A stretch of 64,000 nucleotides of DNA from Methylococcus sp. Mc7. Lineage in GTDB: Bacteria; Pseudomonadota; Gammaproteobacteria; Methylococcales; Methylococcaceae. Positions 1-64,000 of the stretch are shown here, piece after piece. How positions within the stretch are numbered: the stretch's first letter is position 1; each line of letters starts with the position of its first letter. The position numbers and the translations under genes are program-made. Where the stretch lies: NCBI RefSeq assembly GCF_019285515.1, contig NZ_CP079095.1:2388501-2452500 (forward strand), given 5' to 3'. Under the pieces are notes generated by a model. It saw only the letters and a program-made list of their open reading frames with translations. It searched no databases and was not told the DNA's origin.

Positions 1-1172
1 CCGACCTGGCTAGGCACGTCGAGGAGTTCCGCCATCTTTTCGGTGAAGCCGTCAGGGCGCAATCGCGTAGTGCCTTTCCGATTGGTTGCCTACTCGGTGG
101 AGGGCTGGATTCTTCCTCGGTCCTTTGTATGGCTGCCCGCCTCATCCCGGATAAGGCACGGCTGACCAGCTATTCTATGATCTTCGACCGGTTCCCCTGC
201 GATGAGCGTAAATTCATCGAACAGACGGCCCGGGAAGCTGGCGTGGAGCGGATCTTCACGGTGGCGGATGCGAATCCTGTCGAGGGTTGGGGTGGCCTTA
301 AAGCCTGCTACGGCTTACACCGGGACTGGCCGATCCAGGGTATGCCCATGAGAGCCCTCTGGCCCTTGCTGGACGAGGCCAAGAGCCGCGGGGTGAGGGT
401 GATGCTGACTGGTGTCGGCGGCGACTCCGTGATCCAGGGGAGTCCCTATTATCTGGCCGACCTGCTGACATCGGGTCGTTGGAGCGCCTTGGCCGGTGAA
501 TTGATACAGTATCGTTTTTCGCCAAATATACTCTGGTACTGGATGATGGAGCCCGTATTGCCAGAATGGCTTTGCAGGCTCGGCAGGCGGATAAAGGAAT
601 TTATACGGCCTCATAGCGATGCGTCGTTGTTGTTGGGAAATGAGGCGCTAGGAGTTGGGCAGGAACACCCCTATCTAGTGCGCGCCCGTTTTGAGAGCGC
701 CAGCGCTTGGCAAGAGGCGAGTTTCATCGCTAATCCGGGAAGCAGTATGGCTCTAGACGGTGAGTGGGATGGGTTAGGCCATCGCGGCACGTTGGAGTTT
801 CGCCATCCTTTCTATGATGCCAGACTGATGGACTTTCTTATGTCGGTTCCATCCGAGGAAAAAAGACGGCAAGGAACTACCAAATATATTCTCCGCGAAG
901 CGATGAAAACCGTATTACCAGAAAGTATACGACTGCGCAAAGGTAAGGCGGAGTTCTCACCTGTCTTCGCATCGATACTCGATTCTATAAAATTCGATCC
1001 GGGCTCTTTCACGCTCACCCGGGTTGGGATTGTGGAAGCAAACAGGGTGGCAAGCGTTATCGAACATCGAACAGTCCAGCCCACTCCCATGAGTTCGCTT
1101 GTTTTGTGGCAACTGGCTGCCCTGGAAATTTGGTATAGCACTTACTTCAAACCAATAGGAGATCAAACATGA
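1..1172 (+). CDS. Asparagine-synthetase-like lasso cyclase (partial, 5' end outside window)
   Basis: The reading frame is open from the window edge, so the N-terminal part, including any glutaminase domain, is missing. The visible part starts just before the ATP-pyrophosphatase loop, read as LGGGLDSSSV at about 93-122, the signature of class B asparagine synthetases and of lasso cyclases (class C proteins), which adenylate a side-chain carboxylate. Further matches are the GVGGDSV segment near residue 135 of the visible protein and the C-terminal FRHPFYDARLMDF and LRKGKAEFSP stretches. The stop codon overlaps the precursor ATG (ATGA), so the two are translationally coupled. The context of PqqD-like, HprK-like and nucleotidyltransferase genes favours a RiPP cyclase over free asparagine synthesis. 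Family assignment is strong; a role on this precursor is inferred. Confidence 0.88.
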   Translation, partial: DLARHVEEFRHLFGEAVRAQSRSAFPIGCLLGGGLDSSSVLCMAARLIPDKARLTSYSMIFDRFPCDERKFIEQTAREAGVERIFTVADANPVEGWGGLKACYGLHRDWPIQGMPMRALWPLLDEAKSRGVRVMLTGVGGDSVIQGSPYYLADLLTSGRWSALAGELIQYRFSPNILWYWMMEPVLPEWLCRLGRRIKEFIRPHSDASLLLGNEALGVGQEHPYLVRARFESASAWQEASFIANPGSSMALDGEWDGLGHRGTLEFRHPFYDARLMDFLMSVPSEEKRRQGTTKYILREAMKTVLPESIRLRKGKAEFSPVFASILDSIKFDPGSFTLTRVGIVEANRVASVIEHRTVQPTPMSSLVLWQLAALEIWYSTYFKPIGDQT

Positions 1173-1342
1173 ACGTATCTGAACAGCAAGATATTCGGCT
1201 TATCAACGAAGAGCCAAAAAAACTTTACACGGCACCAGTACTGAGCGAATACGGAAATATGACTACCTTGACACAAGGTAGCTTAGTTTTGTCCGTTGTA
1301 ACACCGCTGACTGCCACTTTAGCCGATGTGGCGGGGGGGTAG
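1169..1342 (+). CDS. RiPP precursor peptide with lasso-type leader (57 aa)
   Basis: This short gene starts at an ATG with a strong AGGAGA ribosome site at 1157-1162 and overlaps the cyclase stop by 4 bases. The peptide has the lasso leader signature: KK-x-Tyr20-x-x-Pro23-x-Leu25-x-x-x-Gly29, then Leu-Thr-Gln-Gly at 34-37. If cleavage follows the usual Thr(-2) rule, the core starts at Gly37 and has 21 residues, beginning GSLVLSVVTP and ending LADVAGG. The core is rich in Thr, Ser, Val and Leu. Its only acidic residue is Asp at core position 18, not at 7-9 as in known lasso peptides. Identification as a leader-bearing precursor is firm; a classical lasso product is doubtful. The 3' end holds a run of seven G encoding the final Gly-Gly. 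Confidence 0.85.
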   Translation: MNVSEQQDIRLINEEPKKLYTAPVLSEYGNMTTLTQGSLVLSVVTPLTATLADVAGG

Positions 1343-1352
1343 TCTATCGTCC

Positions 1353-2225
1353 ATGCGCTTCTCTGCCTATGGGACTTTCATTGAGTCAGAAATTCCGTTG
1401 ACCGGTTTGCCGCCTCCTTCTGGCAAGCCGGTCAGCGCAGTAAAGTTTAAATCGGGATGCCCTCACCATACGTTGGCGGATCAGAAACGCATAATAGAAT
1501 CGCCTAAAGGATGGGTAAATATTGTGTGTGCGGGGGGGGGAAGTCCTGTATTTCGCATTGACGAAGTGGGAGAGTTTCATCTCTGTCCTGAGGAATCAGC
1601 GATTTGCTGTCGCCTCATGCCGGGAACTTCCATGGAGAGAGTGCGCTATTGGCTGATGCATTACGTGCTTCCTGTCTATCTCTTGCTGGATCCCCGATTC
1701 GATTTTCTTCATGGTTCGGCAGTGGATATTGATGGCGGAGGCGTGGCGTTTCTGGCCGATGCCATGGGTGGAAAATCTACGCTTGCTAATTTCTTCGTCC
1801 AGCAAGGGCACGGCCTATTGACCGACGATCATCTGGGTATTTTTCGAAGGGACGTATTCCTGGCAATTCCCAGCGTCCCTTTTGTCCGTCCGTACCGGGA
1901 GTTCGAGGATCTTGGGAACCCGGTCGAGCGATTCGCTTCCCAGCCTTTGCCGCTACGGGCTATCTATCTGCTTGAGCTGTCCGATGGACCAGCGCGGGTA
2001 ATACCGCGCGCGGGACTGCCGGTAGCAGTGGCGCTCGCGAGGAACCGCCGGCTAAGGGTTTCGAACAAGTTTACCGAGTTGGCGAAGACCCGTTTTTCCC
2101 GTCTCGCCGAACTGGCTGCCTCGATTCCCGTGGCCAAACTCTGTGTCCCTCGCGATTTATCGCGTTTACCGGAAGTGTATGAAACCATTTTGGCTCACCT
2201 TGGGGAACTCCATGATTCGATATGA
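1353..2225 (+). CDS. HPr kinase/phosphorylase-like protein of the RiPP cluster
   Basis: The 290-residue protein carries an HprK-type P-loop at about residues 133-145 (LADAMGGKSTLA), followed by the typical second motif GLLTDDHLGI at 154-163. In known lasso clusters such HprK homologues can phosphorylate the precursor, usually at a C-terminal Ser; the core here ends in Gly-Gly, so the substrate is unclear. The first Gly of the Walker motif is replaced by Ala. ATG 1353 was chosen because an upstream in-frame start would overlap the precursor and no better start is seen. The gene overlaps the radical SAM gene by 14 bases. Codons 60-63 are formed by a run of nine G at 1532-1540, an obvious slippage site. 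Confidence 0.8.
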   Translation: MRFSAYGTFIESEIPLTGLPPPSGKPVSAVKFKSGCPHHTLADQKRIIESPKGWVNIVCAGGGSPVFRIDEVGEFHLCPEESAICCRLMPGTSMERVRYWLMHYVLPVYLLLDPRFDFLHGSAVDIDGGGVAFLADAMGGKSTLANFFVQQGHGLLTDDHLGIFRRDVFLAIPSVPFVRPYREFEDLGNPVERFASQPLPLRAIYLLELSDGPARVIPRAGLPVAVALARNRRLRVSNKFTELAKTRFSRLAELAASIPVAKLCVPRDLSRLPEVYETILAHLGELHDSI

Positions 2226-3246
2226 CCTCATTGGTTTGACATACACTAGGGCTTGTCCGCTGACGTGCCGGCATTGCATCACGGAGTCCTCGCCCCATAT
2301 CAAGGGCAAGATGCAGATGGAACAAGTCAGTGAATATCTCAAGGTGATCCCATCGTTCGCCCCTGGCGTTTGCTTCACCGGGGGCGAGCCCATGTTGTAT
2401 TATCAGGATATCTTGGAACTGGTTCGCCAGGCGAGGGATTTTGGACTTAAATCATCTCTTGTTACCGGGGCTGGATGGGTGCGAGGCGAGTCCTCGACCA
2501 GGTCACGCATTAATACCTTGGCTGCAGCGGGATTGGGACATATCTGTATCTCCTGGGACCAGTATCATGAAGAGTTTTCATCACGCGAACGGCCTCTGCG
2601 GCTGGCACGTCTTGCCATTGAAGCAGGATTGGGTGTGGCTGTTCGCGTCGTTGCCATCACGGAGGCCCAGAAAGAAGAGTATCACGCCATGTTCGATGGC
2701 TTGCCCGTATATTTGCAATCTCAAGCCCCCGTTAAATTGGGACGAGCGACTTCTCTGCGGCCGCAGCATTTCGTTCGCACGGAAGAGCCGCCTTTAGGGG
2801 TATGCGCTGTTGTCCTGACTCCCGTCATTGAGCCCGATGGTGCTGTCTATGCTTGTTGCGGTCCTGCATATTATTGTGGGACATTCTCGCCCTTAAAGCT
2901 CGGGAATACTAATGACGAGCCGCTCGAAGACATATTGGGACGCGCAGTCCAGGATCCGATCCTGGAAATCATTTTCACTGCGGGACCGCACGGCCTCTAC
3001 CAGTTACTTAGAGATCATCCAGTGGGGCGAGAGCGCTTCAAGGCCCGCCCGGAATACTCTGGCATTTGCGAGCTATGCCTGGATATCACTAACGATACCG
3101 AACTCGTAAACATAGTGCGGGAGCGACTCGCGGATAGCAAGGCTCAACGCTTACGTGTGGCATCAAAATTGTGGATGGAAAATAAGTTGTTACCAGAAAT
3201 AAGAAAGAGTCAACGCCGACAGAAGCAAATCGAACAGGAAGCATAA
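2212..3246 (+). CDS. Radical SAM protein with SPASM-like C-terminal cysteines
   Basis: The 344-residue protein has the radical SAM cluster motif C15-x3-C19-x2-C22 and the GGEP motif at 57-60. The C-terminal half has six further cysteines (198, 215, 216, 222, 286, 289, the last two as CELC), consistent with one or two auxiliary iron-sulfur clusters as in SPASM/Twitch peptide-modifying enzymes. Start 2212 has a GGGGA element about 8 bases upstream and overlaps the HprK-like gene; an earlier in-frame GTG at 2143 would extend deeply into that gene. The PqqD-like gene follows after 5 bases, an arrangement typical of radical SAM enzymes that act on leader-bound peptides (PqqE-PqqD). Enzyme class is certain; the reaction is not predictable from sequence. 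Confidence 0.87.
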   Translation: MIRYDLIGLTYTRACPLTCRHCITESSPHIKGKMQMEQVSEYLKVIPSFAPGVCFTGGEPMLYYQDILELVRQARDFGLKSSLVTGAGWVRGESSTRSRINTLAAAGLGHICISWDQYHEEFSSRERPLRLARLAIEAGLGVAVRVVAITEAQKEEYHAMFDGLPVYLQSQAPVKLGRATSLRPQHFVRTEEPPLGVCAVVLTPVIEPDGAVYACCGPAYYCGTFSPLKLGNTNDEPLEDILGRAVQDPILEIIFTAGPHGLYQLLRDHPVGRERFKARPEYSGICELCLDITNDTELVNIVRERLADSKAQRLRVASKLWMENKLLPEIRKSQRRQKQIEQEA

Positions 3247-3251
3247 TAATC

Positions 3252-3527
3252 ATGTCATTAAGCGATATGATGATTACTATATCAGAAGAAGTGGTTTTCG
3301 AGAAAGTCGGCGACGAGATGGTGCTGCTTAATCTCGAAACCGGAGCCTATTTCGGACTCAATCCGTCGGGTAGCCGCATGTGGGAGTTGCTCGTCGCTAC
3401 AAAAAGTCCTGTGCGCGTTGTAGAATCCATGCATCATGAATATGACGTTGCTGTCGACGTTCTCGAACAGGATTTGGCGAATCTGATCAGCGAGTTGAAA
3501 GAGAAAAAACTCATAGAGGTGGGATAG
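3252..3527 (+). CDS. PqqD-family RiPP recognition element protein
   Basis: This is a 91-residue free-standing PqqD-like protein. Diagnostic features are EEVVFEKVGDEMVLLNLETG near the N-terminus, then AYFGLNPSGSRMWELL and a helical C-terminus (VLEQDLANLISEL). Such proteins bind the leader peptide and present it to the partner enzyme: B1 in lasso systems, PqqD with radical SAM enzymes. Here it could serve both the radical SAM enzyme directly upstream and the cyclase. No separate B2 (transglutaminase-like leader peptidase) gene is visible in the window; it could lie upstream of base 1. Confidence 0.88.
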   Translation: MSLSDMMITISEEVVFEKVGDEMVLLNLETGAYFGLNPSGSRMWELLVATKSPVRVVESMHHEYDVAVDVLEQDLANLISELKEKKLIEVG

Positions 3528-3591
3528 GGGATTCCCGCGCTACCTGAAATGTCTCTTGGTGTCCCTGAGAGGGCGGGAGTAGGGGAATTGA

Positions 3592-4467
3592 ATGTCACTT
3601 AACCGTCATATGGTTCCATGCATTCCTTGTAAAACGTCAAAGGCCAGTGGGTGGAACGTGAGGAACAATCATTCTAACTCGCCTCTCCCGGATTTCTGCA
3701 TGGACGACGTCCCTACTCCGTCAGGACAAGCCCCATCCGCTAAAACGGTGGCGGCTTCGCTGTTTTATGAACACCGCCTGAGCATGTTAGGGAAGGAGTT
3801 CGCGGCGGTTGGGCTGGCGCCCGTGATTGTCAAGGGACAGGCCGTTGTCGATCTCGCGTTTCCGAAGGGAGAGATTCGTTTAGCGGGTGACGTAGACATT
3901 TTGGTGGGCGACGAGGCTGAAGCCGTCGTTGATGTTTTGACGGGATTGGGTTATGAGGAAATTCCACCGCATTCTACGCATTTCCATTTCGTAGATCGCA
4001 GCTTTGTTCAGCAAGGAAAACGATTGCCGAATTTGGTCGAACTGCATCGATGTCTCGACAAAATTCTCTTACGCCCGATTCCATATGATGAGATCCTTAC
4101 TCGCGCGAAACCTTCCGGACGACCCGGTTTCCGCTATCCAGAAATAGAAGATTTATTCCTGTTGGTCATCCTGCACGCCAGCTCGGACATCTACTTCGAT
4201 CCGGCCAGGGTCGAGCGGGATCTGTGGTTTCTGTTGAATCACGGCAAGCCCGACATGGATATCGTCTGGTCACGAGCCCAGCAATGGGAGTTGTCGCGTG
4301 CGCTTCGTCGGTTGTTGAACAGGCGTTATCGACAAGCCAGGAGCAAGCCGCCCGGTCCGTTTGTTTTTCTGGCGAATCAGGCGTTCTGGCATGACAACTT
4401 CGTCACCGTTTTGTGCGGCGTGGCTAAGTATTCCTATGCGCGTCTGCTGGACCGGCTGTACCCTTGA
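3592..4467 (+). CDS. Nucleotidyltransferase-family protein 1 of the RiPP cluster
   Basis: The 291-residue protein belongs to the uncharacterised nucleotidyltransferase family often found in lasso and related clusters. The core is VIVKGQAVVDLAF followed by a pair of acidic metal ligands in LAGDVDILVGDE (about residues 102-114). A helical region (EDLFLLVILHASSD) follows, corresponding to the conserved His-containing segment seen in this family. It starts at an ATG with an AGGGGA element upstream, 64 bases after the PqqD-like gene. In related clusters these proteins are linked to tailoring or resistance, but no activity can be assigned here. The first 45 residues look unconserved. Confidence 0.75.
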   Translation: MSLNRHMVPCIPCKTSKASGWNVRNNHSNSPLPDFCMDDVPTPSGQAPSAKTVAASLFYEHRLSMLGKEFAAVGLAPVIVKGQAVVDLAFPKGEIRLAGDVDILVGDEAEAVVDVLTGLGYEEIPPHSTHFHFVDRSFVQQGKRLPNLVELHRCLDKILLRPIPYDEILTRAKPSGRPGFRYPEIEDLFLLVILHASSDIYFDPARVERDLWFLLNHGKPDMDIVWSRAQQWELSRALRRLLNRRYRQARSKPPGPFVFLANQAFWHDNFVTVLCGVAKYSYARLLDRLYP

Positions 4468-4542
4468 AGTTTGATCGGAGTTCCGCTGACGCTTCGTGGG
4501 GCGGCGCAGCGGGCACCTGCGCTCCGTCCAACGATATCGCGA

Positions 4543-6348
4543 ATGTTTGATCGCTACCGCCTGCATCGGCTCTGGCAGCTCTGCCGGTCCGTGCAACTCG
4601 TCTGGCAAAGCAGCCGGAAGTCGACGCTGATACATGGGGGCTTGATGTTGGTTCTGGGGCTTCTGCCGGTGGCGGGCCTCTACTTGGTCAAACTCATCAT
4701 CGACACGGTGACCGCGCCGGGGGCGCCGGAGTGGGAAAGCATCGGAGGCTTGCTCGTCGCGGCTTTGAGCATTGCGGTACTCACCGACTGGCTCCGTGCC
4801 TTGGATGCGCATGTCAGTGAGATTCAATCTCAGCAAGTCACGGATTACGTGCAGGACTTGCTTCACAAGCAGGCGATCCGCTTGGACCTCGGCTATTACG
4901 AAAATCCCGAATTTCAGGACAATTTGCACCGTGCGCAGACCGAGGCGGCTTATCGGCCGGCTTTGATCGTCGACCAGCTCATCAGGCTTTTGCAGAATGC
5001 CGTTTCCCTGGGGGCTGTGGCATTGCTGCTGCTGGCGTTTCATTGGGAGTTGACCCTTGGCCTGTTTCTTTTCATGTTGCCCATCCTTTTCGTCCGGCTG
5101 CGGCATGCGCGACTTCAGCATCGGCATTGGCAAAATTGGACTGCTCGGCAACGTCAGACGCACTATTTGAGCCAATTGCTGAACTTCCAAGACCACGCCA
5201 AGGAGGTAAGGCTATTCGGGTTGGGGAACCATCTTCACCAACGGTTTATGGACTTGCGGAAGTCGATTCGTCAGGACCGCTTGGCGTTATCGCGCGATCG
5301 AACCAAAGGCGAGGCGCTTACTCAAGGTTGCGCTTCGTTGGGTGTTTACGGCGCACTTGCATTTCTCGCTTACGAGACCATGGCGCGAGCCATTAGCGTC
5401 GGCGACATGGTGGTCTATTACCAGGCACTGCAGCGGGGTCAAACGTTGTTGCGGGATTTATTCGCCAGCGCCGCCGGTCTTTACGAGAATGCGCTGTTTC
5501 TGTCGAACTTTTACGACTTTCTATTGCTGGAACCCCGGGTGAAAGAACCGGAAGCGCCCTGCGTGATTCCGCACCCGCTGCGGGGTGAAATTCGCTTTGA
5601 ATGCGTCAGCTTCGACTATCCGCACGGAACTCGTCCGGTATTGAAAGCAGTGGATTTCACGATTCATGCGGGGGAAAAAGTGGCCCTGGTCGGCAAGAAC
5701 GGTGCCGGAAAGACTACGCTGATCAAGTTGTTATGCCGGTTGCACGATCCAACGGAAGGTCGAATAACCGTGGATGGTATTGATCTTCGCAATTTCTCGA
5801 GCGACGAGTGGCGAAAGCAAATTGGTGTCGTGTTCCAGGACTTCGGCCGTTATCAATTTACCGCCCGGGAGAACATTGGGTTTGGTGACCTTTCTGCTCT
5901 GAATGTGCCTGGACGAATCGAACGAGCGGCCGGACTCAGCGGAGCGGACGGAGCCATAGCTAGTCTGCCGCATGGCTACGACACATTGCTGGGCACTTTG
6001 TTTGCCGGCGGAGAGGAACTGAGTATCGGCCAGTGGCAACAGATCGCGATTGCCCGGGCGGCCTTACGATCGGCGGCGATCATCATCTTGGACGAACCGA
6101 CCAGCGCACTGGATTCGGAGGCCGAGGCCCGGGTGCTGGAGCGGTTCCGGCAACTGGCGGAAGGGCGGACGGCGATCCTGATCAGTCATAGGTTGTCTAC
6201 GGTACGCTTGGCCGACCGGATTTTCGTGATTAATGATGGCCAGATCAGTGAGGCTGGAACTCATGCCGAGCTTCTTAGGCTCAATGGAGCTTATGCCAGT
6301 ATGTTCCATGCCCAGGCTCGACATTATAAATCCTCCCGAACAAGCTAA
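4543..6348 (+). CDS. ABC transporter, fused permease/ATPase (RiPP exporter)
   Basis: This is an exporter half-transporter of 601 residues from ATG 4543. The N-terminal half has about six membrane segments, and the ATPase half has Walker A VGKNGAGKTT, Q-loop VVFQDFG, signature LSIGQWQQ and Walker B IIILDEPTSALD. There is no N-terminal C39 peptidase domain, so it exports a peptide already cut, as lasso D proteins do. A TTG at 4471, four bases after the upstream stop, is an alternative start that adds 24 residues; neither start has a strong ribosome site. Export of the mature peptide, giving self-protection, is inferred from position. Confidence 0.87.
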   Translation: MFDRYRLHRLWQLCRSVQLVWQSSRKSTLIHGGLMLVLGLLPVAGLYLVKLIIDTVTAPGAPEWESIGGLLVAALSIAVLTDWLRALDAHVSEIQSQQVTDYVQDLLHKQAIRLDLGYYENPEFQDNLHRAQTEAAYRPALIVDQLIRLLQNAVSLGAVALLLLAFHWELTLGLFLFMLPILFVRLRHARLQHRHWQNWTARQRQTHYLSQLLNFQDHAKEVRLFGLGNHLHQRFMDLRKSIRQDRLALSRDRTKGEALTQGCASLGVYGALAFLAYETMARAISVGDMVVYYQALQRGQTLLRDLFASAAGLYENALFLSNFYDFLLLEPRVKEPEAPCVIPHPLRGEIRFECVSFDYPHGTRPVLKAVDFTIHAGEKVALVGKNGAGKTTLIKLLCRLHDPTEGRITVDGIDLRNFSSDEWRKQIGVVFQDFGRYQFTARENIGFGDLSALNVPGRIERAAGLSGADGAIASLPHGYDTLLGTLFAGGEELSIGQWQQIAIARAALRSAAIIILDEPTSALDSEAEARVLERFRQLAEGRTAILISHRLSTVRLADRIFVINDGQISEAGTHAELLRLNGAYASMFHAQARHYKSSRTS

Positions 6349-6518
6349 GGAATTTGTGATCAAGTACTTCGACGGGCTTTGGATGGACGCTAACGTTTTG
6401 ATTCCGTTCGTTGTGAATTTATCGCAAGGATGGAATCCGCTTGTCCAACGCATCTTTACGCCTATTTCGCCTGAGTAGTCCGACGATACACCTCTCTAAC
6501 AGTAAAAGGGTGTTTGTG

Positions 6519-7715
6519 ATGATTTCGTCCGAGTATCACCTTTCAGCGGAAACCCAAATCCTTCTGTTCTGTGCTAGGACACATCTCGATGCCGATGAAC
6601 AGGCTACGTTACAGAAGCTGGTGGCTCGGCCAAATCTCGAGTGGAGCCGATTTATGCAATCCGCAGTCCGACACGGCGTTGTACCCATGGTGTATACGCG
6701 CCTCAAGGCATTGTCTCTGTCGGAAATGCCCCTGGAAATCTGGGCAGAACTGGAGAAACGCTACCATGCGATCGTGTTCCGAAACCTTCGGCTTGGGGGC
6801 GAGCTGGTTCGCTTGGAAAAAATCTTCGCCGCTGAGGGTATCAATGCGGCATGGTTTAAGGGGCCGGTGCTAGCCCGGCAGGTATATTCAAACGTGACTT
6901 TTAGGGAGTGTTCGGACCTGGATGTTCTCATCCCACGTGAACGGGCCGATGACGTCAATAGGGTACTCCTGAACCAGGGCTATCGCCCGCTATACGACCT
7001 AACTACCCACCGTCAGCAACAGCTTCACGAGAAAATATCCAACGAGCATTGTTTTGTAAATTCCCAGAACATTTTTGTCGATGTGCATTGGGCTCTCACG
7101 GAGAGTATCTATTCATTTTCAAACCGTGGATATTTGGCTACTCGGAACGTCGAGTTGTTGGGGCGGCAGGTTGTCACATTTGACGTGACCGACACCCTCT
7201 GTTATCTCTGTTATCACGCCAGCAAGCATGGATGGGCTCTGCTCCGATGGGTTTGCGATATCGCCGAACTGATCCGGTGTAATCCTGAATTGGACTGGGA
7301 TTTTCTGATGACGTCGGAGCGGTTGCCGATAGGCACTCCCCGCATGTTGCGGCTCGGTCTTATCCTTGCCCACAGCGGTTTAGCGGCGCCGCTGCCCGAG
7401 GCTGTGAGAACATGGGCGGTGTCGGACCGAAAAGCCGTCTCCATGGGACGGGCAATTCTCCAATTTGGGGCTATCTCCACGACTAAGTTCCCGTCTTTGA
7501 TCTACGTCAGCACGATGGATTCCATAAGTGACAGGCTACGCTATTGGATCAGGCCAGTGGTGCGGCCGTCCGCGCTGGAACTTGAAGTTGTTACGCTGCC
7601 CCGCTTTCTGTTCTTCCTATATATTCCGCTCAGATATATCAGGTTAATCAAAAAATACTCCGGACAGATTCCATTTTTTCGAAGGACGAAGAGCCGATTC
7701 TCGTCAACGGCTTGA
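6519..7715 (+). CDS. Nucleotidyltransferase-family protein 2 of the RiPP cluster
   Basis: The 398-residue protein is a second, longer member of the same nucleotidyltransferase family. The core reads AAWFKGPVLARQVY then FRECSDLDVLIPRE, with the Asp pair in SDLDVLI, followed by VDVHWALTES and a conserved helical segment (CYLCYHASKHGWALLRWVCDIAELI). ATG 6519 is preceded by AAAGGG with good spacing; an upstream TTG at 6441 is less likely. It is separated from the ABC gene by about 170 bases and is the last gene of the cluster. Two such proteins in one cluster suggest two substrates or a heteromeric enzyme. The activity is unknown. Confidence 0.75.
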   Translation: MISSEYHLSAETQILLFCARTHLDADEQATLQKLVARPNLEWSRFMQSAVRHGVVPMVYTRLKALSLSEMPLEIWAELEKRYHAIVFRNLRLGGELVRLEKIFAAEGINAAWFKGPVLARQVYSNVTFRECSDLDVLIPRERADDVNRVLLNQGYRPLYDLTTHRQQQLHEKISNEHCFVNSQNIFVDVHWALTESIYSFSNRGYLATRNVELLGRQVVTFDVTDTLCYLCYHASKHGWALLRWVCDIAELIRCNPELDWDFLMTSERLPIGTPRMLRLGLILAHSGLAAPLPEAVRTWAVSDRKAVSMGRAILQFGAISTTKFPSLIYVSTMDSISDRLRYWIRPVVRPSALELEVVTLPRFLFFLYIPLRYIRLIKKYSGQIPFFRRTKSRFSSTA

Positions 7716-7883
7716 TTCGTTCTTGCGGGTATGTGTGACTGTTGCCTTGTCGTGATTTCTCCGGTGTTTTGTCTGGCGGAAGGCCATATTCAACTCAATT
7801 TGTATAGTCGCCCATTTTTTAAGATTCGGATCCGGTCACCAATTGAGCGGTGGTTGCTGGCCGACGTTTGCTGCCAGCGACGA

Positions 7884-7987
7884 CGTAACCGTTCAGTCCC
7901 CCGGGAGCGCGGGCGTCCCGCCGGCTGAAAAAGCGGCCAGGATGGCCGCGTTCCCAGCAAAAAAAGTTGGGGGGCTGAACGGATACG
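7884..7987 (+). repeat. About 100-bp element with terminal inverted repeats, copy 1
   Basis: The ends CCGTTCAG (7889-7896) and CTGAACGG (7975-7982) are perfect inverted repeats, and the interior has nested palindromes such as GCGGCCA-gga-TGGCCGC. A near-identical copy in the opposite orientation lies at 46524-46623, so this is a dispersed mobile-like repeat (MITE or REP class) without coding capacity. It occupies most of the informative sequence of the 384-base gap between the RiPP cluster and cysN. Nothing else convincing is seen in that gap apart from a hairpin just after cysN. Confidence 0.85.
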
Positions 7988-8078
7988 CGACGACAGGGGT
8001 GTTCCAGGAAATGCTGGACATCTCGGCGGCCGGCGCCGTTGTCGCCCGGGGAATGCGATTGGAGCGAATGAAATGGCA

Positions 8079-8096
8079 CGCGCTCGCAACAGCGCG
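8079..8096 (-). terminator. Hairpin after cysN
   Basis: Read on the minus strand, CGCGCT-gttgcg-AGCGCG forms a 6-bp stem three bases after the cysN stop, but only scattered T follow. It is a possible terminator for the sulfate operon. Confidence 0.35.
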
Positions 8097-8099
8097 GAA

Positions 8100-9767
8100 T
8101 CAGATCTCGAAGTCGGGAGCCGCCGCGCGAGGCGGATTCAATAGCTCGAGCACGGCCTCGATGTCGAGGTGATCCGGCGGAACGATCAGGTTGAGTTCGT
8201 CCGCATTCGGTGCCACTCCAGTGTCGGCGGCGCAGAGGCAGACGATGCCGGACTGCATGATGTTCTCCGCCACCAAGGCGGCTTGAGCGCCGAGCCGATC
8301 GGCTTCGATCACCGCGCAAACGTAGCCGCGTTCGAACAACTGCCGCTCGAGCCGATAAGCCATGTCCTGTCGCTGAGGACCGGTGAGCCAGACGGTGACG
8401 GCCTTCTGGCCGAAGCGGGCGGCGCGCTCCTCGGCGGTGACCTTGCGGAAGCCGGTCTCGCCCTGCACCGGCCCTAAGATCATGCCGGCTCCGACCGTGA
8501 CGTTGGTCAGCCGGTCGATGACGATGAAGGCGCCGGTGCCCTTGCAGCGGGCGTAGGCGTCGAATGCCAGCGGGGCGCTCAGCGCCAGCTCGCACAGGCC
8601 GATCTCGTTGAGATGGAGCTGGCCGGCCGGGTGCCGTTCCAGGGTGTTGACGTCGATCCGGTGACGGATGGCGGCCACCGAGCCGGTCAGGGTCCGGGTG
8701 GCGTGCTTGAGGAGGTATTGCTTCCCCGGCATCAGCGGGGCTTCGGTCATCCACACCAGATGCGCTTCGAAGCGACTGTCGAGGTGCGGCAGGCGGTCCG
8801 GATGCACCAGGAGGTCGCCCCGGCTGACGTCGATCTCGTCCGCCAGGGTGAGGGTCACGGCCTGGGGCGGGAAGGCTTGGTCCAGTTCGCCATCGTAGGT
8901 CACAATGGACTGGATCCGGCTGGTGGTCTTGGCCGGCAGCACCAGAACCGGGTCGCCGGTCTTGAACACCCCGGCGGCGACGGTGCCGCTGTAGCCGCGG
9001 AAGTCGAGGTGGGGCCGGTTGACGTACTGCACCGGGAAGCGCGGGTCGTCGAAGTTCCGGTCCTGGGCGATCTCGAGGGTGTTGAGCAGCTCGATCAGGG
9101 ACGGTCCGCCGTACCAGGGCATGGCCGCGCTCTTGTGCACCACGTTGTCGCCGTTCAAGGCGGAGATGGGGATGAAGCGCACGTCGTGCAGCTCGAGCTT
9201 GTCGGCGAAGGCCAGGTAGTCGGCGCGGATGCGGTCGAACACGGCTTCGCTGTGGTCCACCAGGTCCATCTTGTTGATGGCGACCAGGACGTGCTTGATC
9301 CCCAGGAGCGAGACGATGTAGCTGTGGCGCCGGGTCTGCACCTGCACCCCGTGGCGGGCGTCGATCAGGATGATGGCCAGGTCGCAGGTGGAGGCGCCGG
9401 TGGCCATGTTGCGGGTGTACTGCTCGTGGCCGGGGGTGTCGGCGATGATGAACTTGCGCTGGGCCGTGGAGAAGTAGCGGTAGGCCACGTCGATGGTGAT
9501 GCCCTGCTCGCGCTCGGCCTGCAGGCCGTCGACCAGGAGGGCCAGGTCGAGCTCGCCGCCGGTGGTGCCGGACTTGAGGCTGTCGCGCCGCACCGCGCTG
9601 AGCTGGTCCTCGTAGATCATCTGGGAGTCGTGCAGCAGCCGCCCGATCAGGGTGCTCTTGCCGTCGTCGACGCTGCCGCAGGTCAGGAGCCGCAAGAGCT
9701 CCTTCTGCTCGTGCTGGGCCAGGTAGGCGTGGATGTCGGTGCCGATGAGGTCGGATTGGTGTGACAT
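8100..9767 (-). CDS. cysN: Sulfate adenylyltransferase subunit 1 (GTPase) with vestigial APS-kinase tail
   Basis: CysN uses GTP hydrolysis to drive ATP + sulfate to APS together with CysD. Present are the GTPase motifs GSVDDGKST (G1), DTPGHEQY (G3) and NKMDLVD (G4), and EF-Tu-like beta-barrel domains to about residue 440. The protein has 555 residues against about 475 for E. coli CysN. The extra C-terminal 100 residues ([13 protein letters not shown] onward) align by eye with the start of APS kinase, where VWLTGLSGAGKST is expected, but the Walker A Gly-Lys-Ser/Thr is gone and the domain is half length. It is probably a relic of a CysNC fusion. ATG 9767 lies 4 bases after the cysD stop. Confidence 0.95.
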
Positions 9768-9771
9768 GATT

Positions 9772-10767
9772 TTAAAAATACCCTTCCTTCTTCTTTTCTT
9801 CCATGGACCCGGCCTGGTCGTGGTCGATGAGCCGGCCCTGGCGTTCGGAGGTCTTGGTCAGCAGCATTTCCTGGATGATCTCGGGCAGGGTGGCGGCGTC
9901 GGATTCGATGGCGCCGGTCAGGGGATAGCAGCCCAGGGTGCGGAACCGCACTTTCTTCCGCATCGGCACCTCGCCCGGCTCGAGCGGCATGCGCTCATCA
10001 TCCACCATGATCAGCATGCCGTCCCGCTCGACCACCGGCCGCTCGGCGGCGAAGTACAGGGGGACGATGGGGATGTTTTCCAGGTAGATGTACTGCCAGA
10101 CGTCGAGCTCGGTCCAGTTGGAGAGGGGGAACACGCGGATGCTCTCGCCCTTGTTGATCTTGCCGTTGTAGAGGTTCCACAGCTCGGGGCGCTGGCTCTT
10201 GGGGTCCCAGCGGTGGTGCTTGTCGCGGAACGAGTACACCCGCTCCTTGGCGCGGGATTTCTCCTCGTCCCGGCGCGCCCCGCCGAAGGCGGCGTCGAAG
10301 CGGTATTGGTCCAGCGCCTGCTTGAGCGCTTCGGTCTTCATGATGTCGGTGTGCTTCTTGCTGCCGTGGACGAAGGGGCTGATGCCCTGGCGCACGCCGT
10401 CCTCGTTGACGTGGATGATGAGGTCCAGCCCCAGTTCCCGCGCCCGCCGGTCGCGGAAGGCGATCATGTCGCGGAACTTCCAGGTGGTGTCGACGTGCAT
10501 CAGCGGAAACGGCGGCTTGCCCGGATAAAACGCCTTCATCGCCAGATGCAGCATCACCGCCGAGTCCTTCCCGATCGAGTACAGCATCACCGGCCGCTCG
10601 AATTCGCTCACCACTTCCCGAAAAATGTGGATGCTTTCCGATTCCAGGTGCTTCAGGTGGGTCTGCCTGCGCTCGTGTGGCGGCCGAACGAGGGAGGGGG
10701 TGAACGGCTTTCCGGGAACGGAATGTTCGCGGTAAGCCACTGAGCTGAGTTGAGCGCTGCGAGCCAT
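9772..10767 (-). CDS. cysD: Sulfate adenylyltransferase subunit 2
   Basis: CysD is the catalytic PP-loop subunit that forms APS. It shows the PP motif region [16 protein letters not shown], then [28 protein letters not shown] and [16 protein letters not shown], all typical. From ATG 10767 the protein has 331 residues, about 30 more than usual; the excess is an N-terminal stretch before [16 protein letters not shown] at 10803 overlapping the upstream stop would add 12 more residues. The gene sits between the EAL-like gene and cysN in one minus-strand operon. No cysH is in the window, so whether APS or PAPS is reduced cannot be told. Confidence 0.95.
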
Positions 10768-10799
10768 GTGTGACGTATACCTTAGGTTTCGGGTGTTGA

Positions 10800-11654
10800 T
10801 CAAGCGATGGCTCGATCGGGTTCACGCTCCCCGGATTCCAGCCTTTCGTAATAGCCACCCTTGACCAGGTCGGCGCCGACGATCCGGGCCAGCGCGGCGT
10901 CGGCTTCCTTTTCGACGCCTTCCAGCAGGAACTGGGTATCCAGTCCCCGCATGACGGCGGGCAGGCTCTGGCTCCTTTTCGCCCATTCCGGCCGGGTATT
11001 CAAGCGCGCGAAGAAGGCGGCGTCGAGCCGCACGAAGTCCGGCGCGAAGCGGTAGAGAAACTCGATGCAGTAGCGCTCGAGGAAGGCATGGTCGGAGTGC
11101 TCGTCGAACTTGATGGCCGTGCCGTAGCCGTGATCGCGGTAGCTCTTCATGCCTTCCAGCAGGCGGACGAACTGGCGGTCGTAGACCGGCGTCACCTGCA
11201 CGGTGATGACCACCCGGCGCGGCGACAACCCGCAACGGAAGATCACGTCTTCGAAATAGGCGCCGTGGTTGCGTTTCACACCGAGGATGTGGCGCGGGTG
11301 GACATGCAGGAACAGGCTGCCGTCGTCATGGGCGATTGGCAGGAAATTCAGCATGTGGATGGTGCGGCAGAGGCGGTCCAGGTTGACTACCGGCGGACCG
11401 TCCTCGGCGAGGGCATAGACCTGTTCGGTGCTGTCGCCGGATGTTGTGGTCTGGGCGGCTTTGAGCGACGCATCGTAGCCGACGACCATGGAAGGCGCGT
11501 GGGCCAACCGGATGGGATGCAGCTCCGTGCTCAGCCGGGCGTCGCCGAAGCGTCCCTCGACGCGGTCGCCGCGGAGTTCCAGGGGATTTTCGGAGAGCAG
11601 TTGGTCTTCCTTAAGCTTTTGGTTGAAGCAATTGACGAGTTCGGAAAGGGGCAT
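10800..11654 (-). CDS. EAL-domain-like protein, catalytically degenerate
   Basis: The 284-residue cytoplasmic protein has the order of elements of an EAL phosphodiesterase barrel ([72 protein letters not shown]). The defining Glu-Ala-Leu substrate loop and several metal ligands are absent; ITVQV stands where ITE is expected, and FDEHSD where the Asp-Asp-Phe motif is expected. Catalysis of cyclic-di-GMP cleavage is therefore unlikely; a binding or regulatory role is possible. It lies between the sulfate-binding protein and cysDN on the same strand, and its stop codon region touches the cysD start region, so co-expression with sulfate assimilation is likely. Confidence 0.75.
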
Positions 11655-11817
11655 GGTCGGTGTCCTCGATAGGCGGTGTCTGGCCGGTGTCCGGCGGTTC
11701 GTATCGTTCCGATGGGGGAAACCGCATTCGCGGCGCGAACGCGGGAGTCATAAGGAACTGACATCGGGCTGCATGGTTCATCGCGCTGGATCTTCTCCGG
11801 GGGTTGAAGGGGCGGCG

Positions 11818-11861
11818 GGAAAAAGTGCGCTCCGATGACGGGGTGTCGAACTCCGGAGCGC
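11818..11861 (-). terminator. Intrinsic terminator after the sulfate-binding protein gene
   Basis: On the minus strand an 8-bp perfect stem GCGCTCCG/CGGAGCGC (11861-11854 and 11834-11827) is followed by ACTTTTT. It lies 16 bases past the sulfate-binding protein stop, so EAL-cysD-cysN probably have their own promoter or depend on read-through. Confidence 0.7.
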
Positions 11862-11876
11862 CCGGTACCATTGCTG

Positions 11877-12890
11877 TCATTTGCTGCTATAAATCTGGTC
11901 GAAGACGCCGCCGTCGGCGAAGTGGGTCTGTTGCGCCTTGTCCCAGCCGCCGAACACTTCGTCGATGGTGAACAGTTGGACGGGGGCGAAATCCTTGGCG
12001 TGCTTGGCCAGCACCGCCTGGTCGCGCGGCCGGTAGTGGTGCTTGGCCGCCAGTTCCTGGCCCTCCGGGCTGTACAGGTATTCCAGATAAGCCTTGGCGA
12101 CGTCGCCGGTACCGCGTTGGCGGGCGATGGTATCGACGACGGTGACCGTGGGTTCGGCCAGGATGCCGATGGACGGCGTGACGATCTCGAAGTTGTCGGC
12201 GCCGTATTCTTTCAGAATGAGGTAGGCCTCGTTTTCCCAGGTGATCAGCGCGTCGCCGATTTCGCGCTCGGCGAAGGTGATGGTCGAGCCGCGGGCGCCG
12301 GTGTCGAGCACGGCGGCATTCTTGTAGATCTTCCCGACCAGATCCCGTGCGGCTTGCTCGTTGCCGTATTTCTTCAGGGCGTAGCCCCAGGCCGCCAGAT
12401 AGTTCCAGCGCGCACCGCCCGAGGTCTTTGGATTGGGCGTCACCACCGACACGCCGGTTTTGCCCAGATCGTCCCAGTCCTTGATGCCCAGCGGGTTGCC
12501 CTTGCGCACCAGGAACACCATGGTGGAAGTGTAGGGCGCGCTGTTGTGGGGCAGCTTGGACTGCCAGTCCGATGAGATCAACTTGCGCTTCTCGTGCAAT
12601 TGGTGCACGTCGTAGGCCAGGGCCAGGGTGACGACGTCGGCGTCCAGGCCGTCGATCACCGCCCGGGCCTGTTTGCCGGATCCGCCGTGGGATTGCTGAA
12701 TGCTCACACTGTCCCCGGTTTTTGCTTTCCAATATTTTGCAAAGGCTTCATTGTAATCCTGGTAAAACTCCCTGGTTGGATCATAAGATACATTGAGAAG
12801 GACAACTTTTTCGGCAAACGCTTCCGCGCTGAACAGCAAGAAGATTACCGGCAGTACCTTCGCGAAGGTCATAGAAAACCGCGATTTCAT
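11877..12890 (-). CDS. sbp: Periplasmic sulfate-binding protein
   Basis: The 337-residue protein starts at ATG 12890, with AGGAG upstream, and begins with a signal peptide ending SAEAFA. The mature start [19 protein letters not shown] and the later [33 protein letters not shown] and [12 protein letters not shown] are hallmark sulfate/thiosulfate-binding segments (Sbp/CysP). It delivers sulfate to the CysTWA permease; no permease genes are in the window. An outer-membrane porin lies 43 bases upstream on the same strand, forming a plausible uptake pair. The open frame extends further upstream to 13034, but that overlaps the porin and lacks a signal peptide. Confidence 0.93.
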
Positions 12891-12933
12891 AATGTCGACT
12901 CCTGTTGGATCGATTGAATCAGCTTCGATTTCT

Positions 12934-14580
12934 TTAGAAGCCAAGCTGGATACGGGTTTGCCAAACTTTTTCAGTCTCGCGGCTTGCGATGACTGGGGTA
13001 AGCGCTCCCGATTGGTTGTAGATGCCGGCGCCATCGTTGAAGTTGGTTTGTGAGTAATCAGCCATTAGTTTGAAATTAGGGTTCAGCCACCAGTTGATGC
13101 CCAACGCCCAGGTTGTGGCGTCCGATACCGACCGGCGCGGATCTGCGAATGGATATATCGGCTTCGAGTCGGTCCCGACATTTTTGAATATGTCATTGTC
13201 GAAATCGATATGGCTCCACCGCGCCGCCACCTGAAAGGCGCCCCAGTTGCCTGAGAGAGGATCGAATGGATGCCGAGGTCTGAGTCCCTGGTTCAGGAAG
13301 GTATTTTCCTCACCTGTCAGCACATAAGACGCTGTAACGTTCCACGCTTGGTCACTCTGGGTCAGCTCGTGGTCATTGTTAGTGATGAAGTTCTTGACGG
13401 TCTGATTGGCGACAACTTGGCTCGAAAACGCGTATTCACCAACCAGTTGGAACGGTCCCCATATCCAATAGCCTTGCGGATACACGCGATATTGGGTTCC
13501 ATCGCCGCGTGCTGCGCTGTTGTACACAAAAATGTTGTTCAGCCCTGGGCTTTGATAATTCGACAACTGATCGTCGTTTTGTTGTCCCCAGGTTCCGGCT
13601 ATGCCTATCCCTAAACCCTCCAGTGGCTGGATACCAGTGTTCAGGAAGGGATGGGAAAAGATTCGGCCTTCGACGACCTTCGAGTCATTGGTATCGCTGT
13701 CGATATTGCCGTTGTTTCTGGAACCGTCAAATACACCTACTTGGTAGCTGAAGAAATCCGGATACTGGAACATCGGGAAATTACCCCCATGGGTCTTGTT
13801 GCGCTCAAGGGGTGAGAAATGAGTTTCATAGCCTGGCTTGTCGAATTCGCCGTGTAGCATAAAGCCGATTTCGCGGTTGGGCGCGAGCTGCGTAGGGAAA
13901 GCGCGCTCAATGAACGGCAGCGCCGTGGCACTCTGCAATCGCTCGAGACTAACGGGTGCCTTGAATTTTCCCCCGGCCAGACTCGCTTCACGGAAATAGC
14001 GGAAATCCAGATAGGCGTCGAACAGGCGAGTGGTGCCCATGCCGAAATCAGGCATGATGCGATAGTCGAACCATTTCCACACGGTGCCTTCGATGATGGG
14101 GCGCACGCGGCGCATGTAAAATCGGTCCACATAGCCGTCGCCATTTGAATTGGTCGAATCGCTTGCTTGGTCGTCACCCATGTAAAAGCTGCCGTCGGCT
14201 TGAATGAGGGCTCGCAGGTACAAGATGAAATTCTCGTCATTCGAGACGACTTTGAGGCCTTGGGTACCCAGTTCCACGTTTTTGGGCAATTTTGCCCATT
14301 TCGCATCCGCCGTCTCCTTCTCGACTTCGAGTTTGCGTTCTATTAACTTGACCTTCTGGTCGATCTTCTTGATGTCCGGAGCCGGGGCGGCGGTTGCGGC
14401 GGCTTGTTTCGAAGTGGCCGCATCCAGGGCGTCCAACGCCTTCTCGAGCTTGGCTTCGAGCTCGTGCACACGCGCCTCCAGAGCGTCCACACGGTCCTGG
14501 TGGGTTTTGGCGTTCAGATTCGTAACGTTGAGGCTTGTCAAAGTCGTCACTGCAAGCGTCAGGGCTTTTTTTTTGTACAT
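12934..14580 (-). CDS. Phosphate-selective porin O/P family protein
   Basis: The 548-residue outer-membrane protein has a short signal region ([17 protein letters not shown]), a coiled-coil segment at about 28-90 rich in Ala, Glu and Leu, then a beta-barrel with the O/P-porin pattern ([56 protein letters not shown]) and a C-terminal strand ending in Phe (TRIQLGF). In other bacteria these form anion channels; the position ahead of the sulfate-binding protein suggests sulfate or another oxyanion. A truncated copy of its first 40 codons exists at 18575-18692. Confidence 0.88.
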
Positions 14581-14985
14581 AAGTGAAGTTTCTCGGTTCG
14601 GAGAGCTTCCGGTATTTCGGTCAGTTCCGTCGCGAATTCATGTTTTAGTTATACTGATACGTCTCCGGAAGGCCGGCTGGCATGGCGATCGGCCGAACGC
14701 CCGCGGTTCGTTCAGGTTACGGATCGGGGGCGGAATTTTTCATGCCTTTCGATTTGCACGATGCGCCGGTGTGTACGGTGATTTCCACGGAGCCTAAGCG
14801 GATGCCGCTCAGCGCCTCGATGATCCGGGCGGCCGGAGCCTCCGGCGTTGCGGGCGCCGGTTCGGACGGCGGTGTTTTCTGCGGATGCAGCGTCATGATG
14901 GATTCTCTCGTTGCTGAGCAGGCACAAGTGTACCCATGCGAAACTATGACGAGAAAGAATAAAAAGAAATAGGCATATAACGATA
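14454..14985. repeat. Duplicated segment, copy A (porin 5' end to DUF2292)
   Basis: The stretch aligns base by base, with small indels, to 18575-19134. Shared landmarks are the porin start region, the leader element TTTTAGTTATACTGATACG, the DUF2292 gene, and the A-rich GACGAGAAAGAATAAAAAGA just upstream of it. In this copy the porin is intact, the DUF2292 gene has lost one base, and what follows is a deleted remnant of the glycosyltransferase gene. Confidence 0.88.
14712..14896 (-). pseudogene. DUF2292 (YezD-like) gene copy with frameshift
   Basis: This is a copy of the intact small gene at 18830-19015. It encodes MTLHPQKTPPSEPAPATPEA, then the conserved ALSGIRLGSVEITVH, but one base is missing where the intact copy reads GTGCATGAAGGACGC (here GTACACACCGGCGC). 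The reading frame is thereby lost for the conserved C-terminus (GRIVQIER). The frame stays open to 14712 by chance. It is probably non-functional, although a shortened product with a different tail cannot be excluded. Confidence 0.75.
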
Positions 14986-14989
14986 GGTT

Positions 14990-15060
14990 TTTGCCGCGGC
15001 TCCCACCGGGCGCCGACGCCGTGGGCGGCGGTCAGCGCTGGTACGAGGCGCTTCGCTCGA
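14990..15060 (+). pseudogene. Deleted remnant of the WecA-like glycosyltransferase gene
   Basis: The first half (GCTCCCACCGGGCGCCGACG region) matches the intact gene near 19290-19331. The second half (GGTCAGCGCTGGTACGAGGC region) matches it near 19963-20000. The roughly 630 bases between those points in the intact gene are missing, so this is an internally deleted leftover of the duplicated glycosyltransferase gene. Confidence 0.75.
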
Positions 15061-15092
15061 CTTCCTTGTGCTCCTTCGTTGCGGATTCGCAC

Positions 15093-15150
15093 GTGTCGCG
15101 GCACAGCCGCTCCCACCACCCGTTTGTGGGAGCGGCTATGCCGCGATGCG
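15093..15150. repeat. REP-like palindromic repeat, copy 1
   Basis: This is an imperfect palindrome of about 58 bases: CGCGGCACAGCCGCTCCCAC, an 8-9 base loop, then GTGGGAGCGGCTATGCCGCG. A second copy in the same orientation, differing at only one base in the loop, lies at 15349-15406. It abuts the remnant of the ShlB gene. Confidence 0.88.
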
Positions 15151-15276
15151 TTTCCCGATCGGTAATCGTAAGCGACGCGGAAATCGACGCGGGTTTCATC
15201 GACCGCGATGCTTTCCGTCCTGGTGAAGGGATAGGACCGGAACAGGGTGCCGTTGAGCTTCCGCCACGGCTCGATG
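15151..15276 (-). pseudogene. 3'-terminal fragment of a ShlB/FhaC transporter gene
   Basis: Read on the minus strand this encodes WRKLNGTLFRSYPFTRTES then IAVDETRVDFRVAYDY, nearly identical to the last 35-40 residues of the transporter ending at 36181, and the DNA is also nearly identical. The TGA stop has become CGA. It lies downstream, in its own orientation, of the paralogous pair 17145-18416 and 15555-17051, exactly as the complete transporter follows the other pair. The rest of the transporter gene is missing. Confidence 0.85.
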
Positions 15277-15348
15277 GGGCTGGAAGCCCTGGTCGCCATG
15301 CCGGAATCGCTCACGCCGCGCTCGCCGCCTGGATGTTTTAACCGCCCC

Positions 15349-15406
15349 GTGTCGCGGCACAGCCGCTCCCACCACCCGGTTGTGGGAGCGGCTATGCCGC
15401 GATGCG
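15349..15406. repeat. REP-like palindromic repeat, copy 2
   Basis: This is a direct repeat of 15093-15150 with the same palindromic arms and a loop ACCACCCGGTT instead of ACCACCCGTTT. The two copies bracket the ShlB gene remnant. The rest of the gap up to 15554 shows no gene. Confidence 0.88.
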
Positions 15407-15554
15407 CTGCGTTAAAGAAGCCACATGACAAAACGCCCGCCCCGGGCTCGCTGTATCGATTCCCGCTTGCAAGCGTTCACGGCTGGAAAAGCGAAGCCCG
15501 CGGTTCCTGGACCCGCCGGCTTCGCCCTTGTCTCGCGGCCTCAGGGGCCTGTGC

Positions 15555-17051
15555 TTAGAGGCGGTTGGGTTTTCTGCCGTCGATCACTGGCACCCGGCAG
15601 GTGTCCAAGGACAGACCACCCGGGCCTCGGGTGTACGGGCTAACCGGGACATTCGGATCGAAAACTCCATCGGGCGGCACGGGGTGGCCCGCGACGCTTG
15701 TCGCGAGATAGCCGGCCGGACCGAAGGGATGCACGAACGCCGCATTGTTCTTGGCGAGGATGCTGGGCTTGCCGGCGTCGGCGGCAAGCCTTTCGATGAT
15801 CTTGAGCTTGTCGCCGGTGGGACCGTTGAAGGCGGCCTTGAGCCACTGGTAGGTGACGTCCGCCCAAAACTGGTAATGACCGCGGGCGGCGTTTCCCAAG
15901 GTCGGCGCCACGCCGTCGATTTTTATCGAGCGGTAATTCCATTTTAGGTTGGCGTTGCGCTCGGTGCTCTGTATGCCGATGGCCCAGGCTTTGGTACCCG
16001 TCGGATTGAAGGTGCTGTCGTTAGTGCCGTCGTTGAAGTCCTTCAGGCACAGATCCATACTGCCTGGGCTTGGGGCATGCAGCACCACGGGACCCAGGAG
16101 CGGATTGGACGTCCGCGCGGGAGTGGGCGCACCGTCGGCGCAGGGATAGTTGAGAAACGTGACATTGGCCTGGGCCTGAACACCGGCGCCGTCAGCGCGC
16201 CGGCAGAGATGCACCTTGTCGTCGGAAAGGTCCCCTGCTCCCGCGTAGGTGGTCAGGGGAGCCGAGCCGCCGTTCTTGGAGACCACCTGGAACTCGCTCC
16301 ATTTGCCGATGCTGCCGGTAAACAGGCTTGCGATCTGCTGCTTGCTCAGGCTGGGCATGCAAGGCTCGGTATCCTGGGTCTCGCACTCTGGCGCCAGTTC
16401 GCCGCTGTCGATCTGGGCGCGTTGCAAGGCATCGCGCAGAGATCGGGTCACCGGCACATTGAACAGGATGGAGCCGCCGGATTTGACCTCCATGCGCTCT
16501 ATCACCTTCCCCGGATTCACCGGGGCAACGCCATCCGGCGTGTTGGTCCCCCAAAAAATTTCCGGGCCGGGGTTGGATATTCCGGCATCGGAAACCACCG
16601 GGGCCAAATCGCCGGGCTGCGATATCCTGCAGCGGAAGAACTGGTCTGGGGGAGTCCTGGTGCAGTTGCCGTTGTTGATGGCCATCTGGTCGATGGGCTG
16701 TGCGTCCAGAACCGGGTTGACGCCCATGGCGGCAGCGCCGGCGGTGCGTTTGTGGAAGAGCACTTTCGGATTGTTCACGGACAGACCCGGAACCTTCGCG
16801 GAGTCCAGGGTGCAGAAAATGGCGGTATAGAGGGCGCCGGGACTGGCGGGACTCGCATTGTCGAAGTACGTGTCCAGGGTACCGGCGACGCACAGCTCCT
16901 CGAACAATCGGCGCAGGTTGTTGTCCTGGGCTCCGGCGCCGGACACGAAGATTTCGATGTCGGGCGAAACGCCGGGTTCCAGCGCCCAGCCCTGACCGCA
17001 AAAACCCAGAGTGCCTGCTGCGACCGCTGCAGCGATTTTTTTGAGTTGCAT
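15555..17051 (-). CDS. Exported periplasmic-binding-like protein, paralogue 2
   Basis: The 498-residue protein has a clear signal peptide (AAAVAAGTLGFCGQGWA) and then PDIEIFVSGAGAQDNNLRRL, a start reminiscent of phosphate-type solute-binding proteins. It is paralogous over its whole length to 32883-34376, sharing SVNNPKVLFHKR, SLRDALQRAQID, MPSLSKQQIASLFTGSIGKWS, GTKAWAIGIQSTERN and FNGPTGDKLKIIERLAADAG, and it ends with the same CRVPVI-D...PNRL. At least eight cysteines are conserved, fitting disulfides in an exported protein. The ribosome site and leader (CTCTCTCAAACAGATAGGAGT on the minus strand, in part) match the other copy. Substrate and function are unknown. Confidence 0.8.
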   Translation of the reverse strand: MQLKKIAAAVAAGTLGFCGQGWALEPGVSPDIEIFVSGAGAQDNNLRRLFEELCVAGTLDTYFDNASPASPGALYTAIFCTLDSAKVPGLSVNNPKVLFHKRTAGAAAMGVNPVLDAQPIDQMAINNGNCTRTPPDQFFRCRISQPGDLAPVVSDAGISNPGPEIFWGTNTPDGVAPVNPGKVIERMEVKSGGSILFNVPVTRSLRDALQRAQIDSGELAPECETQDTEPCMPSLSKQQIASLFTGSIGKWSEFQVVSKNGGSAPLTTYAGAGDLSDDKVHLCRRADGAGVQAQANVTFLNYPCADGAPTPARTSNPLLGPVVLHAPSPGSMDLCLKDFNDGTNDSTFNPTGTKAWAIGIQSTERNANLKWNYRSIKIDGVAPTLGNAARGHYQFWADVTYQWLKAAFNGPTGDKLKIIERLAADAGKPSILAKNNAAFVHPFGPAGYLATSVAGHPVPPDGVFDPNVPVSPYTRGPGGLSLDTCRVPVIDGRKPNRL

Positions 17052-17144
17052 TGAGTTGACTCCTATCTGTTTGAGAGAAATTGGGTGGTTATGCCTAGCG
17101 GCCTCGCCTGAGCCGGCGGGCCGCCTCGCGGTGTCGTGCCGGGT

Positions 17145-18416
17145 TCAAGGCGACACCGTGACGTCGATCTGATCGCAGACCAATGCGGACTTCTTGTCCG
17201 GCTTCGCGCAGACCCGGAGTACGCCCTGCTCAGTCACGTGCTTCTTGGTGGGTTTCCACAGCGCTTGCCCCTTCTTGTTGGCGACGCTCCCCAATCGCTT
17301 GAACGTGGAGCCGCCATCCTTCGAAAAGTCGATGTTGACGAGCTTCTTGGCGGGGATGCCGGGGGCGGACCAGGCGATGGCCTGTTTCTCCTTCACCTTC
17401 CAGGCCGCGGGAGCGCCGAGTTTGATGAGCGCACCCGTCGGCCCCCCCGCCTGGACGGTGATGCTGACCTGAGTCTCGGCGCTGGCCTGACCGTCGCTGA
17501 CGGTGAGCTTAAAGACGTAGACGCCCGGCTCGGTCGGGGTGAAGGTGGCGATCGACCCTTTGGCCCCGGCCAAAGTCACTGGGGGTCCGGATATCTGGGT
17601 CCAGGCATAGGTCAGTTGGTCGTTTTCCGGATCGCTGCTGGCGGAGCCGTCGAGGGTGACCGGCGCATTGACAGCCGCCGTCCGGTCAGTGCCCGCATCG
17701 GCTATCGGCGGGCGGTTTTGGGGGCAGGCCTCCCCCGGTGCGGAATAGGTCAGCTGCCCGCCCTCCGTCAGCAACCATGTCCCGAGCTTGGTAGCTTTAC
17801 CCGCATCATCGGCGCCGGTGGGGTTGTTCACGAAGTAGAACTCCAGCTCCGCCCCGGGCTTACCCTGGGTGCTGCCCCTGACGGTTTGCCCGATGCTCGG
17901 CCCCCAGGTGCCCTTGCCGTGGTAGCCCGCATCACCCGGCCCGAATACGCCGGATAGGTTTTTAGCCTCCTGTCCCGGCGCGTTCGTGAAGGGGACGACG
18001 TTGAGCGCCCCGATGTAGACCTGGATTTTTTGCAGGGTGTTGTCGATGAAATTCCAGCCCGTGTTGAAGATCCCAGCCCCCTGGCCGGATGTCGCCACAT
18101 AACCCCAGGCCGTCACGTTGCCGAAATCCTTGGCCAGCGGATTGACCGCGGCGACGTTGTAGACCAAGCCGGGCTTGCCGGCGAATCCGGCGTAGTTCGG
18201 ATCCTGGCCAAGGTTGGTGTTGATGCAGCCCTGGTTATTCACGAATTGCACTATGGTCCGGCCCACGTCCTTGTAGTAGGACTTCTCGCCAGCCTCGTCG
18301 AAAACCGAGACGAACACTTCACCCGGTGCGCCGAACTTGCCGTCGTTTATCAGTGCGTGCGCCTGATAGCTCCCGGCCAGGAAAGTACCGAGAAAAATCG
18401 CTTGCAGTTTCTTCAT
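17145..18416 (-). CDS. Exported PKD-domain protein, paralogue 2
   Basis: The 423-residue protein has a signal peptide (QAIFLGTFLAGSYQAHA), an N-terminal domain of about 215 residues (INDGKFGAPGEVFVSVFDE, IQKIQVYIGALNV, GVFGPGDAGYHGKGTWGP), a PKD-like beta-sandwich at about 225-320 (NRPPIADAGTDRTAAVNAPVTL, in part; GVYVFKLTVSDG), and a C-terminal domain of about 100 residues with a Trp- and Lys-rich stretch (LWKPTKKHVTEQGVLRVC). It is paralogous to 31495-32787. The N-terminal domain resembles short extracellular proteins with C-terminal sorting regions, but no sorting signal is visible. It is 93 bases from the binding-like gene and probably co-transcribed. The function is unknown; a cell-surface role is inferred. 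Confidence 0.8.
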   Translation of the reverse strand: MKKLQAIFLGTFLAGSYQAHALINDGKFGAPGEVFVSVFDEAGEKSYYKDVGRTIVQFVNNQGCINTNLGQDPNYAGFAGKPGLVYNVAAVNPLAKDFGNVTAWGYVATSGQGAGIFNTGWNFIDNTLQKIQVYIGALNVVPFTNAPGQEAKNLSGVFGPGDAGYHGKGTWGPSIGQTVRGSTQGKPGAELEFYFVNNPTGADDAGKATKLGTWLLTEGGQLTYSAPGEACPQNRPPIADAGTDRTAAVNAPVTLDGSASSDPENDQLTYAWTQISGPPVTLAGAKGSIATFTPTEPGVYVFKLTVSDGQASAETQVSITVQAGGPTGALIKLGAPAAWKVKEKQAIAWSAPGIPAKKLVNIDFSKDGGSTFKRLGSVANKKGQALWKPTKKHVTEQGVLRVCAKPDKKSALVCDQIDVTVSP

Positions 18417-18574
18417 AGTGGTATTGTTCTCGAAAGTGGAGAAATCGTTGTTTCGCCGCGCCCGTTATCAGGAGCGCGCTGCGATCGCGCCTTACCCCGG
18501 ACGAATCGTCCAGGCTTAGCAAGGCGGGGAGTGAGGCGGGCGGTGGCCCCGGTTTTTTGGAAGGTGTTTTGCCG

Positions 18575-18692
18575 ACTCGAGCTTGCGCGCACGCGCTTCC
18601 ACGCGGTCGTGGTGGGTTTTGGCGTTCAGAGTCGGAGCGTTGAGGCTTGTCGATGTCGTCATTGCAAGCCTCGGGGCTTTTTTCTCGTGCAT
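18575..18692 (-). pseudogene. Truncated porin gene copy (first 40 codons)
   Basis: From ATG 18692 this encodes MHEKKAPRLAMTTSTSLN then LNAKTHHDRVEARARKLES, matching the intact porin start ([39 protein letters not shown]). Similarity stops near 18575, after which the sequence runs into the upstream region of the PKD gene. The 413-base gap between 18416 and 18830 holds only this fragment and its leader, which repeats the leader of the intact porin. Confidence 0.85.
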
Positions 18693-18829
18693 GGGAAGTC
18701 TCTCCGTTCGTCGGTTCGGAGAACTTCCGGTGTTCCGGTCAGTTCCGTAGCGAATTCAGGTTTTAGTTATACTGATACGCCTCCGGAAGGCCGGTTGGCT
18801 TGGCGATCGGCGGAACGTCCGCGGTTCGT

Positions 18830-19015
18830 TCAGGTTGCGGATTGGGGACGGAATTTTTCCCGCCTTTCGATTTGCACGATGCGTCCTTCATGCACGGTGA
18901 TCTCGACGGAGCCGAAGCGGATGCCACTCAGCGCCTCGATGATCCGGGCGGCCTGAGCCTCCGGCGTTGCGGGCGCCGGTTCGGACGGCGGTGTTTTCTG
19001 CGAATGCTGCGTCAT
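18830..19015 (-). CDS. DUF2292 / YezD-family small protein
   Basis: The 61-residue protein has the family core ALSGIRFGSVEITVHEGRIV followed by QIERREKFR, preceded by a Pro-rich N-terminus. AAGGGGGA lies at good distance before ATG 19015. Family members are small, predicted cytoplasmic proteins often encoded near sulfate or sulfonate uptake genes; here the frameshifted sister copy sits beside the porin and sulfate genes. Function is unknown. It is probably the functional one of the two copies. Confidence 0.8.
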   Translation of the reverse strand: MTQHSQKTPPSEPAPATPEAQAARIIEALSGIRFGSVEITVHEGRIVQIERREKFRPQSAT

Positions 19016-19176
19016 GGTGGAATCCCCCTTGCTCGTATAGGCGCAAACGCTTGTTGCTCAGTTGGCACAAGTGTACGTATGCCAAACTATGACGAGAAAG
19101 AATAAAAAGAAATAGATATATTCCTATAAGTTTTCATGGCTGCCGTTCTTCCGATTCCCGTTCGATTCGCCCTTCA

Positions 19177-20199
19177 ATGCCTTTCCTGTCCTCGATAGGC
19201 GGTTTCTTAGGCGTATTCGCCCTGTCTTTGGGTCTTACCGGCGCCGTTCGGCGTTATGCGCGGCGGCGCCTGCTGGACGTTCCCAACGCCCGCAGCTCCC
19301 ACCGGGTGCCGACGCCGCGGGGCGGCGGTCTTGCCATCGTGGTAGCGCTATTGGCGGGGGAGGTCTACTGGCGCTTCGTCGTCGGCGACTTCGCCGTCAG
19401 CTCCGCCATCCTGGCCGGCGGCATGCTGGTCGCGGCGGTGGGGTTCTGGGATGACCATGGCCATCTGTCCGCCCGCTGGCGTCTGTTGGCCCATCTGGCG
19501 GCGGCAGCCTTGGCGGTGGCGAGCCTGCCGGGCGACATGCCTTTACGGCTGGGTCCGGTATCGTTCGGTTCCGGAGCCTTCGCCGATTTCATCGGTGTGC
19601 TGGTCATCGCCTGGATGCTGAACCTTTTCAATTTCATGGACGGCATCGACGGTCTGGCCGGGCTGGAAGTGGTCAGCGTGGGGGCCGGTGCCTCCCTCCT
19701 GCTTTTGTTATCATTGCCGCCCGGCGTTTCTCCGCCTCTCGCGCCCGGACTGCTGGCCGCCGCTACCCTGGGCTTTCTGATGTGGAACTGGCCGCCGGCG
19801 AAGATTTTCATGGGCGATGTCGGCAGTGGCTTCGTGGGCTACCTGCTGGGCTGCGAGGCGATCGCGACGGCCAAGGCCGGGACGCTGAGCCTCGCCGTAT
19901 GGCTGATTCTGGCGGGGGCGTTCGTGGTGGACGCGAGCTTCACGCTGGTCCGCCGCATGACCGGTGGCCAGCGCTGGTACGAGGCGCATCGCTCCCATGC
20001 CTATCAGCACGCCGCGCGGCTGCTCGGTGGTCACGCGCCGGTCGATCGTCGCGTCCTGGCGATCAACCTGCTGTGGCTGCTGCCGATGGCCGGACTTGCG
20101 GCCCGGAATCCGGCCTGGGAACTGCCCTTGCTGATACTGGCTTATCTGCCGCTGCTCTATCTGGCGATCCGCCTGCGAGCCGGCCAACCCGAGCTTTAA
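19177..20199 (+). CDS. WecA/MraY-family undecaprenyl-phosphate sugar-1-phosphate transferase
   Basis: The 340-residue polytopic membrane protein has about 10 membrane segments. Family motifs are SSHRVPTPRGGGLAIV near the N-terminus, the catalytic-loop GFWDDHGHLSARWRLL, NLFNFMDGIDGLAG and IFMGDVGSGFVGYLLG, and the cytoplasmic RRMTGGQRWYEAHRSHAYQH near the C-terminus. It resembles WbpL/WecA, which load a first N-acetylated sugar phosphate on undecaprenyl phosphate for O-antigen or other surface glycans. The WbpM-like gene starts 4 bases after the stop, a pairing known from Pseudomonas B-band O-antigen loci. Confidence 0.9.
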   Translation: MPFLSSIGGFLGVFALSLGLTGAVRRYARRRLLDVPNARSSHRVPTPRGGGLAIVVALLAGEVYWRFVVGDFAVSSAILAGGMLVAAVGFWDDHGHLSARWRLLAHLAAAALAVASLPGDMPLRLGPVSFGSGAFADFIGVLVIAWMLNLFNFMDGIDGLAGLEVVSVGAGASLLLLLSLPPGVSPPLAPGLLAAATLGFLMWNWPPAKIFMGDVGSGFVGYLLGCEAIATAKAGTLSLAVWLILAGAFVVDASFTLVRRMTGGQRWYEAHRSHAYQHAARLLGGHAPVDRRVLAINLLWLLPMAGLAARNPAWELPLLILAYLPLLYLAIRLRAGQPEL

Positions 20200-20202
20200 T
20201 CC

Positions 20203-22050
20203 GTGATTCGAGCACACCTCGACAAGCTGCGTTCGCGCACCGTCATTTTCCTGCACGACCTGCTGATGGTGCCGCTGGCGTGGTTCGGCGCGTATTGGCT
20301 GCGTTTCAACCTGTCCGAAGTGCCGGAGCCGCACCTGAGCGTCGCCATCAAATGGCTGCCCCTCGTGGTCGTGATCCAGGGCGCGGTGTTCCGCCTGTTC
20401 GGCCTGTACCGGGGCATCTGGCGTTTCGCTTCCATGCCCGATCTCCTGCGGATCGCCAAGGCTTCGGCCAGCGGCATCGTCCTCATCGTCGCGGCCCTTT
20501 TCTTCCTGGAGCGGCTGGACGCGGTGCCCCGTTCGGTCATCCCGCTCTACACGCTGCTGCTGGTTCTGTTTCTGTCGACCCCGCGGGCCTTGTACCGGAT
20601 GTGGAAGGACCGCTCGGTACACCTGATGAATGGACGCCGCGCCCTGATCGTGGGAGCCGGCAAGGCCGGCGAAACCCTGGTGAGGGACCTGCTGCGAAGC
20701 AGCGAATCGGCCTTTGCGCCGGTGGCTTTCGTCGACGACGATCCGCACAAACGCGGCTGGGAAATCCATGGCGTGCGGGTGCGGGGCGCCTGCGACCGCA
20801 TCCCTTCGCTGGCCGAAAAACTGGACATCGAGGCCATCCTGATCGCGATGCCATCGGCCGGCGACCGGGAAATGCGCCGCGTCGTGGAGATCTGCGAGAC
20901 CACCGGCCTGCCGTTCCTGACTCTGCCGTCTGTGCGGGACATGTGGAGCGGGCGGCTGTCCGACGCCCTGCGGGACGTGTCCATCGAAGACCTGCTGGGG
21001 CGGGCGCCGGTGCGGCTGGATTCCGCCGAACTGGCCGGTTATCTCGACGGCAAGTGCATCATGGTGACGGGCGGAGGGGGCTCCATCGGGTCGGAACTGT
21101 GCAAGCAGATCGCGCGATTCTCGTTGGGGCGGCTCGTCGTCTTCGAACACAGCGAATTCAATCTCTATCGCATCGAGCTCGAACTGCGGCAAGCCTTTCC
21201 CGACATGGAGATTCACGCCGTACTGGGTGACGTTACCGATGCCGCCGCGGTGAGACGGGCGATCGACGCCCATGCACCGGCGGTCATCTTCCATGCCGCG
21301 GCTTACAAGCATGTGCCCTTGCTGCAGCAGCAGGTCCGGGAAGCCGTCTTCAACAACGTCATCGGCACCCGCACGGTGGCGGAAGCCGCCGTCGAGCACG
21401 GGGTCGGCGAATTCGTGCTGATCTCCACGGACAAGGCCGTCAATCCCACCAACGTGATGGGCGCCACCAAGCGCGCCGCCGAACTGGTGGTCCAGCGCTA
21501 CAACGGCGAGACGGCGACGCGGTTCATCACCGTTCGATTCGGCAACGTGCTCGGCTCCGCCGGCAGCGTCGTGCCGCTGTTCCGCGAGCAGATCCGCAAC
21601 GGTGGGCCGGTCACCGTGACGCATCCCGAGGTGACGCGGTTTTTCATGACCATTCCCGAAGCCTGCCAGCTCATCATGAAGGCGGCGGCGACCGGGCAGG
21701 GCGGGGAAGTGTTCGTGTTGGACATGGGAGAGCCCATCCGCATCGGCTACCTGGCCGAACAGATGATCCGCCTCAGCGGCAAGCGGCCCGGAGAGGACAT
21801 CGCCATCGAATACGTCGGCCTGCGGCCCGGCGAAAAAATGCACGAGGAGCTTTTTCTCGGCTCCGAAAAGCTCCAGCCGACCGGCTACGCCAAGCTGATG
21901 CTGGCCCAGGCGACCCCCTGCGACCGTTCCCTCGTCGCGGCCCGAATCGCCGCGATGGATGCGGCCTGCCGCAGTTTCGACCAGAACACGGTTTTCCGGG
22001 AGCTGTGCCATCTGGTACCGGAATACCGCGACGCGGGGACCCGAAGCTGA
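20203..22050 (+). CDS. WbpM/CapD-type membrane nucleotide-sugar 4,6-dehydratase
   Basis: The 615-residue protein has four N-terminal membrane helices, then a first Rossmann-like domain ([16 protein letters not shown], near residue 150) and a second SDR-type domain with NAD(P) loop [14 protein letters not shown] (about 285-298), the segment [20 protein letters not shown] that carries the Met-Lys active site of this subfamily, and [20 protein letters not shown]. Such enzymes convert UDP-GlcNAc to the 4-keto-6-deoxy sugar for surface polysaccharide. The GTG start at 20203 directly follows the upstream stop. It ends 77 bases before rplM. Confidence 0.92.
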
Positions 22051-22057
22051 AATGCGC

Positions 22058-22086
22058 TTGTATTCCGTCGGCCGTTTCGGTAGACT
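22058..22086 (+). promoter_or_regulatory. Likely promoter of rplM-rpsI
   Basis: TTGTAT at 22058-22063 and TAGACT at 22081-22086 are separated by 17 bases and lie 41 bases before the rplM start. They match sigma-70 boxes at 3 and 4 of 6 positions. Confidence 0.5.
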
Positions 22087-22127
22087 TCCGCGCTTTGAAT
22101 TGGGACGCCAGAACGGAGCGTACAAGA

Positions 22128-22556
22128 ATGAAAACCTTTAGCGCAAAGCCGGCTGAGGTTAAACGCGACTGGTATGTCGTCGATGCCGAAGGCAAGACGC
22201 TGGGTCGTCTGAGCACGGAAATCGCACGCCGCCTGCGTGGCAAGCACAAGCCCGAGTATACGCCGCACGTCGATACCGGCGACTACATCGTCGTCGTCAA
22301 CGCCGAGAAAGTGCGCGTGACCGGCAACAAGGAACAGGATAAGATTTACTACAAGCACACCGGCTACATCGGCAACATGAAGTCGATCAGCCTGGGCAAA
22401 CTGCGTGATCGCCGTCCCGAGCTCATCATCGAAACCGCGGTGAAGGGCATGCTGCCGAAGAACCCGCTGGGCCGGGCCATGTTCCGCAAGCTCAAGGTCT
22501 ACGCTGGGCCAAGCCACCAGCACCAGGCGCAGCAACCGAAACCTCTCGAAATCTAA
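22128..22556 (+). CDS. rplM: 50S ribosomal protein L13
   Basis: The 142-residue protein is full length. Typical L13 segments are [54 protein letters not shown] and the C-terminal [19 protein letters not shown] 22128 was chosen over an earlier in-frame start because it matches the family start. It is followed at 16 bases by rpsI, the standard arrangement. Confidence 0.98.
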
Positions 22557-22572
22557 CGAATAAGTCAGGCAC

Positions 22573-22965
22573 ATGGCACAGACGCAGTACTACGGCACGG
22601 GCCGCCGCAAGAGCGCGATCGCCCGCGTCTACACCCGGACCGGCACCGGCCAGATCCGCATCAACGACAAATCGCTGGAAGAGTATTTCGGCCGTAAGAC
22701 CGACCGCATGATCGTCATGCAGGCGCTGGAAGCGGTCGAAATGACCGACAAGCTCGACGTCAACGTCAAAGTCGTCGGTGGTGGACCTTCCGGTCAGGCG
22801 GGCGCCATCCGCCATGGCCTGTCCCGCGCTCTCATCGAACTGGACGAAACCATGCGTCCGGCACTGCGCAAGGCCGGCTACGTGACCCGTGATGCCCGCG
22901 AGGTCGAACGTAAGAAGGTCGGCCTGCACAAGGCACGTCGCCGCCCGCAGTACTCCAAGCGTTAA
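22573..22965 (+). CDS. rpsI: 30S ribosomal protein S9
   Basis: The 130-residue protein begins [15 protein letters not shown] and ends RRPQYSKR, the canonical S9 termini; the central [20 protein letters not shown] is also diagnostic. The C-terminal Lys-Arg tail contacts P-site tRNA in known ribosomes. It is co-transcribed with rplM and probably reads into the tRNA gene. Confidence 0.98.
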
Positions 22966-22976
22966 CCGAGTTCTGC

Positions 22977-23050
22977 TGGGGGATCGTCTAGCGGTAGGAC
23001 AGCGGACTCTGACTCCGCCAACCGTGGTTCGAATCCACGTCCCCCAGCCA
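22977..23050 (+). tRNA. tRNA-Gln (anticodon CTG)
   Basis: The 74-base gene includes the encoded CCA. The acceptor stem TGGGGGA pairs with TCCCCCA, the anticodon stem GCGGA/TCCGC holds the loop ctCTGac with anticodon at 23009-23011, and the T-loop GTTCGAAT is present. It lies 11 bases after rpsI and is followed by a terminator. Confidence 0.97.
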
Positions 23051-23058
23051 ATGAAATC

Positions 23059-23090
23059 AAGGCCTCCAGCGATGGGGGCCTTTTTCTTTT
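23059..23090 (+). terminator. Intrinsic terminator after tRNA-Gln
   Basis: A GC-rich stem AGGCCTCC/GGGGGCCT with loop AGCGAT is followed by TTTTTCTTTT. This is a clear rho-independent terminator for the rplM-rpsI-tRNA unit. Confidence 0.9.
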
Positions 23091-23227
23091 CCGGGCGTGG
23101 CACACCGGCGGCACAGTTGACCGCAGCGCCGATTCCATGCGGACGGGTTGCCGCATTTGGCCGGGCGCTGGATGTCGGTCGGCGTCTCCCCGGCGTAATG
23201 CTCGATTCAGCTTCGCCGCTCTCCGAG

Positions 23228-23410
23228 TCAGGGCTTGCCCGCCGTCCTCGGAAAGTCCATCACCTCGGACACGACTTCTTCATGGCGTCCGATCCACGGA
23301 TGACCGCCGTCCGGGTAGCCGACGAAACGGGCGTGGGGAACATGCGCCGCCGTATAGCGGGCACTGTCGAGGGTTCCGAACAAGTCGTCCCGTGTGCCGA
23401 TCACCGTTGC
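23228..23410 (-). pseudogene. C-terminal fragment of an alpha/beta hydrolase
   Basis: The last 60 codons read IGTRDDLFGTLDSARYTAAH, RFVGYPDGGHPWIGRH and EEVVSEVMDF, the typical final strand-Asp-His region of alpha/beta hydrolases (the GGH His of the triad is present). The nucleophile elbow and everything before are missing; upstream lies the unrelated lipoprotein gene, whose 3' end overlaps the fragment. It is interpreted as a deletion remnant. Confidence 0.65.
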
Positions 23411-23901
23411 GAACGAGTGGTCTCGACATCGTTGAGCACGCGTCCGTCCACGCCGCTGATGCTTACGGCCGGATGTACATCCTTCGGCAAGTGTACGGTC
23501 GATCCGACTCCGGAGAGCCAAACGGATTGCACCGAGGTTCCTCCCGAAACGGCAATTTCATGGCGGATGCCGCTGACCCGCAGCATCCTGACGGCATTGC
23601 CTGTGGGAACCCGAACGGTCTGACCCTCCCCTGACACCTCCAGATCGAAACAACCGGGGTGCGATACGGAGACGTCTTGGCCGATTCCGGATATCTTGAC
23701 CGCCTCGACGCCTTCGAGTCCGAGCGAACCGGCGACGAAGGACGGATCGGCGCATCCCGGCAATACGAACGTCAACGCCGTCGCTACGATGATGTCCAGG
23801 GGGGGCTTTCCGGCTGAGGGTAGCGAAGCTCGTCCGCTGGTATGCCAAGGGCGTGCGGAAATGGGGCGGGTCGATGAACTTGCGCAGGCGGGTGGTTTCA
23901 T
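23401..23901 (-). CDS. Putative DUF3060-like lipoprotein, possibly frameshifted at a C7 tract
   Basis: The mature part consists of repeated short beta segments (VKISGIGQDVSV, LEVSGEGQTVRV, LRVSGIRHEIAV, VWLSGVGSTVHL, VSISGVDGRVL), like DUF3060-type right-handed beta proteins. The hydrophobic stretch LDIIVATALTFVLPGC is a lipoprotein signal with a lipobox. The 35 residues before it do not look like a signal-peptide n-region. In the next frame an ATG at 23848 gives MAYQRTSFATLSRKA, which would join the lipoprotein signal if the seven-C run at 23799-23805 had six C. Either a sequencing slip or a slippery tract is possible. Function is unknown. Confidence 0.6.
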   Translation of the reverse strand: MKPPACASSSTRPISARPWHTSGRASLPSAGKPPLDIIVATALTFVLPGCADPSFVAGSLGLEGVEAVKISGIGQDVSVSHPGCFDLEVSGEGQTVRVPTGNAVRMLRVSGIRHEIAVSGGTSVQSVWLSGVGSTVHLPKDVHPAVSISGVDGRVLNDVETTRSQR

Positions 23902-23926
23902 AGCGTCTCTCCCAGTTCCTTCGTTG

Positions 23927-25072
23927 CTAAAACAGGGGGCTGGGAATATCGCCCCAGCGCACGTGGGTCGGAGGCTTTTCGACCGCGGTGACGCGCCTGG
24001 CTTCGATGTCGACTCTCACCAGGATCAACGGATCGATACCATAAGCCGAACGTACAATGGCTTTCCCGACCGATTCGGGCAGGTGAGTGCGCGCCCGGCT
24101 GAAGAGCAGCTTGTACCGCCGCCGGTCGAAATCCGCCGGCGTGTCATGTCCGCCGTGCTCCGATCCTGTTTCCATGGGCAGGTCGGCCAAGTGCCAGTCC
24201 TCGGGCAACACATGGACCAGCAGAGGGTTTGTGCCGGCGTCCGCCAGGAGTTGCCGGACGCGGCCGTCCTCGACCGCCGCGCGGTAGGCCGCCAACAGTT
24301 CGCCGTCGAGCGGAGCGGGCGACAGCACGGCCGTGTGTTTGTCGTAATGCGCGCTGAGCTGGGACAGCGTGTATTCCCTCAGACCGACGGCAACCACCAC
24401 GGAAACGACGACGGCGATCATGGTAAGCCCTGCCTGCGATCGGACCCGCCAAGGACTTCCAGGCACCGCGGCTTCCTTGGCCGGTTCTGTTCCGGCTGAC
24501 GCCAGCGGCCAGGTGATCCGGGTACGGGTTCGGTAATCCCGGTACGAATCGCCGAAGCGCTGCTCGCAACGCCGCTCCTCCGCGGCGGCGAGGAATCGAT
24601 ACAGGAACAACATCAAGACGTACGCGATCAATGCCAGGAATCGAGGCCACAGCAGCAGGGCACCCAGGCCGAGCAGCGCCAGGCCGCAGTACTGGGGATG
24701 GCGGCTGAGGCGATACAAGCCGGTCGTGACCGGGCCCAGGCGGCGGAATTTGCTCCAGTAGAGCTGAGCCGCCGCGATGAGGAACCATGCCGCGCCGACC
24801 AGCACGCAGAATCCCCCGATGCAGGGCAGCGCATTGAGGACGGCACTTCGGGTCGTCGAAATATGGGGCAGGAAGAACTGCGTGAGCCAGGCCGTGACCG
24901 CCCAACGATCGAGCAGGTTCAGGGCGGGTCCGTACAGTGCATAGAAATAGCCGGCGGCCGGGCTGATCATGAACAGGATTTCCAGGCCGATGGCCAGATA
25001 GAACAGCCAGCCTGCCGGGACCAGCCGGTTTGCATGATCGCCCGACGGGTCGAATAGGGGCATCGCGGTCAT
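23927..25072 (-). CDS. Isoprenylcysteine-methyltransferase-like membrane protein with soluble C-terminal half
   Basis: The 381-residue protein has an N-terminal half with about five membrane helices and the ICMT/PEMT-type motif GLYRLSRHPQYCGLALLG followed by LYRFLAAAEERRCEQRFGDSY and YRTRTR, the AdoMet-binding region of membrane methyltransferases. After residue about 215 another membrane helix leads to a soluble domain of about 150 residues of unknown type. The fusion is unusual compared with the 150-220 residue stand-alone family. It is divergently oriented to the two-component genes across a 170-base intergenic region, which may be a shared control region. The substrate is unknown. Confidence 0.7.
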   Translation of the reverse strand: MTAMPLFDPSGDHANRLVPAGWLFYLAIGLEILFMISPAAGYFYALYGPALNLLDRWAVTAWLTQFFLPHISTTRSAVLNALPCIGGFCVLVGAAWFLIAAAQLYWSKFRRLGPVTTGLYRLSRHPQYCGLALLGLGALLLWPRFLALIAYVLMLFLYRFLAAAEERRCEQRFGDSYRDYRTRTRITWPLASAGTEPAKEAAVPGSPWRVRSQAGLTMIAVVVSVVVAVGLREYTLSQLSAHYDKHTAVLSPAPLDGELLAAYRAAVEDGRVRQLLADAGTNPLLVHVLPEDWHLADLPMETGSEHGGHDTPADFDRRRYKLLFSRARTHLPESVGKAIVRSAYGIDPLILVRVDIEARRVTAVEKPPTHVRWGDIPSPLF

Positions 25073-25242
25073 GGTTTTGTCTTTTTTTCGTTGTCGATGT
25101 GGCGGATGGTCGTCCTCGCGGGTAACGGAACGATTTCACCGCGGACCGGTTTTGGTAACGCACGGTTTCCCTATTCGCCTTTGCAATCGTCCGTTACAAA
25201 ACTCACCCTTAAGCAGGGCGGACTATTCGGCATAATGCCGTC

Positions 25243-25962
25243 ATGGCGCGATCTCCCCACATCCTCATCGTCGATGACGACCGCGAACTCCGGCAACTCC
25301 TGACCGGGTTCCTGGGCCGGCACGGCTTTCGGGTGGATGCGGCCGTGGATGGCAAAGGCATGGCCAAATTGCTGGAAACGGGACGTTTCGACCTCGTCGT
25401 CCTCGATGTGATGCTGCCCGGCGAGGACGGCCTTGCGCTGTGCCGGAGCCTGCGGGCGGTTTCGAGTCTTCCGGTCATCATGCTGACGGCGCTGGCCGAT
25501 GAGACCGACCGCATCGTGGGTCTGGAGATGGGCGCCGACGACTACGTCGTGAAGCCCTTCAACCCGCGCGAACTGTTGGCCCGCATCAAGGCGGTGTTGC
25601 GCCGCACCGGCAGCGTCCCGAACAGCCGGGAGGGGACGGGGGCGATCTTGGTGTTCGACGGCTGGCGGCTCGATCTCGCCAAGCGCGAACTGCATTCTCC
25701 CGAAGGCGTGCTGATGCCGCTGACCGGCGGCGAATTCGACCTCCTGGCCGCTTTCGCGCAGCACGCCCAGCGTGTCCTGAACCGCGATCAGTTGCTGGAC
25801 TTGACCCGGGGACGCGCGGCCTCCGCCTACGACCGCAGCGTGGATGTCCAACTGAGCCGACTGCGGCGCAAGATCGAAGCCGATCCCGGCGATCCGGTGC
25901 TGATCAAGACCGTGCGCGGCGGCGGCTATCTGTTCACGCCTCGCGTAGAGCGCGAGCGGTGA
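25243..25962 (+). CDS. OmpR-family response regulator
   Basis: The 239-residue protein has a receiver domain (acidic pocket VDDDRE, phospho-acceptor Asp in VVLDVMLPGEDG near residue 55, MLTA Thr, VKPF Lys) and a winged-helix DNA-binding domain (LTGGEFDLLAAF, SVDVQLSRLRRKIE, IKTVRGGGYLF). The gene overlaps the kinase start by 4 bases (GTGA). The target is unknown; the divergent methyltransferase-like gene is the nearest candidate. Confidence 0.95.
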   Translation: MARSPHILIVDDDRELRQLLTGFLGRHGFRVDAAVDGKGMAKLLETGRFDLVVLDVMLPGEDGLALCRSLRAVSSLPVIMLTALADETDRIVGLEMGADDYVVKPFNPRELLARIKAVLRRTGSVPNSREGTGAILVFDGWRLDLAKRELHSPEGVLMPLTGGEFDLLAAFAQHAQRVLNRDQLLDLTRGRAASAYDRSVDVQLSRLRRKIEADPGDPVLIKTVRGGGYLFTPRVERER

Positions 25963-27320
25963 CCGCAATGAGGCTCTGGCCCGACAGCATCGCCGGCAGA
26001 ACCGTCGGGCTGCTTTTCCTGGGCCTGGTGTTCACGGTGACGGTCAGCCTCTCCGTGTTCCAACTGGATTTTTTCCATGGCAAGGGCTGGGACGAGACTT
26101 TCCGGAACCTGGATCGCGTCGCCGTCATCGCTTCCATCATGGATCGGGTGCCGCGCGATTCCCGTCCCGAACTGCTCCCCGCTTTGAATGAGCAGGGCGT
26201 CGCGGTGACGTGGGAGCCTCGTACCACCCCGCCGCCGCTGCGCCAGGACGGCATGACCCGTCATTTGGCGCGGGACGTCCGTGTCCTCTCCGAAGTGCAT
26301 GGGTTGGAACGCATCGCAGCAGGCTATCCGCCCGGCGGCCCTGCAACCGGAGGATGGCTGATGCCGGAGCCGGGACCGGCGGAGGTCTGGATCGCGCTTT
26401 CGGACGGTACCTGGCTTCGCTTCGCCATCGCGGCTGAAGAGATCGGCGGGCTGTGGACCTTGCGTCTGACGGTGGCCGCCGGGCTCCTCATCGCGGGGAT
26501 CGCAGGCCTGGGCGTCTGGGCCGCGCGCAAGGTGACCGCCCCGCTGGCCCGCTTCGCCCTCGCCGCGCAATGCCTGGGCGCCGATGTGGATGCGCCGCCC
26601 ATGGCCGAAGAGGGTCCCAGCGAAATCCGCCGGGCCGCCGAGGCCTTCAACAGCATGCAGCGCCGCATTTCCCGCCTGATCGAAGACCGTACGCTGATGC
26701 TGGCCGCTTTGTCCCATGATCTCCGAACCGTCCTGACCCGGCTGCGGTTTCGGACCGAGTTGATCGCCGACCCCGATCAGCGGAGAAAGGCGGGCGCCGA
26801 CCTGGACGAAATGCAGGCCATGCTGCAGTCGACCTTAGTGTTCGCCCGCGATGACGCGGCTGTGGAGCCATTGGCCGTGATCGATCTGGCAATGCTCCTG
26901 CAAAGTCTTTGCGACGATCTCCATGATGCGGGGAAGACCGTTTCCTACGAGGGGCCGCTGCACCTGAACTACGAGGGGCGGCCGATTTCGCTGCGCAGAG
27001 CTTTCGCCAATCTCATCGACAACGCCCTGAAATATGGACAGGAGGCCGCCGTGACGCTGGCCGAACACGGCAAAGCCGCCGAAATCACGGTGGGGGATCG
27101 CGGTCCCGGCATCCCGGAGGCCATGCGCCGCCGGGTTCTTGCGCCGTTTTTCCGGCTGGAGTCCTCGCGCAGCCGAGAAACCGGCGGGATGGGGCTCGGA
27201 CTTACCGTGGCCAGCGCCGTCGTGCACCGGCACGGCGGCGACCTGGCGTTGGAAGACAGGCGGGGCGGCGGACTGCTGGTGAGGGTCGTGCTGCCCCGCG
27301 CAATGGCGCGTTCGGCTTGA
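25959..27320 (+). CDS. Sensor histidine kinase, EnvZ-like
   Basis: The 453-residue protein has an N-terminal membrane helix (about 13-33), a periplasmic loop of about 120 residues, a second helix (about 168-188), a HAMP domain, a dimerisation box with the phospho-accepting His in LAALSHDLRTVLTRL, and a kinase domain with N box LIDNALKYG, DRGPGIP and MGLGLTVA. The H-box normally reads HDLRTP; here Pro is replaced by Val, a position known to affect phosphatase activity in EnvZ-type kinases. It forms a standard pair with the upstream regulator. Confidence 0.94.
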   Translation: MTAMRLWPDSIAGRTVGLLFLGLVFTVTVSLSVFQLDFFHGKGWDETFRNLDRVAVIASIMDRVPRDSRPELLPALNEQGVAVTWEPRTTPPPLRQDGMTRHLARDVRVLSEVHGLERIAAGYPPGGPATGGWLMPEPGPAEVWIALSDGTWLRFAIAAEEIGGLWTLRLTVAAGLLIAGIAGLGVWAARKVTAPLARFALAAQCLGADVDAPPMAEEGPSEIRRAAEAFNSMQRRISRLIEDRTLMLAALSHDLRTVLTRLRFRTELIADPDQRRKAGADLDEMQAMLQSTLVFARDDAAVEPLAVIDLAMLLQSLCDDLHDAGKTVSYEGPLHLNYEGRPISLRRAFANLIDNALKYGQEAAVTLAEHGKAAEITVGDRGPGIPEAMRRRVLAPFFRLESSRSRETGGMGLGLTVASAVVHRHGGDLALEDRRGGGLLVRVVLPRAMARSA

Positions 27321-27324
27321 AATG

Positions 27325-27822
27325 CTAGCCGGCCTGCACTCGCTCGAGCGCATCGATATCGATCTTGGTCATCTGCAGCATTGCCTTGAAGGCTCTCTGC
27401 GATATCGCGGGATCGGGATGACTGATGAGATCGGGCAAGACGGTGGGAACGATTTGCCAGGAAACGCCGTACCGGTCCTTGAGCCAGCCGCACCGCTGGG
27501 CGGTTTCATCCCCGCCCGCGGACAGCCGCTCCCAGTAGTAGTCGACTTCCGCCTGGGTTTCGCAGCCGACCTGGAACGAGACGGCTTCGTTGAACTTGAA
27601 CATCGGGCCACCGTTGAGGGCGGTGAACGCCTGTCCCTCCAGTCGAAACGCCACGACCATCACCAAGCCTGGGGGCCTCCCGTGATGTTCGTGACCGGCT
27701 TCGCCGTACCGGGAGACCTGGGTGATTCCCGAGTCGGGAAAGATGCCGGTGTAAAACGCGGCGGCCTCTTCGGCCTCATGGTCGAACCACAGGCAGTGGG
27801 TGATCTTTTGAAGCTTAGACAT
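27325..27822 (-). CDS. VOC-family protein (PhnB-like), 165 aa
   Basis: The protein starts ITHCLWFDHEAEEAAAFYTG and carries FRLEGQAFTALNGGP and GVSWQIVPTVLPDLI, matching the 3-demethylubiquinone-methyltransferase-like branch of the vicinal-oxygen-chelate fold. Its start overlaps the end of the YciI gene by 8 bases. Members of this branch are often annotated as glyoxalase or methyltransferase without evidence; activity is unknown. Confidence 0.85.
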   Translation of the reverse strand: MSKLQKITHCLWFDHEAEEAAAFYTGIFPDSGITQVSRYGEAGHEHHGRPPGLVMVVAFRLEGQAFTALNGGPMFKFNEAVSFQVGCETQAEVDYYWERLSAGGDETAQRCGWLKDRYGVSWQIVPTVLPDLISHPDPAISQRAFKAMLQMTKIDIDALERVQAG

Positions 27823-28186
27823 AGCGGCCTTCCGGTCTGAGTGTCTCCTCGATCGGCCGTACCTCGATGCTCCCGAGACGGGCCGAGGGCCACCTCGAGG
27901 CGATATGGAGGGCCTCGTTCAGGTCACGCGCCTCGATCAGAAAGAACCCGCCGAGTTGCTCCTTGGTCTCCGCGAACGGGCCGTCGGTGACCGACAGTCT
28001 GCCGTTGCGCACCCGCACGGTCGTGGCGGTCCGGACGCTTTGGAGCGCATTGGCGGCGAGCAGGTGGCCGCTCTTCTGGAGTTCGTCCACGTAGGCGAGG
28101 GTCTCGCCCCGGAGGACATCCCACTCGTCTCTGGAAAGGTCGTTAAGCGTCTTTTCCTCTTCGTACGCCAGACACAGATATTTCAT
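27815..28186 (-). CDS. YciI/DGPF-domain protein
   Basis: The 123-residue protein has the start KYLCLAYEEE and the signature VTDGPFAETKEQLGGFFLIE (residues about 65-84). The family is common next to VOC proteins and ECF sigma factors; no sigma factor gene is adjacent here. It is the middle gene of a three-gene operon. Confidence 0.88.
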   Translation of the reverse strand: MKYLCLAYEEEKTLNDLSRDEWDVLRGETLAYVDELQKSGHLLAANALQSVRTATTVRVRNGRLSVTDGPFAETKEQLGGFFLIEARDLNEALHIASRWPSARLGSIEVRPIEETLRPEGRYV

Positions 28187-28209
28187 GGTTTACTCCTCGC
28201 TGGTATCGG

Positions 28210-28671
28210 TCAACCGAACAGCTTGCGTGCGGCTTCCTGTAATTCGTCCGGACTCACGTCCCGAACATGGGTTCCAACCGACCATCGGTGGCCGAAGGGA
28301 TCTTCGATCTGGCCGTACCGGTCGCCCCAGAACATGTCGTCGACCGGCATCGTGATCTTGGCCCCGGCGGCGGCGGCACGGGCGACAAAGGCGTCGGCGT
28401 CGTCGACGTAGAGATGGATGACGACCGGCGACCCCTTGAGGGCTTTCGGCCCGACCGAGCCGCAGTCGGGGAACTCGTCGGCCAGCATGACGGCCGAGTC
28501 GCCGATGCGGATGCAGCCGTGAACGAGCTTGCCCTGCTGGGTTTGCACCCGCATGAGTTCCACGGCGTCGAAGGCTTTCTTGTAAAACGCGATGGCGTCC
28601 GCGGCGCCCGCGCAAATCAGATGGGGAGTGACGGAATGCATCCCGTCGGGTATGGGTTTCAGGTTCGACAT
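28210..28671 (-). CDS. VOC/glyoxalase-fold PhnB-like protein, 153 aa
   Basis: The sequence MHSVTPHLICAGAADAIAFY, the central VIHLYVDDADAFVARA and MFWGDRYGQIEDPFGHRWSV are typical of the PhnB-like VOC group. It is the first gene of the minus-strand trio, 23 bases before the YciI gene. Substrate is unknown. Confidence 0.87.
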   Translation of the reverse strand: MSNLKPIPDGMHSVTPHLICAGAADAIAFYKKAFDAVELMRVQTQQGKLVHGCIRIGDSAVMLADEFPDCGSVGPKALKGSPVVIHLYVDDADAFVARAAAAGAKITMPVDDMFWGDRYGQIEDPFGHRWSVGTHVRDVSPDELQEAARKLFG

Positions 28672-29179
28672 GGTGAATGCTCCTCTTGGTTACGGGTCAA
28701 ACGTCCGGCTTCCTGAGGGTCTCGACCTGCTGAAGCCTGGCTCTACAGTGAGTCGAACGGGAGGCGGCGAAATCGACACCTCCCGACGATTTTATTTCCG
28801 GCGTCCAAGCATTCCGCGCATCCTTGGTCTCGGTGAAGATGCCGTCCCCTCTCAGTGGCTCCCTGCCAGGGCTTGCATTTCGTCTTCCCATAGCAAACCG
28901 GGGAGGGATTCCGGACTTTAATCCCCCCGGCTTTGCGCCGTCAGTTCCCGATTTTCCAGGAGTAGCGCACAACCGGGTCGAGGGTGGGGCGGCCGCGTCG
29001 CCGGCATCTGTGACCATCCCGCGGCCGGTGCAGGCGTGCGTTTCAAACGGCTGTGGTAATGTCAAAATTTCCTGACTTGTGCTGTATCCTGAATAAGCGG
29101 AAGCTTGGCTTCGCGCGCCGCGAAGCCGCTTCAAAGACTTGTCTGGATTCCACAAATATTAACCATACGGAGATAGGCA
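28672..29179. other. Intergenic region without recognisable gene
   Basis: No credible coding sequence is seen. The only structure is a GC-rich stem around 28896-28931 (CCGGGGAGGGATT against AATCCCCCCGG) without a clear T-tract. The end of the gap (CATACGGAGATA) supplies the ribosome site of the cytochrome gene. Confidence 0.5.
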
Positions 29180-29563
29180 GTGAGAAGGTCCTTAGATTTG
29201 GGATGCGGGGTCGTGCTGGCACTCGCAGCGGGCGCGGTCTACGCCGGCGATGTCGCGGCCGGCAAGGCGAAATATGAGGGTTGTGTCGAGTGCCACGGAC
29301 GAGGGGAGGAGGACGCTGCCCCCAATGTTCCCAGCCTGGCTGGAAAGGATGCGAATTACATCAGAAAGGTGCTGAATACCTACAAGCGATGCCGCCCGGA
29401 CGACTGGCTCCCTCCTTGCGGCGGTTCTGAAGAGCGCATCCAGCCGTTCGGCTGGGAGCACCGGTCCAAGGATAGCGATTCGATGCGGGAGATCGCTTCG
29501 GAACTGAGCGACTCGGATATCGACAACATCGCGGCCTACATCGCGACACTCCGGAAACCTTGA
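29180..29563 (+). CDS. Small periplasmic cytochrome c
   Basis: The 127-residue protein has a signal peptide (LGCGVVLALAAGAVYA) and one haem site CVECHGRG at about residue 35. The distal ligand is not certain: no standard C-terminal Met is seen, but Met101 in DSMREIASEL is a candidate. Two additional cysteines (about 69 and 79) could form a disulfide. The GTG start has GGAGATA upstream. The final helix SDSDIDNIAAYIATL is typical of class I cytochromes. The partner is unknown. Confidence 0.87.
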   Translation: MRRSLDLGCGVVLALAAGAVYAGDVAAGKAKYEGCVECHGRGEEDAAPNVPSLAGKDANYIRKVLNTYKRCRPDDWLPPCGGSEERIQPFGWEHRSKDSDSMREIASELSDSDIDNIAAYIATLRKP

Positions 29564-29578
29564 AGACGCCTCTCGCCG

Positions 29579-29596
29579 CGTCGGCGCCGGCCGACG
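29579..29596 (+). terminator. Hairpin after the cytochrome gene
   Basis: CGTCGG-cgccgg-CCGACG is followed by TTTCGCGTTT. It is a plausible weak terminator. The remaining gap to 29908 (345 bases in all) shows no other feature. Confidence 0.4.
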
Positions 29597-29908
29597 TTTC
29601 GCGTTTGCCGTGCCTATGCCGCAGCGATGACCATCGCCGCGTGTAGCGGCCGTAACGAAGCCTCAGGCCGCGCGCGCCCGAGCGGTAGCCTTGCTCCCTC
29701 GGCGTCCCGGATTTCCCCCAAGCCGTCTTCCGGCTCAAATCGCGGACGGAGAGGTGAGAACATACCTGAACGGTCATCGCCTGGCCTTGCTTTGGCTGGA
29801 CGCCATGACGAAAGATGATCCGGGCAACCCGGGAGTTCCCCGTATTGCTCCTGTGCTCCTCCCGTTGTTGAATAACGGGGCCCGAATGATGAAGGTGGAG
29901 GACGGACC

Positions 29909-31066
29909 ATGCCGATCAATACCTTGGAGTCATTGCCCTGGCGGGGAAGCCATCACGATTTTTGCCGCGAGCGGCTCGAATCGCTTCTGGAACAGGCCGG
30001 CATCCGGATCGACGGAGACCGGCCGTGGGATATCCGGGTCCACGACCCGGCCTTTTTCCGGCGCATGTTCGCCGATGCCTCGCTGGGCCTCGGTGAGTCC
30101 TACGTGGACGGCTGGTGGGACTGCGACCGGATCGACGAGTTCATCTGCCGCATCGTCCGCGCCGGTCTGGCCGACCGCTTCCGCTCCTGGCGGGACGTCG
30201 CCGCCGCCCTGCAGGCCCGCCTGTTCAACCTCCAGCACGCGGCGCGGGCGTTCCACGTCGGCCAGCGCCATTACGACATCGGCAACGATCTCTACAGCCG
30301 CATGCTGGACCGGCGCATGATTTACAGTTGCGGCTACTGGAAGAACGCCGCGACGCTCGATGAGGCCCAGGAGGCCAAACTGGACCTGGTGTTCCGCAAG
30401 CTCGGGCTGGAGCCCGGCATGCGGGTGCTGGACATCGGCTGCGGCTGGGGCGGAGCGGCGAAGTTCGCCGCGGAAAAGTACGGGGTGGAGGTCCACGGCG
30501 TCACCGTTTCCGCGGAGCAGGCCCGATATGCCCGGGAAATCTGCCAGGGCTTGCCTGTCACGATCGAGCTGAAGGATTACCGGGACATCGACGGACGCTT
30601 CGACCGCGCCTATTCCCTCGGGATGTTCGAGCATGTCGGCTGCAAGAACTATGCGACTTATATGAAGGTCGTGGCGGACCGTCTTGCCGACGACGGTCTG
30701 TTCCTGCTGCACACCATCGGCATCAATACCTCGGACAACCACGGCAATCCCTGGGTGGAGCGCTACATCTTCCCCAATTCCATGCTCCCTTCCATCGCCC
30801 AGATCGGCGCGGCCACCGAAAACCGGCTGGTGATGGAGGACTGGCAGAACTTCGGTCCGGACTATGACCGGACGCTGCTGTGCTGGTGCGACAGCTTCGA
30901 ACGACACTGGCCGTCGCTGCGCCTCCGCTACGGCGACCGGTTCTACCGGATGTGGCGTTTCTATCTGCTGAGCTTCGCCGGTGCGTTCCGGGCTCGCTAC
31001 ATCCAGCTCTGGCAGATCGTGCTCTCGCCCAAGGGACTTCCGCAGCGCTACGACGCTCCGCGTTGA
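29909..31066 (+). CDS. cfa: Cyclopropane-fatty-acyl-phospholipid synthase
   Basis: The 385-residue enzyme transfers a methylene group from AdoMet to unsaturated acyl chains of membrane lipids. The N-terminal domain is present (GLGESYVDGWWDCDRIDEF), followed by FHVGQRHYDIGNDLYSRML, the AdoMet motif VLDIGCGWGG, GVTVSAEQ, the YSLGMFEHVG segment and WVERYIFPNSMLPS. The length matches E. coli Cfa (382). It starts at an ATG with GGAGG upstream and stands alone. Confidence 0.95.
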   Translation: MPINTLESLPWRGSHHDFCRERLESLLEQAGIRIDGDRPWDIRVHDPAFFRRMFADASLGLGESYVDGWWDCDRIDEFICRIVRAGLADRFRSWRDVAAALQARLFNLQHAARAFHVGQRHYDIGNDLYSRMLDRRMIYSCGYWKNAATLDEAQEAKLDLVFRKLGLEPGMRVLDIGCGWGGAAKFAAEKYGVEVHGVTVSAEQARYAREICQGLPVTIELKDYRDIDGRFDRAYSLGMFEHVGCKNYATYMKVVADRLADDGLFLLHTIGINTSDNHGNPWVERYIFPNSMLPSIAQIGAATENRLVMEDWQNFGPDYDRTLLCWCDSFERHWPSLRLRYGDRFYRMWRFYLLSFAGAFRARYIQLWQIVLSPKGLPQRYDAPR

Positions 31067-31111
31067 GCCGAAAAATATCCCCCGGCCTTCAGTCTGCGAT
31101 CGGCGTTGGTC

Positions 31112-31127
31112 GCGGGCTGAAGCCCGC
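31112..31127. repeat. GCGGGCT/AGCCCGC hairpin in intergenic region
   Basis: A perfect 7-bp stem GCGGGCT-ga-AGCCCGC lies 45 bases after cfa. No T-tract follows, so it may be a REP-type element rather than a terminator. The remainder of the 428-base gap to 31494 holds no recognisable gene; the promoter of the secretion locus must lie here, but no box pair is convincing. Confidence 0.5.
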
Positions 31128-31494
31128 CCCCCTATCGAACCCGTTCAACTGCAGAATCAAGACGCTGAGCCCCTCTTCTCGCCCCTCCCGGCGACTTCCC
31201 CCTTGAAGACCGGCGCCCCACAACGGGTAACGACCGGCTCATGTCACACAACCGCAACATAAATGTAATTTCGAAGTCATACCGTCGTAACAAAACACGG
31301 CTACTTTTGCGCACTCATCTTCTGACGGGACATTCGGCGGTTACGCCCCATGTGTCCCGATGGGATTTTTGGGCGGGGGGAAACCGGCCATCGGGAGCGT
31401 CAATGCATCGTTCACTACGGATTTGGCCGGCTTTGAACCGCCGGGTTTGCGTGGCGAACAAGATTTTTTCCCATTTACGGAGAGTGCGAAAACC

Positions 31495-32787
31495 ATGAAG
31501 AAATTGCGAGCGGTTTTTCTGGGCACGCTGGTGGCCGCGGGGCATCAAGCCCATGCGGCCATCAACGACGGAAAGTTCGGTGCGCCGGGCGAGTTGTTCA
31601 TCTCGATCCTGGATGTGGACGGAAAGAAGTCCTACTACAAGGACCTCGGCGTCGATATGGTCCAGTTCATGAACGGCCAGGGCTGCCTCGACGCCAATCT
31701 GGCGCAGGATCCCAACTTTGCAGCCTTCGCCGGCAAAGACAACCTGGTCTTTAACATCGCGGCGGTCAATCCGTTGCTGAAGGATGCCAGCAACATGGCT
31801 CAATGGGGCTATCTGGCCACCTCGAGCCAGGGCAAGGACAGTTTCAGCGCCAAATGGAACCTGATCGACAATGCGATCCAGAAGATCCAGGGTTACATCG
31901 CCGCCCTCAACGTCCAGGCGTTCGAGAACAAGCCCGGGCAGGCGGCGGAGAACAAATCGGGTGTGTTCGGTCCCGATGACCTCGCCTATCATGGCAAGGG
32001 CACCTGGGGTCCCACCATGGGGGATGCCGTCAAGGGCAACACCGAAGGCAAGCCGGGCGCGGAACTCGAGTTCTATTTCATCAACAACTCCACCGGTGAT
32101 TCCAAAGGAGAGAATGTCTCCAAGCTGGGCGCGTGGAGCTTGTCGAGCGCCGGCGCGTTGAACTACAGCGGCACCGGCACCTCGACCCTCTGTTCGGGAT
32201 CGGGCAACAAAGCTCCGACGGCGGTCATTGCCAATCCGGCTCAGACGGTCGGGGTGAACACCCCCGTGACTCTGGATGGCAGCGCCAGCACCGACGCCGA
32301 CAACGGCCCGCAACCGTTGTCGTATGCATGGAAACAGACCTCCGGTCCTACGGTCACGCTGACCAACGCCAATCAGGCGAAAGCGAGCTTCACGCCTGCC
32401 GAGGTCGGCAGCTACGCCTTCGAGTTGACCGTCAGCGACGGCGCCGCCACCCATACCGCCCAGGCGACGGTCACGGTTGAAGGCGGTCCCGCCGGACCTT
32501 CCATCCATATCAGCGCACCCAATGCCTGGAAGGTGAAAGGAAAACAAGCGATCTCTTGGACCACTACTACCGAAGTTCCGCCCAACAAGTTGGTCAAAAT
32601 TAATTTTTCAAAGGACGGTGGCTCCAAATTCAAGCAATTGAAGAGCGTCGCCAACAAGAAGGGGCAGACCTGGTGGAAACCGAAGAAGAAGCACATCACG
32701 GAACAGGGCGTACTCCAGGTTTGCGTAAAGCCGAGCAAAAAGTCTCCGTTCGTCTGCGATCAGATCGACATCATGGTGGAGCAGTAA
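31495..32787 (+). CDS. Exported PKD-domain protein, paralogue 1
   Basis: The 430-residue protein starts at ATG 31495 with a signal peptide (RAVFLGTLVAAGHQAHA). It has an N-terminal domain of about 215 residues (INDGKFGAPGELFISILD, GVFGPDDLAYHGKGTWGP), a PKD-like sandwich at about 235-330 (TPVTLDGSASTDAD, GSYAFELTVSDG), and a C-terminal domain rich in Lys and Trp (SKDGGSKFKQLKSVANKK, TWWKPKKKHITEQGVLQVC). It is first of four co-directional genes, ahead of the binding-like protein, the ShlB-type transporter and the haemagglutinin-type protein. It is paralogous to 17145-18416. The basic, aromatic C-terminus could bind polysaccharide or an anionic surface; that is speculation. Confidence 0.82.
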   Translation: MKKLRAVFLGTLVAAGHQAHAAINDGKFGAPGELFISILDVDGKKSYYKDLGVDMVQFMNGQGCLDANLAQDPNFAAFAGKDNLVFNIAAVNPLLKDASNMAQWGYLATSSQGKDSFSAKWNLIDNAIQKIQGYIAALNVQAFENKPGQAAENKSGVFGPDDLAYHGKGTWGPTMGDAVKGNTEGKPGAELEFYFINNSTGDSKGENVSKLGAWSLSSAGALNYSGTGTSTLCSGSGNKAPTAVIANPAQTVGVNTPVTLDGSASTDADNGPQPLSYAWKQTSGPTVTLTNANQAKASFTPAEVGSYAFELTVSDGAATHTAQATVTVEGGPAGPSIHISAPNAWKVKGKQAISWTTTTEVPPNKLVKINFSKDGGSKFKQLKSVANKKGQTWWKPKKKHITEQGVLQVCVKPSKKSPFVCDQIDIMVEQ

Positions 32788-32806
32788 ACCCAGCAAGGCA
32801 CTGAAA

Positions 32807-32838
32807 GGCGGGCCGGCAGCCACGGTTGCCGGCCCGCC
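32807..32838 (+). promoter_or_regulatory. Strong intercistronic stem-loop
   Basis: A perfect 12-bp stem GGCGGGCCGGCA/TGCCGGCCCGCC with an 8-base loop lies 19 bases after the PKD gene stop and 44 bases before the next start. No T-tract follows, so it may stabilise the upstream mRNA or attenuate rather than terminate. Confidence 0.6.
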
Positions 32839-32882
32839 TGACATCACAACCCAATCTCTCTCAAACAGACAGGAGTTAACTC

Positions 32883-34376
32883 ATGCAAGTCAAAAAAATC
32901 GCTGCAGCGGTTGCGGCAAGCTCTTTGGGATTCTGCGGTCAGTCATGGGCATTGGAACCCGGCGCATCGCCCGACATCGAAATTTTCATGTCCGGCGCAT
33001 CGGCACAGGATGGCAATGTCAGGCAGTTGTTCGAAGAGCTTTGCGTTGGGGGAACGCTCGATGTTTATCTCGACAACTCGAACCCCGCCAGCCCCGGTTC
33101 CGCACACACGGCCATATTTTGCCAGATCGACTCGTCCAAAGTGACGGGGCTTTCCGTCAACAACCCCAAAGTGCTCTTCCACAAGCGCTCGGCAGGCGGT
33201 TCCGCTCAAGGCGTGGGCCCCGTGCTCGACGAGCAGGAGATCGACGCCATGGCGATCAACAACGGCAACTGCGAGAAGGATGCAACGAGCGGAAACTGGT
33301 TGTGCCGGATTTCGCAGGCCGGCGACCTGGTCAAGAAGGTATCCGACGCCGGCGTCTCGGACGTCAATCCCGCGCTGTTCCGGAGCGTAAACACGCCCGA
33401 CGGCGTGGCTCCAGTGGATCCCGCCAAAGTAAGCCAACGCATGGACGTCATCTCGGGCGGGGCACTGGTCTTCAACACACCGGTGACAAAATCCCTCCGC
33501 GACGCGCTGCAGCGCGCCCAGATCGATATGGGCACACTGGACGCCGATTGCGAAGGACAGGACACCGAGCGCTGCATGCCCAGCCTGAGAAAGTATCAGG
33601 TCGCCAGCTTGCTCACCGGCAACATCGGCAAATGGAGCGACATCAAGGTCATCGACAAGGGTGGCCAGCCAAAAGGCGACTTGACCCAATACGCCAACGG
33701 CTCGATCACGGACGACAAGGTCTATATCTGCCGCCGGGTCAACGGATCGGGCACGCAAGCCACGACCAATTCGAAATTCCTCAACGTTCCGTGCACCGAC
33801 AGTGCATTGAATCCCTCTTCCACCTCCAATCCGCTTGCAGGACCAGTCGTGGTCCTGAACTCGGGTTCTGGAAACGTCGATACCTGTCTGGACGACTTCA
33901 ACCAAGGCACCAACAACAGCAAAGCGAACGCTGCCGGGACCAAGGCCTGGGCCATTGGTGTACAGAGCACCGAGCGCAATGCCGACCTCAAATACAACTA
34001 CCGTTTCATCGCCATCGATGGCGTTGCGCCGACGCTCGCCAACACGGCAAGCGGCCACTACATGGATTGGGCGGAAAACACCTATCAGTGGCGCAAACCC
34101 GCGTTCAACGGTCCGACCGGCGACAAGCTGAAGATCATCCAGAAGATCGCTTCCGACGCCGGCAGCCCCAGTCTGACCGCGAAGAACAACGCCGCGTACG
34201 TGCACCCCTTCGGCCAGGGCGGCTATCTCGCGGTGACAACCGCGGGCAATGCCGCACCCGCGGATGGCAAATTTGATCCCAATAATCCGATTCTGCCATA
34301 CACCCACGCGCCCGGCCTGTCCCTGGACAACTGCCGCGTGCCGGTGATCAACGACAACCAGCCGAACCGGCTCTGA
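32883..34376 (+). CDS. Exported periplasmic-binding-like protein, paralogue 1
   Basis: The 497-residue protein has a signal peptide (AAAVAASSLGFCGQSWA) and the mature start PDIEIFMSGASAQDGNVRQL. It is paralogous end to end with 15555-17051 and shares conserved cysteines. The opening SGASAQ and the later VLFHKRSAGGSAQGV resemble the binding loops of phosphate-type solute-binding proteins, but the protein is longer by more than 100 residues and no ABC permease is near. ACAGGAG lies before the ATG. It may be a surface or periplasmic accessory of the adjacent two-partner secretion system; function is unknown. Confidence 0.8.
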   Translation: MQVKKIAAAVAASSLGFCGQSWALEPGASPDIEIFMSGASAQDGNVRQLFEELCVGGTLDVYLDNSNPASPGSAHTAIFCQIDSSKVTGLSVNNPKVLFHKRSAGGSAQGVGPVLDEQEIDAMAINNGNCEKDATSGNWLCRISQAGDLVKKVSDAGVSDVNPALFRSVNTPDGVAPVDPAKVSQRMDVISGGALVFNTPVTKSLRDALQRAQIDMGTLDADCEGQDTERCMPSLRKYQVASLLTGNIGKWSDIKVIDKGGQPKGDLTQYANGSITDDKVYICRRVNGSGTQATTNSKFLNVPCTDSALNPSSTSNPLAGPVVVLNSGSGNVDTCLDDFNQGTNNSKANAAGTKAWAIGVQSTERNADLKYNYRFIAIDGVAPTLANTASGHYMDWAENTYQWRKPAFNGPTGDKLKIIQKIASDAGSPSLTAKNNAAYVHPFGQGGYLAVTTAGNAAPADGKFDPNNPILPYTHAPGLSLDNCRVPVINDNQPNRL

Positions 34377-34391
34377 TCGAGCGGGTCGGTG

Positions 34392-34461
34392 GCGGGGCCG
34401 CACGCGGCCCCGCATCCCCGCAGCGGGGGCATGAACCGGCGTTCCGAAAGGGACGCCGGTT
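34392..34461 (+). terminator. Tandem hairpins, second one terminator-like
   Basis: GCGGGGCCG-cacg-CGGCCCCGC (34392-34413) is followed by AACCGGCGT-tccgaaagg-ACGCCGGTT (34434-34461) with a short T-rich tail (TTTATCG). They would end or reduce transcription before the transporter gene. An A+T-rich stretch with TATAAT at 34497-34502 then precedes the transporter and may be its own promoter. Confidence 0.65.
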
Positions 34462-34528
34462 TTATCGCTATTTATATTTGTTGATATATATCGCCGTATA
34501 ATGGCAAAGTTTGTCTCTCTGGTATCGA

Positions 34529-36181
34529 ATGGATCACATGCAAGAAACAATGTCGCGGAGCCGCACCGGTATCCTTGCCGGCTTTAGCTTCTGTCTTGCC
34601 TTGGCTGCATCCCTGGCAAATGCCGACCCGGCCGGCGACGCTGCCGAAAAGGGCGCCTTGCCTGACGCGGCGGCCGAGCAGTCCCCGGCTTTCGACGTCT
34701 GGGAGTACCGGGTCGAAGGCAATTCCGTGCTCGATCAGAGAGTGGTCGAAAAGACCGTCTACGGATTTCTGGGGCCGGGCAAGTCGATCGGCGACGTCGA
34801 AAGCGCGCGCGCAGCCCTGGAAAAGGCCTACCACGACGCCGGCTATTCGGCGGCGCTGGTGGACATCCCCGAACAGGACGTCGACGAGGGCGTGGTGATC
34901 CTCAAGGTCAGCGAGGGCAAGGTTGACCGGCTGAAAGTGACCGGATCGAGATATTTCTCCCTCGGCCACATCAAGGAAAAAGTGCCGGCCCTGGCCGAGG
35001 GCCAGCCGCTCAACATGCCCGCCGCGCAGGAGCAGCTTAGCAAGCTCTCGTCGGAGAATGCGGACCGCACCGTGACGCCCGTCATGCGCGCCGGCAACAC
35101 CCCCGGCACGGTGGAGGTGGAACTGTCGGTGGACGACCAGCTTCCCCTGCACGCGGGGCTGGAATTCAACGGCCGCAACAGCGTCGACACCAGCCGCACC
35201 CGGTTGATCGCCTCGGCGCGCTACGACAACCTCTGGCAGTTGAACCACAGCGCCTCGCTGCAGTTCCAGATTTCCCCCGAAAACACGGATAACGTGCAGG
35301 TCTGGTCGGGCACCTACGTGATGCCCATGGACATCTTCGATTCCGACGCCCGCATGGTCTTCTACGGCATCGGCCTCAATTCGAAAAGCGGCGTGTCGAC
35401 GGTCGGCGCCCTCAATGTGGTGGGCGACGGTGAAATCTTCGGGCTCCGCTGGATCAAGCCCCTCCCGCGCCTGGCGAAGGATCTCGGGCATTACGCGACC
35501 ATCGGCTGGGATTACAAGAACTTCGGTCAGGCCATCCTGTCCGACACCGACACCCTGATGGCACCCATCAGCTATTCGCCCTTCATGGCCGGCTACGACG
35601 CCAGCCTCGGGTACGAGGACGGATCGTTCAGCCAGCTCAACCTCGAAACCCATTTCCTGTTCTGGGGCGATTACCAGGAATTCGAGGACAGGCGCTTCGG
35701 CGCGACCCCCAACTACGTCTACCTGAAAGGCGACGTGAGACACCGGCAGATGCTGCCGGAGGACCTGTCCATGCAGGTACGGCTGACCGGACAGGTCACC
35801 AATGTGCCCCTCATCAGCAACGAGCAGATGGGAGCCGGCGGCATGTTCAGCGTGCGCGGCTACCACGAGGTCGAACGGCTGGGCGACAACGGCGTCAACG
35901 GCTCGCTGGAGTTCTACAGCCCGGACCTCGGCAAACATCTTTACGAAGGCATGGGGCTGCTGCGGTTCCTCGTCTTCGGCGACCTCGCCTACCTCTGGGT
36001 CAAGGACGCATTGCCCGACCAGCCCCAGCACTTCAGCCTGGCCAGCACCGGCGCCGGATTCAACATCGAGCTGTGGCGAAAGCTCAACGGCACCCTGTTC
36101 TGGTCCTATCCCTTCACCAGGACGGAAAGCGTCGCGGTCGGTGAAACCCGCGTCGATTTCCGCATCGCTTACGATTACTGA
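34529..36181 (+). CDS. Two-partner secretion transporter (ShlB/FhaC/HecB family)
   Basis: The protein of about 550 residues has a signal peptide (FSFCLALAASLANA), POTRA-type domains (VWEYRVEGNSVLDQRVVEK, LEKAYHDAGYSAALVDIPEQ, VVILKVSEGKVDRLKVTG), and a 16-strand-type barrel with the L6 signature VRGY (in GGMFSVRGYHEVERLG) and a C-terminal aromatic strand (VDFRIAYDY). It exports the large haemagglutinin-type protein encoded 13 bases downstream. Alternative starts are TTG 34511, ATG 34538 and ATG 34550. The last 126 bases are duplicated at 15151-15276. Confidence 0.92.
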   Translation: MDHMQETMSRSRTGILAGFSFCLALAASLANADPAGDAAEKGALPDAAAEQSPAFDVWEYRVEGNSVLDQRVVEKTVYGFLGPGKSIGDVESARAALEKAYHDAGYSAALVDIPEQDVDEGVVILKVSEGKVDRLKVTGSRYFSLGHIKEKVPALAEGQPLNMPAAQEQLSKLSSENADRTVTPVMRAGNTPGTVEVELSVDDQLPLHAGLEFNGRNSVDTSRTRLIASARYDNLWQLNHSASLQFQISPENTDNVQVWSGTYVMPMDIFDSDARMVFYGIGLNSKSGVSTVGALNVVGDGEIFGLRWIKPLPRLAKDLGHYATIGWDYKNFGQAILSDTDTLMAPISYSPFMAGYDASLGYEDGSFSQLNLETHFLFWGDYQEFEDRRFGATPNYVYLKGDVRHRQMLPEDLSMQVRLTGQVTNVPLISNEQMGAGGMFSVRGYHEVERLGDNGVNGSLEFYSPDLGKHLYEGMGLLRFLVFGDLAYLWVKDALPDQPQHFSLASTGAGFNIELWRKLNGTLFWSYPFTRTESVAVGETRVDFRIAYDY

Positions 36182-36194
36182 CCGGGAAACGAGC

Positions 36195-39100
36195 ATGACG
36201 ACCCGCGAACCTGCAACCCGCAAAGCAAATCTTCCGCCGACCGACATCAGCCTCAAGCCGCTGGCTTCGTCCATCCGCACCGTGCTGGCCGGCGCCTTCC
36301 TCGCGGGCGGGGCCGCTCAGGCCGGCAGCCTGCCGGTGCCCGCCGGCGTCTTCGTATCGAGCGGCAGCGCCAACCAGTCGATCGCCGGCAATATGATGAC
36401 GATCAACCAGCACTCCGACCGCGCCATCCTGAACTGGAAGAGCTTCAACGTCGGCGCGGAAAACACCGTGCAGTTCAAGCAGCCGTCGGCCTCGTCCATC
36501 GCCCTCAACCGCATCTACCAGAACGATCCCAGCCGCATCTTCGGCAAGCTCTCCGCCAACGGCCAGGTTTACCTGCTCAACCAGAACGGATTTCTGTTCG
36601 GCAAGGGCTCGCAAGTCGACGTCAACACCCTCCTGGTCAGTACGCTGAACATCACCGACGACACCTTCCAGCGCGGCATCACCAAGGTCGTCGACCAGGA
36701 CGGACGCGCGGCGCTGGTGGGTGACGGCAAGGTTTACCGGCTCGACGAACAGGGCAATTTCGTCCTCGACGAGAAGGGAAACCGCACCAAGATCGGCATC
36801 GAATTCGCCGAAGGCTCCTCCGTCAAGACCGCCAAATCCGGCCGTATCATCGCCGCAGGCCCTTCCGTGGTGAACAAGGGCGACCTCTCTGCGCCGGACG
36901 GCCAGATTCTCCTCATCGCCGCCACCGACAAGGTCTATCTGCAGGAAGCCGGCAAGGATTCCAACCTGCGCGGGCTCCTCGTCGAAGTCGGAACCGGCGG
37001 CGAAGTCGCCAACATCGGTAAGGCGCTGGCGGAGCGCGGCAACGTGACGCTGATGGGCTTCGCGGTGAACCAGCAGGGCCGGGTGTCGGCGACCACCTCG
37101 GTGCGGGTCAACGGCTCGGTGCGGCTCCTGGCGCGGGAAGGCGCCAGCGTGCGCCGCGAGGGCGACGCCTGGCTGCTGCAGGCGAACCGCACCAAGCGCA
37201 CGGCCGAACTGGACGACGGCCTGGGCACCAAGGCCACGGTCAACCTGAAAGGCGGCAGCAAGACCTCGGCGAATCCGGACCTGAACGACCAGGCCACCGC
37301 CGTGGATGGCCAGTCGCAGGACGCTTCCTGGGTGGAGATCATGGGGCACCAGGTCCGGATCGGGAACGGCGCGCAACTCATCTCCCGCTCCGGCAAGGTA
37401 ACGGTGACGGCGACCGAGAACCCCGCCAACCCCGGTCTCGACAACGTCAAGAACGACGCCCGCGTCTATGTCGACAAGGGCGCGAGGATCGACGTATCGG
37501 GTATCAAGGATGTGAGTGTGCCGATGGAGCGCAACGTGGTGACGGTCGAACTCCGCAGCAACGAACTGCGCGACTCGCCCCTGCAGCGCGACGGCGTGCT
37601 TTACGCGCAGAAGATACGGGTCGACATCCGCAAGGGCACGCCGATCGCCGACATCTCCGGCGAACTGGAGCGCATCGCCCGCACCGTGGCCGAACGTAGC
37701 ACCACCGGCGGCACGCTCAAGCTGGCATCGGAAGGCGACGCCATCCTGCGGCGCGGCGCGCTGCTGGACTTTTCCGGCGGATCGGTGGCCTACCGCTCCG
37801 GCTACATCGACACCACCCAGCTGCTGACACCGGACGGCAAGACGGTGGACATCGGCAGCGCCGACCCGAACCAGACCTATGCCGGCATCTTCGGCCAGGT
37901 CTCCCAGAAATTCAAAGCCTGGAACATCACCAAGACCTGGGACGTCATCGGCCCCAGGAACCTGGGACGCTACGAACAGGGCTACGTGGAAGGCAAGGCC
38001 GCTGGCAAGCTCGACATCAAGGCGGCGGCGCTGGCGCTGGAAGCCGAGATGCGCGGCGCCTCGATCGCCGGTCTCCATCAGCGCGAAGCGGGAACCCAGC
38101 CCGCCGGCGGCACCCTGAAGATCGACCTCGCGCGCAGCCCCGACAGCACCCAATCCGTGATTTTCGGCGGAGCTTCGGCGGCTCTCGGCGTCGGCAAGGA
38201 CGAGCCGTTTCCCCAGGATCCGGGGAAACCCGGCCAGCCCGCCGCCCTGGTCCTGTCCGGCGACAAGCTGCGCAACTCCGGCATCATGTATGCCGACATC
38301 AAGACCAACGGCAAGGTCGCCATCCGCTCCGGCGAGAACCTCACCATGACCGACGGGGGCAGCCTGGCGCTCAGCGGCGGTGAAATCAAGGTCGACGGAA
38401 CGATCACGGCCCACGCCGGCGAAGTCGATCTCTCGACCCGGCTCACCAGCGCCACCCAGGGCAAGCTGTCCGGCGCCATCGACCTGGCCTCCGGTGCCGC
38501 CATCGACGTCAGCGGCCAGTGGATCAACGACCGTCCGGCGGACGCCACCGGTAACAGCGTGCAGGACCGTAGCCGCGTGCTGGTGAACGGCGGATCCGTT
38601 TCGGTGAAGGCCGAAGGCGACGTCAGTCTCGCCGCCGGCAGCCGCATCGACGTCAGCGGCGGCGCGCGGCGCACCGGCAATGACAGCTTCAGGGCCGGCG
38701 ACGCCGGGAGCATCAGCCTGGAAGCCGCGGCGGTCGACGGCTCGGACCTCAAGCTGAAAGGCACGCTCGAAGGCTATGCCTTCGCCGGCGGCAAAGGCGG
38801 GTCGCTGAGCCTCGTCTCCGACCAGGTGATCCTGGGCAGAGCCGCGGACGCCGAGATCGCCGAAGGCGCCGACCCGCTCGTCCTCAACCCGGATTTCTTC
38901 GGCCAGGGCGGCTTCGCGCATTATTCCGTGGGTTCCAACAAGAGCGGGGTCATCGTCACCGATGGGACCAACATCCAGCTAAGCGTCAAGAACCGGGTCC
39001 TCGATCCGGATGCCGTCCGCCGCGTCAGTGGTTCGGATTTCCTAAACTTCGCTCAAGTCAAGCTGCTGTCGGAGTTTTCGCGCGAGGCCGGCGAACTCGA

Positions 39101-42100
39101 TCTGGTACTGGCCCAGAAAGTCGGGCAGGGCGGAAAAGACGCGGCGGTGCGCATCGGGGAGGGGGCGGCGATCCGTACCGATGCGGGTGGCAGGATCTCG
39201 CTGCAATCGGACTCCAGCATCTTCATGAACGGGGCGCTCGAAGCCGCCGGCGGCGACGTGGCGATGACCGTCACGCCGCCCGCCGGCACCGACCTCGCCT
39301 TCAAGGCGGACCAGGGTGTCTGGATCGGTTCCGGCGCGCGGGTGGACGTGTCCGGCACGGCACTGCTCTACAGCGACCGGCCGGACCACGTGACCGGCAA
39401 GGTGTTGAACGGCGGAACCATTACCCTGCACGCCGACCGCGGCTTCGTCGTGGCGGACGAAGGCTCGGAACTCGACGTTTCGGGGACGCAGGGACGCCTG
39501 GACGTGCCGGTCAGGGGACCGAACGGCGCCATCTCCCAGGAACGCCGGCAGATCGCCTCCTCCGGCGGCAACATCGGGATCCGCGCCGCCGAGGGCATCC
39601 AGCTCTACGGCAAACTGGAAGGACGGGCCGGTGACGGAGCCGGCGCCGCGGGCGGCGGGCTGTCGCTGGAACTCAATCCCAACACCCGCGCCGAGCCTGA
39701 CGAGATCGGGCTGGGCCAGACGCCCTTCCCCAAGGTTCCCAGCGTGATATCGCTGGCCCAGTCCGGACCCGGCGGGACGGCGACGGTCCAGGGCGAGGCG
39801 GTGGCGTCCAACCGCTACGGCCAGGCGGTGCTGAGCGCGGGCCAAGCGGAACGCGGCGGCTTCGGCGAGCTGACGCTGCGCACGCCGAGCCGCATCGAAC
39901 TGGCCAGCGGCGTCAACCTGCACACCGAGCGCAGCATCGTGCTCGACGCGCCGGTGCTGGTCTTCGCGCCCGCCGCCGGAGCCACCGCCGGCAAGGTGTC
40001 GCTCGACTCCGCCTATGTCGCGCTCGGTTCGACGCAGACCCGGCCGGGCAACGCGGCCCCGATCGCCGGCAACGGCGGCCTGCAAGTCAACGCCGGCCTG
40101 ATCGACCTGGTCGGCACCACCGCGCTCCAGGGCTTCGACGGCGCCGACCTGAAAAGCTCCGGCGACCTGCGCCTGATCGGCGTGCGCACGACCCAGCAGG
40201 AGCGGGACTTCCTGGGCGAGTTCCTGGCGGCCGGCGATCTCACCCTGACCGCGGACCAGGTCTATCCCTCGACCCTGAGCGAATTCCGGATCGCCGTGAG
40301 AGGCACGACCGACGGAACGCTCACGATCAAGCCGGGCGATTCGAACGGCGGAACGGTGCTCTCCGCCGGCGGCAAGCTGACGCTGGAAGCCCCGAACATC
40401 GTCCAGGGCGGCACCGTGAAGGCACCGCTCGGTGAGCTGAACTTCCAGGCCTCCAAGCGCCTCGAGCTGGCCGCGGGCAGCGTCACCTCCAATTCGGCCA
40501 AGGGTGCGATCATTCCGTTCGGCCGCACCCAGGGCGGGCTGGACTGGATCTACCCGCTAGGAGACCAGAACCTCGTCTTTACCGCGCCGCCGGAAAAGAA
40601 ACTGGTGCTCGACGGTCCAAAGGTCGACATCGCCGACGGCTCGGTGATCGACACCCAGGGCGGCGGCGACCTGTTCGCCTTCGAATTCGTGCCGGGGCCG
40701 GGTGGTTCGTATGATCTGCTCGACCCCGCCAGCAAAGGCTATCAGGAAGCCTATGCCATCCTGCCTTCGTTCAAGGGTACGACGGCCCCCTACGATCCGC
40801 TGGAATCCGCGAACTCTGGCCTGAAGGTCGGAGACAGCGTCTATCTCTCCGGCGGCGGCGGACTCAAGGCCGGCTACTATGTCCTGCTGCCGGCCCATTA
40901 CGCGCTCCTCCCCGGCGCCTATCTGGTGACCCCCGACAAGAACGCCACCGACATCGTGCCGGGTCTCAACCTGCAACGCGCCGACGGCGCCCCGATCGTC
41001 GCCGGGTACCGGACCGTTTCCGGCACGGGCATACGCGATGCGCTCTGGAGCGGCTTCGCGGTGGAACCCGGAAGCGCCGCCCGGACCCGCGCCGAATACT
41101 CGACCTACGGCGCCAACGACTTCTTTTCCGCCAAGGCGGCCAAGAACGAGGCGGCCGTGCCCTATCTTCCGCGCGACGCGGGCGCCATGCTCATCTCGGC
41201 GGAAACGGCGTTGGGCCTGGACGGCCGGGTGTCGGCCAAGGCCGGCGCGAAAGGCCGTGGCGGACGCCTCGACATCGACGCCGCCAACATCGCCATCGTC
41301 TCCGAGGGCAAGGCCGGACAGACGACGGGCAACACCATCAAGCTGGTCGCGGAGAAGCTCAACGGCCTGGGCGTAGCCAGCATCGCGATCGGCGGCGTGC
41401 GCAGCGGCGAAGACGGCACCGTCACTGTCGACACCCACGCCTCGAACATCTCCCTGGAGCAGAACGCCAGGCTCAAAGGCGCCGAATTCATCCTCACCGC
41501 CAAGGACAACATCACCCTCGCGAAGGGTTCCGGCATCACCGCCGAAGGCTCCTCCAAGGGCACCGGCACGCCGGAGGTCTACAAGCTCGGCGGCGACGCC
41601 GCTTTCCTGCGGGTATCGTCTTCCGACCAGGCCGACCTCCAGCGCAACGGCGTCTCGGGGCGCACCGGCTCGATCAGCATCGGCTCGGGCGCGACCCTGG
41701 CCACGTCTAATTCCATGATCGTCGATGCCACGGCGGACATGGACCTTTCCGGCAAGCTCCTGGCCCAGGGCGGATCGGTGTCGCTGGGCGCCAGCCGGAT
41801 CGGCCTGGGCGCCGACGCCAGCTTCCAGAACGGCCTGGCACTGAGCCAGGCGGCGCTGAACGCCCTCCAGGCGAACGAGCTGCGCCTGAACAGCGGCAGC
41901 GACATCAGCCTGTTCGGCGCGGTCGAACTGGCATCGCAGCGCGTCGTCCTGCGCTCGGGCGGGCTCCTGGGATTCGACAACGCCGGCCAGACCGCCAGCA
42001 TCAAAGCCGGCGACATCCGCCTGGAGAATCCGCTCGATGTGAAAACCAGCCAAACCGGCAACGGCACCGGCACCCTCTCGCTGGTCGCCGACACCATCGA

Positions 42101-45100
42101 ACTGGGCGAAGGCGCCTACGCGCTCAAGGGCTATTCCAACGTGAATCTCGAAGCCGGCAAGGCGATCGTCGGCTCGGGTTCGGGCACGCTGACCGCATCG
42201 GCCGACCTCGACTTCAACACCGCCGTCGTCACCGGCGACCGCGGGGCGGACACACGGATCGACGCCACCGGCCACGCGGTCGGCATCCGGTCCTCCGGCC
42301 CCGCTCCGGCCGCGGCCGACGCGCTGGGCGCCCAGTTGTCGATCACTGCGGACAGCATCCGGAACACCGGAACGATTTCGCTCAAGTCCGGCGTCGTCAA
42401 GCTCGATGCGCTGAAAGGCGACGTGGTCCTCGCCGCAGGCTCGAACATCGACGTTTCCGGCCGGAAAGTGAGCATCGGCAACGCCAGCATCGCGACCGCC
42501 GGCGGCGCGGTGGAACTCTCCAGCCGGATCGGCAACGTCGCGCTGGAATCCGGCGCCAGGCTCGCGCTCAACGGAAGCAAGGGCGGCGAGCTGGTGGTGT
42601 CCGCGGCAGCGGGCGGATTCCGGTTCGAAGGCGGCGTCGACGCCCAGGGCGCGGAACGCGGCGGCCGTTTCGCTCTCGACGTCCGTGCCCTGGAGAACGA
42701 TGGCGACGTGGGCGGGATGGCCGGCAAGCTCGCATCGGCCGGATTCAGCGACGGCGTCAGCCTCAGGACGCGCATCGGAGACCTGCACCTGAATGCGGTC
42801 GACACCGTGGCGGCGCGCACGGTCGAACTCGGGGCCGACCAGGGTTCCGTCCGGATAGACGGCAGCCTGAAGGCCCAAGGCGACAACGCCAGGCTGGACC
42901 TCAAGGCCGGCAGCGGCCTGACCCTGGCGGCGGGCGCCGACCTGGAAGCGCACGGCAGCGCAGAACAGGGCGGCCGGATCACGCTGGAATCCCTGGGCCA
43001 AGGGCCGCAGGGCGGGATTACGGTGGCATCGGGCGCCCGCATCGACGTGAGCGCCGCCGACGGCTCCGCCAACGGTGCCCTGAATCTGCGCGCGCTGCGC
43101 ACCGATCAGGACGTCGCCGTCGCCGGAGACCTCGGATCGTCCGTGGCCGGCGCCGCCGAGACCACCGTGGAAGCGGTCCGCATCTACGATCACAGCGGCT
43201 CCATCGGCAGCACCGACATCGCCGCCTGGAAAACGGACACCGATGCCTACATGACCAACGCCGGCGCCATCGAAACCCGCCTGGGACTGCCGGGCGGCCT
43301 CAGGGCAGGCCTGGAGATCCGCAGCAGCGGCGACCTGACCCTGGGATCGGTGGGCTGGGATCTGGTCGACTGGCGCTATGACGGTCGTCCGGGCGTCTTG
43401 ACCCTGAAAGCCGGCGGCAAGCTCTCGATCGACGGCAAGCTCAGCGACGGCTTCCGCGACGAACCGAACGGCATCGACGTCTCGGGCCTGCTCGGCCCCG
43501 GTGCAACAGTCGCGGTGAAGGACATGCTGCAGACCGGCTTGTCCTGGAGCTACCGGCTGCAGGCCGGTACCGACGTGGTGGTCGGCGCCGACGTGGCGGT
43601 GCGGACCGGCACCGGCGACATCGACGTCGACGCCGGACGGGACGTGGTCCTGACCAATGCCGGTTCGTCCGTCTACACGGCGGGCCGTCCGACCGACACC
43701 CAGCGCTACGGCAATTTCAAGAACGGCTTCGTGGCCTTCCAGTTCTACGGCGAATATCCCGTGGACGGCGGAGACATCAGCATCAGCGCCGGCCGCGATG
43801 TGATCGGGGCCCGCACCGGCCAGTTCTTCGACGGCTGGCTGGTGCGGACCGGCAACTGGACGGAAGGCACGAGCCACCAGGGCGAGACGCCGACGGCCTG
43901 GGCCGTGGCGATCGGCGGACCGGTCGGCACCTCGGCGCAGCAGGGGAGCTTCCAGCAGAACGTCGGCGCGCTCGGCGGCGGCAACATCACGGTCGACGCC
44001 GGCCGGGACGTGTCCGACCTTTCGGCGGTCATCGCCACCACCGGCAAGCAGGTCGGCACCCCGTCCAAGCCGGACGTTCCGTCGGATACCGGGTTCAACA
44101 CCAACGAAGTGGAGATTTCCGGCGGCGGGAACCTGACCGTCAGCGCCGGCGGCGATGTCCTGGGCGGTACCTTCTATACCGGCAAGGGCGTCGGCGAGAT
44201 CAACGCGAGGGGAGCGATCAAGGGATCGGCGAACGGACTGGGGCCGGTCCTGGCGCTGGGAGACTCCCGGTTCAGCCTGAGCGCCGGCCAGGACATCGAG
44301 CTGGGCGCGGCCATCAACCCCACCATCATCAACAGCACCAGCGCCCGCAACTTCTTCTTCACCTATTCGGGCCGGAGCGGTATCGCCCTGGAATCGCTGG
44401 CCGGGGACGTCCGGATACAGAACGACATTCCGGGGATGGTCAGCGCCGTGAACAAGCTGCGCAGCGCCCGGAACCAGCTCAGCTTCCCCGGCGCTTCGCT
44501 GAGCGCACTCAGCGTGTATCCGGCCTCGCTCGACGTCACCGCGCTGCAGGGCGACATCGTACTGGAACGGAGCTTCACCACCTATCCCGCCGCCAAGGCG
44601 AGCTTCAACCTGATGGCGGGCGGAAACATCGGAAGCGGTTCGATGGGTGATAACGTCAACGTCACTCAGTCGGACGCCGACCCCGCTCTCCTGCCCGGAA
44701 TCGCCAATCCCACCCGGAGCTGGGACGATGCCTCGCAAAGGCTGCAGCCCTTCGGCGCCCCGAACCTGATCCATGCCCAGGTTCCCGTCCATCGCGGCGA
44801 CGCCGAGGCAGCAAGAATATACGCAAATGGCAACATCGCCTCGGTCGATCCTCTGCTCCTCGTCCTGCCCAAGGCGGTGGACGTCATGGCGGGCCGCGAC
44901 CTGTTCGACGTCAGCCTGCACGTACAGCACCCCGACTATGCGATGTCCACCGTCACCGCGGGGCGGGACATTCGTTTCACTTCTCCGCGCAACGCGCAGG
45001 GCAACCTGGTGAACCTGACTCGCGAAGTCCGGCTGTCGGGCCCCGGCCAACTCTGGGTCAGCGCGGGAAGGAACATCGACCTGGGCGCGTCAGAGGGCAT

Positions 45101-46244
45101 CTACACCATCGGCAACACTGAGAATCGAGCCCTGGCCGACAACGGCGCTTCAATCACGGTCATGGCCGGCCTGAACGGCAATCAGGCACGCTTCGACAAG
45201 TTCGCGGAGAAATACGATCCCACCTCGAGCCGGTACCGGAAACTCCTGCTTGGCTACATGCGCAGGCGGACAGGTAACTCCGGGCTCGATTACGCCGGTG
45301 CCACCGAGGCCTACCAAGCCTTGCCGGGCGACCAGCGGCGCGAGCTCCTGTTGGCGATCCTGTTCGACGAAATCCGGGGCTCCGCCGCCCAGGCGGCCAA
45401 GACCGGGCGCAAATCCGACTACGACCGCGGCTTTGCGGCCATCGATACGCTGTTCCCGAACGACGGCGACGCCAAGTACAAAGGTAATCTCAGCCTGTTC
45501 TTCAGCAAGATCCACACGGTCGACGGCGGAGACATCAATCTTCTCGTCCCCGGCGGCGGTGTGAATGCGGGCCTCGCGGTCGCCTTCGCCGGATCGAAGG
45601 CCGCCAGCGATCTCGGCATCGTCGCCCAGCGGCAAGGCGCCGTGAACGCCCTGGTGAACGGCAATTTCATGGTCAACCAGTCGCGCGTGTTCGCCATGGA
45701 CGGGGGCGACATCACCATCTGGTCGTCCAACGGCAACATCGACGCCGGCCGCGGCGCCAAGTCGGCCATCGCCGCCCCGCCGCCCCTGGTCACCTTCGAC
45801 GAGCGCGGCAACCTGCAGGTCGAATTCCCGCCGGTGGTATCCGGCAGCGGCATCCGCACCGCCGCCAGCACGGCCCCCCTGCCGGGCGACGTCTTCCTCG
45901 CCGCGCCGCGGGGCGTGGTCGATGCCGGCGAGGCTGGCATCGGCGGCACCAACGTCGCCATCGCGGCGACGGCCGTGCTCGGTGCCAGCAACATTCAGGT
46001 CGGCGGCACCGCGACGGGCGTCCCCAGCGGCAACGTCAGCGTTCCCGTGGTTCCGGCAGGGGCGGCCGCAGCCGCAGGTGCGGCCACGCAGGCTGCCATG
46101 CAGTCCACGGTGTCCGACAGCGAAGAGAAATCGGAACCGAAGGTTGCCGATTCCAGCAGCCTCACTCCCCTCAAGGTCGAACTGCTGGGATTCGGAGAAT
46201 GTTCGACGAGCGACATCAAGAAGGGCTCGCCCGGCTGCACCTGA
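36195..46244 (+). CDS. Filamentous-haemagglutinin-type exoprotein (TPS cargo), 3349 aa
   Basis: The protein begins with a long n-region and signal peptide (SIRTVLAGAFLAGGAAQA), then a TPS secretion domain at about residues 45-200 (NWKSFNVGAENTVQFKQP, SRIFGKLSANGQVYLLNQ, NGFLFGKG; the usual NPNG is NQNG here). The body consists of beta-helix repeats with many IDVSG units. The C-terminal third resembles the DUF3739 region of large haemagglutinins, and the protein ends LLGFGECSTSD...PGCT with a Cys pair. ATG 36195 follows the transporter stop by 13 bases; upstream extension of the open frame overlaps the transporter and is not coding. It is likely a surface adhesin or matrix protein. Confidence 0.93.
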   Translation: MTTREPATRKANLPPTDISLKPLASSIRTVLAGAFLAGGAAQAGSLPVPAGVFVSSGSANQSIAGNMMTINQHSDRAILNWKSFNVGAENTVQFKQPSASSIALNRIYQNDPSRIFGKLSANGQVYLLNQNGFLFGKGSQVDVNTLLVSTLNITDDTFQRGITKVVDQDGRAALVGDGKVYRLDEQGNFVLDEKGNRTKIGIEFAEGSSVKTAKSGRIIAAGPSVVNKGDLSAPDGQILLIAATDKVYLQEAGKDSNLRGLLVEVGTGGEVANIGKALAERGNVTLMGFAVNQQGRVSATTSVRVNGSVRLLAREGASVRREGDAWLLQANRTKRTAELDDGLGTKATVNLKGGSKTSANPDLNDQATAVDGQSQDASWVEIMGHQVRIGNGAQLISRSGKVTVTATENPANPGLDNVKNDARVYVDKGARIDVSGIKDVSVPMERNVVTVELRSNELRDSPLQRDGVLYAQKIRVDIRKGTPIADISGELERIARTVAERSTTGGTLKLASEGDAILRRGALLDFSGGSVAYRSGYIDTTQLLTPDGKTVDIGSADPNQTYAGIFGQVSQKFKAWNITKTWDVIGPRNLGRYEQGYVEGKAAGKLDIKAAALALEAEMRGASIAGLHQREAGTQPAGGTLKIDLARSPDSTQSVIFGGASAALGVGKDEPFPQDPGKPGQPAALVLSGDKLRNSGIMYADIKTNGKVAIRSGENLTMTDGGSLALSGGEIKVDGTITAHAGEVDLSTRLTSATQGKLSGAIDLASGAAIDVSGQWINDRPADATGNSVQDRSRVLVNGGSVSVKAEGDVSLAAGSRIDVSGGARRTGNDSFRAGDAGSISLEAAAVDGSDLKLKGTLEGYAFAGGKGGSLSLVSDQVILGRAADAEIAEGADPLVLNPDFFGQGGFAHYSVGSNKSGVIVTDGTNIQLSVKNRVLDPDAVRRVSGSDFLNFAQVKLLSEFSREAGELDLVLAQKVGQGGKDAAVRIGEGAAIRTDAGGRISLQSDSSIFMNGALEAAGGDVAMTVTPPAGTDLAFKADQGVWIGSGARVDVSGTALLYSDRPDHVTGKVLNGGTITLHADRGFVVADEGSELDVSGTQGRLDVPVRGPNGAISQERRQIASSGGNIGIRAAEGIQLYGKLEGRAGDGAGAAGGGLSLELNPNTRAEPDEIGLGQTPFPKVPSVISLAQSGPGGTATVQGEAVASNRYGQAVLSAGQAERGGFGELTLRTPSRIELASGVNLHTERSIVLDAPVLVFAPAAGATAGKVSLDSAYVALGSTQTRPGNAAPIAGNGGLQVNAGLIDLVGTTALQGFDGADLKSSGDLRLIGVRTTQQERDFLGEFLAAGDLTLTADQVYPSTLSEFRIAVRGTTDGTLTIKPGDSNGGTVLSAGGKLTLEAPNIVQGGTVKAPLGELNFQASKRLELAAGSVTSNSAKGAIIPFGRTQGGLDWIYPLGDQNLVFTAPPEKKLVLDGPKVDIADGSVIDTQGGGDLFAFEFVPGPGGSYDLLDPASKGYQEAYAILPSFKGTTAPYDPLESANSGLKVGDSVYLSGGGGLKAGYYVLLPAHYALLPGAYLVTPDKNATDIVPGLNLQRADGAPIVAGYRTVSGTGIRDALWSGFAVEPGSAARTRAEYSTYGANDFFSAKAAKNEAAVPYLPRDAGAMLISAETALGLDGRVSAKAGAKGRGGRLDIDAANIAIVSEGKAGQTTGNTIKLVAEKLNGLGVASIAIGGVRSGEDGTVTVDTHASNISLEQNARLKGAEFILTAKDNITLAKGSGITAEGSSKGTGTPEVYKLGGDAAFLRVSSSDQADLQRNGVSGRTGSISIGSGATLATSNSMIVDATADMDLSGKLLAQGGSVSLGASRIGLGADASFQNGLALSQAALNALQANELRLNSGSDISLFGAVELASQRVVLRSGGLLGFDNAGQTASIKAGDIRLENPLDVKTSQTGNGTGTLSLVADTIELGEGAYALKGYSNVNLEAGKAIVGSGSGTLTASADLDFNTAVVTGDRGADTRIDATGHAVGIRSSGPAPAAADALGAQLSITADSIRNTGTISLKSGVVKLDALKGDVVLAAGSNIDVSGRKVSIGNASIATAGGAVELSSRIGNVALESGARLALNGSKGGELVVSAAAGGFRFEGGVDAQGAERGGRFALDVRALENDGDVGGMAGKLASAGFSDGVSLRTRIGDLHLNAVDTVAARTVELGADQGSVRIDGSLKAQGDNARLDLKAGSGLTLAAGADLEAHGSAEQGGRITLESLGQGPQGGITVASGARIDVSAADGSANGALNLRALRTDQDVAVAGDLGSSVAGAAETTVEAVRIYDHSGSIGSTDIAAWKTDTDAYMTNAGAIETRLGLPGGLRAGLEIRSSGDLTLGSVGWDLVDWRYDGRPGVLTLKAGGKLSIDGKLSDGFRDEPNGIDVSGLLGPGATVAVKDMLQTGLSWSYRLQAGTDVVVGADVAVRTGTGDIDVDAGRDVVLTNAGSSVYTAGRPTDTQRYGNFKNGFVAFQFYGEYPVDGGDISISAGRDVIGARTGQFFDGWLVRTGNWTEGTSHQGETPTAWAVAIGGPVGTSAQQGSFQQNVGALGGGNITVDAGRDVSDLSAVIATTGKQVGTPSKPDVPSDTGFNTNEVEISGGGNLTVSAGGDVLGGTFYTGKGVGEINARGAIKGSANGLGPVLALGDSRFSLSAGQDIELGAAINPTIINSTSARNFFFTYSGRSGIALESLAGDVRIQNDIPGMVSAVNKLRSARNQLSFPGASLSALSVYPASLDVTALQGDIVLERSFTTYPAAKASFNLMAGGNIGSGSMGDNVNVTQSDADPALLPGIANPTRSWDDASQRLQPFGAPNLIHAQVPVHRGDAEAARIYANGNIASVDPLLLVLPKAVDVMAGRDLFDVSLHVQHPDYAMSTVTAGRDIRFTSPRNAQGNLVNLTREVRLSGPGQLWVSAGRNIDLGASEGIYTIGNTENRALADNGASITVMAGLNGNQARFDKFAEKYDPTSSRYRKLLLGYMRRRTGNSGLDYAGATEAYQALPGDQRRELLLAILFDEIRGSAAQAAKTGRKSDYDRGFAAIDTLFPNDGDAKYKGNLSLFFSKIHTVDGGDINLLVPGGGVNAGLAVAFAGSKAASDLGIVAQRQGAVNALVNGNFMVNQSRVFAMDGGDITIWSSNGNIDAGRGAKSAIAAPPPLVTFDERGNLQVEFPPVVSGSGIRTAASTAPLPGDVFLAAPRGVVDAGEAGIGGTNVAIAATAVLGASNIQVGGTATGVPSGNVSVPVVPAGAAAAAGAATQAAMQSTVSDSEEKSEPKVADSSSLTPLKVELLGFGECSTSDIKKGSPGCT

Positions 46245-46523
46245 CCGGAGCGGGCCGTTCCCGCGCTCCCGGCCGCCGCTCGCTGACGGGCGACGATAAG
46301 CCGTCCGGGGGGATACATGGCACGTTTCCAGGTTCGGTTGGGGGAGGGGCTCCGGGGGGATTTTTTTAGGAAAAGGTCAAGTCCCCGTAAATCCTCTTTG
46401 ACGCGTGGAGCCGAAGCGTCACCATTTCATGCGGAGCCCGACTGACCGGCCCAGCCCCCTGGGAAGCGAGTCGCAGCGACGTGTTTACCTTCCAGGCCCG
46501 CCCCACATCCCCACAACGCGCCG

Positions 46524-46623
46524 CGTACCCGTTCAGCCTCCCTTTTTTGCTGGGAACGCGGCCATCCTGGCCGCTTTTTCAGCGGGTGGGACACCCACGC
46601 TCCCAGGGGACTGAACGGCTACC
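46524..46623 (-). repeat. About 100-bp element with terminal inverted repeats, copy 2
   Basis: The reverse complement of this segment matches 7884-7987 with few differences, including CCGTTCAG/CTGAACGG ends (46529-46536 and 46611-46618) and the GCGGCCAGGATGGCCGC core. The surrounding 817-base gap (46245-47061) otherwise holds two palindromes near its right end and no gene. Confidence 0.85.
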
Positions 46624-46862
46624 GCGCCGCCTCTGTCTCCGAGACGCATATCGCCACGCCCCCTTGTTTCCACCTTCGATAGGTCCAAGACTCCGACAAA
46701 ACACCGGGCGTTTGCAGGGGGCGTCGCACTACCCACTTCAGTTCACTTCACTCGACTTCCGATCGCCCCCTCAAAGTTGCTGGCACTCGTCTGTCCAGCG
46801 CGTCGCTGCGTGACGGACAAGGATCTTTCCCGTTCACCGACCGGCAAGGTTTTGGTTCGTAT

Positions 46863-46907
46863 TGAACCAGCATTTCTGGTTCATATACCCCGCTATCGGA
46901 TAGCGGG
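46863..46907. promoter_or_regulatory. Two adjacent perfect palindromes
   Basis: TGAACCAG-cattt-CTGGTTCA (46863-46883) is followed after 5 bases by CCCGCTATC-g-GATAGCGGG (46889-46907). Neither has a T-tract. They mark the junction to the A+T-rich segment and could be operators or small RNA-type hairpins. Confidence 0.4.
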
Positions 46908-47061
46908 AGCTCCGTCAACCCAAGAAAACCTATAATCCACTACTGGCACTGAACCTGCTTGATCTAGCTTGCGAACCGCCAACCATGGATCTCCACGAAC
47001 TCCATGGAGCAGCATGCGCAGACTCTCATCAGTATTTCTGTCACCGACAAGAGGACTTCCC

Positions 47062-47739
47062 GTGAAAAAAGCAGGTCACATCGCCCTTATTCTCTTAAGC
47101 GCCAGCCTTTTCATAACAGAGGATGTTCAGGCTCATGAGGCGCGTTGCCTTGCAAGTGCCGCTCATAACGACCCCTGTTATTACCTGATCCTCGTGGGAT
47201 TCACCCATGAACCCGCGCTCGCCAATGAGATGAATGGACTCGATGTGTGGATCAAAAAGAATGTTAGCACACCGACCAAGCTGGATATCACAAAGACCAT
47301 TCCGGATTTTGACGATGACACAAATAACGGCGGCGCCAAATATGTTCCGGTCGATGTCATGAAAGAGGACACCATCATGAATGTCATGATTCACGTTCTG
47401 CGCCTTAGGAAACAAGTCCATATAACTAGTGAATCGGATAAGAACGTCGTTAGCGCCACCATGCTGAAGCCATATTACGGCTACACCATGATGGGGCCAC
47501 TGGTCCAAAGCATGGACCCTATATTCAATTACAAATATTCGGCACGATTCATGACAGGGCCGACCGGCCCGAAGATCGGCGCATCTTCCGAAGTCCAAGG
47601 CGTTGGTACCTACGGATTCCACATCATGGCGATGATCAATGACGAAATGTATGACGAAATGTTTGTATGCGGTGAAGGGACCACCAACCCTACGGGGGAT
47701 GCATTCTCCTGCGTTGGCGCGCCCCAAAAACTAAAATGA
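47062..47739 (+). CDS. Exported protein of unknown function
   Basis: From GTG 47062 (AGAGGA upstream) the protein has 225 residues with a signal peptide (HIALILLSASLFITEDVQAHEA). The mature part has LILVGFTHEPALANEMNGLDVW near the start and ends VGTYGFHIMAMINDEMYDEMFVCG, a layout like periplasmic proteins with an N-terminal VGF-x-x-EPA strand and a C-terminal G-x-Y-x-F strand. Met and His are frequent and four cysteines are present, so a metal-related role is conceivable but unproven. It is the first gene of the A+T-rich segment and lies 325 bases from the efflux operon. Confidence 0.7.
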   Translation: MKKAGHIALILLSASLFITEDVQAHEARCLASAAHNDPCYYLILVGFTHEPALANEMNGLDVWIKKNVSTPTKLDITKTIPDFDDDTNNGGAKYVPVDVMKEDTIMNVMIHVLRLRKQVHITSESDKNVVSATMLKPYYGYTMMGPLVQSMDPIFNYKYSARFMTGPTGPKIGASSEVQGVGTYGFHIMAMINDEMYDEMFVCGEGTTNPTGDAFSCVGAPQKLK

Positions 47740-48064
47740 TTGCCTGTGTGGATCAGTGAAGCAAATGAGAGTGAAAACTGGTTGGCTATTACCTATCTGT
47801 ATACAAGCCTGACGGCAGTGATCATGGCTGACCTCAATCTTGGGTAACGATATTTTCTTGCCCGTTCAACAAGGCAAGGTCGATATAGCTCAGGCAACCC
47901 TTTCCAACGAATTCAGCAGCCCAGTGGTTTCGCCCACGTGATACCTCCCTGACGTTATCTTCTCGAGAGAACGAAGACGGTTAAATACCAGGATATCATT
48001 TCCAAAAGTCGACCCCATTTTTAAGCAAACTCTATGCGAGATGGGCGACTAATCGGATCTAATA
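47740..48064. other. Intergenic region ahead of the efflux operon
   Basis: No gene or convincing hairpin is visible. The region is A+T-rich and should contain the efflux promoter, but no box pair stands out. Confidence 0.4.
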
Positions 48065-49174
48065 ATGACGAAAGCGCCTTCAAAAATGATCACCAAGGCT
48101 CACGTATATCTCTTTTTAATATCCATGTTAATGTATGGCTGTCAGCAGTCTGAGACTGGCGTGCACCATGAAAATCCGAGATATGAGGCAACCACCCCAT
48201 TTCGCAAAGATGTTTCAATCAGAAAGGAATATGTATGTCAGATACATGGAATCAGACATATTGAGGTGCGCGCCATGGAGAAAGGCTATTTGCAGAATAT
48301 ATATGTTGATGAAGGGCAGATGGTGCATCAAGGCCAGCCAATGTTCAAAATCATGCCGAATATATATCAGGCGGAGCTTATGAAAGCGCAGGCCGAAGCC
48401 AATATCATGAATATCGAATACACGAATACCAAGGGTTTGGCTGACCAGAATATCGTATCCAAGAATGAACTCGCTTTAGCCAAAGCAAAATTAGATAAGG
48501 CTAATGCTGAGGTAAAGCTGGCGGAGACCCATCTCAGCTTCACAGATATAAAAGCGCCATTCAACGGGATTATGGATCATCTCTTGGTCAGAAATGGCAG
48601 TCTTTTAGATGAAGGGACTCTATTAACTACCCTTTCTGACATAAGCAAACTATGGGTCTATTTCAACGTGCCGGAATCCGAATATCTTGAATATAAGACT
48701 AAAAAAAATGATGACCAGACTTATTCAAAAGTGAGACTGAAGATGGCAAATGGTGCGATATTCGATCAGGAAGGTACGATAGAAACGATAGAGGCGGATT
48801 TCGACAATACTGCAGGCAATATCGAATTCAGGGCCACATTCCCGAATCCGGACGGCATCCTTCGGCACGGCCAAACCGGAACCATCATCATGAGAAAGCC
48901 CTACAAAAATGCTTTACTCATTCCGCAAAAGGCCACGTTTGAAGTCATGGATAAGATGTTTGTCTACGTAATTGACAACGATGGAACACTTGAGCAGAGA
49001 CTGATCACGATTGACGCCGAGATACCATATTTCTTTCTGGTCAAGGAAGGCGTCAAAGATGACGACAAGATCTTGATCGAAGGTTTGCGTAAAGTACATC
49101 CAGGTGATCATGTAGACGTCACTGTGATTCCGAAGGAGAAGCTACAGTCGAATCTGCAGCTGCATGCTGAATAA
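48065..49174 (+). CDS. RND efflux periplasmic adaptor (membrane fusion) lipoprotein
   Basis: The 369-residue protein has a lipoprotein signal ending LMYGC, a barrel-sandwich half (MEKGYLQNIYVDEGQMVHQG), a coiled hairpin of about 60 residues (ELMKAQAEANIMNIEYTN, LAKAKLDKANAEVKLAETHL), the second sandwich half (FTDIKAPFNGIMDHLLVRNG) and beta-barrel domains (GQTGTIIMRKPYKNALLIPQ). It links the inner-membrane pump to the outer-membrane channel. The stop overlaps the pump gene by 11 bases if that gene starts at 49164. Confidence 0.93.
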   Translation: MTKAPSKMITKAHVYLFLISMLMYGCQQSETGVHHENPRYEATTPFRKDVSIRKEYVCQIHGIRHIEVRAMEKGYLQNIYVDEGQMVHQGQPMFKIMPNIYQAELMKAQAEANIMNIEYTNTKGLADQNIVSKNELALAKAKLDKANAEVKLAETHLSFTDIKAPFNGIMDHLLVRNGSLLDEGTLLTTLSDISKLWVYFNVPESEYLEYKTKKNDDQTYSKVRLKMANGAIFDQEGTIETIEADFDNTAGNIEFRATFPNPDGILRHGQTGTIIMRKPYKNALLIPQKATFEVMDKMFVYVIDNDGTLEQRLITIDAEIPYFFLVKEGVKDDDKILIEGLRKVHPGDHVDVTVIPKEKLQSNLQLHAE

Positions 49175-52100
49175 TCAGGCATCTTACTCAAATATGTTTA
49201 GTACTTTTATAAATAGACCGGTGATGGCAATCTCGCTATCACTTTTGATTGTCTTCATGGGATTTTTGTCGATCAAATCATTGCCGGTATCGCAGTTTCC
49301 AGATATTGCGCCTCCACGCGTAACCGTTTCTCTTTCATTCCCTGGTGCCAGTGCAGATGTGTTGGTGCAGTCGTCCATCATCACCATCGAGCGTGCGATC
49401 AATGGCGTTCCTGGGATGAAATACATGGTCTCCGCCTCGACGAGCGCAGGGGAAGCTACGATCCAGATTTTATTCGATCTGGGAGTCGATCCTCTGCAAG
49501 CCATGATCGACGTCAAGACTCGGTTGGATACAACCATGAGCCGCCTTCCACAACTGGTTACGCTCGAAGGTGTATGGGTACAGCGTGTACAGCCTAGTAT
49601 GCTCATGTATATCAATCTCTTCAGCAAGGATAAGAATGCCGATCAAAAATTCTTGTTCAATTACGCATTCGTCAATGTCATTCCTGAGATTCAACGTGTA
49701 AATGGGATTGCGCAGGCACGAATATTGGGCAGCCGCCAATATGCCATGCGAGTGTGGCTCAATCCAGAGCGGATGAGGGCCTATAAGGTATCAACCGAGG
49801 AGGTAATGAAGGCAATCGGTGAGCAGAGCATTATTGGCCGGCCGGGCAGATTAGGGCAGAGCACCGGAGTTACTGCGCAGTCCAAGGAATATGTTTTGGT
49901 GTATCAGGGGAGATACAATAAGCCTGAGCAGTATGAGGATATCATTATACGCGCCAATTCAGAAGGAGAGATCCTCCGCCTTAAGGATATTGCGACCATC
50001 GATCTGAATAGTGAGTTTTACAATATATATTCGGATAAGGACGGACTCCCTTCTGCGTCGATCGTACTCAATCAAAACTATGGGACCAACGCGAGCAAGG
50101 TGATCGAGGATGTAAAGGAGAAGTTGAAAGAACTGAAGGACGCTTTTCCCGAGGGTATGGATTATGAAATTAACTACGACGTATCCAGATTTCTAGAAGC
50201 ATCTATCCACAAGGTTCTTCATACATTGATGGAAGCCTTCGTACTGGTTGCACTGGTTACGTTCGTTTTCCTGGGAGACTGGCGCTCCACGTTGATCCCG
50301 ATCCTCTCTATCCCCGTTTCCTTGATTGGTACGTTCGCTGTCATGCAGGCTTTCGGACTATCGATCAATCTGATCACGTTATTTGCCTTGGTACTCGCCA
50401 TCGGTATTGTCGTCGACGATGCCATCGTGGTGGTGGAAGCCGTACATGCCAAGATGGAAGCGGAGCATCTCTCTCCATATGAAGCATCCAAGAAGGTGTT
50501 GGGTGAAATCGGTGGTGCCATCATTGCAATCACACTGATCATGATTTCGGTTTTCGTCCCGATTTCGTTCATGAGCGGCCCGGTTGGGGTGTTTTATCGG
50601 CAATTCGGCATCACGATGGCGTCCTCTATCCTGATTTCTGCGCTCGTCGCGTTGTCGCTTGCTCCAGTGCTTTGCGCCATGATTCTGAAAAATATGCATG
50701 GACAGACGAAAAGGAAAACACCGATCAGCATCTTCATCGACGCGTTCAATTATTACTTCGAGAAGGTGACAGGACGATACGTCAAGATTCTGGATATGGT
50801 TGTCACTCGACGAATCGTAACTATTCTGGCTTTTTTTGCTTTCTCTTTCGGAATCTATGGGGTCAACCTAACCTTGCCGGCGGGTTTTATTCCCGGTGAA
50901 GATCAAGGGATGATATACGCGATCATTCAAACTCCGCCTGGATCGACGATTGAAACCACTAACAAAGTAGCTCGGGAACTTGAGGAAATAGCCAAGGGTA
51001 TCGAGGGCGTGCAATCCGTTTCATCCCTTGCCGGCTATGAGGTTCTCACCGAAGGTCGTGGTTCAAATGCGGGCACCTGTATCATCAACCTGAGAGATTG
51101 GTCTGAGCGCAAGAACTCCGTACAAGATGTGATCAAGGAACTTGAGGAAAAATCCAAGGATTTTGGAGCGATTATCGAGTTCTTCGAGCCCCCTGCGGTC
51201 CCCGGTTATGGGGCCGCATCAGGTTTGGCGTTACGTTTGCTCGACAAATCAGAGAATATTGACTATCAGCAATTTGACAAAATCACTCAAGATTTCCTGT
51301 CTGAATTGAGAAAGCGCAGGGAGTTAACTGGCCTTTTTACGTTCTATGCGGCCAACTTCCCGCAGTATGAGCTAGTAATCGACAATAAGCTCGCAATGCA
51401 GAAGCATGTCTCAATTTCCAAGGCGATGGAAAACCTGGATATCATGATTGGAAGCACCTACGAGCAAGGCTTCATCCGTTTCAATAACTTTTTCAAGGTT
51501 TATGCGCAGGCGCTCCCGGAATACCGGAGGTATCCATCAGATATTCTCAATTATTTTGTCAAAAATGATGAAGGGGAAATGGTGCCTTACTCATCATTCA
51601 TGACGATGAAAAAGACGCAAGGGCCGAATGAAATTACCCGTTACAATCTTTACAATTCCGCAGTTATACGAGCGGTGCCAGCCGATGGATATACATCAGG
51701 CGACGCTATCGAGGCGGTCAAGAAAGTTGCGGCAGCCACGCTAAGACGTGGTTATGACATTGCCTGGGAGGGTTTATCGTTCGACGAAGCCGCCCGTGGT
51801 AACGAAGCAATCATTGTGTTTCTCGTCGTCATTGTATTCGTCTATCTGGTTTTGGCAGGCCAGTACGAAAGCTTTCTCTTACCCCTGGCAGTGTTATGTT
51901 CTTTGCCTGCAGGTATCTTTGGCTCCTATTTCTTATTGAAAGTACTTGGACTAGCCAACGATGTCTATTCGCAAATCGCGTTGATAATGCTGATTGGCTT
52001 GTTGGGAAAAAACGCCGTCCTCATTGTCGAATTCGCAGTTCAGCGGCATACCCAAGGATTATCCGTCAAGGAAGCCGCAATCGAAGGAGCGAAGGCGCGC

Positions 52101-52370
52101 TTCCGTCCCATCCTGATGACATCGTTCGCCTTCATCGCAGGATTGATACCATTGGTCATCGCTACGGGCGCGGGCGCGGTCGGTAACCGCACCATCGGTA
52201 CGGCTTCAATGGGTGGCATGCTCTTCGGGACGGTAATAGGCGTTGTCCTCATACCGGGACTTTATTACCTGTTCGGCAAAATTATCGATGGTAAGTCACT
52301 GATCAGGAACGAAGAAAGCGAGCCTTTTACGGAAACCTATCACTATACCAAGGATAACCATAATGACTAG
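49164..52370 (+). CDS. RND multidrug-type efflux pump (HAE1 family)
   Basis: The 1068-residue inner-membrane proton antiporter has the family start FSTFINRPVMAISLSLLIVF, 12 membrane helices, the TM4 Asp pair in AIGIVVDDAIVVVEAV, PVSLIGTFAVMQAFGLSINL, and the TM10 Lys in MLIGLLGKNAVLIVEFA. These proton-relay residues are all present, so it should be active. An alternative start is ATG 49194. The outer-membrane channel gene overlaps by 8 bases. The substrate is unknown; base composition is clearly lower in G+C than the flanks. Confidence 0.96.
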   Translation: MLNNQASYSNMFSTFINRPVMAISLSLLIVFMGFLSIKSLPVSQFPDIAPPRVTVSLSFPGASADVLVQSSIITIERAINGVPGMKYMVSASTSAGEATIQILFDLGVDPLQAMIDVKTRLDTTMSRLPQLVTLEGVWVQRVQPSMLMYINLFSKDKNADQKFLFNYAFVNVIPEIQRVNGIAQARILGSRQYAMRVWLNPERMRAYKVSTEEVMKAIGEQSIIGRPGRLGQSTGVTAQSKEYVLVYQGRYNKPEQYEDIIIRANSEGEILRLKDIATIDLNSEFYNIYSDKDGLPSASIVLNQNYGTNASKVIEDVKEKLKELKDAFPEGMDYEINYDVSRFLEASIHKVLHTLMEAFVLVALVTFVFLGDWRSTLIPILSIPVSLIGTFAVMQAFGLSINLITLFALVLAIGIVVDDAIVVVEAVHAKMEAEHLSPYEASKKVLGEIGGAIIAITLIMISVFVPISFMSGPVGVFYRQFGITMASSILISALVALSLAPVLCAMILKNMHGQTKRKTPISIFIDAFNYYFEKVTGRYVKILDMVVTRRIVTILAFFAFSFGIYGVNLTLPAGFIPGEDQGMIYAIIQTPPGSTIETTNKVARELEEIAKGIEGVQSVSSLAGYEVLTEGRGSNAGTCIINLRDWSERKNSVQDVIKELEEKSKDFGAIIEFFEPPAVPGYGAASGLALRLLDKSENIDYQQFDKITQDFLSELRKRRELTGLFTFYAANFPQYELVIDNKLAMQKHVSISKAMENLDIMIGSTYEQGFIRFNNFFKVYAQALPEYRRYPSDILNYFVKNDEGEMVPYSSFMTMKKTQGPNEITRYNLYNSAVIRAVPADGYTSGDAIEAVKKVAAATLRRGYDIAWEGLSFDEAARGNEAIIVFLVVIVFVYLVLAGQYESFLLPLAVLCSLPAGIFGSYFLLKVLGLANDVYSQIALIMLIGLLGKNAVLIVEFAVQRHTQGLSVKEAAIEGAKARFRPILMTSFAFIAGLIPLVIATGAGAVGNRTIGTASMGGMLFGTVIGVVLIPGLYYLFGKIIDGKSLIRNEESEPFTETYHYTKDNHND

Positions 52371-53790
52371 GGTGATACATCGTTTCTCAATCACCATGGT
52401 ATTATTGACGTTGCAAGCTTGCGGTATTCCTGATATGACAACCCGGACGGCAGATATCCACCTGCCGAATCAATTCAAGCTTGAGCTTGCCGAAAAAACC
52501 AACTCATCAAATATCAAGTGGAAAGATTTCTTTGAGGATAGGAATCTGTTGAATCTGTTGGAAATCGCTGTCGCGAACAACAAGGAAATCAATATCATGA
52601 TGCAGAGGATCAGTGCCGCCGAAAACGAGATACAGGCGCGGCGAGGTTCGTACCTGCCATTCATTAGAACCGGAGCAGCTGCAGGAGCAGAAAAACCCGG
52701 CGATTATACCTTCAACGGCGCGGTTGAACGTAATCTTCCTCTTGCAGGAAATCCGTTTCCAACTTTTGTTGGCGACTATCAGTTTGGGCTGACATCGACC
52801 TGGGAAATCGACATCTGGAGAAAGCTTAGGAACGCTACCGAAGTGGCCATGCTGGAGTATATGGCTACGGTGGAAGGGAGGAATTTCCTGATAACAAATC
52901 TTGTGGCGGAAGTTGCGCAGTCCTACTACGAACTGGTTACTCTGGATAACCAGCTGGAAAATCTCGAGCAGAACATTGCGATCCAGCAGAATGCGTTACA
53001 GATCGTCAGGGAGCTTCAGAAATTTGCAAGAGCAGATACTCTCGCTATCAAGCGTTATGAAGCGGAAGTAGCAAAAAACCAAAGCAGGAGGTACGAGATC
53101 AAGCAGGAGATCACTGTTGTAGAAAATCGGATCAATTACTTGTTAGGTCGGACTCCAGAGCCGATCAAGCGAACGTCCTCCGGTTTCCTGGAACTTAATC
53201 CAAAGATTCTCAATACCGGCATACCATCACAACTGCTCCAGAACAGACCTGACATCAGAAAGGCTGAGCTGGAGTTGGCCGCGGCCAAGCTGAATATTGA
53301 AGTCGCCAGAGCGGAGTTCTTCCCTTCATTCGGCATTAGGGCCGGGGTTGGATTTGATGCATTTGCGATGAAATATCTCATCAATACGCCGGAGTCATTG
53401 GCGGCCTATGTCGCGGGCGAATTGGTGGCTCCCCTGGTGAATAAGAATGCGATCATCGCTGCTTATAAGACCGCTAATGTCAAACAGGTCGAAGCCGCAT
53501 TCGAATATGAAAAATCCATCATCAACGCCTACGTTGAGGTATTGAACCAGATCGCAAATATCGAAAATATGCGCAAAAGCTTCGATCTAAAAAAGAACCA
53601 AGTGGATCACCTGGTCAAGTCAATTGATATATCTATTCAACTCTTCATATCCGCACGAACGCATTATCTTGACGTATTGACGACCCAGCGGGATGCTCTA
53701 GATGCTAAACGGGAGTTGATCGAAACAAAGCAAAAACAAGTGCTTGCAATGGTCGACCTTTACAAGTCACTGGGCGGGGGTTGGCGATGA
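52363..53790 (+). CDS. Outer-membrane efflux channel (NodT/TolC type) lipoprotein
   Basis: The 475-residue protein has a lipoprotein signal ending LQAC, two repeats of coiled helices and strands typical of the outer-membrane factor family (ISAAENEIQARRGSYLPFIR; ELELAAAKLNIEVARAEFFP), the conserved LLQNRPDIRKAELEL, and the final LDVLTTQRDALDAKRELIE region. It completes the tripartite pump with the two upstream genes; all three overlap and form one operon. Confidence 0.94.
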   Translation: MTRVIHRFSITMVLLTLQACGIPDMTTRTADIHLPNQFKLELAEKTNSSNIKWKDFFEDRNLLNLLEIAVANNKEINIMMQRISAAENEIQARRGSYLPFIRTGAAAGAEKPGDYTFNGAVERNLPLAGNPFPTFVGDYQFGLTSTWEIDIWRKLRNATEVAMLEYMATVEGRNFLITNLVAEVAQSYYELVTLDNQLENLEQNIAIQQNALQIVRELQKFARADTLAIKRYEAEVAKNQSRRYEIKQEITVVENRINYLLGRTPEPIKRTSSGFLELNPKILNTGIPSQLLQNRPDIRKAELELAAAKLNIEVARAEFFPSFGIRAGVGFDAFAMKYLINTPESLAAYVAGELVAPLVNKNAIIAAYKTANVKQVEAAFEYEKSIINAYVEVLNQIANIENMRKSFDLKKNQVDHLVKSIDISIQLFISARTHYLDVLTTQRDALDAKRELIETKQKQVLAMVDLYKSLGGGWR

Positions 53791-53923
53791 GTCCTCGTGT
53801 GCCGAAATCTAGCAGCTCTCCCTATTCAATCATCGAACCATTTTAACCCTGGTAGATGCGTATTAACAAAAAAAGTAGCCTGGCAAGGGTTTCGGAAAGG
53901 CTACAAAAATCCGAGAGATAATA

Positions 53924-54553
53924 ATGCGCGCTTCTGTTATTCTGATATTAAATGCTCTGATAACTGGTTGTGCCAGTTTAAATATTGATCCAAATGACAC
54001 AGCTTCTATCAATAGGGCTGTACAAATCAGACGTGATCCCTCCACTGGGTCGGTTTTCTATCAGGGGCCGATCGTCACCCACAAAGCAGAATGGGAAGAT
54101 AACCCTGAAGTCGAAGAAGTTGCTTTGTATGCTAGTAGCAATCCGCCGGATTCCATCCGCTACTTTCTAACGGTCAACGATCGCTATCAAGGTCATTGGC
54201 GTGGTTCGATTCAAGCATCCGACGAAGAAGGCCACGTGTTTCACGCCGCTTCTTTACAACAACAGGTGGATTGCGAGTTTTACTGTGAATTTCAAGACGT
54301 CATTGAAATCGAGTTGAACGAAGAGCATCTGGTTGGACATAGACATAAAGGCATTACTATGCGTCTTTATGGCCAAAATGGCTCTGGCTCTGCTCCATTC
54401 ACTTTGACGTCGGCTTATATTCTAGGCTTCCTTCTAAAGATTAGCGAACCTTCGCTATCAAGTGCTCAGGTTAGCAAACCGATTCCAGCGGGCGGTATCG
54501 ACGTTCCTGCTGACGACAACCGAAAAAGCAATGATCTGGCTAAACCCATGTAA
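53924..54553 (+). CDS. Putative lipoprotein of unknown function
   Basis: The 209-residue protein starts with a lipoprotein signal (ILILNALITGC). The mature part has no recognised family; segments include VALYASSNPPDSIRYFLTVN, FHAASLQQQVDCEFYCEFQD (two close cysteines) and a Pro/Ser-rich, probably disordered tail. AGAGA precedes the ATG. It is 133 bases after the efflux operon, same strand and similar base composition, so it belongs to the same segment. Confidence 0.65.
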   Translation: MRASVILILNALITGCASLNIDPNDTASINRAVQIRRDPSTGSVFYQGPIVTHKAEWEDNPEVEEVALYASSNPPDSIRYFLTVNDRYQGHWRGSIQASDEEGHVFHAASLQQQVDCEFYCEFQDVIEIELNEEHLVGHRHKGITMRLYGQNGSGSAPFTLTSAYILGFLLKISEPSLSSAQVSKPIPAGGIDVPADDNRKSNDLAKPM

Positions 54554-54658
54554 TTCGTCTGCGATTGATGGACGCTTCAATAAAGAATTCAGCGAGATCA
54601 ATTTTTGGTACGCCATTAGGTAATATTTCATCCACCACTTTTCAGATGGAACTCAATC

Positions 54659-55729
54659 ATGCGTAGAACAAAACATTGCATCGAAATGGTAGAGCATATA
54701 TTTCACCGATATTTCATTTGGATAATCATCAGTTCCTATTTTATGGCCGCCTTGCTGCCGGAGTTTGGTATCTGGATTCGGGAAGTTAAACTTGGCAGCA
54801 TCACCTTACTCCACGAACAAGTCGAGTTATCCTTGCCGCCATTGATGCTATCATTATTGTTGTTCAATGCTGGTTTAGGCATCAGAACCGAAGAATTCAA
54901 ACGGCTGGCAAACAGACCATTGGTGCTGTTGGGCGGTCTGTGCGGTAACCTAGTCACACCGCTAGCTTTCCTCATCGGAATTAGCTTCATCATGAACTTT
55001 TGGCATAATCCGGAAGAAGTCCAACATATTCTTGTCGGTCTCGCATTGGTCGCTTCCATGCCAATTGCCGGAGCATCTACTGCATGGACGCAGAACGCTA
55101 ACGGTAATCTTGTATTGAGCCTAGGTTTGATATTGCTCACAACGATACTCAGTCCGCTAACCTCACCGCTGGTTCTCCATACGGCTGGCTTTGTGACCAC
55201 AGGTGATTATTCTGAAGATTTACATGAAATTGCCTCTGATGGTGTGACGACGTTTCTAGGCATTTGGGTCATCATGCCTTCCTTGCTCGGCATCTTGGTG
55301 CATCGCGTCGTATACACCCAATTCCCCGGCTTGGCAAAGGCCGTTCTCAAACTCGTAAACTATATCGTCCTGTTGTTGCTAAATTATTCCAATGCATCAC
55401 TAAGCCTGCCTAAAGCATTTTCTCATCCTGATATCGACTTTCTCGCCATCATGTTGACAATTGTAGTTTCGCTGTGTATCGCCGGATTTTCCACCGGTTA
55501 CTTAGTAGCAAAGGTTTTTCACACAAACCGTAAAGACATGGCATCGCTGATGTTTGGTCTTGGCATGAATAATAATGGCACAGGACTGGTGCTGGTTTCA
55601 GTCGCTTTAGCCGATCACCCGCAAGTCATGTTGCCCATCATTTTTTATAATCTTGTCCAGCACCTTATCGCTTCACTCGTTAACTCAACCGTATTTCGGC
55701 TTGAAGTGAAATCCTATCAACCGACGTAG
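54659..55729 (+). CDS. BASS-family (bile acid:sodium symporter-like) transporter
   Basis: The 356-residue membrane protein has about ten helices. Motifs are LPPLMLSLLLFNAGLGIR, the discontinuous helix region LALVASMPIAGASTAWTQNA with NGN following, and LMFGLGMNNNGTGLVLVSVA, which correspond to the two sodium/substrate crossover sites of BASS transporters. Substrates in the family include bile acids, keto acids and sulfonates; here it is unknown. It is the last gene of the A+T-rich segment. Confidence 0.85.
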   Translation: MRRTKHCIEMVEHIFHRYFIWIIISSYFMAALLPEFGIWIREVKLGSITLLHEQVELSLPPLMLSLLLFNAGLGIRTEEFKRLANRPLVLLGGLCGNLVTPLAFLIGISFIMNFWHNPEEVQHILVGLALVASMPIAGASTAWTQNANGNLVLSLGLILLTTILSPLTSPLVLHTAGFVTTGDYSEDLHEIASDGVTTFLGIWVIMPSLLGILVHRVVYTQFPGLAKAVLKLVNYIVLLLLNYSNASLSLPKAFSHPDIDFLAIMLTIVVSLCIAGFSTGYLVAKVFHTNRKDMASLMFGLGMNNNGTGLVLVSVALADHPQVMLPIIFYNLVQHLIASLVNSTVFRLEVKSYQPT

Positions 55730-55736
55730 GTCGGTT
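55719..55736 (+). terminator. Hairpin at the end of the transporter gene
   Basis: AACCGAC-gtag-GTCGGTT spans the stop codon and is followed by a T-rich stretch (TTCATATTTTATTTTG). It is a probable terminator. The 282 bases up to 56011 show nothing else. Confidence 0.5.
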
Positions 55737-56011
55737 ATCATTCATATTTTATTTTGATTGAGTTTAGCTCTATCGGTTATGTTCCGCGCACCAAACGTTC
55801 AGCATATTGTGATATTGCCATTACCCCGGCTCTATTATGCGGCTCCGTGCTGCCGGACACACTGAGGGTGAGTGTAAATCCGGCGCTTGGGATTCGTTCC
55901 GAAGAGAGGGACTGTGCATGTGACCTTGCTTAGTACGTCCCGCGTAATCGCTTTCCAAAAAGGTTGCAAGATCAGGCGGCGGCCGCTCATGCTAATCCCA
56001 CCGACCGATGA

Positions 56012-56642
56012 TTACGAAATTGGACAAGTTTCGGCTGTCGCACCCTTGAGTGGCTGGACGATTTTGAACGAATATGGATTCAATCTTGGTAGGCGCTTGA
56101 CGGTAATTCGGTGTAGCGGCAAGTTGTCGGTCGTTACTTTACCGCCCAAGCCCTCTCGCAAATATTTAACCACCGCTTCGGTGATGTCGAGCAAGCTACG
56201 GTTATCGGGAAGTGGCCGATCGGGAACGAGGTCCACTACCTGAAGGTCGTGAGTGACCATTTGGATTAAACGACCTCTACATGAGGCGCAATTATTGATG
56301 GTGGTTGGATCGTCCGCATACCAATAGCCGGCAACTTTGTATCCGTGGTTACCACTTTTACATTGCCCGCTTGCCTGATCGTAGGCGTCTGAAGCATTAA
56401 CAAGCGCGCCATTGACTTTGAGGTTGGTGGCGCGTTCATCAGGCATACCGGGAACACCGAAACCGCCGCACGCATCGAGATCATAAGTTACGCCACTGTA
56501 AGCAAACATCCATCCACCTTGCCAGCGGCTGGAATCCGGATGGAATACCCCAGCGGTTGAATTCTCTACCTGAGTCTTCAGATCCCCCCCACAGACTTTC
56601 AGGGACCTGCCGAGTTTGGCTGCTATAGGAACATAGTGATAC
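56012..56642 (-). pseudogene. 3' part of a SoxB/5'-nucleotidase-family gene cut by an IS
   Basis: The frame is open leftward from the IS edge and reads YHYVPIAAKLGRSLKVCGG, DLKTQVENSTAGVF, RWQGGWMFAYSGVTYDLDAC, then a C-terminal region of about 140 residues. This is the C-terminal substrate-binding domain of 5'-nucleotidase/SoxB-type proteins (the F-x-Y-S-G-v-x-Y-x-y-D pattern). The part has no start of its own. With one copy of the 5-base target duplication removed, it joins the 5' part in frame as MEDIYH-YVPIAAK. About 210 residues are encoded. Confidence 0.88.
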
Positions 56643-58331
56643 CTGAATCCGTGTTCCCCTCGGCTTACACCTTCCCATCGGGCCTGAACGCATGAATTTC
56701 GAGCGCTCTCCCTTGGGATTTGCCCTCGCTACCGGCGATCCGGGGAACGTTCGACCGGGGTTTCGGGGCCAATCTGCTTGGCGTGCGCTTATCGTCAGCT
56801 CATTTTCCGCTCCATGCGCGAGACTGTCCCTTCCGGGGTTCCGGAATCAGGGATTCGAGGCGTGCGGCAGGCATTTCCCGTCATCCGGACGCCGCCGCCC
56901 ACAGCCGATTCTGAAGCATCACGAACACGGCTACGTTTGCCGCCACGCCACGGCCGAAATCGAGGATCAGCCGGCGGGCATGGGCGACGAACTTCGCCGC
57001 CCGGTACATGATCTCCTGCAGCACGGTCCGGATGCGGCGGCGCTTGGCCGGATGACGGATCGGCGCAATCTCGCCGGTCAGGCCGATCTGTCCCAAGAGA
57101 CGCAGGCAGTTGTAGGCGAAGGCCGCCAGATGCAGGATCACGTCGTTGGTGTCGAACTTGCCCGAGGGCAGCCGCTCCAGATCAAGGTCGGTCTTGAACT
57201 CGGAGTGGAACTGCTCATGCATGCCGTGGTGCTGGTAGAGTTCGATCACTTCCTCGGCGGAACAGGAGAGCGTCGTCCACCAGCCTTCCAGTTCGACCTC
57301 CGGGGCCAGCAGGTGTTGGCCCTTCTTGTCGATGGTGCGCTCGGTCACCTGGGCGACCAGGCGGAAGGAGCGCTTCTCCTTGTGCCAGGCGCGTTCCACT
57401 TCCAACGACAGCAACGCAACCCGCTTGCCTGGACGAGCCTCGGCAAAGGCGCCCGCCTCCTCGGCGCGCTTGACCCAGTCCCCCTTGTCCTGCTTGCGGG
57501 GGTTCCACTTGCAGATGAAGTCGAGGCTTCGCCCCAGCGCGGCTTGCCGGTCTCGCTCCGCGGCCTTGGCGAACAGAAGCTGTGCGCCGTCGAAACCGCT
57601 GTCCTCGCGCAGCAGCACGGGCTGATCCGGTTTGACCAGGCGTTCGATGCGCGGAAACAGCCGCTCGTAGAAGTAGTGCGTCTCGAACGCCGAGTGGCGG
57701 GACCCTGGCCTCAGTTCCAGCCCGGTGTTCCAGCCTTCGTTGCCGAGATAGGCGGCAATCGGCGTGTAACCGTCGAAGCCCTGATAGGTGCGCGACACCG
57801 CTTCCTTCTTCGTGCCACTATTGTCCATGGCGAAGGTATCGATGTCGCAGCAGACATAGCCCTTGTGCGGCGTGATCGGCGCCTCGGTTCGCTCCAGCAG
57901 CCTCAGGGAAAGCTCATCGGCCAGATCGCGGATGGCTTCCGCCTTGGCATTCAGACGCTGGCGCAGCCACACGGCTCCGGGCACCTTCGTCAGCCCCAGC
58001 GACTCCTTGAAGAAGCGATCATTCCGGAATGGCTCGATGGCTTCGAAGTCGCTCTTGCCCAGACTCAACAGCCCGACCACGCTCTTGACGATGTCCGAGG
58101 TACGCATGCCTTGCGACACCGGGATCTTCGGGTCAATGACCGCCTCCACCTGCGCCGCCTGGCAGCACTGGCCAATCAGCGCCAGGCCGGAATACGAGGT
58201 CAGTTGCAGCTTGCTGGATTGCTTGACTTCAAAGCGCGGCATGATCAAATGGGTGACATCGAAAATTGGCTAATTATACAATGGATTCAATATGTTATGA
58301 ATTATTTAAGGGGTGGGAGCACGGATTCAGG
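56643..58331 (-). mobile_element. Complete IS1380-family insertion sequence
   Basis: The left end CCTGAATCCGTGTTCCC (56643-56659) and the right end GGGAGCACGGATTCAGG (58315-58331) are inverted repeats with one mismatch. The element is flanked by the direct repeat TGATA (56638-56642 and 58332-58336), a 5-base target duplication. It is 1689 bases long and carries one transposase gene. It lies inside the SoxB-like gene. Confidence 0.93.
56881..58242 (-). CDS. IS1380-family transposase
   Basis: The protein of 453 residues starts MPRFEVKQSSKLQLTSYSGL, as usual for the family. The DDE residues are seen as CDIDTFAMDN, REDSGFDGAQL and the C-terminal MHEQFHSEFKTDLDLERLPS. It is full length and uninterrupted, so the element may still be mobile. 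A TTG at 58248 would add two residues. Confidence 0.95.
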   Translation of the reverse strand: MPRFEVKQSSKLQLTSYSGLALIGQCCQAAQVEAVIDPKIPVSQGMRTSDIVKSVVGLLSLGKSDFEAIEPFRNDRFFKESLGLTKVPGAVWLRQRLNAKAEAIRDLADELSLRLLERTEAPITPHKGYVCCDIDTFAMDNSGTKKEAVSRTYQGFDGYTPIAAYLGNEGWNTGLELRPGSRHSAFETHYFYERLFPRIERLVKPDQPVLLREDSGFDGAQLLFAKAAERDRQAALGRSLDFICKWNPRKQDKGDWVKRAEEAGAFAEARPGKRVALLSLEVERAWHKEKRSFRLVAQVTERTIDKKGQHLLAPEVELEGWWTTLSCSAEEVIELYQHHGMHEQFHSEFKTDLDLERLPSGKFDTNDVILHLAAFAYNCLRLLGQIGLTGEIAPIRHPAKRRRIRTVLQEIMYRAAKFVAHARRLILDFGRGVAANVAVFVMLQNRLWAAASG

Positions 58332-59659
58332 TGATAGATATCTTCCATGGTAATGGGTTGACCGGCAGGAATGTGCGTTCCATAGCGAAATCCGCGGAGA
58401 GTCGCGGCATCGGTACCGGCAGCCCAACGCATTGCATCGGCAATCAAGTCGTGGGATGAGCCTTCGACGACGGCCGGCATATCTTCGTCCACAAAGTTGG
58501 AACGATGCAAGCTGACCTGACTGTACGCAATAACCTCATCGACCGGGTGTAATAGCGTGCTGGTATTGCCTCCCACAGTCACGCTTTGGCCCGGCACAAA
58601 GCTACCCTTGAGGAAGGGCTTGCGGACCTCAGTCACTTTGGCGACGATACCCTTATCCTCCTTGATGGCAGCGCTAATGATGTGAGGCGTCCACTTCCAA
58701 TCGGCGATCTTGCCGCCCTTCACATCGAGCTGGAGTTCTCCGAGCATGGTGCCATCCTGCCCCTCCTCAAAAAGAAGCGTACTTGGCGCGCTGGCGTGAC
58801 GGACGATAATGGGGCGAGTGGTCTTTTCGTGCATGTCGGAATTCAGGACCACGTCGACGCCGGAATTCACTTCAACGAGCTTGATGTCCTTGGACAGTTC
58901 CAGCTCGGAGATCATGACCAACAGGTCCACCTTCTCCCGATTACGCAGCAAGTCGACGTAGCAGGGCAACTCAATTTCAGCATCAGTGAATTCATAGCCG
59001 GCAGTGACTTTCGGGCCTAAGGCTGCAACGGCGCGTGCCGTCGTAAACCCTAGGAGGCCCACCTTGACCTCACCGAGCCGCTTGATAGCGTAAGGGGGCA
59101 GCACGCGCTTGAGCTTGCGAATGGTTCCGTGGGCATCTTTGCCTGTAATGCCGCACTCGGTCGCATCGTCAAATTGTTTGGTGTAGTAGAGATTGGATGC
59201 CAAGGCGTTCCAGGGAGCCAGAGGCGCCCGTTCGTTCGTCCCTTTGAAAACCTCTTCAAACCGCGCGGTTCCATAGAGAAAATCCCAGTTCCCGGGGGCA
59301 TGTGCGTCTAATTTGAAAAGGTTCAACACATCGATCATTGCTTGGCCGCGTGTAAACAGGGCCTCGCCTGAACCCTGCAATGTATCGCCCGTGTTGATCA
59401 GCAAAGACCTATTCACCTTCCCTTGTCTCGCCTTTGAGCGGATCTGCTGGATAAGTGTGTACATACGCGCCAAGCCGCCTTCTGTGCCACCAACAGCGTC
59501 GCTGCGCACATTCGGACGGGGCACGAGGTGACCATGAATATCACCGGTGTGGATCAAGAAAACCTGGCCGCTCCCCGCCACCGTAAGCGGCGCGAATATT
59601 GAGGCCGCCAAGCCGAGCGTAAGCGCAAATATTTCTCTTGCTGATGGGAGGTTTAACAC
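58332..59659 (-). pseudogene. 5' part of a SoxB/5'-nucleotidase-family metallophosphoesterase gene cut by an IS
   Basis: From GTG 59659 (GGAGAG upstream) the frame encodes a signal peptide (LTLGLAASIFAPLTVAG), then the metallophosphoesterase motifs FLIHTGDIHGHL, INTGDTLQGSGEA, GNWDFLYG, and VVLNSDMHE, followed by the start of the C-terminal domain. Family members hydrolyse 5'-nucleotides or, as SoxB, release sulfate from the thiosulfate-bound SoxYZ carrier; the sequence fits the general family better than it proves SoxB, and no soxXYZA genes are near. After the break the frame runs 12 codons into the IS and stops at 58295. The intact gene would encode about 650 residues. Confidence 0.88.
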
Positions 59660-59984
59660 TTCGACTCTCCATTAATTCTGGATGATGCACCCGCGCCACC
59701 ACGCCGTTCGCTCCAGCTACGAAGCGTCTGAGGCGGATCGAGCAGCAACATCAGCATATTACCTACGTCTAATTTACTAAACAAGCGTTGGGGGAACCTT
59801 GAAGGAGTGCACGGAAGTCGAGCGAAGGGAGCGCGACGCCACCGCGAAGCGGTGGTCCGTAGGTTTTCTCGAAATCCGTGGCTATATCGCCGGTAGCGAT
59901 GAACCGTAAGGGAGTCGACACGGGGGTCGAGCCTTTGGGGAAGTCTCAGCAACAGCGTTTGCGCCGATTGAAGGGCTTTTGACA

Positions 59985-60249
59985 GGCGGCAAACCTTGAG
60001 GATATCGTGCAGGGCTTCCGCCATCCCCGGATCGGAATAGCCGAGCCATTGCTGCGTCATGGAGATGCGCAACATCGTCGCCAAGGGACGGGGAGGTCGC
60101 CCTCTGTCGTCCGAGGCTTGTGCGGCACAATACGGTTCATCCACAACGCCCAAGGAATCACCTGTTCGATCTCCCGGAGAAATGTTTGCCGCTTTGGTCA
60201 GCTTCGGCTTCTTCACAAATACGCCGGCGCTGAGTCCGAGTTACTTCAT
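59985..60249 (-). pseudogene. Degenerate N-terminus of an IS5-family transposase
   Basis: From an ATG at 60249 the minus strand reads M-K-stop-LGLSAGVFVKKPKLTKA, then in a second frame FLREIEQVIPWALWMNRIV, then in a third frame RGRPPRPLATMLRISMTQQW and LGYSDPGMAEALHD. These are the successive N-terminal segments of IS5-type transposases, broken by one nonsense codon and two frameshifts. The catalytic part is missing. The flanks up to 59660 and 60408 contain no other recognisable gene. Confidence 0.8.
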
Positions 60250-60408
60250 CGGGGAACGATCTGCCGAATATCGACTGTTGGCGTCATCTTATCGGAGGCG
60301 GCGACTTGTTCGGGGTTTTCCTAATAATAGGCGACACACGGCTCAGAGCGTTCGCAAAGGGTATTGGTAACTTGTAGCGAAGGGCTGGCAGCGGCAGGAA
60401 ACGGGATT

Positions 60409-61185
60409 CTATTCCCCGTCTTCGTCTTCTTCTTCCGGCGCCGCTGATATCTCGGAACCGCCGCTCGCCGGAGCCGCTGCCGCTGGCACGTCCTTCCAGG
60501 GTGTGACTTCCAGGTCTTCGATCTTGTAACGGAATTCCTGTACGGCGTTTTCCTTGTCGACCGCGGCGATACCGGTGAACGGCTCGGATTCCACCAGTTT
60601 GTCCCACAAACTGCTGTTGCCGAATTTCTCCAGCATTTCCTCGTTCGCCCGCACCAGGTCGTGGTTTTTGGCTGTGCAGCTTTCGATCCAGCGCGTCCGC
60701 TCCTTGACCGCATCGACCAGAAGCTGGTTGTCCCTGCGGTAGCGCTGAAGTTCGGCCAAGGCTTTCTTTTGCTGCTCGGCCAACGCATGCAGCCGTGAGG
60801 TCTGGCCGCCGAGCTGTTGTTCCAGGCTCTGCCGGGCGGCGGTGATCTGCTTCAGTTCCCCCTCCAGGGGTTCCAGCTTCGCGGCCTTGGCCTCGAGCGC
60901 CTTGAGCGCGGCGGACTGCTCGGCGAGCTGCTTTTCGAGCGCGGCGTTCTTCGCTTCCAGTTCGATTTTCTCCTGGCTGAGCTGCCGCAGCATGCCTTGG
61001 GCCTTGCGCAGGGTCTGGACGACGCCGTCGTCCCCCTTCGGCTTCTCGGCGAAGACCGAGCCGCTCCAAACCAGCGAACACAAGCCGAGCGCTATGGCTG
61101 GCGCCAGGCGGGACGGAAGCGGCTGCAGGGTCATATCCCTGGTTCCATTCTCGATGTCCTTGGCGGAGGGCGTCACTTTCTTCAT
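60409..61185 (-). CDS. Periplasmic coiled-coil protein
   Basis: The protein of about 258 residues has a signal peptide ending SGSVFAEK, then a long coiled coil (about 55-165: LRQLSQEKIELEAKNAALEK, LKALEAKAAKLEPLEGELKQ), a short globular part (IESCTAKNHDLVRANEEM) and an acidic, Ala/Pro-rich tail. No enzymatic motif is seen. It starts 10 bases after the porin stop and is the last gene of the ExbD-TonB-porin operon, so a structural role with that system is likely. ATG 61134 would give a more compact signal peptide; neither start has a good ribosome site. Confidence 0.72.
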   Translation of the reverse strand: MKKVTPSAKDIENGTRDMTLQPLPSRLAPAIALGLCSLVWSGSVFAEKPKGDDGVVQTLRKAQGMLRQLSQEKIELEAKNAALEKQLAEQSAALKALEAKAAKLEPLEGELKQITAARQSLEQQLGGQTSRLHALAEQQKKALAELQRYRRDNQLLVDAVKERTRWIESCTAKNHDLVRANEEMLEKFGNSSLWDKLVESEPFTGIAAVDKENAVQEFRYKIEDLEVTPWKDVPAAAAPASGGSEISAAPEEEDEDGE

Positions 61186-61195
61186 CGCGTAGGCG

Positions 61196-62971
61196 CTAGA
61201 AACGGGCATTCAGGTCGACCAGCAAGGAGTTCACGTCATAGGTCGGTCCCACGATGGCCGAACTGGACATCCAACGCAGATTGAGCCAGGTGTTGTTGGC
61301 GATGGCATAGTTGCCGGACAGCACCCAGCCCTTGGCGTTGGTGCCGCCGTAGGCGTGGAAATTGGAATCGGTGAAGGCGTCCAGCACCGAGTCCGCGTCC
61401 AGGTACTTGTAGGCTAGCCAGACGTTCCAGTCGCCGAACCGCTGGATGTTGGGCTCGCCGACTTCGACCCGCGCCTGGAAGGCATTGGTATGCGGCGACA
61501 GGTCCTCGCCGAGGGTGTCGTAGATCTGCTGCTGGTCGAAGCCGAAGTTGTGGGAGTAGCTTCCGATCAGCATGACGTGATGGGGATAGAAGCCGGTGTA
61601 GTCGTAGGTCATGGTGACGTCGAAAATTTCGAATTTCGACGCCAGGCCCACCAGGCGCGGCTCCGTCGCGGAATTGAGATCGTTGCTGATGCGCGCGAGG
61701 CTGTTGCCCTGGGTGAAGAACTCGGGGGCGGTCCAGTCGTACTTGGTGCTGCCCAGGGGATCGCGCCGCGCCTGGGTGTTGTTGTAGTCGTAATAGGCCA
61801 CGCCGAACTTGAAGCGGTTGTTGCGGTTGAACAGATAGTCCAGGCCGCCCTGCGCCGCCCACAGATACTTGCTGGTGCCGAAGAACGAGTCTTCCTCGAG
61901 CGGGAAGGCGCCGAGGGTCAGATAGGCTTCGTTCGGCTTGGTGTAGCCCCAGTTGAACTGCTGGCGTCCCGCAGTGCTGACCACGTGGTAGGCGATGACT
62001 TCCGGATTGAAGTCATGCCCGAACGGGAAGCGGAAGGTTCCGGAAAATCCTTCGAAATTGAGGTCCGGATCGAACAAGTTGTCGGTGCTGAACCACGGAT
62101 TCGCGATCCTGCCCGCCCACAAGGTGGCCCAGTCCTGGCCCTTGTCGTCCAGGTAGTCGTATTGCAGGAAGGCGCGGTCGAGCTGCACCTCGTATCCTTG
62201 CCCGTACTGGCCCAGGGTCTGGTTGGTGGAAATGGGGCTGTAGTCGTTGCTGGTGGTCAGACGGACCTGGGTCTTCAGGCTGTCGGTGATTTTCGCGTCC
62301 AAACCCAAGCGCAATCTCAAGGTCCAGCGCTGGAAATCGTTCGTGGTGTTCCGGAAAGGGTTGTTGAGATGGGTGATTCCTCCGGCGGCATTGATCGCCG
62401 GCCAGTTGAAATAGGTATTGGGCCGGTTGTTGCTGCCGAAGAAGTTATCATGGAATCGCACGCGGAAATCGCCGAACAGCTTGAAGCGGTTGACCCAGTC
62501 GGGCAGCGCCGCCGGAACGCCCCACTTCTCCTGCTTGGCGTCCGCCTTGACCTCCTTGACCACCTCGTCCTTGAGTTCCTTGCGCACCTCGGTGCGGATT
62601 TCGTCCTTCACGAAGTCCGGTACGTAGGTGACCCGTACGGTACCCGGTTCGCCCTTGCCCTTTCCAGCCTTGCCCGAAACGCCATCCTTCTCTTCGGCTT
62701 TCTCCGCGCCGCCCGCCGCTGCCGACTGCTCGGCTTCCCGCGCTTCGGCCTTGGCCTCGGCAGCGGCTTTCTGCTCGGCCTGCCGGATCATCTGGTCCGC
62801 CTTGCCCTTGTCCAGGATGCCCTGCTGGACCAGCAGATCGATCAGGTTCAGCGTGGTGTTGCGCAGCTTGAGCAGTTCCTCCTTCTCGTTCTTCTCGCTG
62901 CCGTAGGCGGCGGGCGACCCCGCCAGCGCGCAGGAGACCAGCAGCGCAAGGGATTTGTGTTCGCTTTTCAT
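61196..62971 (-). CDS. Putative porin with N-terminal coiled-coil region
   Basis: The 591-residue protein has a signal peptide (ALLVSCALAGSPAAYGS), an N-terminal region with DLLVQQGILDKGKADQMIRQ and an Ala/Glu/Lys-rich coiled segment to about 150, and a beta-barrel from about 160 (FKLFGDFRVRFHDNFFGSNN, RWTLRLRLGLDAKITDSL, LQYDYLDDKGQDWATLWAGR) ending in LLVDLNARF with a terminal Phe. The pattern fits the putative-porin (Porin_5-type) family. It is located after tonB, so it may be a TonB-linked or passive channel for the same nutrient. Substrate is unknown. Confidence 0.82.
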   Translation of the reverse strand: MKSEHKSLALLVSCALAGSPAAYGSEKNEKEELLKLRNTTLNLIDLLVQQGILDKGKADQMIRQAEQKAAAEAKAEAREAEQSAAAGGAEKAEEKDGVSGKAGKGKGEPGTVRVTYVPDFVKDEIRTEVRKELKDEVVKEVKADAKQEKWGVPAALPDWVNRFKLFGDFRVRFHDNFFGSNNRPNTYFNWPAINAAGGITHLNNPFRNTTNDFQRWTLRLRLGLDAKITDSLKTQVRLTTSNDYSPISTNQTLGQYGQGYEVQLDRAFLQYDYLDDKGQDWATLWAGRIANPWFSTDNLFDPDLNFEGFSGTFRFPFGHDFNPEVIAYHVVSTAGRQQFNWGYTKPNEAYLTLGAFPLEEDSFFGTSKYLWAAQGGLDYLFNRNNRFKFGVAYYDYNNTQARRDPLGSTKYDWTAPEFFTQGNSLARISNDLNSATEPRLVGLASKFEIFDVTMTYDYTGFYPHHVMLIGSYSHNFGFDQQQIYDTLGEDLSPHTNAFQARVEVGEPNIQRFGDWNVWLAYKYLDADSVLDAFTDSNFHAYGGTNAKGWVLSGNYAIANNTWLNLRWMSSSAIVGPTYDVNSLLVDLNARF

Positions 62972-63031
62972 AATGTCCCGTTTGTTTGCCTCGCCGCATC
63001 CAAGGTGCGGTTGTTTTCAGTAGGTGGCCTG

Positions 63032-63694
63032 TTAACCTTCGGACTGGACCCTGATCTTGACCGGTTGCGGCATGCGCTCCGGGGGCGGCTCGAGCTGTCC
63101 GTGAATCGTTGCCAGCGCGGCCTTGAGGGCCTCGTCGATCTCTTCGATGCCGCTGGACTTTCCCAGCTCGACCCGGCTGATGGTGCCCTGGGGGCTGATC
63201 CAGATGTGGAGCACGGCCTGGTACCGGCTGTTACGCGCCCGGTCCTTGAGCTTTCTCTGCAACTCGCTGGAGACGGTCCGCTGCAGTTGCTGTCCGTACC
63301 AGATGATGGCGTTGCCGCCGCCTCCTCCGATCAGGCCGTGCCCGCCTTTCTTGCCGACCAGGCCGAAGGCGTCGCTCCCCGCGCCGCCTTCGGCATCCAC
63401 CCCCAGGTCTTCGCCCGGCGGCGGCTCCTCGGCCTGCTCGGGTTCCGGCTCCGGCTGGGGTTCCGGCTCCTCCATCTTGTCCTCCTTGACCTGGGGCTCC
63501 GGCGGCTTCTCCTGCGGAGGCGGGGGCGGCGGTGGGGGTGGCGGCTGAACCACGGTGATCTGCTGGATCTGCTTCTTGGTCTGCGCCGGCTTGTCGAACA
63601 GATCCCTGGCCAGATAGACGCCGAGGGCCACCAGCAGGACCAGAACCACGCCGACGGCGACTGGCAGATATCGGCGCATCAGCTTGATGTTCAT
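63032..63694 (-). CDS. Energy transducer TonB
   Basis: The 220-residue protein has one N-terminal membrane helix (VAVGVVLVLLVALGVYLA), a Pro/Glu-rich spacer with a run of ten Pro, an Ala/Gly-rich hinge and a C-terminal domain (YQAVLHIWISPQGTISRVEL, GIEEIDEALKAAL). It carries proton-motive energy from ExbBD to outer-membrane receptors. It starts 12 bases after the exbD stop. Confidence 0.9.
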   Translation of the reverse strand: MNIKLMRRYLPVAVGVVLVLLVALGVYLARDLFDKPAQTKKQIQQITVVQPPPPPPPPPPQEKPPEPQVKEDKMEEPEPQPEPEPEQAEEPPPGEDLGVDAEGGAGSDAFGLVGKKGGHGLIGGGGGNAIIWYGQQLQRTVSSELQRKLKDRARNSRYQAVLHIWISPQGTISRVELGKSSGIEEIDEALKAALATIHGQLEPPPERMPQPVKIRVQSEG

Positions 63695-63706
63695 GGAACG
63701 AGCCCG

Positions 63707-64000
63707 CTACTTGACCAGCTTCTGCGTCACCAGCCCCAACTGGCTGATTTCGAGGCGGGTGACGATGTCCAGCACTTCGACGACCTTCTGGTACTGGATC
63801 GAGGCGTCCGCCTTGAGCACCACGGGCAGGTCCGGCGTCGCCGCCTTGTACTGGGCCAGGCGGGTTTCCAGCTCCTCGGGCGACACCGGATAGGTGTCCA
63901 GGTAGATCGTGCCGTCCTGGGTGATGGAAATCGCCTTGGTCTTGGGCTTGGACAGGCTGGGCGTGCTGCTGGCCTTGGGCAGGTTCACCGTGATGCCCTG
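63707..64000 (-). CDS. exbD: Biopolymer transport protein ExbD (partial, N-terminus outside window)
   Basis: The frame is open through the right window edge; the 97 visible codons encode the periplasmic part (ITVNLPKASS, ISITQDGTIYLD, PVVLKADASIQYQKVVEVLD). The membrane helix with the functional Asp is outside the window. It is followed by tonB; exbB probably lies upstream of it. Confidence 0.9.
   Translation of the reverse strand, partial: QGITVNLPKASSTPSLSKPKTKAISITQDGTIYLDTYPVSPEELETRLAQYKAATPDLPVVLKADASIQYQKVVEVLDIVTRLEISQLGLVTQKLVK

What the first reader, a model, noticed from the sequence alone, without database searches (positions are those of the whole stretch)
1..7715. Lasso-type RiPP cluster that also carries a radical SAM enzyme and two nucleotidyltransferases
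Seen: lasso-cyclase homologue, lasso-type leader peptide, PqqD-like protein, HprK-like protein and ABC exporter are arranged as in tailored lasso clusters. A radical SAM enzyme with auxiliary-cluster cysteines sits directly before the PqqD-like gene. Established: radical SAM-PqqD pairs act on leader-bound peptides. Inference: the peptide may receive both an ATP-dependent carboxylate activation and a radical modification, which would be a new RiPP class. No B2 leader peptidase is visible in the window.
Basis: partly seen in the sequence, partly recalled or inferred. Interest (0 to 1): 0.88.

Follow-up and report, generated by a model that had tools for sequence, protein, structure and literature searches.

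The report
Lasso-type peptide cluster with radical-SAM enzyme
A methane-oxidising bacterium carries a gene cluster that uses the machinery of knotted 'lasso' peptides, but its constant partner in relatives is a radical enzyme that probably flips amino acids to the mirror-image form, while the knot-tying enzyme is optional and here seems to have no standard residue to tie.

Summary
Order: B2–C–A–HprK kinase–radical SAM–B1 (PqqD-like)–NTP_transf_5–ABC–NTP_transf_5, between coxIII and cysN; three other Methylococcus genomes show the empty site.

Radical SAM orthologues were found at 10 loci in 8 genomes of two phyla, with a lasso-type precursor upstream at 10 of 10, an HprK kinase at 9, B1 and NTP_transf_5 at 8. 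The converse fails: 28 of 30 acidobacterial-class kinase loci lack the radical SAM gene. The cyclase is at 3 of 10 loci (Methylococcaceae only), at 0 of 7 acidobacterial ones, and searches of two of those genomes found none.

The enzyme's closest relative of known activity is the peptide epimerase YydG/EpeE. Its ten cores lack Cys, Lys and Tyr and all hold Ser-Val or Ser-Ile; the window core has no Asp/Glu at ring positions 7–9.

Best reading: a RiPP branch on the lasso chassis whose defining step is radical epimerisation of Val/Ile, with the cyclase optional. Epimerisation is inferred, not shown. New variant of a known kind.

The parts
1..1172 (+). 3' part of the lasso-cyclase-like (Asn-synthetase-type) gene; the whole gene is L002:11310-13172 (620 aa). 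PP-loop reads GGGLDSS instead of SGGLDSS
1169..1342 (+). precursor peptide A, 57 aa; lasso-type leader, predicted core GSLVLSVVTPLTATLADVAGG
   Evidence: ORF; leader motif and alignment; T(-2) cleavage rule from literature (PMC10368454 passages)
1226..1255 (+). leader signature YxxPxLxEYG; the EYG triplet is in 10 of 10 radical-SAM-linked leaders and 1 of 25 others
   Evidence: post hoc motif
1292..1297 (+). codons of core Ser6-Val7, the Ser-[Val/Ile] motif; Val7 is the proposed epimerisation site
   Evidence: site assignment is inference
1325..1327 (+). codon of core Asp17, the only acidic residue of the core; the only side-chain carboxylate the cyclase could activate
1353..2225 (+). HprK-like kinase (lasso tailoring kinase type); H120, G140, K141, S142 and D158 invariant in 8 kinases aligned
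   Evidence: motif from PMC10368454 and PMC9266682 passages
2212..3246 (+). radical SAM enzyme, YydG/EpeE-like; CX3CX2C (C15, C19, C22), auxiliary-cluster Cys C198, C215, C286, C289 (assignment inferred), extra Cys C216
2857..2859 (+). codon of Cys216, aligned with the Cys of YydG/EpeE proposed as H-atom donor (Cys223)
3252..3527 (+). PqqD-like lasso B1 (RiPP recognition element)
3592..4467 (+). NTP_transf_5 nucleotidyltransferase-like protein (first copy, divergent; start codon uncertain)
   Evidence: PF14907 E 3.9e-21
4471..6348 (+). ABC exporter (permease-ATPase)
6519..7715 (+). NTP_transf_5 nucleotidyltransferase-like protein (second copy)
   Evidence: PF14907 E 2.7e-55
7884..7982 (+). downstream copy of a ~100-bp repeat; an 85% identical copy in the same orientation lies upstream of B2 (L002:10481-10581)

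Best explanation
The locus makes a ribosomal peptide on the lasso-peptide chassis (lasso leader, B1, B2, HprK-type kinase, NTP_transf_5) whose constant core-modifying enzyme is a YydG/EpeE-like radical SAM enzyme. Most likely course: B1 holds the leader; the radical SAM enzyme abstracts a C-alpha hydrogen from Val (or Ile) of the Ser-[Val/Ile] motif and Cys216 returns a hydrogen from the other face, giving a D-residue; the kinase phosphorylates a hydroxyl residue, perhaps the neighbouring Ser, and NTP_transf_5 decorates the phosphate; B2 cuts after Thr(-2)-Gln(-1); the ABC exporter secretes. The lasso cyclase is a lineage-specific extra; in this window a classical lasso ring is unlikely because the core has no Asp/Glu at positions 7-9. 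Shown: gene content, co-occurrence, family relations, core sequences. Inferred: epimerisation, the target residue, kinase site, order of steps. My odds: radical SAM is a true part of this RiPP system 0.93; product of this window is not a classical lasso 0.75; chemistry is epimerisation 0.55.
For: The unit recurs at 10 loci in 8 genomes. Cyclase at 3 of 10 loci; none found by whole-genome search in G422 and G711. YydG is the best NCBIfam match of the window protein, 76 bits over residues 13-306 (next: 50 bits over residues 12-145), and 8 of 8 members tested match it; of 8 distinct PDB sequences matched, the 3 YydG/EpeE ones alone align over nearly the whole enzyme. The Cys-Cys pair holding the proposed H-donor is in 10 of 10 orthologues. 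Cores: Cys, Lys and Tyr in 0 of 10, Trp and Arg in 1 of 10 each, no aromatic residue in window, L007, L008 and L011, which removes the partners of thioether, Lys-Trp, Arg-Tyr and aromatic cross-links. Ser-[Val/Ile] in 10 of 10 cores against 5 of 25 in kinase clusters without the radical SAM gene (Fisher 1.6e-5; 3.46 of 10 expected on shuffling); EpeE acts on Val36 and Ile44 (PMC8326336 passage). Among the genes compared between window and G283 (NTP_transf_5 genes not validly compared) the radical SAM gene has the lowest dN/dS, 0.094.
Against: The YydG score is far below its curated cut-off (76 of 300 bits). The Cys-Cys pair is also in four distant relatives of unknown role, so it marks a wide family, not proven epimerases. 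The position that differs between two EpeE crystal chains (Asp in one, Ala in the other; Asp210 by recall) is Thr, Ser or Gln in the ten orthologues. Both motifs were spotted after seeing the cores (first as Ser-Val, 8 of 10 against 3 of 25; widened to Ile after L052 and L053), several loci are close relatives, rSAM-linked cores are richer in Val/Ile, and the control kinases are distant (E 1e-12 to 1e-20 against 1e-114 and better). The cyclase here is an open 620-aa frame with dN/dS 0.15 and 0.23 in its two parts, so it is still under constraint. The radical SAM gene is rare: 3 of 38 family genomes.
Confidence: 0.55

Rival explanations
1. One reading: a lasso (or macrolactam) peptide that also carries a radical modification; the cyclase joins Gly1 to a side-chain carboxylate, in this window Asp17 (a ring larger than any lasso ring I know of), in the family relative L008 the classical Asp8.
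For: Cyclase gene open and constrained; each Methylococcaceae core has exactly one acidic residue: Asp17, Asp17, Asp8; L008 keeps a standard PP-loop SGGLDSS and Asp8.
Against: No Asp/Glu at 7-9 in the window or L007; the PP-loop Ser is Gly in the window and L007, whose cyclase frame is also broken; no cyclase found at 7 of 7 acidobacterial loci.
Confidence: 0.22
2. The radical SAM enzyme makes another change than epimerisation on aliphatic or hydroxyl residues: C-C, C-O or C-N cross-link, dehydrogenation, or C-terminal change.
For: Identity to YydG is low; related radical SAM enzymes of the wider family have unknown reactions and other neighbours; Thr, Ser and Leu are also in 10 of 10 cores.
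Against: Residues used by most known radical cross-links are missing from the cores; the Cys aligned with the EpeE H-donor is kept.
Confidence: 0.25
3. The radical SAM gene is a passenger or the cluster is decaying.
For: Rare and patchy: 3 of 38 family genomes; 28 of 30 kinase loci lack it; empty site in three congeners; two split genes in G283.
Against: dN/dS 0.094, same neighbours in two phyla, and a two-gene precursor-radical SAM locus L042.
Confidence: 0.04

Closest known systems
Phosphorylated lasso peptides with kinase and nucleotidyltransferase (paeninodin, pseudomycoidin, Bsf cluster of Bradymonas)
   Same: Same chassis: the Bsf cluster has precursor, B1, B2, cyclase, ABC transporter, kinase and nucleotidyltransferase (PMC10368454 passages); paeninodin has the kinase, pseudomycoidin kinase and nucleotidyltransferase (PMC9266682 passages)
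   Different: No radical SAM gene is named in the passages read; here the ring acceptor is missing in the window core and no C-terminal Ser or Ser3 is present
Epipeptide YydF/EpeX with radical SAM epimerase YydG/EpeE
   Same: Closest characterised enzyme over nearly its whole length, same Cys-Cys arrangement, targets Val and Ile
   Different: Score far below the YydG cut-off; precursor, leader, peptidase and neighbours are of lasso type, not of the YydF operon seen at L098
MS-271, lasso peptide with C-terminal D-Trp made by MslH
   Same: A lasso-type precursor epimerised with help of B1 (review passages)
   Different: MslH is a CapA-family, metal-dependent acid/base enzyme (PMC10406935, title and abstract start in listing), not radical SAM; cyclase is retained
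Proteusins with PoyD-type epimerases
   Same: Radical SAM epimerisation of peptide residues
   Different: Nitrile-hydratase-like leaders and one-cluster epimerases without significant homology to EpeE (PMC8326336 passages)

Membership tests
Lasso peptide cluster | B2 leader peptidase | tested here: met
   NF033537 99.8 bits, cut-off 33, upstream of the window
Lasso peptide cluster | B1 recognition protein | tested here: met
   PqqD over Pfam cut-off; two NCBIfam lasso PqqD models at 52-53 bits, below their cut-offs of 70 and 80; closest solved structure TbiB1, next a lasso PqqD-family chaperone 9x90
Lasso peptide cluster | Leader with YxxPxL and Thr(-2) | tested here: met
Lasso peptide cluster | Asn-synthetase-type cyclase | tested here: inconclusive
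   Open frame present, 486 bits against cut-off 525; PP-loop Ser replaced by Gly; not found at 7 of 7 acidobacterial loci
Lasso peptide cluster | Asp/Glu ring acceptor at core position 7-9 | tested here: not met
   None in the window core
Lasso peptide cluster | Threaded mature product | not testable with these tools
   needs mass spectrometry or NMR
Epipeptide (YydF/YydG) | Radical SAM enzyme over the YydG curated cut-off | tested here: not met
   76 bits, cut-off 300
Epipeptide (YydF/YydG) | YydF-type precursor and YydF operon partners | tested here: not met
   precursor matches only a lasso model, below its cut-off; neighbours are lasso-type
Radical SAM peptide epimerase (by mechanism) | H-donor Cys at the YydG Cys223 position | tested here: met
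   C216, 10 of 10 orthologues; not specific, also in 4 of 4 distant relatives aligned there
Radical SAM peptide epimerase (by mechanism) | Epimerase activity | not testable with these tools
   needs enzyme assay
Sactipeptide/ranthipeptide (thioether) | Cys in the core | tested here: not met
   0 of 10 cores
Paeninodin-type kinase | His-Lys-Asp-Asp motif | tested here: met
   H120, K141, D158 in 8 of 8; the last position (D159) is Asp in 5 and Glu in 3 of 8 (on alignment)
Paeninodin-type kinase | C-terminal Ser acceptor | tested here: not met
   0 of 10 cores end in Ser

The most novel reading that the evidence does not exclude
A separate RiPP class has evolved from lasso peptides by swapping the knot-forming cyclase for a radical epimerase: B1, B2, kinase and nucleotidyltransferase of lasso pathways mature a D-Val/D-Ile-bearing, phosphate-decorated peptide with no ring. 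The Methylococcaceae clusters, which still hold a cyclase, show the intermediate state.
Probability: 0.4. Interest if true: 0.85.

Novelty: new variant of a known kind. Interest (0 to 1): 0.7.

Why it matters
Lasso pathways are usually recognised by their cyclase. A branch that keeps the leader, B1, B2 and kinase but changes the core enzyme would be missed by cyclase-based mining, would show how RiPP classes turn into one another, and would couple leader-guided B1/B2 processing to radical epimerisation. Small natural loci such as the precursor-radical SAM pair L042 make the chemistry directly testable.

Tried and rejected
Rejected: (1) classical lasso peptide for this window: no acceptor at 7-9. 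I checked by eye whether another cleavage could place Asp17 at position 7: it would leave cores of 11 residues here and 8 in L007, with Leu1; rejected. (2) Thioether or aromatic cross-link: no suitable residues. (3) PqqD as partner of the radical SAM enzyme only: it looks like lasso B1. (4) A simple 'degenerate cyclase' story: dN/dS 0.15-0.23 speaks against it, so I keep it open. (5) The Cys-Cys pair as a private epimerase mark: it is family-wide. (6) Orthologues on plasmids: 16 records at 20-34% identity; I read the surroundings of 4 of the 16 and saw no lasso genes there. (7) The class-level hit L004 (26% identity): no lasso genes recognised by eye in its 3.9 kb.

Rows dropped before counting the ten loci: weaker acidobacterial matches G530 (2.2e-37, 7.1e-41), G457, G615 and G589, against E 1e-120 or better for those kept; their 3-4 kb loci L034-L037 showed no lasso genes by eye in the ORF list.

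Led nowhere: structure prediction. The NT1 row was in a wrong frame and is discarded. An ABC-like stretch of 41 aa in L110 is too short to use. (cyclase protein against G422) was empty without a positive control and is not used; one search replaces it.

Literature: eight library searches; rows seen: 30 of 74; 15 of 16; 15 of 26; 20 of 44; 15 of 16; 2 of 2; 2 of 2; 13 of 16. In these titles and abstract starts I saw no report of a radical SAM enzyme acting on a lasso-type precursor. I read passages of PMC9266682, PMC8326336 and PMC10368454 only. Subscription papers are mostly not in that library; the EpeE structure paper was not held and is known to me by recall only.
Full report
What is there. 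The window (G000:C1:2388501-2452500) begins inside a cyclase gene. With 12 kb of upstream DNA from the same genome the cluster reads B2 (L002:10820-11299), cyclase C (L002:11310-13172, 620 aa), precursor A (window 1169-1342), HprK-like kinase (1353-2225), radical SAM (2212-3246), PqqD-like B1 (3252-3527), NTP_transf_5 (3592-4467), ABC exporter (4471-6348), NTP_transf_5 (6519-7715).

The precursor. MNVSEQQDIRLINEEPKKLYTAPVLSEYGNMTTLTQ | GSLVLSVVTPLTATLADVAGG. Tyr20 is 17 residues before the proposed Gly1 (residue 37) and Thr is at -2, as described for lasso leaders (PMC10368454 passages). The core has one acidic residue, Asp17; there is none at positions 7-9, where lasso rings close.

The radical SAM enzyme. 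Best NCBIfam model is TIGR04078 (YydG peptide epimerase), 76 bits over residues 13-306, cut-off 300; the next model has 50 bits over residues 12-145. 8 of 8 members of alignment A4 match it, best 2.5e-27. Against the PDB, a profile of three orthologues matches 8 distinct sequences: three YydG/EpeE ones (8ai6 5.6e-18, residues 9-300) and five others over N-terminal stretches only. C198, C215, C286 and C289 would bind one auxiliary cluster (inference); C216, next to C215, aligns with chain position 248 of the EpeE construct. I take this for Cys223 (25 residues offset, inferred from the lengths, with native length and the D210A mutant recalled), the residue proposed to hand back the hydrogen in EpeE (PMC8326336 passage). 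The pair is in 15 of 15 sequences aligned: ten orthologues, one annotated YydG (L098), and four distant relatives. It is thus a mark of the wider family.

Neighbourhood searches: family 3 of 38 genomes; class sample 2 of 274, one being the window genome and one a 26% relative; phylum sample 1 of 299, the window genome itself; genome-contig scan by short patterns, 90 stretches, 3 confirmed loci; family of the acidobacterium 8 of 300 genomes at E 1e-15, of which four at E 1e-120 or better; its class 5 of 399 at E 1e-40, adding G964 (G530, 7e-41, is not counted). This gives ten loci in eight genomes: window, L007, L008 (Methylococcaceae), L011, L039, L040, L041, L042, L052, L053 (acidobacterial side). 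At these ten, a lasso-type precursor lies upstream at 10, a kinase at 9 (not L042), B1 at 8 and NTP_transf_5 at 8 (not L042, L052; weak in L008), B2 at 7 (not L042, L052; L008 starts at a contig end inside the cyclase), cyclase at 3. L042 is a bare precursor-radical SAM pair. The converse does not hold: of 30 kinase loci in the acidobacterial class, 28 have no radical SAM gene, so it is not a regular part of kinase-bearing lasso clusters.

The cyclase is optional. tblastn with the window cyclase (E 1e-3) finds none at the seven acidobacterial loci, read over about 9 to 10 kb on each side, except 2.8 kb on one side of L039 where the contig ends. A search of G422 (Acidipila sp. EB88) with PF00733 found two weak partial matches, the better one (E 2e-7) in a gene that I read as MnmA, a tRNA enzyme; the other (1.1e-5) was not read, while the same call found strong matches in the other five genomes. 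With NF033535, which also rings for 8 of 14 control genomes, G711 and G422 gave 0 matches at E 1e-5; G439, G510 and G964 have Asn-synthetase-like genes elsewhere, not examined. Completeness of these genomes is not told.

Controls. A kinase profile found 31 of 250 acidobacterial-class genomes; 30 loci were held, 2 of them the known radical SAM loci, 28 without the radical SAM gene within 1.5 kb. These control kinases are distant (E 1e-12 to 1e-20). Of the 28, 20 have a cyclase match and 24 a lasso-type precursor (none found in L071, L074, L079, L092; that of L076, with an 8-residue core, is doubtful). With L029 from Methylococcales these make 25 control cores. Asp/Glu at 7-9: 23 of 25 controls, 5 of 10 radical-SAM-linked (Fisher 0.012). 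Four of those five are acidobacterial cores without cyclase (L041, L042, L052, L053), perhaps a trace of lasso ancestry. Ser-[Val/Ile]: 10 of 10 against 5 of 25 (1.6e-5); strict Ser-Val 8 of 10 against 3 of 25. Leader EYG: 10 of 10 against 1 of 25 (6e-8). Both motifs were chosen after looking at the data and the loci are not all independent.

How it likely works. The ten cores have no Cys, Lys or Tyr, Trp in one, Arg in one; all have Ser, Thr and Leu, and Val or Ile. That leaves few partners for known radical cross-links and fits a reaction that needs only a C-alpha hydrogen, on Val or Ile as in EpeE. The kinases of related lasso clusters act on Ser (C-terminal in paeninodin, Ser3 in BsfA); the window core has Ser at neither position, so the motif Ser is my candidate, without direct evidence. 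In pseudomycoidin the nucleotidyltransferase homologue is needed for hexoses on the phosphorylated Ser, a model for NTP_transf_5.

The cyclase in this window. For it: open frame, dN/dS 0.15 and 0.23 in two parts against G283, where the radical SAM gene has 0.094 with dS near saturation. Against: PP-loop GGGLDSS, where the other 12 Asn-synthetase-type genes caught by the pattern have SGG[LV]DS (a further match in L093 is not such a gene), and no standard acceptor. In G283 the cyclase frame breaks at the PP-loop and the kinase frame at its P-loop; sequencing error is not excluded. L008 keeps both SGGLDSS and Asp8, so a radical-modified lasso there remains possible.

Mobility. The cluster sits between coxIII and cysN. 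In G284, G285 and G286 these genes are neighbours with about 0.2 to 1.6 kb between them and no cluster, apart from a 41-aa exporter-like stretch in G286. In G287 the cysN piece found lies at a contig end without coxIII in the 8 kb read, so it says nothing. In the window genome a ~100-bp repeat brackets the cluster in direct orientation, 85% identical, and a third copy lies at 46519-46630.

Verdict. Observation confirmed; the dual-activation idea is only partly supported; the stronger finding is a lasso-chassis RiPP branch tied to a YydG-like radical SAM enzyme, with the cyclase optional.

Noticed in passing
L042 (G711), minus strand 9243-10633: A bare two-gene unit, precursor plus radical SAM enzyme, with no match to kinase, B1, B2 or NTP_transf_5 in the 20 kb read; the same genome has the full cluster elsewhere (L041).
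   Followed up: partly
window 7884-7982, 46519-46630 and L002:10481-10581: A ~100-bp dispersed repeat; two direct copies bracket the cluster, a third lies elsewhere in the window on the other strand.
   Followed up: partly
L007 (G283) 6551-8402 and 8609-9482: Cyclase and kinase genes each split into two frames at their nucleotide-binding loops; fragments of cysD and cysN flank the cluster and a transposase-like ORF follows (by eye).
   Followed up: partly
L110 (G286) 9673-9795: A 41-aa stretch 54% identical to the end of the cluster's ABC exporter at the otherwise empty coxIII-cysN site, possibly a remnant of a lost cluster.
   Followed up: no
L008 (G298) 7900-8931: After the ABC exporter lie two small ORFs that look like a toxin-antitoxin pair (by eye) and then a second, partial copy of the exporter's end.
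   Followed up: no
L029 (G314) 6150-9736: A lasso-type leader peptide, PqqD, HprK-like and NTP_transf_5 genes inside what looks by eye like an exopolysaccharide locus; core rich in Gly and Pro, no cyclase match in the 14 kb read.
   Followed up: no
L096 (Allochromatium tepidum plasmid) 4962-5987: A distant YydG-like radical SAM gene with the Cys-Cys pair sits among type III-B CRISPR genes.
   Followed up: no
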